From a virus: 27,385 nucleotides of DNA. The position numbers and the translations under genes are program-made. This document shows positions 1 to 27,385 of this stretch, one piece after another. The notes under the pieces were generated by a model. That model did no database searches, had not been told where the DNA came from, and was given only the letters and a program-made list of their open reading frames with translations. The DNA is taken from positions 1-27,385 of IMG/VR virus record IMGVR_UViG_3300027749_000422; one strand, given 5' to 3'. Within the stretch, counting starts at the first letter, position 1; each line of letters opens with the position of its first letter.

Positions 1-1
1 A

Positions 2-73
2 CGCAAACAGTTCTACCGGGAAGCCAATTACCCTTTCTCGGCAGAAAAACTAGAATGGATGAAAATAGCATAA
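2..73 (+). CDS. C-terminal end of an unidentified gene (cut by window start)
   Basis: An open frame enters from the left edge and ends at TAA 71-73. The 23 visible residues end in FSAEKLEWMKIA. They are too few to name the protein. The composition is that of an ordinary soluble phage protein, and its stop overlaps the next ATG as TAATG, the arrangement seen at many junctions in this window. It is probably a core gene carrying the methyltransferase behind it. The sequence to the left would settle its identity. Confidence 0.6.
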   Translation, partial: RKQFYREANYPFSAEKLEWMKIA

Positions 74-675
74 TGGGACAAGTTTTTAAACTAGCAAAAC
101 AATACCTGCCAACCGTAGGAACCGATGATGTGTTTGTTGAAATTGGTAGCGATCGCGGCGACGGATCTACTCGTCTGTTTTCAGAAATGGCATTGAAAAA
201 TCAAACAGTATTGCATACTGTTGATATCAATAGTTATCCTCAAGAGTGGTGTGAGAAACACGGTGTCAACCAAGGGGTTGTTTGGCATCAGGCAACTGGA
301 AGTGAGTGGGCCAAAGATGTTTTTCCCGCTCTAAATAAAAAAATCGTATGTTTATATTTAGATAACTTTGATTACAATTATAATACTGTTCACATAGATC
401 CCATGATAATAGAACAGCAAAAACAATACCGAGAAGACTATGGCATTGAAATGAACAATGAAAATTGTCTAGTAGAACACATGAAACAGATGATAGCATT
501 GTTTCCATACATGAGTGAGCACAGCATTGTCATTTGCGATGACACATACGATAGCAATGGTTGTTGGATTGGCAAGGGAGGTCCGATTGTTACATTTTTA
601 CAAGCACAAGGCTTTCAGTTGGCAGCGATTGAAGTTGAACACCGCCTCAGTTACGGGGTCGTGTTAAAAAGATAA
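73..675 (+). CDS. class I SAM-dependent methyltransferase-like protein (cargo gene)
   Basis: About 200 residues with the hallmarks of a Rossmann-fold methyltransferase. There is a glycine-rich motif I (VFVEIGSDRGDGS, about residues 20-32), an acidic end to the second strand (HTVDIN, about 48-53), and a late DDTYD segment (about 156-160), as in the small Methyltransf_24-like group often tied to sugar or cell-surface modification. The substrate is unknown. The ATG at 73 is chosen because it overlaps the upstream stop (TAATG). An in-frame ATG at 55 is possible and would overlap the upstream gene by 19 bases. The gene is AT-rich with many AAA/TTT codons, like the other cargo genes here. A strong promoter for the next gene follows directly, so it closes its own transcription unit. 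Confidence 0.6.
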   Translation: MGQVFKLAKQYLPTVGTDDVFVEIGSDRGDGSTRLFSEMALKNQTVLHTVDINSYPQEWCEKHGVNQGVVWHQATGSEWAKDVFPALNKKIVCLYLDNFDYNYNTVHIDPMIIEQQKQYREDYGIEMNNENCLVEHMKQMIALFPYMSEHSIVICDDTYDSNGCWIGKGGPIVTFLQAQGFQLAAIEVEHRLSYGVVLKR

Positions 676-683
676 ACTAATTG

Positions 684-712
684 TTGCAAAACTACCAATA
701 TTTTGTTATAAT
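684..712 (+). promoter_or_regulatory. sigma70-type promoter with extended -10
   Basis: TTGCAA at 684-689, a 17-base spacer and a perfect TATAAT at 707-712, preceded by TG one base upstream (extended -10). The expected transcription start is at or next to position 719, which is the A of the next ATG, so the transcript would be leaderless. This is an early-type promoter that host RNA polymerase could read. Confidence 0.75.
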
Positions 713-718
713 AAAATC

Positions 719-1219
719 ATGCGAATCCTTACATTAAACAATACCTATTACGATTTAAACCACTTGCCCGAAGAAGTAGATGACATGCGTTTTGCCATAT
801 TAGATAACTCTAATCCAGCAGAACCAGACTATCATTTTATCCCACTCATCTTTTTGGAAAGTTTCAACGCACCTGCCCTGGTACTTCGAATAGGAAACAC
901 AACAATCAAGATGCCCATGGACTGGCAAATCCTAATAGGTGAACCCGACATAGGTGACCTCGAAGTGTTGCCACTAACAAGTATAAACGATCGTGGGTTC
1001 AGAGTGTTTCAATTCAATCCCTTGTCAAGTTATAGACCCAGTTTCCCCGACATAGAAATACTAGATGTGTATCATGAAGTTAACTGGTATGCACCCAAAC
1101 TCAAGAACGGTCAGATGTTGGCCGTGCCATTAAACGATGATGCAGAACCTGACTGTGTTTACTTTGTGAAAGACGTCAGTCGCAACTGTGAGATTGTCGA
1201 CTACACCAAGGCTTGGTAA
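719..1219 (+). CDS. conserved phage protein of unknown function
   Basis: 166 residues beginning MRILTLNNTYYDLNHLPEEV. No catalytic motif, signal peptide or membrane segment is visible. The protein is acidic and rich in beta-type residues, with hydrophobic stretches such as FIPLIFLESF and ALVLRIGN. The start is set by the promoter ending six bases before the ATG. No Shine-Dalgarno is available, because transcription should begin at the start codon. A 48-residue gene follows one base after the stop. It heads a run of small early genes that leads to replication-type proteins. I do not recognise the function. Confidence 0.7.
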   Translation: MRILTLNNTYYDLNHLPEEVDDMRFAILDNSNPAEPDYHFIPLIFLESFNAPALVLRIGNTTIKMPMDWQILIGEPDIGDLEVLPLTSINDRGFRVFQFNPLSSYRPSFPDIEILDVYHEVNWYAPKLKNGQMLAVPLNDDAEPDCVYFVKDVSRNCEIVDYTKAW

Positions 1220-1220
1220 T

Positions 1221-1367
1221 ATGCCCTATACTGAACCTGAAATATTTGAAATAATTAATCGTCTATCCCGAGTATACTTAGAAAGTTATCCAGACGATCG
1301 GGAGGGGCTTGAACGTTTTTTACGTTGGGCACATTTGCAGTATGGCTACAAGTATGGGCAGTCTTAA
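1221..1367 (+). CDS. small protein, 48 residues
   Basis: ATG at 1221 follows the previous stop by one base and opens a 48-codon frame ending at TAA 1365-1367. It starts MPYTEPEIFEIINRLSRVYL and ends HLQYGYKYGQS. The charge pattern suggests a short helical protein. Its 3' end overlaps the start of the next gene by 26 bases in another frame. The tight packing and lack of any other use for 1220-1341 argue that it is a real gene. The function is unknown. Confidence 0.55.
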   Translation: MPYTEPEIFEIINRLSRVYLESYPDDREGLERFLRWAHLQYGYKYGQS

Positions 1368-1605
1368 GCCAGGTGCCACATACATTTACGAAAGTCCAGA
1401 TGGAGGAGAAACTGTGTATGCTCGCGAAGCAGGTTCTACGGAGCGTCACATGATTGGGCAAAGCACAAAGGCTGCAGGCCTAGTAAAAAACCTTGAACAA
1501 GACCGGTTGTGGGGCAACATTCGTCGAGCCGCCGAAACCAATACCGCTTTACAAGATGCCCTGGACCGTGCTATACTGATTTATAATTTAAGCAAACATG
1601 AGTGA
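1342..1605 (+). CDS. small conserved phage protein
   Basis: 87 residues from ATG 1342 (MATSMGSLKPGATYIYES). A TTG at 1309 would extend it but overlap the previous gene much further, and an ATG at 1354 (MGSLKPGATYIY) is a good alternative. The N-terminal half reads as a beta-rich patch (PGATYIYESPDGGETVYARE), the C-terminal half as helix. I recall similar small proteins with an LKPGATYIYE start in marine T4-like phages, with no known function. The 3' end overlaps the next gene by eight bases. Confidence 0.6.
   Translation: MATSMGSLKPGATYIYESPDGGETVYAREAGSTERHMIGQSTKAAGLVKNLEQDRLWGNIRRAAETNTALQDALDRAILIYNLSKHE
1548..1577 (+). promoter_or_regulatory. possible sigma70-type promoter inside the upstream gene
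   Basis: TTTACA at 1548-1553, an 18-base spacer and TATACT at 1572-1577 with an upstream TG (TGCTATACT). A second AT-rich hexamer TATAAT lies at 1582-1587. Either could drive the gene starting at 1598. As it lies within coding sequence, it is only a candidate. Confidence 0.3.
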
Positions 1606-2044
1606 AAAACTAACCATTGCCAATGAAATGCGGCAGTTCGATCGCAAGAACAGAAACTTCTACGACGAGCTTACCGACGAAGAAAAGAAAAAGTTTTCAA
1701 CCTATCTCATGATCCGCTGGGGATCCGCGGTAGAAGGCTCACGCGAACTACAAGAGTTCTATGTTATTGCTTGTAACGAACGATTGAACAAGCACTTCTT
1801 TAGCGTGAGCAAACACCCCAAACTACAATGGCTCATGGCCACAAGTGTAAGTCCTGACATGGGAACACCCAGACACGTTTGGATTGCTCCCAAGAAAAAA
1901 GAGGCAGGGCTTAGTGCCAAACGCCGAGCACTCATGGCTATCTATCCACACTACAAAGATGATGAAATAGATGTCATGGCACAGATAACAACCCAAAAAG
2001 AAATTGACGAATACAATCGTCTAGCAGGCAATGACAAGAAATGA
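1598..2044 (+). CDS. possible DNA polymerase clamp-loader small subunit (gp62-like)
   Basis: 148 residues. The central region (YLMIRWGSAVEG ... FYVIACNERLNKHFFSVSKHPKLQWLM) resembles what I recall of marine T4-like clamp-loader small subunits, which pair with an AAA+ gp44 subunit to load the sliding clamp. A basic GTPRHVWIAPKKK segment follows. Similarity to T4 gp62 itself is weak, so this rests on pattern memory. It overlaps the previous gene by eight bases, and its stop overlaps the next start as ATGA at 2041, implying translational coupling. The replication-type genes nearby fit. The alternative is a conserved protein of unknown function. Confidence 0.45.
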   Translation: MSEKLTIANEMRQFDRKNRNFYDELTDEEKKKFSTYLMIRWGSAVEGSRELQEFYVIACNERLNKHFFSVSKHPKLQWLMATSVSPDMGTPRHVWIAPKKKEAGLSAKRRALMAIYPHYKDDEIDVMAQITTQKEIDEYNRLAGNDKK

Positions 2045-2715
2045 CATTCACGTGCGAATACTGCAAGAAGACTTTTGCTAGAGAAACCAGCATAGCAGTT
2101 CACATGTGTGAACCCAAACGCAGAAGATTAAACAAAGATGAACCGGGGGTGCGATTAGGTTTTCAAGCATACATCAAGTTTTATGAAACCATGCAAGGGT
2201 CTGCCAGGAACAAAACACACGATGATTTTTGTGAGAGTGCATACTATAGAGCCTTTGTTAAATTTGGACACTACTGTGTAAACACTCGGGTAGTAGCACC
2301 AGATCGGTTTATGTCATGGTTGCTTAAAGAACAAAAGAAAATAGACCATTGGTGTAGTGATCGAGTGTATACAGAGTACCTTATGCAATACCTGTTGGTA
2401 GAAGCAGTGAACGATGCTCTAGCCCGTGCAATAGAACACAGCATGCGTTGGTCAGAAGAAACAAACAATCCTTCTCATGATTGGTTGCGGTATGGTAACA
2501 CTCATGCATTGTGTTACGCTGTCACAGCCGGCCGTATTTCACCTTGGGTAATTTACAATTCAGAATCAGGACAAAAGTTCTTGAGTGAGTTGTCGGCACA
2601 ACAGGTCGCAATAGTTTGGCCCTACATTGATAGTGACGCTTGGCAGAAAAAGTTCCATGATTACCCAGCGGATCAAGAGTATGCCAAGGAAATTTTAAAG
2701 CAAGCAGGATGGTAA
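2041..2715 (+). CDS. zinc-finger-like conserved phage protein
   Basis: 224 residues. The N-terminus has a C2HC-type metal site: C5 and C8, then H21 and C23 (CEYCKK ... VHMCEPKRRR), followed by a basic patch that suits nucleic-acid contact. The rest is a well-structured, aromatic-rich domain with no catalytic motif I recognise (FVKFGHYC, DRFMSWLL, WLRYGNTHALCYAV, QVAIVWPYID). Similar proteins with this finger plus long C-terminal domain occur in marine T4-like phages as conserved hypotheticals. The start overlaps the previous stop as ATGA. The next gene begins one base after its TAA. A DNA- or RNA-binding role is inferred. Confidence 0.65.
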   Translation: MTFTCEYCKKTFARETSIAVHMCEPKRRRLNKDEPGVRLGFQAYIKFYETMQGSARNKTHDDFCESAYYRAFVKFGHYCVNTRVVAPDRFMSWLLKEQKKIDHWCSDRVYTEYLMQYLLVEAVNDALARAIEHSMRWSEETNNPSHDWLRYGNTHALCYAVTAGRISPWVIYNSESGQKFLSELSAQQVAIVWPYIDSDAWQKKFHDYPADQEYAKEILKQAGW

Positions 2716-2716
2716 T

Positions 2717-3064
2717 ATGATCAAAAACATTTGGCACAATGGACCTGGTATTCATGTAGAAATAAATGCTTCTGGACCTTCTTTTCCTATGACCACGTCT
2801 GACTCTGGACGGGTTCGTTATAATGGCAGTCTTAAAGCAATGGAAACATATGACGGCTATGCCTGGGTCCCAGTGGGTACCAACGCCATGGTTGGATTAA
2901 CTGCTGACTATATTGGTGCAATTGAGTGGGCAAAAGCAAAACGTGAACAAGAACAAAAAATTACACGTCGTGCCGAACTGGACCCGGTTGTGCGTGATGC
3001 ACTAGACGCAGTAGAAAAAGCACAGGAACAATTACAAATGGTCATGGAGTTGACTGAAAAATGA
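2717..3064 (+). CDS. small protein with beta-rich head and coiled-coil tail
   Basis: 115 residues. Residues about 1-60 include a beta-type patch (GRVRYNGSLKAMETYDGYAW) of the sort found in phage virion proteins. Residues about 70-112 are charged and helical (AKAKREQEQKI ... VEKAQEQLQMVME), probably a coiled coil. The stop overlaps the ATG of the SGNH-like gene as ATGA at 3061-3064. The 3' part (2927-3064) has a diverged second copy at 3716-3853, which keeps its own stop codon. That copy marks a recombination event. The function is unknown; a minor structural or assembly role is possible. Confidence 0.65.
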   Translation: MIKNIWHNGPGIHVEINASGPSFPMTTSDSGRVRYNGSLKAMETYDGYAWVPVGTNAMVGLTADYIGAIEWAKAKREQEQKITRRAELDPVVRDALDAVEKAQEQLQMVMELTEK

Positions 3065-3636
3065 AATTATTATTATGTGGTGATAGTTTTAGTTACGATC
3101 ATAAACTTGAGCATAGCTGGCCAACTAGATTATCTCAAGTGCACCAAGTTGATAATCTAAGTCAATGTGGGTGTGGTGAATACAAAATAAGATTACAAAT
3201 TGCATCACGCAATCTTGACAATTACGATGCTGTAATGATTTTTCATACTAGCCCAAATCGAATTTATTATAATCAGTTAAACAATATGTATGTTGACAAT
3301 TATCATGGCCAAGCTGATTTTTTGTTTACTGATGTAGAACATCATCGACACTCAAATAAACTGGCACAAACAGCCTATGATTATTTTGTAAACATATTCG
3401 ATGCTACATATCATTCATATGTTCATAATTTAATTTGTGCCGAGATTGATCAAATAACCAAACCATACTGTATATATCATTTCACAGCATTTGATTACTC
3501 AACATTATATCAATTTGACAATAATCTAATAGATTTGTATAATATATGGCAGGCCAATCGCGGGAACATAAACCATTTGAATCCAGCGGGCCATCAAGAG
3601 TTTTTTAAAAAGATAACAGATACAATAACAATATGA
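3061..3636 (+). CDS. SGNH/GDSL hydrolase-like protein (cargo gene)
   Basis: 191 residues. It begins MKLLLCGDSF, with the block I nucleophile Ser9 of SGNH esterases in GDSF. Near the end, NINHLNPAGHQEF (about 169-181) matches the block V region, with His172 as candidate catalytic base. The residue three before it is Asn169, where Asp is usual, so activity is uncertain. There is no signal peptide, so any action is inside the cell, for example on acyl groups of surface glycans. It is strikingly AT-rich and overlaps its upstream neighbour (ATGA) and the downstream scar (ATGA at 3633). A relative lies at 21449-22237. Confidence 0.6.
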   Translation: MKLLLCGDSFSYDHKLEHSWPTRLSQVHQVDNLSQCGCGEYKIRLQIASRNLDNYDAVMIFHTSPNRIYYNQLNNMYVDNYHGQADFLFTDVEHHRHSNKLAQTAYDYFVNIFDATYHSYVHNLICAEIDQITKPYCIYHFTAFDYSTLYQFDNNLIDLYNIWQANRGNINHLNPAGHQEFFKKITDTITI

Positions 3637-3853
3637 GCGCAGATATTGACATTGACTTTGCCAACAGAGAAGATATACTGAAACTGATTCGGCATACTCC
3701 AGCACGACAAAGTAATGGGCAAAAGCAAAACGTGAACAAGAACAAAAAATTGCACGTCGTGCCGAACTGGATCCTGTTGTGCGTGACGCATTAGAGTCAG
3801 TAGAAAAAGCACAGGAACAATTACAAATGGTCATGACATTAACAGATGTATAA
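3633..3853 (+). pseudogene. chimeric scar: 5' end of the DnaE-like gene joined to 3' end of the coiled-coil gene
   Basis: Bases 3633-3720 match the first 88 bases of the gene at 4901 with no gaps and about 14 mismatches. Bases 3716-3853 match 2927-3064 with no gaps. The join falls in a five-base shared string TGGGC (3716-3720). The two parts are in different frames: reading from the ATG gives 53 residues (MSADIDIDFANREDILKLIR ...) ending at TAG 3792-3794, while the second part keeps the frame and TAA stop (3851-3853) of the coiled-coil gene. Many differences are synonymous, so the pieces evolved as real genes before joining. The short chimeric peptide may still be translated from its ATGA overlap but is probably non-functional. 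Confidence 0.85.
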
Positions 3854-3944
3854 AAAACTTGCGACCTAGTTCGTGCATCCAGTTACTGGCTGCTGACCAA
3901 ATATAGTAAGGGCATGAGTTGGGTATTAGTATTAAGGAAATATA
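3854..3944 (+). other. 91-base spacer with ribosome binding site
   Basis: This is one of the longer gaps in the left part of the window. It lies between the stop of the broken coiled-coil gene copy and the next cargo gene. AAGGAAATATA directly before ATG 3945 is a good Shine-Dalgarno. I see no clear promoter hexamers, no tRNA and no convincing terminator; a five-base CCAGT/ACTGG inverted repeat has too small a loop to matter. It may be the old intergenic region of the donor phage. Confidence 0.4.
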
Positions 3945-4904
3945 ATGAAAATAGCTATTGATTATCAAGGTAGAACATACGGAAGATTTTTAGAATTTGT
4001 GTGCAACACATTACTAGGAATAACTACCGGAACCCCGTTTTATCGTGGGTGGGTTGGATATGTCGATATCAACGGAAAAAATTATGCAGGAGATAAAGTA
4101 TTTGAAGCAAATCAACATTTCTTCCTTCCAAAAGACATTGAAGCCGAAAAAGTAATAAGCATACAGTTTGATATTAACGATTTATTACCAGTTCAACAAA
4201 CAAATTTGTTAGTGGAAATTCCTTACGGATATGACATGATACCAATAGAAATTAATACTTACAATAGATTCAATGAAATAAAAGGGTATCGAGACATATT
4301 GCAAAATTTGTCAGACAATTTTTTTAAAAATCAAATTAAAGAAAGTTATAATGCAGTTAGAGATCCGTCTTGGCCCGATGTAACCACTATTGCAGAATTT
4401 GAAAAATTGCCTGATATAATTAAACAAGAATGCATCGAACAACATAAATTAGAGTTGTTAGAGTTTTCGGCAGATTATCCTGATTGTCCGAGACAAATAC
4501 TGCGAGAGTTTTTCCAAATTGGATTTTCTAAACCTGAACAGCATGGATTAATTCTTAGTCAAAAGAAAATGCAATACCAGGAAGACAAGCAAGTATACAT
4601 ATTTCCATTTAGATGTTTTTATAACAAACATGATTTTTTAGAACAAATAGAAAAGATTACAGAATGGGCAGGAATACCTCACAACTATCAACAAAAGATT
4701 GAACTATTGCATGATGAATTTTTACAAAAAGAACCTTATAGAAATTCAAAAGCCAAATGTGACATGATTATCAACATAATACAAACCGGAATAAGAGAGT
4801 CTTGGCCCAAGTACGAAATAACCGAATCATCTGCAGTATCAGAATTAGATGTGGTAGAAGAAGCCTATATAAACGCCGCACTTGGTCAAGATTGGTTTCA
4901 ATGA
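3945..4904 (+). CDS. conserved 319-residue phage protein of unknown function (cargo gene)
   Basis: The protein starts MKIAIDYQGRTYGRFLEFVC and has landmarks I associate with a family scattered in aquatic phages: an early [H/Y]GxFLEF segment, then ISIQFDINDLLPVQ, CPRQILREFFQIGF (about 180-193) and a YIFPFRCFY segment (about 218-226). It has no signal peptide or membrane segment. The N-terminal loop is vaguely like the phosphate loop of sulfotransferases, but this is too weak for a call. The start has a good AAGGA site. The stop overlaps the next ATG as ATGA. It is very AT-rich compared with the following gene. It probably modifies a surface structure, as other cargo here seems to; this is inference. 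Confidence 0.6.
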   Translation: MKIAIDYQGRTYGRFLEFVCNTLLGITTGTPFYRGWVGYVDINGKNYAGDKVFEANQHFFLPKDIEAEKVISIQFDINDLLPVQQTNLLVEIPYGYDMIPIEINTYNRFNEIKGYRDILQNLSDNFFKNQIKESYNAVRDPSWPDVTTIAEFEKLPDIIKQECIEQHKLELLEFSADYPDCPRQILREFFQIGFSKPEQHGLILSQKKMQYQEDKQVYIFPFRCFYNKHDFLEQIEKITEWAGIPHNYQQKIELLHDEFLQKEPYRNSKAKCDMIINIIQTGIRESWPKYEITESSAVSELDVVEEAYINAALGQDWFQ

Positions 4905-5470
4905 GCGCAGATATTGATTTAGACTTTGCAAATCGTGAAGATATATTGAAACTTATTCAACATGTTCCTGCACGACAAAGTAATGGGCGAAAGCACAACT
5001 CGGGAATATATGTTACCAACATACCACGTGATCCATTCAATGGTTGTGCGGCATTAGATTACGAAACAGCAGAACAACGTGGATACTTTAAACTAGACTT
5101 CTTGAACATGAGTGTGTATCAGTTGATACAGAATCCGGCACACTATCAACAAATGCTAGATCAAACACCACCTTGGTCACAACTTTGGGCGGACCGTGAG
5201 TGGGCCAGTAAACTAGTACATATAGGCAATTACACAGATTTACTAAAGGTAATGCGGCCAGATAGTATACCCAGGATGGCAGCCTTTATATCTATCATAC
5301 GTCCGGGCAAGGCACATTTACAAACACGCCCGTGGGACGAAGTATTTTCTAGTGTGTGGGACGGAGATGAATCACAAGGATTTGTGTTCAAACACAGTCA
5401 TGCAATTTCTTATGCAGCCTTGGTTGCGTTACATATGAATTTAATCAGTCAAGACGTCGCACAAGTGTAA
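4901..5470 (+). CDS. compact DnaE-like (C-family DNA polymerase) protein
   Basis: 189 residues from ATG 4901, which overlaps the upstream stop. The motifs fall in the same order as in the palm and fingers of bacterial Pol III alpha: DIDLDF at 4-9 (DnaE DxDxDF), RKHNSG at 30-35 (GKHAGG), GYFKLDFLNM at 61-70 (GLVKFDFLGL), MRPDS 118-122 and IIRPGK 132-137 (LxPD ... FRPGP), and FKHSHAISY at 163-171 (NKSHSAAY). Aspartates matching the three catalytic ones are present. DnaE exceeds 1000 residues, so most of the palm, the PHP domain, the tau-binding part and others are missing. Polymerase activity is doubtful; a regulatory, DNA-end-binding or decoy role is possible. It converges with the minus-strand gene, overlapping by 26 bases. 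Confidence 0.65.
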   Translation: MSADIDLDFANREDILKLIQHVPARQSNGRKHNSGIYVTNIPRDPFNGCAALDYETAEQRGYFKLDFLNMSVYQLIQNPAHYQQMLDQTPPWSQLWADREWASKLVHIGNYTDLLKVMRPDSIPRMAAFISIIRPGKAHLQTRPWDEVFSSVWDGDESQGFVFKHSHAISYAALVALHMNLISQDVAQV

Positions 5471-5822
5471 TTGATTTTCTCTTGCCTTTTTTACGGGCAA
5501 TGTCCAACAAACTACAAGCCGGACCGTGTAAGATTTCTAAATCTTTGTTGACAAAAGTACGTAGGGTGGGACGGAACTTTTCCCAGTCTCGCCGCAGGAA
5601 TATGTTGATGGGAATTGAACGATTACTCTCCCACCACCAGGTTGACGCTAGTTCTAAAAACTCCATCTTGAGCTCTTGTGTTTGAACAACGCCAAAGTCA
5701 TAGATGGTGGTCACAATATCATCCCTGTTTTGTACAACACCTACATATTCTGCATTGGCGTACATGCACAGCGTTATAAACGGATATTTTTCAGTTAATT
5801 TTTCAAAGATATTGTTTCCCAT
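5445..5822 (-). CDS. small conserved phage protein, minus strand
   Basis: 125 residues starting MGNNIFEKLTEKYPFITLCM. Notable segments are EYVGVVQNRDD, YDFGVVQT, WWWESNRSIPINIFLRRDW (about 62-80) and a basic C-terminus (ARKKGKRKSITLVRR). I recall proteins with the WWWESNRSIPIN and RGKRKSIQLVRR signatures in marine T4-like phages, of unknown function. The basic tail suggests nucleic-acid binding. It overlaps the 3' end of the DnaE-like gene by 26 bases, tail to tail. A CATAAATA box lies just upstream on the same strand, so it may be expressed late. The plus-strand frames across this region look like shadows. Confidence 0.7.
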   Translation of the reverse strand: MGNNIFEKLTEKYPFITLCMYANAEYVGVVQNRDDIVTTIYDFGVVQTQELKMEFLELASTWWWESNRSIPINIFLRRDWEKFRPTLRTFVNKDLEILHGPACSLLDIARKKGKRKSITLVRRLD

Positions 5823-5828
5823 TGCGGT

Positions 5829-5836
5829 TATTTATG
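5829..5836 (-). promoter_or_regulatory. T4-like late promoter box (CATAAATA)
   Basis: On the minus strand this reads CATAAATA, matching the NATAAATA late-promoter octamer of T4-like phages. Its last base is six bases before the first base after the box-to-ATG gap, so transcription should start within about one base of ATG 5822, giving an essentially leaderless mRNA. Position and match are good; use is inferred. Confidence 0.5.
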
Positions 5837-5856
5837 GGTTGCTAATTTTGGACAAA

Positions 5857-5863
5857 CTAAATA
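5857..5863 (+). promoter_or_regulatory. late promoter box (CTAAATA)
   Basis: CTAAATA is the late-promoter core I recall for marine T4-like phages. It ends four bases before ATG 5868, the only start codon for the structural gene. Transcription about six bases downstream would begin at the start codon itself. Together with the minus-strand box at 5829-5836 it makes a compact divergent pair. Confidence 0.55.
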
Positions 5864-5867
5864 TAAG

Positions 5868-6935
5868 ATGTATTCCACCACCGCTTATCTTTATCAACAA
5901 ATCGTCCGTGTACTGCTAGTAGACACCAGCGGCGGATACTTTACTCAGAGGTATGACCCAGTGTACGCAAAACAACTAACAATCAACAAGGGAGTAGACA
6001 ATGTGCTACTCTTTGAATTTATAAATCAGGACCAGAAACCTGTGAACATTGCAGGATCCAGCTTTGTTTTCCGGGTGGTAAATCAAACCGGAGACGAGTT
6101 ATTGATTACCAAAGACATGGAAATCCTGAGTTCGGCCCTGGGCCGTGTCAAAGTAGTGCTCGACAACGAAGACACTATCAATCTCCAAGCACAGCCTGCC
6201 AGTTACAGTATACAAAGATCAGCAGGAAACTACGTACAAGCGGTATACACAGATGCCAATAGCCAGGCAAGAGCAGATTGTAATATTGTGGATAGTGTAT
6301 TTCCGCAACACATACCAGCCAGAGAATGTACTGTGCCTGACATGTATGGCAAAATCAACTTCATGGGCACAGCACCCACACAATGGCCGGACTGGGCACT
6401 CACACCACAACCTATCAATGCTATCCAACAAACAGAATTCTTTTCCAGTTACATGCCCACAAACGGTGCAAGTCTAACCACAGTCAAATATGACATAGTG
6501 GGATTTACTGGCACAGTCAAAGTACAAGCCGCACAAAACTATGAATCAGTTTGGTATGATGTTACTGAGTCTAGACAATATCTTTGTGAAACCATAAGTG
6601 ATTATATCAATGTTGCGGGATTCCATCCGCTGTTGAGATTGGGATTAAACAACTCAATTGGATTTGGAGCATCTGGCAACGTTACTGTGGTCAATGGATC
6701 AGTGACGGGCATCACTGTTCAAAATCCCGGATACAATTATGTGGCACCACCTTACATCCAAATTTTGGGCAATGGGTCAGGAGCTGAAGCAACATGTACT
6801 CTTGGCAGTACCGGAGTTGGTGCGGTCACAATAGTCAATGGCGGTTCAGGTTACTTACCAATCCAATTTGGCAGTAGCGTATCAGCAACGGCGGTATTCA
6901 CAAACGGCAAGATAGAAAACGTTCAATATCGTTGA
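5868..6935 (+). CDS. virion structural protein with glycine-rich beta repeats
   Basis: 355 residues starting MYSTTAYLYQQIVRVLLVDT. The N-terminal domain includes a segment (YAKQLTINKGVDNVLLFEFI, about 36-55) I associate with marine T4-like structural or fibre-associated proteins. The C-terminus holds at least two copies of a beta repeat typical of phage adhesins: VNGSVTGITVQNPGYNYVAP ... ILGNGSGAEAT and VTIVNGGSGYLP. No other start codon exists in frame upstream within the gap. The late-type box right before it supports a structural role. An early-type primase promoter begins within its last codons. The exact place in the particle is unknown. Confidence 0.65.
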   Translation: MYSTTAYLYQQIVRVLLVDTSGGYFTQRYDPVYAKQLTINKGVDNVLLFEFINQDQKPVNIAGSSFVFRVVNQTGDELLITKDMEILSSALGRVKVVLDNEDTINLQAQPASYSIQRSAGNYVQAVYTDANSQARADCNIVDSVFPQHIPARECTVPDMYGKINFMGTAPTQWPDWALTPQPINAIQQTEFFSSYMPTNGASLTTVKYDIVGFTGTVKVQAAQNYESVWYDVTESRQYLCETISDYINVAGFHPLLRLGLNNSIGFGASGNVTVVNGSVTGITVQNPGYNYVAPPYIQILGNGSGAEATCTLGSTGVGAVTIVNGGSGYLPIQFGSSVSATAVFTNGKIENVQYR

Positions 6936-6960
6936 TTTAGTACAGTAAATCTGTTATACT
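6932..6960 (+). promoter_or_regulatory. sigma70-type promoter for primase
   Basis: TTGATT at 6932-6937 and TATACT at 6955-6960, with the ideal 17-base spacer. The expected transcription start falls at position 6967 (plus or minus one), the A of the primase ATG, so the mRNA is likely leaderless. The -35 overlaps the stop of the structural gene. Confidence 0.65.
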
Positions 6961-6964
6961 GTAC
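6940..6964 (+). promoter_or_regulatory. inverted repeat over the primase promoter (possible operator)
   Basis: GTACAGTA at 6940-6947 and its exact reverse complement TACTGTAC at 6957-6964 are separated by nine bases. The right arm overlaps the -10 hexamer and runs to two bases before the ATG. A dimeric repressor here would block the promoter. As RNA the arms would not both be in a leaderless transcript, which favours a DNA site over a hairpin. Confidence 0.5.
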
Positions 6965-6966
6965 AG

Positions 6967-7959
6967 ATGCTTGACATCCTAACATATCTACCTGCAAAAA
7001 GAAAAGCCACACCGGGCGGTTGGTTGAGCTTCAATGCAGTATGTTGCACTCACAATGGCAACACACAGGACCGTCGTCAACGTGGCGGGATCAAACAAAC
7101 TGAACAGGGATGGAGTTATCATTGTTTCAATTGCGCATACACAGCCAGTTTTATCCTTGGCCGGAATCTTTCCTTTAAGGCCCGCAGGCTCTTGACTTGG
7201 CTGGGTGTGCCCGAAGCAGAAATAGAACGTGTAAATTTGGAGAGTATGCGACATCGCAGTATCAATGGCATACTACAAGAACGCCGACAAACATTTGATG
7301 CACTTGCTGGCATCTCTTTTCCAGAATTTGAACTGCCTGCATTTTCAGTAGTGTGTACACCCAAACATACAGAAGCATGGCAATATCTTAGAAATAGATC
7401 AGCACCTGTAGATTATCCTTTCATGGTTACCGATCCTGATAACGGATCTATTGGTGTAGGAGCATCTTTAAGATCATATGTGATTGTTCCATTCACTTAC
7501 GATAATTCTGTAGTGGGATTTACGCAACGATTTTTAGATGACCGTACTCCCAGATACATTAATCAAACACCGCCGGGTTATGTATTTGGCACAGATCTAC
7601 AACATGACACCTGGACTCATGTGTTAGTAACAGAAGGCATATTTGATGCATTGACTATTGGTGGTTTAGCAGTAATGCATAATACCATAAGCGATACTCA
7701 AGCAAGACTCATACGCAGTCTGGGCAAAGAGGTAACTGTTGTGCCGGACCAAGATGTTGCAGGCATGGAATTGGTAGACCGTGCTGTGGAATTGAACTGG
7801 GCAGTGAGCATGCCCGAGTGGCCAGAAGGTTGTAAAGATGTAAATGATGCAGTGATAAAATTAGGAAAATTAGGCACATTGCTAACTATAATGCAATCAA
7901 GAGAAACCAGTAAGATAAAAATTGAGATGAGAAAAAAATGGCTATTAAAAAAATTCTAA
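6967..7959 (+). CDS. DNA primase (T4 gp61 / DnaG type)
   Basis: 330 residues. It would make RNA primers for lagging-strand synthesis together with the helicase encoded downstream. A zinc-binding module lies at the N-terminus: C26/C27 and H29, then C53 and C56 (YHCFNCAYT). The TOPRIM catalytic core follows: E223 in LVTEGIFDAL, D261 and D263 in VVPDQDVAG, and the later KDVNDAV segment (290-296). The length fits T4-like primases. ATG 6967 lies six bases after the promoter -10. The last 22 bases overlap the sulfotransferase-like gene. The final residues (MRKKWLLKKF) may have been altered when that gene arrived. Confidence 0.9.
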   Translation: MLDILTYLPAKRKATPGGWLSFNAVCCTHNGNTQDRRQRGGIKQTEQGWSYHCFNCAYTASFILGRNLSFKARRLLTWLGVPEAEIERVNLESMRHRSINGILQERRQTFDALAGISFPEFELPAFSVVCTPKHTEAWQYLRNRSAPVDYPFMVTDPDNGSIGVGASLRSYVIVPFTYDNSVVGFTQRFLDDRTPRYINQTPPGYVFGTDLQHDTWTHVLVTEGIFDALTIGGLAVMHNTISDTQARLIRSLGKEVTVVPDQDVAGMELVDRAVELNWAVSMPEWPEGCKDVNDAVIKLGKLGTLLTIMQSRETSKIKIEMRKKWLLKKF

Positions 7960-8591
7960 TCCTTGCTATGCCACGAACTGGAACAACAATCATACAAGAA
8001 ATTCTGTCACGAGAATTTAGAATTGCAAATTTGTCTGAACCTTTTGCTAGATATATTAGAAAAACAGATCCTAGAAAAGATTATCCCCCAGATAACGACC
8101 CTTATCAATGGGTGGCCAAAGAAACTTCTGGTATTTTTAAATTGTTGTCCACAACGCTAGATCACTTTGATTTTGAAAAAATAATTTCAATTGCTAAATT
8201 TGATCACGTGATCATGATCGAACGTAAAAATCTAGTGGATGGATTATTGAGTTTAAAATATGCAGAACTAACTGATAAGTATCATTGTTTCCGGGGAGAA
8301 ACTATTATCCCGCAACAGTTTGGCGTAGACCAGTTTGATTTTGGACTATGGGATAGATCTTATCGGCTATACAATGAATCTAAAAATCTCATAATCAATT
8401 CAAATATTTCCTATGATTTAATAAGCTATGATGATTTTGTAGCAGATATACCACAGTACGTTGCAGGACATTTATTGCAACAATCTAAAGCGTCGGGAAA
8501 TTACAATATTATACCAAATGATTTATGTTATAAAGATTTATGCATAAATTATCAGGAAGTTGAAACACACATAAGGAATACAACTTGTTAA
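7938..8591 (+). CDS. sulfotransferase-like protein (cargo gene)
   Basis: 217 residues. The N-terminus has a strand-loop-helix with the PAPS 5'-phosphosulfate loop pattern (LAMPRTGTTIIQEIL, loop residues 12-17). VIMIERKNLVDGLLS at 91-105 has the Arg (96) and Ser (105) spacing of the 3'-phosphate motif. It may sulfate a glycan or small molecule; the acceptor is unknown. It is AT-rich, lies between primase and helicase, overlaps the primase by 22 bases and reaches seven bases into the helicase frame. Primase and helicase are often close neighbours in T4-like phages, so this is probably an insertion. I found no duplicated gene end here. Confidence 0.6.
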   Translation: MAIKKILILAMPRTGTTIIQEILSREFRIANLSEPFARYIRKTDPRKDYPPDNDPYQWVAKETSGIFKLLSTTLDHFDFEKIISIAKFDHVIMIERKNLVDGLLSLKYAELTDKYHCFRGETIIPQQFGVDQFDFGLWDRSYRLYNESKNLIINSNISYDLISYDDFVADIPQYVAGHLLQQSKASGNYNIIPNDLCYKDLCINYQEVETHIRNTTC

Positions 8592-10042
8592 AAGATTACG
8601 GACTTGAGGTCCAACGATTATTCCTAGAGATGATGTTGGAGGATGCGGCCAGTTACGTGCGTGTTCAAAACATCTATAACCCTGCAAACTTTGACCGCAG
8701 TCTTAGACCTGCGGCTGAGTTTATCAAGGAACACAGTGACAAGCACAAGACCATGCCTGACAGGACACAGATTTTGGCCACAACTGGGATCAAACTTGCC
8801 CCGGTACCAGAACTAAACGAAGGGCACTATGACTGGTTCATGCAGGAGTTTGAATCATTTACCAAGCGTCAAGAACTTGAACGTGCAATCTTAAAGTCCG
8901 CAGACTTGTTGGAAAAAGGTGAGTTTGAACCGGTAGAGAAACTGATCAAGGATGCTGTACAAATAAGTTTAACCAAGGACATGGGCACAGACTATTTTGC
9001 TGATCCAGCAGGTCGTATCAACAAGTATTTTAATTCAGGTGGACAAGTATCAACAGGTTGGCCACAACTGGATAGATTGTTGTATGGTGGATTTAGTCGC
9101 GGTGAACTAAACATCTTTGCCGGCGGATCCGGATCAGGCAAGAGTCTTGTGATGATGAACATTGCACTCAACTGGTTGCAACAAGGGCTAAGTGGAGTTT
9201 ATGTCACACTAGAATTAAGTGAAGAACTTACTAGTTTAAGAACAGATGCTATGTTAACAAACATGAGCACTAAAGAGATACGCAAAGACATTGGCACAAC
9301 AGAACTCAAAGTCAAACTTGTGGCCAAAAAGTCTGGACAGTATCGAGTTAAAGGATTACCGGCACAAAGCAACATCAACGACATTCGCAGTTATATCAAA
9401 GAAGTACAGATACAAACCAATATAAAGGTTGACTTTATCATGGTAGACTATTTGGACTTGTTGATGCCGGTGAGTGCTAAAGTTTCGCCCAATGACTTGT
9501 TTGTTAAAGACAAGTATGTTTCAGAAGAACTGCGTAACTTGGCCAAGGAATTGGGTGTGCTAATGGTCACAGCAAGTCAATTGAATCGTAGTGCTGTGGA
9601 AGAGATTGAGTTCGATCACTCGCATATTTCGGGTGGCATATCCAAGATCAATACTGCTGACAACGTGTTTGGTATTTTTACAAGCAGACACATGAAAGAA
9701 AAGGGCAAGTATCAAATTCAATGTATGAAGAGTCGTAGTTCAACAGGAGTTGGCCAAAAGATTGATTTAGAATACAATATTGAAACCATGCGTATTACAG
9801 ATGCAGGTGGAGAAGAAAACGGTTACAACAAGCCCACAACAAACATCATGGATTCGATCAAGGCACGCAGTCAAGTCCGTGCCGACGAGGATGGTGTTGT
9901 AGATGAGAACGCACCTGTAAAGTGGAACCGTCCCGAAGGTATCAGTGCTTGGGAAAAACCTCCACAAGAAACCAGCAAGGTATCAGCAGATGTTCAGAGT
10001 GCAAAACTAAAACAGTTATTAGGACAAATTAAATCTCAATGA
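8585..10042 (+). CDS. replicative DNA helicase (T4 gp41 / DnaB family)
   Basis: 485 residues. It is a hexameric 5'-3' helicase of the RecA fold that would unwind the fork and recruit the primase. Walker A is GGSGSGKS (K186) and Walker B is IMVDYLDLL (D288). MVTASQLNR and the FTSRHMKEKGKYQIQCMKSR region match DnaB motifs. The start appears to be TTG 8585 (MLKDYGLEVQRLFLEMMLED), inside the last codons of the sulfotransferase-like gene; the next in-frame ATGs are at about 8630, which would drop about 15 conserved-looking residues. Its last 60 bases (9983-10042) recur in diverged form at 11007-11066, beyond the radical SAM gene. Its stop overlaps that gene as ATGA. Confidence 0.92.
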   Translation: MLKDYGLEVQRLFLEMMLEDAASYVRVQNIYNPANFDRSLRPAAEFIKEHSDKHKTMPDRTQILATTGIKLAPVPELNEGHYDWFMQEFESFTKRQELERAILKSADLLEKGEFEPVEKLIKDAVQISLTKDMGTDYFADPAGRINKYFNSGGQVSTGWPQLDRLLYGGFSRGELNIFAGGSGSGKSLVMMNIALNWLQQGLSGVYVTLELSEELTSLRTDAMLTNMSTKEIRKDIGTTELKVKLVAKKSGQYRVKGLPAQSNINDIRSYIKEVQIQTNIKVDFIMVDYLDLLMPVSAKVSPNDLFVKDKYVSEELRNLAKELGVLMVTASQLNRSAVEEIEFDHSHISGGISKINTADNVFGIFTSRHMKEKGKYQIQCMKSRSSTGVGQKIDLEYNIETMRITDAGGEENGYNKPTTNIMDSIKARSQVRADEDGVVDENAPVKWNRPEGISAWEKPPQETSKVSADVQSAKLKQLLGQIKSQ

Positions 10043-11034
10043 CATGCATTGACATTTATAAAAATATAAACATTGTTGCTCGGCAAAATGCACTAGCAAT
10101 TTCGCCTTGTTGTATATCGCCTATACGCCCATTTGAAGTAGTTGATTTTTTGAAAAACGAATACCTTGTTAGTCTTCGCAATGAGATATCTACTGGGAAG
10201 TTACCGACAGCATGTGGTATTTGTAAAAATGCCGAATCTGCTGGACTAACAAGCCGACGGCAAGGTAGCAACTCTTGGTACAAAGACCACAACCTTAACA
10301 ACAACAAGGTTGAGTTAATTCGCATGGATTACTGGACTGGTGATACATGTAATTTGGCCTGTGTAATATGCGGACCGCATAATAGTAGTGTATGGAAGCA
10401 AGAACTTGGGCTACCCAAGGAATTACAAAAATCAACGGCCAATCAGTTTTGGAAAACCGTCGACTTGAGTAATATACAATTTATACATTTCAATGGCGGC
10501 GAACCGTTGTTGAGTAAAGAGCATGTAAAATTGTTACATGCTGTTGAGCATAAAAATCAAGTACACTTAAATTACAACACTAATGGAACTATATTACCAA
10601 ATGAAGAGTTGTTGAATTTGTGGGAGCAATTTAAGTTAGTGCAACTTGATTTCAGTATCGATGACGTCGGTGAAAGATTTGAATACCAACGGTTCCCTGC
10701 AAAGTGGGCTCAGGTAACAGATAATTTGCAATGGTATATTGATAATGCGCCGCATAATTGTATGTTTGCAATCAATACATCGGTTGGTATTTTAAATCAT
10801 GCTAACCTGGACAAATTGCTAACATGGCTGCAACATAATTTCCATACCACAAGATTTACAGACCCAATAGAGTATAGACAACAACTAACCCAGGGCGTGT
10901 TTGCATTAAAAGATGCAGACAAAAGAAAATCCAAAATAATTGCTACCCTAGATTCTATTGATCAACGCCGTGGAACAAATTATCGCGCCATATTTCCGGA
11001 ATTGTTTCAGCAGATGTTCAGAGTGCAAAACTAA
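10039..11034 (+). CDS. radical SAM protein, twitch-type (cargo gene)
   Basis: 331 residues. C104, C108 and C111 form the canonical CxxxCxxC site for the SAM-binding 4Fe-4S cluster (CNLACVIC). FNGGEPLL (about 152-159) is the GGEP motif that binds the SAM amino group. Extra cysteines upstream (C24/C25, and C59 and C62 in ACGICKNAESAG) may bind another metal or cluster. Similar proteins occur in aquatic T4-like phages, with unknown targets. The start overlaps the helicase stop (ATGA). The last residues (MFRVQN) are read out of frame from a copy of the helicase 3' end, so the native C-terminus was probably lost or replaced. The IscU/IscA genes downstream could help mature it; this is inference. 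Confidence 0.85.
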   Translation: MTCIDIYKNINIVARQNALAISPCCISPIRPFEVVDFLKNEYLVSLRNEISTGKLPTACGICKNAESAGLTSRRQGSNSWYKDHNLNNNKVELIRMDYWTGDTCNLACVICGPHNSSVWKQELGLPKELQKSTANQFWKTVDLSNIQFIHFNGGEPLLSKEHVKLLHAVEHKNQVHLNYNTNGTILPNEELLNLWEQFKLVQLDFSIDDVGERFEYQRFPAKWAQVTDNLQWYIDNAPHNCMFAINTSVGILNHANLDKLLTWLQHNFHTTRFTDPIEYRQQLTQGVFALKDADKRKSKIIATLDSIDQRRGTNYRAIFPELFQQMFRVQN

Positions 11035-11066
11035 AACAACTGCTGGGACAAATCAAATCAAATTAG
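11007..11066 (+). pseudogene. remnant of the helicase gene 3' end
   Basis: This 60-base stretch encodes, in the helicase frame, ADVQSAKLKQLLGQIKSN then TAG. The intact helicase ends ADVQSAKLKQLLGQIKSQ then TGA. Bases 11007-11038 are identical to 9983-10014. After that the two differ mostly at synonymous positions, as between two related genomes. The remnant's stop overlaps the stop of the convergent fibre gene, the arrangement the original helicase presumably had before the radical SAM gene came between. Confidence 0.9.
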
Positions 11067-14000
11067 GCCGCAACGCCTTTGATCACAGCAAAGTTGATAA
11101 TAGGTGCTTCACTAGTGACACCACCAGTGGTCCATACAGTTATGTTAGCACTGCCACCTGTTGCACCTATTTGTGACACAAGTAAATTATACAAGTTGGT
11201 ACCAGATCTTTGATTCAGGATCACGACATCAGTGTTTGCTATTGCACTGTTGGTGAGTGTGAATGTGGTAGGAGTAGTATTTCCTGCAACCGTGAACAAT
11301 ACAATATTGCCAGTGACTGTGTTTAATGTAACTCCTGTTGCACGACTTGTGCCCTGAGTAACTGTTCCGCCAGCACCGGTTGCATATCCTATACCTGCAG
11401 TTGGATAGTTTGATTTAATAGAAAATGCTGACGTGATACTTGAAGTGGCTGATATTGTTCCAGTGGTCAATGCATAACCAATGGAGACATTACCACCAGT
11501 GATATTGCCACTAGAGGTAGTAATATTACCTGTTGCTGAAATCAATCCACCAGTCAAGATGTTTCCAGCAAATGTTCCCATACCTGCAGAGAAATTATTA
11601 ATACTATACATCGAAACTGTGGCGCCGCCATAATTTGCCACATACACAAATCTACCAGTTGGGTCAACAGTTACGCCGTATGGAGTAGTTCCTGTGGCAA
11701 CAGCAGTGGTTATGCTGGTCAATGCACCGGTTGACTGATCGATGCTGTACATTGAAACTGTGCCGGCGGTACTATTTGCCACATACACAAATCTACCAGT
11801 TGGGTCAACAGCCACGGCGTATGGACCAGTTCCCGCGGCAACAGCAGTGGTTATGCTGGTCAATGCACCGGTTGACTGATTGATGCTGTACATTGAAACT
11901 GTTGCACCGCCATAATTTGCCACATACACAAATCTACCAGTTGGGTCAACAGCTACGCTGAGTGGACCAGATCCTGTGGCAACAGCGGTGGTTATGCTGG
12001 TCAATGCACCAGTTGACTGATTGATGCTGTACATCGAAACTGTGTTGCCGCTACTATTTGCCACATACACAAATCTACCAGTTGGGTCAACAGCTACGTC
12101 GTATGGTCCGGCTCCTGCGGCAACAGCAGTGGTTATGCTGGTCAATGCACCAGTTGACTGATTGATGCTGTACATCGAAACTGTGCCGCCGCTATTATTT
12201 GCCACATACACAAATCTACCAGTTGGGTCAACAGCTACGCTGATTGGACCAGTTCCTGACGCAATCGCGGTGGTTATGCTGGTCAATGCACCAGTTGACT
12301 GATTGATGCTGTACATCGAAACTGTGTCGCTGGTATTATTTGTCACATACACAAATCTACCAGTTGGGTCAACAGCCACGCCGTATGGACCAGTTCCCGC
12401 GGCAACAGCAGTGGTGATACTGGTCAATGCACCAGTTGACTGATTGATGCTGTACATTGAAACTGTGGAGCCGGTACCATTTGGCACATACACAAATCTA
12501 CCAGTTGGGTCAACAGCTACGTCGTATGGTCCAGTTCCTGACGCAATCGCGGTGGTTATGCTTGTTAATTCACCGGTTCCTTTATATACTATTCCTCGAG
12601 GAGCTACCACTTGATACGGCGTTTTAACAAACGCCGTACTTAACAATGCATTTCCAGTTATGGTTCCAGTTGAACTAATCAATCCACCAGTTAATACATT
12701 TCCACCTGTAATGTTGGCCGCACTTGTGATAGTTGATGTAGCACTTATCAATCCAGCAGTTAATACGTTGCCACCAGTTATGTTGGCACTAGCCGATACC
12801 ACCGATCCCAGTATGCTTGATCCAGTAATAGTACCAGTTGAACTAATCAATCCACCAGTTAATACATTTCCACCTGTAATGTTGGCAGCACTTGTGATAG
12901 TTGATGTAGCACTTATCAATCCACCAGTTAATACATTTCCACCTGTAATGTTGGCAGCACTTGTGATAGTTGATGTAGCACTTATCAATCCACCAGTTAA
13001 TACGTTGCCACCAGTTATGTTGGCACTTACACTAACAACAGATCCTAAATGACTCGAACCGGTTACGGTGCCGGTTGAACTAACAAGTCCAGCAGTTAAT
13101 ACGTTGCCACCAGTTATGTTGGCACTTACACTAACAACAGATCCTAAATGACTTGTACCGGTTATAGTACCAGTTGAACTTATCAATCCACCGGTTAAAA
13201 TGTTACCACCGGTAATGTTGGCTGCTGATGTTATGTTGGTAGTTGCTGAAATCAATCCGCCTGTTAATATGTTACCACCGGTAATGTTACCAGCTGTGGA
13301 GAATGAACTAACTATAATGGTACCAATAATATTGCCACCTGTGATATTACCGGTGGCACTGATTAAACCAGCAGTGCGTATATTACCACCAGTTACATTA
13401 CCTATTGCACTGACGTATCCTGAGGCAGTTACATTTCCTGTAGAAAAATCACCAATGGTGATGTTGCCAAAAATATCTCCGTTTACATACAAATTACCAG
13501 CAATGCCCACACCGCCTGCCACAATCAATGCACCTGTTGTGTAACTGTTACTGGCAGTTGATGCAGCCACGTTGACTGTGTTTGTGTAGTAGTTTAAAGG
13601 ACGATTCAAATCATATATGGTAATTGTGGTTCCAGAATCAACTGTGCTGAATTTGAAGTTGTATGTGCCAGTGGCAGCAAATGTAATCACATTAGCACTA
13701 TAGCCTTGAATACCAGTAGTACCCAAGGTAACGGCCGCGGGCAGGGTCATGGTATAAGCAGTATTGGTAACAACTACATTGATAGTGAGCTCACCATAAG
13801 ATCCTGACGCAGGCCAATTGCTAAACCCCAAGCTGAAATTGCCTGTGGGAGCAATGGTTTGATATTGTGAGGCACTGTAATCTAGTGTGATTGTGCCTGA
13901 TGTGGCAGTTTGTGCAAAATACGTGTAGCTGACATCATTCAATTTCACAGCATAAATCAAATTGTCGCTCATGTTGTTGTCCAGCGTGGTTCCTGTTAAC

Positions 14001-14167
14001 GCGGCTTTGAAAACACCGTTGTTTTCAAGATCAGTAATCTCTGTTGCGGCAGTTTGAAAATTGGTTTTAATAGCAGTAAAGTTATCTCTAAAGCCCTGGG
14101 TATTATTGGGCTGGCCTGCAACGGGGTACGTGCCGTCTATGTTATTGGGGTTAATTTGACTTGTCAT
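11063..14167 (-). CDS. long tail fibre-type protein with an internal beta-propeller
   Basis: 1034 residues. The N-terminus (GTYPVAGQPNNTQGFRDNF, about 12-30) is a segment I associate with virion-attached fibre proteins of T4-like aquatic phages. Residues about 200-505 are a shaft of short repeats around NITGGN and LTGGLISAT. Residues about 532-856 hold seven copies of a 47-residue unit with AVDPTGRFVYV, a YVTN-type beta-propeller of seven blades. The tip (about 900-1034) contains the GIGYATGAGGTVTQ and FTLTNSAI segments found at the ends of many phage fibres. It probably binds a surface receptor. Expression would come from the AATAAATA box at 14187-14194, with AGGA as ribosome site. Its 3' end meets the helicase remnant. 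Confidence 0.85.
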   Translation of the reverse strand: MTSQINPNNIDGTYPVAGQPNNTQGFRDNFTAIKTNFQTAATEITDLENNGVFKAALTGTTLDNNMSDNLIYAVKLNDVSYTYFAQTATSGTITLDYSASQYQTIAPTGNFSLGFSNWPASGSYGELTINVVVTNTAYTMTLPAAVTLGTTGIQGYSANVITFAATGTYNFKFSTVDSGTTITIYDLNRPLNYYTNTVNVAASTASNSYTTGALIVAGGVGIAGNLYVNGDIFGNITIGDFSTGNVTASGYVSAIGNVTGGNIRTAGLISATGNITGGNIIGTIIVSSFSTAGNITGGNILTGGLISATTNITSAANITGGNILTGGLISSTGTITGTSHLGSVVSVSANITGGNVLTAGLVSSTGTVTGSSHLGSVVSVSANITGGNVLTGGLISATSTITSAANITGGNVLTGGLISATSTITSAANITGGNVLTGGLISSTGTITGSSILGSVVSASANITGGNVLTAGLISATSTITSAANITGGNVLTGGLISSTGTITGNALLSTAFVKTPYQVVAPRGIVYKGTGELTSITTAIASGTGPYDVAVDPTGRFVYVPNGTGSTVSMYSINQSTGALTSITTAVAAGTGPYGVAVDPTGRFVYVTNNTSDTVSMYSINQSTGALTSITTAIASGTGPISVAVDPTGRFVYVANNSGGTVSMYSINQSTGALTSITTAVAAGAGPYDVAVDPTGRFVYVANSSGNTVSMYSINQSTGALTSITTAVATGSGPLSVAVDPTGRFVYVANYGGATVSMYSINQSTGALTSITTAVAAGTGPYAVAVDPTGRFVYVANSTAGTVSMYSIDQSTGALTSITTAVATGTTPYGVTVDPTGRFVYVANYGGATVSMYSINNFSAGMGTFAGNILTGGLISATGNITTSSGNITGGNVSIGYALTTGTISATSSITSAFSIKSNYPTAGIGYATGAGGTVTQGTSRATGVTLNTVTGNIVLFTVAGNTTPTTFTLTNSAIANTDVVILNQRSGTNLYNLLVSQIGATGGSANITVWTTGGVTSEAPIINFAVIKGVAA
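11600..12570 (-). repeat. seven tandem 141-base repeats encoding propeller blades
   Basis: The string GGGTCAAC on the plus strand recurs at exact 141-base steps (11661, 11802, 11943, 12084, 12225, 12366, 12507). Each unit encodes 47 residues, with the variable part limited to a few codons around VANxxGxTVSMYS and GTGPYxVAV. Near-identity at the DNA level suggests recent expansion or ongoing gene conversion. Edges are approximate. Confidence 0.85.
12655..13390 (-). repeat. fibre-shaft repeats (NITGGN / LTGGLISAT)
   Basis: Units of 23 residues (69 bases) and longer related units of about 33 residues alternate here, built around NITGGNVLTGGLISAT and SSTGTITG. Several are identical at the DNA level over tens of bases. 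They are in frame with the fibre gene, so they are protein repeats, not a CRISPR-like array. Edges are approximate. Confidence 0.75.
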
Positions 14168-14186
14168 AGGTGTTCCTGTATAATCA

Positions 14187-14194
14187 TATTTATT
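14187..14194 (-). promoter_or_regulatory. T4-like late promoter for the fibre gene (AATAAATA)
   Basis: The minus strand reads AATAAATA about 20 bases before ATG 14167, with an AGGA ribosome site between. This matches the T4 NATAAATA late octamer and the usual leader layout. Confidence 0.65.
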
Positions 14195-14209
14195 AGAATA
14201 CTAAAAGCA

Positions 14210-14216
14210 CTAAATA
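14210..14216 (+). promoter_or_regulatory. late promoter box (CTAAATA) for the rightward structural operon
   Basis: CTAAATA ends 19 bases before ATG 14236, leaving a leader of about 14 bases. With the minus-strand box at 14187-14194 it forms a divergent late promoter pair in a 68-base gap. Confidence 0.6.
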
Positions 14217-14235
14217 ATCCAAAGGCCCAAAGCGA

Positions 14236-14478
14236 ATGCAGAAAAAGACCCGTAGTATACTAGAAGAACTAGACTCATTGTATGTGGAGCGTGATCGTCG
14301 ATTAATAATTGAAACTCGTGCTGACAGCATTATCGCCAGTGCCGTAAGATTGATTGAGCAGATTGAAGCGGAGTTTGGGCCCGAGCAGGCTGACAATCTC
14401 ACAAGAAAACTGCTCAATGCCATACGAACCAAAGATGCTGGAAAGTTTTCCAGATCTGTCAGGAGATCAACACCATGA
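14236..14478 (+). CDS. small helical conserved protein
   Basis: 80 residues starting MQKKTRSILEELDSLYVERD. It is highly charged and predicted helical throughout, with an RRSTP end. It overlaps the next gene by four bases (ATGA at 14475), so the two are probably co-translated and may work together. It is the first gene after a late promoter. The function is unknown. The minus-strand frame over it is a shadow. Confidence 0.65.
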   Translation: MQKKTRSILEELDSLYVERDRRLIIETRADSIIASAVRLIEQIEAEFGPEQADNLTRKLLNAIRTKDAGKFSRSVRRSTP

Positions 14479-16376
14479 ATTTGCTAGAAGGTGGAAACGT
14501 ATTTAAAAATGCAGATGGTACGCCGGTAACCCAGCGTATTAACCTAGCGGATATTCCAGGAACAGTTGCTTGGTTGGAAATGATCACTGGACTTGATCTC
14601 ACTCTAGAAAAAGACACACAAGGTGTGCCACACAAGTGGTTGGGTTCCACTGGACGCAAAGCTGATTCTGGGGACATGGATCTTGCTGTGGACGCCAACG
14701 AAATTACCAAGCCCGAACTCAAAGGTATATTAGATGCCTGGGCCACAAAAAACAAACAAGATCCCAAGCAGTGGGTCAGACTCACTGGTGAAGCTGTACA
14801 TTTTAAAACTCCCATACAAGGCGACCCCCGGCGTGGATATGTGCAAACAGACTTCATGTTCATGCCTGACATGAACTGGGGCACATTCTGGTTGGGCGGA
14901 GTTTCGGATTCCTCCTACAAAGGCATGTATCGCAACGTGCTGATGTCAAGTATTGCCAAATCACTAGGACTCAAAGCCAGTGCTAAAGGTATTATTAGCC
15001 GCCAGACAGAAAAGCCAATCACCGTGGATCCTGATCAAGCCGCAGGCATTTTACTGGGCCCAAACTACAATCGTAGCCAATTAAGTTCTGTGGAAAACAT
15101 CTACAAGGCCTTGGCTATGGATCCTGAACGTGACGCCAAACTTGCAGACTTCCGTGAATATTTGTCCAAAGCCGGCATACAAGAACCTGACATGACCATG
15201 TCTGAAAGTGAATCTGGCTGGTTGGCCCGCTTGCGTGACCGCATTGTTAATCAAGGTATGTATGCCTTGGTAGAAGCAGAACAACCAGGAGTGGGTGGCC
15301 GAGCCAAGGGCATTGAACACCTAGAAGATCTGGTGTTCCGTCGTGGCACACAAGGCATACGAGATGCCCTGGCAATTGTACAACACTCTACACAACAACC
15401 ATCAACTGTGACTGCCAAATGGGATGGCAAACCTGCTGTGATATTTGGGCGTAAACCTGCCACAGGTGAGTTTGTGTTGACAGATGGATCTGGATTCGAA
15501 GCCAAGGGCTATGATGGACTTGCTACCAGTCCAAGAATGATGGCACAAATTCAAAGCACCAGAAGCGGTGATAGAACTGAATTGATTCAAATTTACGCAA
15601 CATTATTTCCCATGTTGGAAGCCGCGTTACCACCAAACTTCCGGGGATATGTCAAGGGTGATTTGTTATACATGCAAACACCTCCTGTGATTGCTGGTAA
15701 CTATGTGTTCCGCCCCAATACTGTGGAATACAAAATTCCTGCCAAGTCTACACTGGGTCAACGCATTGGCAACAGCACAGTTGGTATTGCCATACACTCA
15801 ATGTATGCAGATGCGGGTGACGAACGTCAACCCTTGAGTGGAGTAAGATTCAACGAAGTGCCTGGCCTGTTGTTAGAAAAGCCAGCCAGCCCCCGGCAAT
15901 TACAATCTGAAACCACAGCTGAAAAACAACTCAAACAACTGATCAAAACAGATGGCAAAAACATTGATACCTTGTTCAATCCTGCAGAACTTAGATCACA
16001 CAAGATTACGGATCTAGCAAAACTTTGTGTAGACTACATCAACACCAAGGTAGGCACACCCTTAAACAAACAAACACTATTGCCGGAATTTGGCGAGTGG
16101 TTACAGACTCGGGTAACACCACAAAAGTTCCGTAATATTGTGGAATACTTGAACAGCCCCACTTCAAACACCCCTGCACTAGCGGCTGCATTTACAGCAT
16201 TTATACTATTGCATGACCTTAAAATGCACCTGTTACAACAAGCAGATACTGAGCATCCTGGGCAAGAAGGCTGGGTTATGGCCACTCCTGTGGGATATGC
16301 AAAAGCGGTAAATAGATTTGATCCCAATGCATTTGCGGCTCAAAATAGACAGAGAAACAATCCGCAACCAGCGTGA
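14475..16376 (+). CDS. fusion of nucleotidyltransferase-like and ligase-like domains
   Basis: 633 residues. Near the N-terminus, GSTGRKADSGDMDLAVD (57-73) matches the Pol-beta-type nucleotidyltransferase signature, with D67 and D69 as metal ligands. In the middle, KWDG (K315-G318) matches motif I of DNA/RNA ligases and capping enzymes, where Lys takes the AMP. RGYVKGDLLY (390-399) and VEYKIPAKS look like motifs III and V. I recall related proteins in marine T4-like phages, labelled DUF6267, without a known function. DNA or RNA end repair or genome packaging would fit; neither is shown. It lies in a late operon and overlaps its small partner upstream. Confidence 0.7.
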   Translation: MNLLEGGNVFKNADGTPVTQRINLADIPGTVAWLEMITGLDLTLEKDTQGVPHKWLGSTGRKADSGDMDLAVDANEITKPELKGILDAWATKNKQDPKQWVRLTGEAVHFKTPIQGDPRRGYVQTDFMFMPDMNWGTFWLGGVSDSSYKGMYRNVLMSSIAKSLGLKASAKGIISRQTEKPITVDPDQAAGILLGPNYNRSQLSSVENIYKALAMDPERDAKLADFREYLSKAGIQEPDMTMSESESGWLARLRDRIVNQGMYALVEAEQPGVGGRAKGIEHLEDLVFRRGTQGIRDALAIVQHSTQQPSTVTAKWDGKPAVIFGRKPATGEFVLTDGSGFEAKGYDGLATSPRMMAQIQSTRSGDRTELIQIYATLFPMLEAALPPNFRGYVKGDLLYMQTPPVIAGNYVFRPNTVEYKIPAKSTLGQRIGNSTVGIAIHSMYADAGDERQPLSGVRFNEVPGLLLEKPASPRQLQSETTAEKQLKQLIKTDGKNIDTLFNPAELRSHKITDLAKLCVDYINTKVGTPLNKQTLLPEFGEWLQTRVTPQKFRNIVEYLNSPTSNTPALAAAFTAFILLHDLKMHLLQQADTEHPGQEGWVMATPVGYAKAVNRFDPNAFAAQNRQRNNPQPA

Positions 16377-16390
16377 TTTTTCCAAACTGA

Positions 16391-16397
16391 CTAAATA
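16391..16397 (+). promoter_or_regulatory. late promoter box (CTAAATA)
   Basis: CTAAATA 45 bases upstream of ATG 16442, followed by an AAAGGA ribosome site just before the start. A strong terminator after the gene makes this a single-gene late unit. Confidence 0.7.
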
Positions 16398-16441
16398 AAA
16401 GCAGGTCCTCCGAGATCAATTAACTTTAAAGGAAAATTAAA

Positions 16442-16864
16442 ATGGCAACATTTACGAAAACAAATGGTACGACGCAACCAGTATTTGCGTCAGACGTAGC
16501 AAACGGTTCCATTGCTGGAACAGCAAACGCTGCCGCACAGGGTTCTGTGCAATTAGCAGGTCCAAAACTGGACTTCTACACATTGGTCGCTAACACAGCA
16601 TTGACCACTACTACTGGTGCAGTTGCTAACGTTAACGGCTTTATTAACCAATCTATGCAAGGTATCCAATCAGTTGGTACAGTTGCAATGTATCAGATCA
16701 GTCCCTTGTCTAGTGCAAACGCATTGGCCGTGGCGATTTATCCAAGTGGTTCTTATGCCAACGCCGCTACATTCTTGACAGCAGCCAACATTGCGTTCAC
16801 TGGTTACCAGTGGAGTGCTTCATACGCTAACGCATTGTTCTACACAGGCGCTATCAACGTTTAA
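16442..16864 (+). CDS. abundant-type virion structural protein
   Basis: 140 residues starting MATFTKTNGTTQPVFASDVA. It is rich in Ala, Asn, Thr, Ser and Gly, with almost no Cys or His, and looks like a beta-sheet virion protein. Similar short proteins with an FTKTNG...QPVFA start occur in marine T4-like phages. Codons such as GCT and AAC are preferred more than in the neighbours, which suggests high expression. It has its own late promoter, a good AAAGGA site and a strong terminator. The exact role (decoration, tube or fibre accessory) is not clear. Confidence 0.7.
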   Translation: MATFTKTNGTTQPVFASDVANGSIAGTANAAAQGSVQLAGPKLDFYTLVANTALTTTTGAVANVNGFINQSMQGIQSVGTVAMYQISPLSSANALAVAIYPSGSYANAATFLTAANIAFTGYQWSASYANALFYTGAINV

Positions 16865-16887
16865 TCAACTACTGATTAATCACACAG

Positions 16888-16919
16888 CCCCGGACGTAAA
16901 AAATCCGGGGTTTCTCTTT
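16888..16919 (+). terminator. rho-independent terminator
   Basis: CCCCGGA (16888-16894) pairs exactly with TCCGGGG (16904-16910) around a nine-base loop, followed by TTTCTCTTT. It isolates the structural gene at 16442-16864 from the downstream operon. Confidence 0.85.
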
Positions 16920-16922
16920 GGC

Positions 16923-16930
16923 ATTAAATA
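16923..16930 (+). promoter_or_regulatory. possible late promoter box (ATTAAATA)
   Basis: ATTAAATA differs from NATAAATA at one position. It begins four bases after the terminator and ends eight bases before ATG 16939, so the leader would be only two or three bases. The gene behind a strong terminator needs a promoter, and this is the only candidate in the gap. Confidence 0.45.
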
Positions 16931-16938
16931 CTCATAGA

Positions 16939-17370
16939 ATGAAGATATCATGTCGCACCCTTTTTGATTGCAGTAGAACCGGAGTTACTGGACATTATCG
17001 TTCAAGTGAAATTCCGTTTGTGGATGCTACAGGGCAGGTAGTGAACAATCAATCAGATTGGAATCACTCTCGAAACCAGCAACGCAACTGGGAAACCTTG
17101 CTACAAATTATTGGACTAAGAACTCAGCCCATGGATGTGACAACACCAGCGCATCGGGATGGTGTTTGGGAGTTTGAATTCACATCTGAATCTGAAGGGG
17201 TATACGAAATACACAGTGACCCGGATCCCTTGGCCGGCCTCAAGACTGACTGTGAAGGTGTGCCCATGATGTTGAATCTTCAAGAGCAACCCAGTCTTGC
17301 TCCGACTATTACTACCGCAGGCAGCAATCAAAACATTTGGTTCTCCGCGGTAAATAAAGCACTGGAGTAA
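16939..17370 (+). CDS. conserved phage protein, probably structural
   Basis: 143 residues from ATG 16939 (MKISCRTLFDCSRTGVTGHY). A TTG at 16918 in frame lies inside the terminator tail and is unlikely. WNHSRNQQRNWETLLQII (about 43-60) and LRTQP are segments I recall from marine T4-like late proteins with no assigned function; QNIWFSAVNK closes the protein. Two cysteines in CRTLFDC may pair or bind metal. It is followed at two bases by the coiled-coil membrane protein. It lies in the late region. Confidence 0.65.
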   Translation: MKISCRTLFDCSRTGVTGHYRSSEIPFVDATGQVVNNQSDWNHSRNQQRNWETLLQIIGLRTQPMDVTTPAHRDGVWEFEFTSESEGVYEIHSDPDPLAGLKTDCEGVPMMLNLQEQPSLAPTITTAGSNQNIWFSAVNKALE

Positions 17371-17372
17371 CC

Positions 17373-17636
17373 ATGTCTGACACCACTGATATTGAAAAGA
17401 AAAGTCTCGAAGCTCACGTTGAATTGTGTGCTGAAAGATATCGTTTGCTAGAAACCAAGATGGAATCAGTAGAAGAAAAAGTCATGGTATTGCACGGTGT
17501 AATTGCTGAATTACGCAACATGATGCAAACAATGGCCGCCAAACGCAATGATCAAGTGATGAATTGGGGTGTGGGAATTATCACAGTCCTAGTCGGCACA
17601 GTGGGTTGGCTTGCAAGCCATTATTTTAAAATATGA
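17373..17636 (+). CDS. coiled-coil protein with C-terminal membrane anchor
   Basis: 87 residues. Residues about 8-60 are a heptad-like helix (LEAHVELCAERYRLLETKME ...). Residues about 65-83 are a hydrophobic segment (GVGIITVLVGTVGWLASHYF). The layout is that of XhlA-like or holin-accessory proteins, but could also be a tail or membrane-contact protein. It starts just after the previous stop and overlaps the next gene by four bases (ATGA). A holin role is a guess based on topology only. Confidence 0.6.
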   Translation: MSDTTDIEKKSLEAHVELCAERYRLLETKMESVEEKVMVLHGVIAELRNMMQTMAAKRNDQVMNWGVGIITVLVGTVGWLASHYFKI

Positions 17637-18109
17637 CCCGTGACCAAAAATTAGAACAGTGGGCAGAACGTGAACTGTCCCGCAATATTAGCGAAATGAT
17701 AATCGACGATGAACAGGGCGGGATTATAGCATTTGGCAAGTATTATATTAGCCCTGATAAAACTGGGTTCTCAGTACGTACCTGGGATAGAGAAATACAT
17801 AATTTCACTACCAAAAGAATAGCAATGTCATGGTGCACCGTGGACCATAAACAACAATACAACTTAGCCAATACAATTTTTGTATTGGACTGTAAAAAAC
17901 AAGCACTAGCGGCGGACATATACTGCCGTAAGACACTGGGTGAACGTGGCCGGCATGAATCATTTTATGAAATAATAAACATGAAATTACAACCCAAAAT
18001 AGACCAGTATAATTCAGTCAGCAACGAATTAGAAAAATGTGTAAACCAAGCTAAATATATACAAATTAGAGGATTCAATAATGAAACTGCAAGAACTATC
18101 GGCTCTTAA
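17633..18109 (+). CDS. conserved phage protein with helical C-terminus
   Basis: 158 residues (MTRDQKLEQWAERELSRNIS). The N-terminal half has beta-type segments (GGIIAFGKYYISPD). The C-terminal half is helical, with a YIQIRGFNNETART end that I recall in marine T4-like conserved hypotheticals. The start overlaps the previous stop. The 3' end overlaps the next gene by 29 bases, as its ATG at 18081 lies inside the GFNNETART codons. The function is unknown. Confidence 0.65.
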   Translation: MTRDQKLEQWAERELSRNISEMIIDDEQGGIIAFGKYYISPDKTGFSVRTWDREIHNFTTKRIAMSWCTVDHKQQYNLANTIFVLDCKKQALAADIYCRKTLGERGRHESFYEIINMKLQPKIDQYNSVSNELEKCVNQAKYIQIRGFNNETARTIGS

Positions 18110-18980
18110 GCCAAGTAAACAAATCGCCAAAGTATTCGAAAGTTATTTTGGATCACGTATCCGTTTTGATCAATTAACTCGTGGACAAACACAAGCCATG
18201 TTGCAAAAGGTGCAAGGCGTGTTGCGCGAGCATCGTGGAACTACCGCACGTCACCACAGTGAAAAGAATCCCAAGTACTTGCAGTTGGTCATGATGGAAC
18301 AAGCATTGTCAAGCCGCTTAAAAGAAGCCGCATTGCCTGCCATGCCCGGAGCCGCTCCTGCTACTGGCGGAGTTGCCGCACCGGCTGCTACTAGTACCGC
18401 TCCTAATCCTGCATTAGTTGCCGCAAAGAAGAAATTATCATCTGGACAAACATTGAGCCCGCAAGAACAAGAGTTGATCAATGCACAGGCTCAACTTACT
18501 GCTGAAAGCCGTTTGCGTCGTGCAATGCATCGACTGAATGAATCAGAAGTACAACAAGCTCAAGTGGTGTTAGCCGCACAAGACATGGTTGACAAAATGC
18601 AAGGCATGTTGGAAGACGTTACAGAATTGCAATTTAAAGAATTGCCTGCATTAGTTGATTCAATCAAGAATCAAGTGGGCATGGAACAAGCACAACGATT
18701 CAATGCAGATGCCACAGCCGCTCTTGCTGGCCTGGTTGGCAATTTGCAAGGCGCTAAACAACAACTTGATGCTGCGCTTGGTGTGGTAACAGGTCAAACT
18801 CCTCCTGCCGCTGCCGCCGGTGCAATGGGTGCAGATATCGCAGCCGGTGCCGCTGACATGAATGCCGCTGGTGCCGACATGGCTGCCGCTGATGACATGG
18901 GTGCAGATTTAGATGCTGAGTTACCACCTGAGCCAGGAATGGAACCTCCCGCAGCCGCATTGGGTCGTGGCCGCAGATAA
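18081..18980 (+). CDS. helical structural or assembly protein with Ala/Pro-rich linkers
   Basis: 299 residues. Well-ordered helical parts (about 1-85 and 140-235, including LNESEVQQAQVVLAAQDMVD) alternate with low-complexity linkers rich in Ala, Pro and Gly (about 86-112 and 236-299). I recall relatives in marine T4-like phages as virion-associated or head-assembly proteins; this is not certain. A 29-base overlap with the upstream gene and a TAATG join to the next suggest coupled translation. The acidic, disordered tail ends GRGRR. The minus-strand frames here are shadows of the Ala codons. Confidence 0.65.
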   Translation: MKLQELSALKPSKQIAKVFESYFGSRIRFDQLTRGQTQAMLQKVQGVLREHRGTTARHHSEKNPKYLQLVMMEQALSSRLKEAALPAMPGAAPATGGVAAPAATSTAPNPALVAAKKKLSSGQTLSPQEQELINAQAQLTAESRLRRAMHRLNESEVQQAQVVLAAQDMVDKMQGMLEDVTELQFKELPALVDSIKNQVGMEQAQRFNADATAALAGLVGNLQGAKQQLDAALGVVTGQTPPAAAAGAMGADIAAGAADMNAAGADMAAADDMGADLDAELPPEPGMEPPAAALGRGRR

Positions 18981-19336
18981 TGAAAATCTTCGAAGTTGAT
19001 GCTGGCATGGCACCAACTCCCAATCCAGCACAACTGGCAGGGTTGGTACAGTTTCTCAATGGTCGCGCCGAAGATACCAGTGCTCGAAAAGAAATTAGTC
19101 AAGACGCATTTATCAAACTGGCCAATGATCTAGATATCAACATCACTCCTGAAAATCTTGTGGATGTGGTCAGTCAACCACCACTCAGCAACCTACTAGA
19201 ACCCATGGATCCCAACACAGGTGTATTGGTTTTCAAAGGCGCTGGACAACCCAATGTTGCCATGCCGGTCAATCGAGCACAAGACATAGTGGCCGCCTCT
19301 GCCAAATCTGCCGCTAAAAAGGATCGCGGAGTTTGA
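18980..19336 (+). CDS. small conserved protein
   Basis: 118 residues starting MKIFEVDAGMAPTPNPAQLA. The middle (EISQDAFIKLANDLDINITP ... LVDVVSQPPLSNLL) looks helical. The end is Ala/Lys-rich (IVAASAKSAAKKDRGV), perhaps a nucleic-acid contact. Its start overlaps the previous stop by one base (TAATG). A TTG of the glycosyltransferase-like cargo gene follows its TGA directly. It is the last core gene of the late operon begun at 14236. The function is unknown. Confidence 0.65.
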   Translation: MKIFEVDAGMAPTPNPAQLAGLVQFLNGRAEDTSARKEISQDAFIKLANDLDINITPENLVDVVSQPPLSNLLEPMDPNTGVLVFKGAGQPNVAMPVNRAQDIVAASAKSAAKKDRGV

Positions 19337-20401
19337 TTGAACAAAAAATTAACAATTTTTCATGAAGGAAACCATCGGGCAAGTACGCATGTTAACATGT
19401 TTTTTGATCTCAATAACAATGATTACAAATTTGTTAACAGTGATCATCCTACAATAGACATAGTAATAGATCCTTCAACAAATACAAACATATCTGCCAA
19501 GATATATGTTGTTCTTGATTTATTCCATAACTATGAAAATCAACTTGGCAATAAATTGTGGCCCAAAAAATGGTATCAAATTACCAATGGTATAAACAAG
19601 AAATCCTATGTTAGTCAACAAGTTATATCTGTAGATTTTTTATTCAATAGAACAAAAGCATACTATCAAAATTATCCATTTAGGTCTAGCACTAATAAAT
19701 GGTATTACGCAGGATCGGATGCATACCCTGTGTTAGATATACCCGGATCAGATGCAAAGATTTTTATTTTTTTAGCACCTAATAGAACATATGGTGGAAA
19801 GCGAGTGTATCGCACTCGCTTGGTTAATTTTTTAAAACAAAACTTCAGTGATTGGTCACGTGGTTACGGATTTATAGGAAATTGTGATGACACTCCTGAT
19901 ATGAAATTGTACGGGCATGCATCTTTTAAAGCAGTTTCAAACGATTCGCATGATTTGTTTTTGTTAAAAGATGGCCCTCAACCCAAAGGCGGCTATCTGC
20001 CAATTCATAATTCTTATTATTATCATACTTTTATCAGCATATATGCAGAAACGATGGAATATGGCGATACTATTGCTGTGACTGAAAAAACTTATGATCC
20101 GTTAATTCGGGGACATTTTATTTTGCCGTTTAGTACTGCAGGACTTATACAGCATCTCAAAACCATGGGATTTCTTTTCCCAGAGTTCATTGATTATTCT
20201 TATGACAGCATACTAGATCCAGATCTGCGATATCAAGCATATGAAACTGAAATTCAAAGATTAATGAAGTTTGATATACAAACTTGGCGCAATTTTTGGG
20301 ATGAAAATTTAAACATACTGTACCATAATAAAAAAGTGTTTGTGGAACGTCCATATGATCGAATTGACTTTGATCAGTTAATTGAGTCAACTAAAGATTG
20401 A
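19337..20401 (+). CDS. glycosyltransferase-like protein (cargo gene)
   Basis: 354 residues. The key landmark is TEKTYDPLIRGHFILPF (about 249-265), preceded by FISIYAETMEYGDTIAV. This is the nucleotide-sugar region of fucosyltransferase-like (GT10-type) enzymes and of a related family common in marine phages and giant viruses. SYDSILDPDLRYQAYETEI follows, as in that family. The sugar and acceptor are unknown. The start is TTG 19337, directly after the upstream TGA; the first in-frame ATG would remove 19 residues. It is very AT-rich. The next promoter's -35 overlaps its stop, so the unit ends here. Confidence 0.65.
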   Translation: MNKKLTIFHEGNHRASTHVNMFFDLNNNDYKFVNSDHPTIDIVIDPSTNTNISAKIYVVLDLFHNYENQLGNKLWPKKWYQITNGINKKSYVSQQVISVDFLFNRTKAYYQNYPFRSSTNKWYYAGSDAYPVLDIPGSDAKIFIFLAPNRTYGGKRVYRTRLVNFLKQNFSDWSRGYGFIGNCDDTPDMKLYGHASFKAVSNDSHDLFLLKDGPQPKGGYLPIHNSYYYHTFISIYAETMEYGDTIAVTEKTYDPLIRGHFILPFSTAGLIQHLKTMGFLFPEFIDYSYDSILDPDLRYQAYETEIQRLMKFDIQTWRNFWDENLNILYHNKKVFVERPYDRIDFDQLIESTKD

Positions 20402-20426
20402 CACGAAACGTTAAATATAGTATACT
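20398..20426 (+). promoter_or_regulatory. strong consensus sigma70 promoter
   Basis: Perfect -35 TTGACA at 20398-20403 (overlapping the upstream stop), a 17-base spacer and TATACT at 20421-20426. The start of transcription is near 20433, followed by AAGGAG at 20435-20440 and ATG at 20446. It is the best host-type promoter in the window and probably drives the glutaredoxin-IscU-IscA run. Confidence 0.85.
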
Positions 20427-20445
20427 ACTACAACAAGGAGTTGCT

Positions 20446-20751
20446 ATGAAAAAGTTCCTAATCGCAATGTTAATTCTAGCCAGCACTGGCGCAATGGCAC
20501 AACACCGTCATCAGGGCGGATATGGATATAGAGGCAACTGGATTGCCCCGGCCATAATCGGCGGTGTGATTGGTTACGGTTTGACCCGTAACTATTACGA
20601 GCCTTACTATGTGCCTGCTCCTGTTATAGTACAGCAACAACCGGTTATAGTTCAGACACCATACTATAATCAAACGCCAAATTGCACAGTATGGACCGAG
20701 GTACAAGATCAGGATGGTACTATTACCAGAACAAGGACTTGTCGACAATGA
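20446..20751 (+). CDS. small secreted protein with signal peptide
   Basis: 101 residues. Lys2-Lys3, a hydrophobic core ([12 protein letters not shown]) and AMA before Gln19 form a standard signal peptidase I signal. The mature part begins with a His/Gly/Tyr-rich stretch ([14 protein letters not shown]), then a small glycine-zipper-like hydrophobic patch ([14 protein letters not shown]), then a Pro/Val/Gln linker and a short end with two cysteines (NCTVW ... RTCRQ) that may pair in the periplasm. It has the strongest promoter and an AAGGAG site, so it is made early and in quantity. An envelope role, such as blocking superinfection, is inference. The stop overlaps the glutaredoxin ATG. Confidence 0.7.
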
Positions 20752-21077
20752 AACTAAGAGCAATGAACACAGACACAGAACTAACAATTGATCAAATAAT
20801 AAAAGATCATGCAGTCGTATTGTTTATGAAAGGAACAGCACAGTTTCCCATGTGTGGATTTTCTGGTCGGGCTATACAACTATTAAAAGAATGTGGAATT
20901 AAATCTCCTCACACTATAAATGTATTGGAAAACAACAATATTAGACAAAAGATTAAAGAATACAGCAGTTGGCCTACTATTCCTCAATTGTATGTGCATG
21001 GAGAATTTATTGGCGGTTCAGACATTATGACAGAAATGTTTGAGTCAGGCGAATTACAACAGTTATTAAAGGACTAA
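20748..21077 (+). CDS. grxD: monothiol glutaredoxin, CGFS type (Grx4/GrxD)
   Basis: 109 residues. [14 protein letters not shown] has the CGFS active site (C36), which with glutathione holds a bridging 2Fe-2S cluster. [19 protein letters not shown] carries the cis-Pro and the GG-D glutathione-binding loop. The length matches E. coli GrxD. CGFS proteins pass Fe-S clusters to carriers such as IscA and are poor general reductants. ATG 20748 overlaps the upstream stop (ATGA); ATG 20763 is a possible shorter start. IscU follows with one base between. The three Fe-S genes look like one borrowed host module. Confidence 0.92.
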
Positions 21078-21078
21078 T

Positions 21079-21456
21079 ATGGCATACTCACAACAAGTAA
21101 TCGATCACTATGAAAATCCACGCAACGTTGGCAAGTTCGATGCTGACGACGTCACTATTGGTACAGGCATGGTAGGAGCACCTGCCTGCGGTGACGTAAT
21201 GAAACTACAAATCAAGGTAATAGATGGCATTATCACAGACGCAAAATTTAAGACATACGGATGCGGCTCGGCGATTGCAAGCAGTTCTCTGGTTACTGAA
21301 TGGGTCAAGGGCAAAACGCTTGACCAGGCATCAAGCCTCAAGAATTCACAAATTGCTGAAGAACTCAGCCTTCCTCCGGTCAAGATACATTGTTCGATAC
21401 TCGCTGAGGATGCTATCAAAGCCGCGGTAGAGAACTATCGAAAGAAGCATGCCTAA
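21079..21456 (+). CDS. iscU: IscU Fe-S cluster assembly scaffold
   Basis: 125 residues, near the full bacterial length. The ligands C37 (APACGD, with D39), C62 (YGCGSAIAS), H104 and C105 (IHCS) are all present. LPPVK (98-102), the sequence that the HscA chaperone grips, is intact, so the protein should work with host IscS, HscB and HscA, which are not encoded here. The cluster would go to phage or host targets such as the radical SAM protein. It lies directly after the glutaredoxin gene. The 3' end overlaps the SGNH-like gene by eight bases. In many proteobacteria iscA follows iscU directly; here that order is interrupted by cargo. Confidence 0.95.
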   Translation: MAYSQQVIDHYENPRNVGKFDADDVTIGTGMVGAPACGDVMKLQIKVIDGIITDAKFKTYGCGSAIASSSLVTEWVKGKTLDQASSLKNSQIAEELSLPPVKIHCSILAEDAIKAAVENYRKKHA

Positions 21457-22237
21457 AATATTGTTATGTGGTGACAGTTTTGGCACGACTGATCATCGTT
21501 ACCCTGAACTACATTTTTCTGAAAAAATAGCAAAAAAAATTAATGACTGTGAAATTATTAATTTATCACAGGGTGGTGCTAGTAATTTTTTAATAGAACT
21601 TCAATTACATCAAGGTTTAAGATTTAAACCTGATGCAGTTATACTAATGTTCACTGCTCCATGGAGATCAACTTTTGTAACCAAAATTAGTGAGTATTTG
21701 ACCAAGATTTCCAATGGTAAAATAATGTATCATCAACGGCATTATCTAAAGCCAAATGATGTATGCAAAGTAAAACTTAATAATTTAAAAAAATACATAA
21801 CTCATGTCGAGTTTCAATATGATGCTCAAATGAAAGGTGTGTCTGAAAATGATGTTATTCACAGAGCAAGAAAATGGAAAGACGAATCTTTATTTTTGCA
21901 ACAAGATTATATAAACGGGTTTAGAGATTATTTTACAGCAATAAGTCTATTAAATCTATTAAAACTCAACGATATACCTTTTTGTTTTAGTCTAGGGGGT
22001 TTTGGCTCCAATGGTAACAAATCTTTTTACAATCATAGCATTAAAGAACATATAGTAAAATTTAATTGCTTAACAGATGAATTAGAAAATCACATGTCTC
22101 AATCAATAAGTGTTAATTTATGGGATGCTACAAATGGTGGATATGATCCATTGGCAAAACAGCCAAGTTTTCATGTTGAAGATGATAATCTGCAAACATT
22201 GTTTGCAAATGAATGCATAGAAAAATTAAAATTATGA
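21449..22237 (+). CDS. second SGNH/GDSL hydrolase-like protein (cargo gene)
   Basis: 262 residues. MPKILLCGDSFG has block I with Ser10, and SQGGASN (40-46) has the block II glycine. Near the end, PSFHVEDDN offers His242 as catalytic base, but the usual Asp three residues earlier is absent. It shares its opening (LLCGDSF) with the protein at 3061-3636 and is clearly a relative, with a longer middle section. There is no signal peptide. It is very AT-rich, overlaps iscU by eight bases, and its TGA overlaps the iscA start (ATGA), so it was fitted between two genes that are usually adjacent. The substrate is unknown. Confidence 0.6.
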   Translation: MPKILLCGDSFGTTDHRYPELHFSEKIAKKINDCEIINLSQGGASNFLIELQLHQGLRFKPDAVILMFTAPWRSTFVTKISEYLTKISNGKIMYHQRHYLKPNDVCKVKLNNLKKYITHVEFQYDAQMKGVSENDVIHRARKWKDESLFLQQDYINGFRDYFTAISLLNLLKLNDIPFCFSLGGFGSNGNKSFYNHSIKEHIVKFNCLTDELENHMSQSISVNLWDATNGGYDPLAKQPSFHVEDDNLQTLFANECIEKLKL

Positions 22238-22557
22238 TTTCACTTACTGATTCTGCACAAAACAAAATCAAAAGATTAATCACGACCAAAGGATATGCTG
22301 GTATTCGCATAGGTGTAAAAACTACAGGTTGCTCGGGACTGGCTTATGTGTTAGAATACGTTAAAGAATACACTGCCGATCCTGCTACCATAAACTACGC
22401 ACAAGATTCATTTGCAGTTGTGGTTGACAAAAAGCATGATGTATATTTGCAAAACATGACAGTGGATTATGTGCGTAAAGGACTAAATGAGGGATTTGAA
22501 TTCGTCAATCCCAATGAACGTGACCGTTGCGGTTGCGGAGAAAGTTTCAGAGTTTAA
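22234..22557 (+). CDS. iscA: IscA/SufA-type Fe-S carrier protein
   Basis: 107 residues, the same length as E. coli IscA. The three conserved cysteines are present: C33 in TTGCSGLAYVLEYV, and C99 and C101 in the C-terminal CGCGESF. GLNEGFEFVNPNERDRCGCG closely follows the bacterial protein. It would carry clusters from IscU, or from the glutaredoxin, to 4Fe-4S targets. ATG 22234 overlaps the cargo gene stop. The nuclease gene starts within its last 44 bases in another frame. A hscBA-fdx continuation, as in bacterial operons, is absent. Confidence 0.95.
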   Translation: MISLTDSAQNKIKRLITTKGYAGIRIGVKTTGCSGLAYVLEYVKEYTADPATINYAQDSFAVVVDKKHDVYLQNMTVDYVRKGLNEGFEFVNPNERDRCGCGESFRV

Positions 22558-23275
22558 TTTGTACAATCCAAAATTTGATTATCAACCCATACCCAGGGTC
22601 ACAATAGACGGTAAAAGATTCTATGCCACACCAGACGGCAACCGGTTACCTTCAGTAACTACCATATTAGATAAAACAAAACCCCCAGAAAAGGTCGAAG
22701 CACTGAACCAATGGCGCCGTCGTGTGGGTGCAGAAAAAGCACAACAGATCACTACAGAAGCCGCCAATCGTGGCACCCGTATGCACACCTATCTTGAGCA
22801 CTATGTCAAACATGGTGAAATCAAAGAACGTGGATCAAATCCGTTCTCATGGCCCAGTCACATCATGGCAGACACTGTGATCACGCACGGACTTAAAAAT
22901 GTAAGTGAATTTTGGGGCATCGAAGTGCCACTGTACTTTCCCAAAATATACGCCGGAACTACAGACGGTGCAGGCATGCATCTAAATGAAGAAAGCATAC
23001 TGGATTACAAGCAAACAAACAAACCCAAAAAACGCGAATGGATTGATGACTACTTTGTGCAACTTTGTGCCTATGCAGAAGCACATAACGAAGTGCATGG
23101 CACACGAATCCGCAAAGGCGTAATTTTGATGTGTGTAAAACCCGATCTAGATGAGCAACACAACATAGTTGGCACGCCACAATACCAAGAATTTGTGCTA
23201 GAAGGTGCAGAATTTGATCATTATCGGGATCTGTGGTGGCGAAAGGTCGAACAGTACTACATGCTAAATATGTAA
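22514..23275 (+). CDS. PD-(D/E)XK nuclease, RecB/Cas4-like exonuclease
   Basis: 253 residues from ATG 22514. Active-site residues are in the usual order: E137 (GIEVPLYF), D151 (AGTTDGAG), D164 and K166 (ILDYKQ), then QLCAYA (183-188), which places Gln and Tyr as in RecB-family nucleases. Related proteins are annotated as exonucleases in marine T4-like phages; a role in recombination or host DNA breakdown is likely. The start is uncertain: an ATG at 22487 and a TTG at 22560 (before YNPKFDYQ) are alternatives, and the chosen one overlaps iscA by 44 bases. Four Cys/His-type cluster ligands, as in Cas4, are not evident. A late promoter lies in its last codons. Confidence 0.8.
   Translation: MNVTVAVAEKVSEFNLYNPKFDYQPIPRVTIDGKRFYATPDGNRLPSVTTILDKTKPPEKVEALNQWRRRVGAEKAQQITTEAANRGTRMHTYLEHYVKHGEIKERGSNPFSWPSHIMADTVITHGLKNVSEFWGIEVPLYFPKIYAGTTDGAGMHLNEESILDYKQTNKPKKREWIDDYFVQLCAYAEAHNEVHGTRIRKGVILMCVKPDLDEQHNIVGTPQYQEFVLEGAEFDHYRDLWWRKVEQYYMLNM
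23264..23270 (+). promoter_or_regulatory. late promoter box (CTAAATA) for the tailspike
   Basis: CTAAATA overlaps the last codons of the nuclease gene. It leaves a leader of about 19 bases with a TAAGGA site before the GTG start at 23295. Confidence 0.65.
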
Positions 23276-23294
23276 TATCCTAAGGACAATCATT

Positions 23295-25067
23295 GTGGCA
23301 ATTGTACAAATATCAAGAATTACTCAACGCAAAGGGCTATTAAACGACCTGCCCCAACCACTAGCTGGTGCAGAACTGGGCTGGGCAATCGATGAGCGTA
23401 GACTGTTTATCGGAAATGGTTCTACAATCGAAGGTGCTCCTGTTGTGGGCAACACTGAAGTGTTAACTGCATTTTCGGACATCCTGGGATTTAGTAACTC
23501 CTACACCTACAAAGGTCAAGCCGGCGGATATACAGTACAAACTGGCGCCAACGGCGGCACAGTAAGTCAAAGTATTCAGTCAAGACTAGACAGTTACGCA
23601 GTAATTACTGATTTTGGTGCCACCGGTGATGGTATCACTGATGTTACAGATACTATCAATTATGCATTGAATCAGCTGTATTGCCAAAACGTTAACACAC
23701 AAGTTCGTCGCAGTTTATATTTTCCAGCAGGCACATATATTATTAGTGATACTTTGTTGATTCCGCCATATTGTAAATTATATGGTGATGGTCCCGAAAG
23801 CACAGTAATTTATTTTTATGTAGAAACATGGACCAACGCAATTGCATATGGCACAGGCGTGTTGGTTAAAAATAGCTCCACATATTATCGAAGCCAAGCT
23901 GATGTGCCAATTGGTACTGCTATTTCAAACTCAACATATTGGACGGTGGAAACCTTGCCAAGTTATATTATTAGAACGGCTGACAGTTTACAACAAACAG
24001 GAGTTAACATCGCTACTAACGGAGCATTGCCTCCGGGATTTTTTGAAATTTCGGGCATGAAATTTCAAACAAATCAAGCAACGCAAAGTGGTGCGTATGT
24101 TGAAGCCGCAACTGATTGTGCATTTGACAGTGTGAATGTTGAAGGACCAATGACCACGGCAACATTGACTGCTTCTACCAATGCCACAGCATGTGTTGCC
24201 TGGAACAGTACTGGAAGTTATATCTGTAAAAACGTTGAATGGAATCATTGCACCTTTAGTGGCATGGTTTGGGGAACCAACACTGATGAGCAAATCGAAG
24301 GCGTTACATTTAGCAACTGCTATTTTGACACCTTGTATCAAGGTGTATATTTAGGTGTTAATTCAGTACCAATTCCTTATGTGGGACCTACTGGATTCCG
24401 TATTGTACAAAATCAATTTGACAATATCTATGTTGAAGGTATTGTGATAGTCAATGTCAGTCTCAATGCGTCTGCTTACAACGTATTTTATGATGTGGGC
24501 AACCATTTTAATGGCACAACAAATCCCGCATCATCAATCATTGATATCAATGCTATCAACAATATCAGCGTAGGTGATGCATTTGAACGTACAACTACCT
24601 ATTCAAATATATTTTCCAGAATCAACCTCAACAATACCAACAGCATTGCGCTGGGCATGAATAACAGTTATATCACATTCTATCAAAACAATGTGGCCAA
24701 TCTTACTTTTGCCAATCAACTGGCACTGGGAACCTATCAACGGTCAGCAGGTATACAAGATACCTTAACTGTGTCCGGTAGTGCGCAGACCTTGTTTACT
24801 TTTGACGCAGACGATATCGCCGCGGTCAAGATTGATTACACTACCAAGACCGACGTCGATAATGCAGTTAGAACTGGCACATATATCATTGTGCGTAGTA
24901 CATCTGATTCAACTGGCGCTTTGGCATCGAGTGACACAGGCGTGCAAAATTCTGCAACAGGTGTCACTTTCAGTGTGAGTGAAGTCTCACCTACCAATGT
25001 GATAAGTTGGAAGTATATTGCTACCAGCTCTGGCACCATTTATTATTCAGTAACAAAACTAGCTTGA
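23295..25067 (+). CDS. tailspike or fibre protein with pectate-lyase-like beta-helix
   Basis: 590 residues, GTG start with TAAGGA upstream. The N-terminus (ISRITQRKGLLNDLPQPLAG ... RRLFIGNG) is a virion-attachment segment common in phage fibres. From about residue 105, DFGATGDGITDVTDTINYAL and LYFPAGTYIISDTLLIP are the entry to a right-handed beta-helix of the pectate-lyase type. The body (about 230-430) has repeated turns (ISGMKFQTN, CAFDSVNVEG, VTFSNCYFDTLYQGVYLG). The C-terminus is a beta domain. It probably binds and perhaps cuts surface polysaccharide. Its TGA overlaps the next ATG (TGATG). Confidence 0.8.
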   Translation: MAIVQISRITQRKGLLNDLPQPLAGAELGWAIDERRLFIGNGSTIEGAPVVGNTEVLTAFSDILGFSNSYTYKGQAGGYTVQTGANGGTVSQSIQSRLDSYAVITDFGATGDGITDVTDTINYALNQLYCQNVNTQVRRSLYFPAGTYIISDTLLIPPYCKLYGDGPESTVIYFYVETWTNAIAYGTGVLVKNSSTYYRSQADVPIGTAISNSTYWTVETLPSYIIRTADSLQQTGVNIATNGALPPGFFEISGMKFQTNQATQSGAYVEAATDCAFDSVNVEGPMTTATLTASTNATACVAWNSTGSYICKNVEWNHCTFSGMVWGTNTDEQIEGVTFSNCYFDTLYQGVYLGVNSVPIPYVGPTGFRIVQNQFDNIYVEGIVIVNVSLNASAYNVFYDVGNHFNGTTNPASSIIDINAINNISVGDAFERTTTYSNIFSRINLNNTNSIALGMNNSYITFYQNNVANLTFANQLALGTYQRSAGIQDTLTVSGSAQTLFTFDADDIAAVKIDYTTKTDVDNAVRTGTYIIVRSTSDSTGALASSDTGVQNSATGVTFSVSEVSPTNVISWKYIATSSGTIYYSVTKLA

Positions 25068-25492
25068 TGTGGCCTAGAACTTTTGCCGAACGGCTAGAGA
25101 GCTGGACACAAATGAGAAATCAAGTTTCAACCGCTGACCCAGCCCATGCACTACACACTATCAATCAATGGTGGTTTGATGCTCCTTGGAGAGCTTATCA
25201 TTTACACTGGGATGATAGAGCAAATTGGCCGGATCCCTGGCAATTATTGAGTGACGATATCTATTGTTCTCTTGCTCGCGGGCTGGGAATCATGTATACT
25301 ATAACTATGCTAGATCGACCAGATATGCAGGATGCGGTGTTGGCCGACACCGGTACTGACAATTTAGTCCTAGTCGACAAAAAGAAATATATACTGAATT
25401 GGGACCAGGAACAAGTGTTAAATATCAATCTAGGACCTTTCAAAGTCCAAAACAGCGTGACGCAAGAGCAAATAAAACAACAAATCGGGTAA
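25067..25492 (+). CDS. conserved phage protein next to tailspike
   Basis: 141 residues from ATG 25067 (MWPRTFAERLESWTQMRNQV), joined to the tailspike stop as TGATG. Trp-rich segments INQWWFDAPWRAYHLHWDD and WPDPWQLLSDDIYCSLARGL (about 49-69), then LVDKKKYILNWDQEQVLN, are signatures I recall from marine T4-like phages without known function. Placement in a late unit suggests a virion or assembly role, but the domain looks enzymatic or regulatory rather than fibrous. nrdA begins two bases after its stop. Confidence 0.65.
   Translation: MWPRTFAERLESWTQMRNQVSTADPAHALHTINQWWFDAPWRAYHLHWDDRANWPDPWQLLSDDIYCSLARGLGIMYTITMLDRPDMQDAVLADTGTDNLVLVDKKKYILNWDQEQVLNINLGPFKVQNSVTQEQIKQQIG
25272..25300 (+). 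promoter_or_regulatory. possible early promoter for nrdA inside the upstream gene
   Basis: TTGCTC at 25272-25277 and TATACT at 25295-25300 with a 17-base spacer, about 195 bases before nrdA. It would let an early gene be read independently of the late tailspike unit. As it is inside coding sequence it could be chance. Confidence 0.35.
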
Positions 25493-25494
25493 CA

Positions 25495-27385
25495 ATGAAG
25501 CAAATTACAGTAGTCAAACGTGATGGTACTCGCGAACCATTAGCGTTAGAAAAGTGGCAAACACAGATTGCCAAGGTATGTGCAGGGATAGCGGATGTGA
25601 GTCAGAGTATGGTAGAGATCAAAGCTCAACTGCACTTTTATGATGGAATTACCACAAAAGAAATTGACGGAATCACACTTAGAGCTATTGTGGATCTAAT
25701 TGATGTAGAATCAAATCCCGATGTTGGGCACACCAACTATCAGTTTGTGGCCGGCAAGCAACGGTTATCAATGTTGCGTAAAGATGTGTACAGTTCATAT
25801 GAGCCCCCACACTTGTATGAAATAGTCAAAACCAATGTGGCCACGGGCTTGTACACTCCTGAGTTACTGGAGTGGTATACAGAAGATGACTGGAACCGCA
25901 TGAATGACATAATTGATCATGCCAAAGACGAGCAGTACTCATATGCCGCAGTAGAACAACTAATTGAAAAATATCTTGTCAAGAATAGATCAACGAAAGA
26001 AATATATGAAACTCCGCAGGTACGGTACATGGTGGCAGCGGCTACAGTATTCCATAAGGAAGAACCAAACACAGCTAGAATGCGTTATATCAAAGAATAT
26101 TATACCGCGGCTAGTGATGGTTTGTTCACACTGGCTACTCCTGTGCTTGCTGGGCTTGGTACTCCTACTAAACAGTTCAGCTCTTGCGTCCTTATTAGAA
26201 GCGACGATGACCTCGATAGTATATTTGCCTCTGGGGAGATGATGGCCAAGTATGCCAGCAAACGTGCTGGCATTGGTTTAGAGATTGGTAGATTGCGGCC
26301 ACTAGGTTCACCCATACGTGGCGGCGAAATCATGCACACCGGCATGATACCTTTCTTGAAGAAGTGGTTTGGCGACTTACGCTCATGCTCACAAGGAGGT
26401 ATTCGCAATGCAAGTGCAACGGTATTTTATCCTATTTGGCATCTTCAGTTTGACGATCTTATTGTGCTTAAAAATAATCAGGGCACTGAAGAGACCCGTG
26501 TTAGGCACATGGACTACGGAGTTGTGTTGAGTGCATTCTTTTGGAGACGATTTAAAAACAAAGAAAACATAACCTTCTTTGATCCCAATCAAGTGCCGGA
26601 CCTGTACCAAGCATTTTATGCCAACACAGAGCGTTTTGAAAAGCTCTACTGTGAATACGAAAAGCGTCAAGACCTACGTACCAAGGTCATGAGTGCAGAA
26701 GAAGTGTTCAAAGGCGGCATACTCAAAGAGCGTACCGACACCGGCCGCATCTACCTTGTGTACATTGACAATGTGCAGAACCAAGGTCCATTTGATACTG
26801 AACATCATACCATTTATCAATCCAATTTGTGTTGTGAGATTCTTTTGCCCACCAAGAGTTTTAAAAGATTAGACGATGCTGAGGGCCGAATTGCTTTGTG
26901 TACCTTGGGGAGCATAAATTGGGGTGCGTTCCGTAATCCAGAAGACATGCGTCGTGCTTGCCGTATACTTCAGCGTAGCCTGTGCAACATACTGGACTAT
27001 CAAGACTTTCTTTCCATCCAGTCTAAACTCTCAAATGATGAAATCCAGCCCTTGGGCATTGGAGTCACAAACCTTGCGTACTGGCACGCCAAGCGAGGCA
27101 TGCAGTATGGAGAACGAGACGCCTTGCATGAAGTCAAGTCGTGGATGGAACACCAGGCTTTCTATCTAACCGAAGCCACAGTTGAACTGGCTCGAGAACG
27201 TGGTCGTTGTGCGGACAGCGACAAGACATATTACGGCCAAGGTGTGTTTCCTTGGGAACGCAGAGCCAAGGGAGTTAATGAACTTACAGACTTTGCTCCA
27301 GAGCTGAACTGGGAAGTACTAAGAGAAAATATGAAACAACACGGTGTACGTAACGCTACCTTGATGGCTATTGCTCCTGTAGAAA
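25495..27385 (+). CDS. nrdA: ribonucleotide reductase class Ia, large (alpha) subunit, truncated by window end
   Basis: 630 codons are visible from ATG 25495 with no stop, out of about 750 in the family. It reduces ribonucleoside diphosphates for phage DNA synthesis. The N-terminus (TVVKRDGTREPL) is the ATP-cone. C231 (FSSCVLI) and C469 (ALCTLG) are the redox pair of the active site. N444, C446 and E448 (NLCCEI) are the thiyl-radical cysteine and its helpers, numbered 437, 439 and 441 in E. coli. The C-terminal reducing cysteines lie outside the window. No inteins or introns are seen. The small subunit is not in the window. An early promoter may lie in the preceding gene. Confidence 0.95.
   Translation, partial: MKQITVVKRDGTREPLALEKWQTQIAKVCAGIADVSQSMVEIKAQLHFYDGITTKEIDGITLRAIVDLIDVESNPDVGHTNYQFVAGKQRLSMLRKDVYSSYEPPHLYEIVKTNVATGLYTPELLEWYTEDDWNRMNDIIDHAKDEQYSYAAVEQLIEKYLVKNRSTKEIYETPQVRYMVAAATVFHKEEPNTARMRYIKEYYTAASDGLFTLATPVLAGLGTPTKQFSSCVLIRSDDDLDSIFASGEMMAKYASKRAGIGLEIGRLRPLGSPIRGGEIMHTGMIPFLKKWFGDLRSCSQGGIRNASATVFYPIWHLQFDDLIVLKNNQGTEETRVRHMDYGVVLSAFFWRRFKNKENITFFDPNQVPDLYQAFYANTERFEKLYCEYEKRQDLRTKVMSAEEVFKGGILKERTDTGRIYLVYIDNVQNQGPFDTEHHTIYQSNLCCEILLPTKSFKRLDDAEGRIALCTLGSINWGAFRNPEDMRRACRILQRSLCNILDYQDFLSIQSKLSNDEIQPLGIGVTNLAYWHAKRGMQYGERDALHEVKSWMEHQAFYLTEATVELARERGRCADSDKTYYGQGVFPWERRAKGVNELTDFAPELNWEVLRENMKQHGVRNATLMAIAPVE

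Follow-up and report, generated by a model that had tools for sequence, protein, structure and literature searches.

Why should a phage encode, among its late, virion-type genes, a protein that bears the signatures of both a nucleotidyltransferase and a ligase? The question is raised by a 27,385-nucleotide stretch of viral DNA (the window), in which the original prediction had read the two signatures in one polypeptide of 633 residues. The gene, hereafter P0001, is an ATG-initiated open reading frame of 633 amino acids at positions 14475-16376 of the + strand (the strand of all features below unless stated otherwise), and it reads as it did in that prediction. A PolX-like nucleotidyltransferase (NTase) appears to be fused to a DUF6267 ligase-like domain.

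Motifs and predicted folds of the fused protein

The gene is present at 138 loci, the window's own (L081) counted. Both blocks of motifs lie in a single ORF at 135 of these, and the other three (L057, L068 and L080) carry ORFs of 523-555 amino acids that begin at the first bases of their contigs. All six motif patterns are retained in 132 of the 132 ORFs of at least 620 amino acids, the window's included, so that the presence of the two motif sets on one chain is borne out. Among these full-length ORFs, 106 are distinct across the last 600 residues; identity among 36 aligned relatives goes down to 62%.

The N-terminal half contains GSTGRKADSGDMD (residues 57-69, 14643-14681), in which sequence and alignment identify D67 and D69 as predicted metal-binding residues. 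D126 (14850-14852), within VQTDFM (QTDFM being residues 124-128), is the predicted third catalytic aspartate and is invariant in all 39 NTase domains aligned, three jumbo phages among them. The GS..GDxD pattern never arose in 20,000 shuffles of the P0001 protein, and KWDG arose by chance in 0.3% of 20,000. After a linker modelled with low confidence (AlphaFold2; residues 241-278, 15195-15308), the ligase-like domain covers residues 279-630 (15309-16364). Its motif I, KWDG, occupies residues 315-318 (15417-15428) and is invariant in the 36 aligned proteins, so that K315, the predicted adenylated lysine, had been numbered correctly. Motifs III and V, earlier called plausible, can be placed at YVKGD with Asp396 (15648-15662; alignment of 36), whose GDLL is residues 395-398, and at KAVNR with K610 (16302-16316; alignment and pattern scan), KAVNRF being residues 610-615; none of the 132 full-length ORFs lacks their patterns. 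The alignment and a pattern scan also give motif IV, EGWV, with E598 (residues 598-601, 16266-16277), and motif IIIa was assigned by eye to F412 in the alignment of 36 (15708-15710). K315, D396, F412, E598 and K610 stand in the motif order I, III, IIIa, IV, V and are invariant in 36/36. The position of the motif III aspartate is occupied by a glutamate in most ligases; QGDLL is also read in the cyanophages S-RSM4 and MED4-213.

The AlphaFold2 model of the full-length protein has a pLDDT of 81.6. When the N-terminal half was compared with the PDB by Foldseek, all 50 listed of 248 matches were family X polymerases (best E 8e-4), and all 50 rows listed by VIA were Pol beta, lambda, mu or TdT, with Z scores of 9.9-10.4 (the best being Pol beta at 10.4) and rmsd values of 3.2-3.8 over 160-182 residues; these lists are saturated with family X because the PDB over-represents Pol beta, and other NTases could therefore sit just beneath the rows shown. 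A generic nucleotidyltransferase or a CCA-type enzyme is a less likely alternative, family X filling all 50 rows that each of the two PDB searches listed. A separate viral library gave giant-virus proteins named family X polymerases at ranks 30 and 33 (E 2.8e-4 and 8.6e-4) and giant-virus proteins named DNA-directed DNA polymerases at ranks 35 and 36. The elements of a family X palm (GS, DxD and a third carboxylate) are found at residues 57-58, at D67 and D69, and at D126, and a C-terminal thumb is found in the predicted model: the Pol beta rows of VIA end at Pol beta residues 329-335, corresponding to residues 201-207 of the model, at or near the end of the thumb. As to the 8-kDa lyase domain, nothing aligned before Pol beta residue 97 among the listed Pol beta rows, and the P0001 chain is too short for such a domain ahead of the polymerase-like one. 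The fold comparisons of the model thus concern about residues 7-235 (14493-15179), which are predicted to fold like family X DNA polymerases, with palm and thumb and without the lyase domain. Sequence methods tie neither half of P0001 to any solved enzyme. The Pfam polymerase X model gives no match at E up to 1, and none appears in the PDB profile search; we therefore call the N-half PolX-like and do not class it as a member of family X.

Residues 280-615 match Pfam DUF6267 (PF19782) with 102.5 bits against a curated cut-off of 27 (E 4.3e-29), and six of six relatives also pass this cut-off. It is the sole Pfam family found on P0001 at E up to 1, a threshold at which LigA-type NAD+-dependent ligase sequence gave no match. 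DUF6267 is a family of unknown function, mostly from T4-like cyanophages; a tblastn search with P0001 returned 296 phage records, of which 284 bear the name of a Synechococcus phage, a cyanophage or a Prochlorococcus phage. Text searches of the accessible papers found no mention of DUF6267, and we thus met no previous proposal that it is a ligase. Modelled alone by AlphaFold2, the C-domain reaches a pLDDT of 88.1 and a pTM of 0.82. Every one of its Foldseek ranks 1-25 is either a ligase or an end-joining complex that includes a ligase chain (best E 0.037), and the same holds for 49 of the 50 rows listed by VIA (Z 5.0-5.9); the match is weak, no listed row having a Foldseek E below 0.001 or a VIA Z of 8. 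The predicted C-half thus bears a weak but consistent resemblance to the adenylation domain of ATP-dependent ligases. An OB domain with motif VI is absent, the chain stopping 23 residues past K610. We consider that the DUF6267 domain is probably a divergent covalent adenylyltransferase, with K315 as the predicted AMP acceptor. The original prediction had staked itself on neither fold lacking its active-site pocket. At the level of fold and motifs both predicted folds are of the right kinds and conserve their motif residues, the ligase match being weak, and the earlier reading can be sharpened: family X DNA polymerases are the match of the predicted NTase half, and DUF6267 is the family to which the ligase half belongs.

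Late-promoter-like motifs and virion-type neighbours

The first gene of the unit is an 80-amino-acid ORF (14236-14478) that matches PHROG 11854, a virion structural protein (E 2.9e-14), and overlaps P0001 by 4 nucleotides; its counterparts were recognised by eye in PA5oct, Phosso, Atu_ph07 and L153. Downstream, the ORF at 18081-18980 has a profile match to PHROG 14154, also a virion structural protein, and is the by-eye counterpart of PA5oct EST35_0237 (ESI-MS/MS).

A motif scan found a T4-type late-promoter-like CTAAATA (14210-14216) that starts 26 nucleotides upstream of the 80-amino-acid ORF. The motif [AC]TAAATA stands 24-29 nucleotides upstream of this ORF in 92/92 other loci tested, a count that covers the loci where a pattern found the ORF with 60 nucleotides before it (45 of the 138 were dropped). 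On the opposite strand, ATAAATA (14187-14193, - strand) precedes the divergent gene 11063-14167 (- strand), with equal spacing in 84/92 other loci. The next CTAAATA (16391-16397) starts 15 nucleotides past the P0001 stop codon, and [AC]TAAATA lies within 100 nucleotides of the stop of the fused gene in 124 of 129 other loci. With one locus kept per 88%-identity cluster, the window included, the counts are 26/26 upstream and 30/34 downstream of the stop; inside gene bodies the motif occurs once in 268,545 nucleotides. The window as a whole contains 10 late motifs, no more than expected by chance (shuffle mean 11.8), so that only the positions of the motifs are telling. The exact sequence TATAAATA does not occur in the window. 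CTAAATA is the putative late motif reported for phage Aeh1 (PMC1524935). These positions support the reading that the unit of the fused gene carries a late transcription signal, and the late operon next to virion-type genes, which the original prediction had assumed, is supported on both counts: the motif upstream and neighbours in virion protein families.

Is P0001 itself addressed to the head? Its N-terminal MNLLE (14475-14489) precedes an invariant GGNVF in 36/36 alignment members, the window included. The resulting [VIL]xE/GG resembles a T4-type prohead protease site and could be one; it is conserved in all 36, yet the preceding peptide is just five residues long. Residues 1-6 have a pLDDT under 50. 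Peptidase_S77 gave no match in seven long relatives, and the controls gave none either. In the upstream ORF, the head-targeting pattern [VIL]xE[AGS] occurs within residues 7-24 in 33 of 88 cases, whereas it turned up in 6 of the 1128 windows used as controls and in 5.8% of shuffles; the pattern was widened to [VILM]xE after the sequences had been seen, and the widened version is not independent.

Related modules in jumbo phages and cyanophages

An NTase of the P0001 family (28-30% identity) is encoded close to a separate KxDG protein in three jumbo phages, PA5oct, Atu_ph07 and Phosso, and in all of them an ORF of about 80 amino acids lies upstream, as in the window; a DnaB helicase precedes it in Atu_ph07 and Phosso. 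Unlike in P0001, the pair is made of two genes, ligase first, which overlap in Atu_ph07, Phosso and L153 and have two genes between them in PA5oct. Of 50,697 phage records, the NTase family and the ligase-like family match an identical set of 14, a figure that includes database duplicates. Profile comparison did not link the jumbo-phage ligase-like family to DUF6267; the sole link is structural, to the 446-amino-acid protein of PA5oct (E 1.1e-5).

Residues 280-615 of P0001 thus belong, over the curated cut-off, with the DUF6267 proteins of T4-like cyanophages, in which motifs I, III, IV and V are readable in S-RSM4, MED4-213 and S-SM1. Unlike P0001, in five cyanophages examined they either stand alone or, in S-PM2, have their C-terminal half joined to a HIGH-type cytidylyltransferase, and a Pol beta-type NTase is absent from them. 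Three phage layouts thus combine a ligase-like domain with a nucleotidyltransferase: PolX-like and fused, PolX-like in a separate gene, and HIGH-type following or joined.

Virion mass spectrometry in these relatives covers the NTase partners, not the ligase, and lends no support to packaging of the latter. The PA5oct NTase is annotated as structural (ESI-MS/MS), and the annotation of its ligase-like protein carries no MS note. S-SM1 and S-SZBM1 virions contain the HIGH-type cytidylyltransferases that neighbour cyanophage DUF6267, and the S-SZBM1 DUF6267 protein is missing from the 30-protein virion table that lists its cytidylyltransferase neighbour. The protein cluster T4-GC190 was first thought to include DUF6267, as in S-PM2; the S-SM1 virion protein of T4-GC190 is a separate cytidylyltransferase without DUF6267, the S-SM1 DUF6267 protein being complete by itself, and the claim of virion proof for the ligase was dropped.

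S-RSM4 ORF 065 and PA5oct EST35_0229, nuclease-like by eye, were considered as a nuclease of the module and rejected, having no Pfam match and being mutually dissimilar. Lak phages were likewise set aside, with NTase matches at E 0.2-0.3 only and no KxDG ORF within 4 kb in Lak-A2. No relative was found in bacterial genome contigs scanned with two peptide patterns of the ligase half, nor in plasmids searched for the ligase half only.

Candidate functions

On balance, we favour the view that P0001 combines two domains in an enzyme for mending nucleic acids, which would act late, filling and sealing the phage's own DNA, and is possibly carried in the head. The PolX-like domain would probably extend a 3' end or fill a short gap by one or a few nucleotides, and the DUF6267 domain would probably take AMP on K315 and then seal the remaining nick. 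Presumably expressed late and next to head and virion proteins, P0001 would most likely repair the DNA of the phage itself at about the time of packaging or at entry, and may be carried in the head. The original prediction had named packaging, virion DNA maturation or repair after injection as conceivable roles. Catalytic activity, a DNA rather than an RNA substrate, the filling of gaps, the time at which the enzyme acts and its packaging are all inferences. Should the enzyme prove active, these T4-type phages would possess, in addition to an ordinary ligase, a second sealing system produced late with the particle. The proposal also offers a testable function for DUF6267.

The ordinary DNA ligase (PF01068, about 460 amino acids) stands elsewhere in six of the seven long relatives, so that P0001 is a second ligase-type protein, unlikely to have the replicative role. 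PF09414 matches in four of the seven coincide with the PF01068 places, and therefore no further RNA ligase is seen. Uracil glycosylase and Ku gave no match in the seven relatives, whose completeness is unstated, and AP endonuclease none over the cut-off (one match lies below it); hence no pathway partners are seen.

The pairing of an NTase with a ligase has precedents. The closest is PgVPolX of Phaeocystis globosa virus, a PolX-NAD+ ligase fusion that fills and seals gaps in vitro (PMC5537341). As described there, it joins, like P0001, an N-terminal Pol beta-like core to a C-terminal ligase in a DNA virus; unlike P0001, it belongs to a eukaryotic giant virus and has an NAD+-type ligase and dRP lyase activity, whereas P0001 is a phage protein without a lyase domain and with a DUF6267 ligase-like domain. 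ASFV PolX is described in the same source as a small PolX without the 8-kDa domain. It is among the listed Foldseek rows for the N-half of P0001. Unlike P0001, ASFV PolX is not known to be fused to a ligase.

A more specific version of the mending reading can be entertained tentatively. T4-type phages would load the PolX-ligase in the head, and the enzyme would leave the particle together with the DNA and, during genome entry, fill and seal gaps and nicks that stem from the environment or from packaging; the prohead protease would trim at LxE/GG, leaving a GG start as in the Atu_ph07 and Phosso NTases; and the same role would fall to the jumbo-phage pair of ligase and PolX-like NTase and to cyanophage DUF6267 with its HIGH-type nucleotidyltransferase.

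RNA repair is an unlikely competitor: in tRNA or another RNA that has been cleaved, the NTase would put back the lost nucleotides and the ligase domain would close the break, countering host anticodon nucleases. RlaP Pol-beta NTases do accompany RNA ligases (Rnl1, Rnl2) in jumbo phages, with a predicted role in RNA repair, and thus pair, like P0001, a Pol beta-superfamily NTase with a covalent ligase (PMC7824862). Among the VIA rows listed for the ligase half, RNA ligases score best (Naegleria 5.9, REL1 5.8), level with DNA ligases; of the four jumbo ligase-like proteins, three weakly match Pfam RNA_ligase (E 0.002-0.085, below cut-off), and the viral library labels that of Atu_ph07 an RNA ligase. 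However, the RlaP model (PF10127) matches neither P0001, nor any of the seven long relatives, nor four of five other records, the sole match (1/12 in all) lying at another place in Atu_ph07. tRNA genes occur in one of the seven long relatives and not in the window. The likeness of the N-half to DNA polymerases with a thumb, and the late signal and virion-gene setting, also argue against RNA.

Rather improbable is a virion-delivered effector whose NTase would act on a small molecule or a protein of the host, as do other enzymes that enter with T4-type DNA, the ligase half binding or modifying itself. The virion data on the PA5oct NTase and on the S-SM1 and S-SZBM1 cytidylyltransferases fit it, and the Atu_ph07 pair is followed, one gene on, by repeated ORFs that look, by eye, like internal proteins; but all six catalytic patterns persist in the 132 full-length ORFs, and the thumb suggests nucleic acid. 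Still less probable is NHEJ-like joining of the phage genome, in which ends would be filled and joined, for example to circularise or reconnect broken genomes. Bacterial LigD has polymerase and ligase on one chain, as P0001 does, and human Pol mu and LigIV structures are among the listed matches. Unlike P0001, LigD uses a primase-type polymerase and works with Ku, for which the seven long relatives gave no match, and T4-type phages recombine ends by homology. That P0001 is a catalytically dead structural or scaffolding protein retaining old folds, as the motif III aspartate, the weak ligase match and the virion-gene setting might suggest, is hardly credible against six catalytic patterns kept in 132/132 full-length ORFs at identities down to 62% in the 36 aligned.

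The fused gene and its two halves

The gene at 14475-16376 encodes a protein of 633 residues, P0001, in which nucleotidyltransferase (NTase) and ligase motifs, predicted originally to lie in one chain, were both read in place, at residues 57-69 and 315-318. Further motif residues are the third Asp, D126, motif III YVKGD396, F412, E598 of motif IV and K610 of motif V. Both motif blocks are found in a single ORF at 135 of the 138 loci holding the gene (the window's own counted), and the remaining three ORFs begin at the first bases of their contigs. All six patterns are kept in every one of the 132 ORFs of at least 620 aa, and each is rare in shuffles of the P0001 protein (0 to 2.9%). The relatives are environmental virus contigs; no relative was returned by a bacterial genome scan with two ligase-half patterns or by a plasmid search with the ligase half as query. 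The long relatives look T4-type, since the Gp23 capsid family is present in three of the seven, contigs whose completeness is not stated.

An AlphaFold2 model of P0001 was built from 36 aligned sequences (mean pLDDT 81.6, pTM 0.51 at full length). With the N-terminal half, the 50 PDB matches listed by Foldseek all belong to polymerase family X; the best, at E 8e-4, is the sole one below 0.001. VIA superimposes model residues 11-207 on the palm and thumb of Pol beta (residues 140-335; Z 10.4, rmsd 3.2, 162 residues aligned), with Pol lambda, mu and TdT level with Pol beta; none of the listed Pol beta matches covers the lyase domain. Because Pfam and PDB sequence profiles give no match for this half, the predicted fold is called PolX-like here rather than assigned to family X. 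A related NTase, 28-30% identical, is a separate protein in the jumbo phages Atu_ph07, Phosso and PA5oct, with G57, S58, D67, D69 and D126 invariant between these proteins and P0001.

The C-terminal half matches Pfam DUF6267 (E 4.3e-29) and, modelled alone, reaches pLDDT 88.1 and pTM 0.82. The top 25 Foldseek matches are without exception ligases, or else end-joining complexes that include a ligase chain (best E 0.037), as are 49 of the 50 matches listed by VIA, at Z 5.0-5.9, none at 8. Since the match list is consistent and motifs I, III, IIIa, IV and V occur in order, this half is called a ligase-like adenylation domain. In the model, about 120 mainly helical residues separate motifs IIIa and IV, and no OB domain follows the adenylation-like region. 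Motif III of most ligases has Glu; P0001 has Asp instead, in common with the S-RSM4 and MED4-213 cyanophage proteins.

Late-promoter-like motifs and head-targeting-like N-termini

CTAAATA stands at 14210, 26 nt before an 80-aa ORF (14236-14478), and next at 16391, beyond the P0001 stop. Among the other loci, [AC]TAAATA lies 24-29 nt before the 80-aa ORF at all 92 where this ORF was found and at most 100 nt past the fused-gene stop at 124 of 129; with one locus per 88% cluster, the window now counted, the figures are 26/26 and 30/34. Gene bodies contain one such motif in 268,545 nt. The window holds no more of these motifs than chance would give, so that their placing is the evidence for a late signal. 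For phage Aeh1, the putative late motif is CTAAATA (PMC1524935), the T4 one being TATAAATA; for S-PM2, NATAAATA is given (PMC2984593). The window unit therefore consists of the 80-aa ORF and P0001, late by its signal.

The motifs form divergent pairs at 14193/14210 and 5835/5857, and a third pair, at 331/361, is directed inward. The 17-nt spacing at the fused-gene unit is kept in 84 of the 92 other loci. The divergent gene (11063-14167, minus strand), with its own late-promoter-like motif, encodes 1034 aa with beta-propeller matches. Its relatives on three other contigs (L103:3057-4928, L063:3593-4909 and L048:4029-4946; 305, 438 and 623 aa among the three) start MTSQINP, soon followed by YPVA.QPNNTQGFRDNF; it may be a fast-changing virion adhesin.

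In many relatives, the 80-aa ORF and the fused gene are separated by an extra ORF starting M[QRK][IL]xE[ILVF] (88 distinct ones among the 138 loci); the window unit has no such MQIHEIT-type ORF. The pattern [VILM]xE, of the kind of the T4 prohead protease cleavage site and widened from an earlier, stricter form, occurs at residues 8-20 in 56 of 64 dereplicated extra ORFs (78 of 88 in all) and in 33 of 1160 control windows. These N-termini resemble the targeting peptides described as removed by T4-type prohead proteases (PMC5694885). P0001 itself has [VIL]xE|GG ahead of an invariant NVF in 36 of 36 aligned sequences, and cleavage there would leave a GG start, the same as in the Atu_ph07 and Phosso NTases, where GG follows the Met. 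The N-terminus of the S-SM1 virion cytidylyltransferase (L151:5893-7056), MKKFSAFLNEA, closely resembles a head-targeting peptide of T4 type.

Partner genes and virion proteins in other phages

In Atu_ph07, Phosso, PA5oct and a 462-kb contig (L153), the NTase gene is preceded by an ORF whose first part carries EK[LI]DG and whose second half shows an EGxV...K pattern; this ORF overlaps the NTase gene in three of the four, and in PA5oct two genes separate them. Searched against 50,697 phage records, the L153 ligase-like protein finds 14, database duplicates included; by accession they are the 14 that the NTase half finds at E <1e-4. Six weak Lak matches appear in addition in the NTase search. 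Profile comparison did not link these jumbo-phage proteins to DUF6267. The structural search with P0001 finds the PA5oct protein of 446 aa (E 1.1e-5) and that of Atu_ph07, 324 aa and labelled RNA ligase (E 0.01). In each of the five cyanophages examined, a cytidylyltransferase-like protein comes after DUF6267. Its Pfam match is over cut-off in S-PM2, S-SM1 and S-SZBM1, below cut-off in S-RSM4 and at cut-off in MED4-213; in S-PM2, one ORF joins the C-half of DUF6267 to the cytidylyltransferase. The ligase-like domain is thus paired with two different nucleotidyltransferase superfamilies, the NTase in P0001 and jumbo phages and the cytidylyltransferase in cyanophages. DUF6267 is divided between T4-GC71 and the front of T4-GC190 in the S-PM2 record (L150:8026-9805), whereas an S-PM2 protein of 591 aa is present in the viral structure library; the split may be a matter of annotation or of sequence.

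The PA5oct NTase, EST35_0231, is annotated as structural by ESI-MS/MS, as are 11 others of the 18 features in the same 12-kb stretch; the ligase-like EST35_0228 carries no such annotation. In Atu_ph07, 29 proteins of the cluster CDS 31-76 were reported in virions (PMC6102473); the helicase gp70 falls within it and the ligase-like/NTase pair lies, by count, a few genes from gp70. The S-SM1 cytidylyltransferase, which is without a DUF6267 part, was found in virions (PMC3037559). The S-SZBM1 table of 30 virion proteins lists the cytidylyltransferase (_140) and ORF _139, the DUF6267 protein (_141) being absent from it (PMC9146016). Carry-over in cyanophage preparations is warned of by authors (PMC10665884, PMC9602691). 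On these data, it is likely that some of the NTase partners belong to the virion, the ligase being at most a candidate.

One gene past the Atu_ph07 NTase, five successive ORFs (L083:7558-11735) begin M[RK]W[HD]QL in four cases and MRLFQL in one, with PLYRG in four and YVYRG in the last; by eye, they resemble head-packaged ADP-ribosyltransferases.

Possible roles

The original prediction, which had suggested packaging, virion DNA maturation or repair after injection, is partly supported, both domains being upheld by motifs and predicted folds. The role best supported is that P0001 would act late in infection, filling and sealing short gaps in the DNA of the phage; it might also be loaded into the head. 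PgVPolX is described as doing gap filling and sealing, a functional precedent, with a ligase of a different type (PMC5537341). The pairing of polymerase-like and ligase-like parts is of a known kind; this variant is new. P0001 would be an extra ligase, since a DNA ligase of the usual family is encoded elsewhere in six of the seven long relatives. A role in RNA repair is weakened by the finding of tRNA genes in one of these seven and of RlaP in none. Neither Ku nor uracil glycosylase was found in any of the seven, nor AP endonuclease over cut-off; these contigs, which may be fragments, lend no support to end joining or to base excision repair as a complete pathway.

Elsewhere in the window, NifU-like (21079-21456, E 1.5e-51), glutaredoxin (20682-21077) and radical SAM (10039-11034) genes perhaps make up an iron-sulfur cluster set in the phage.
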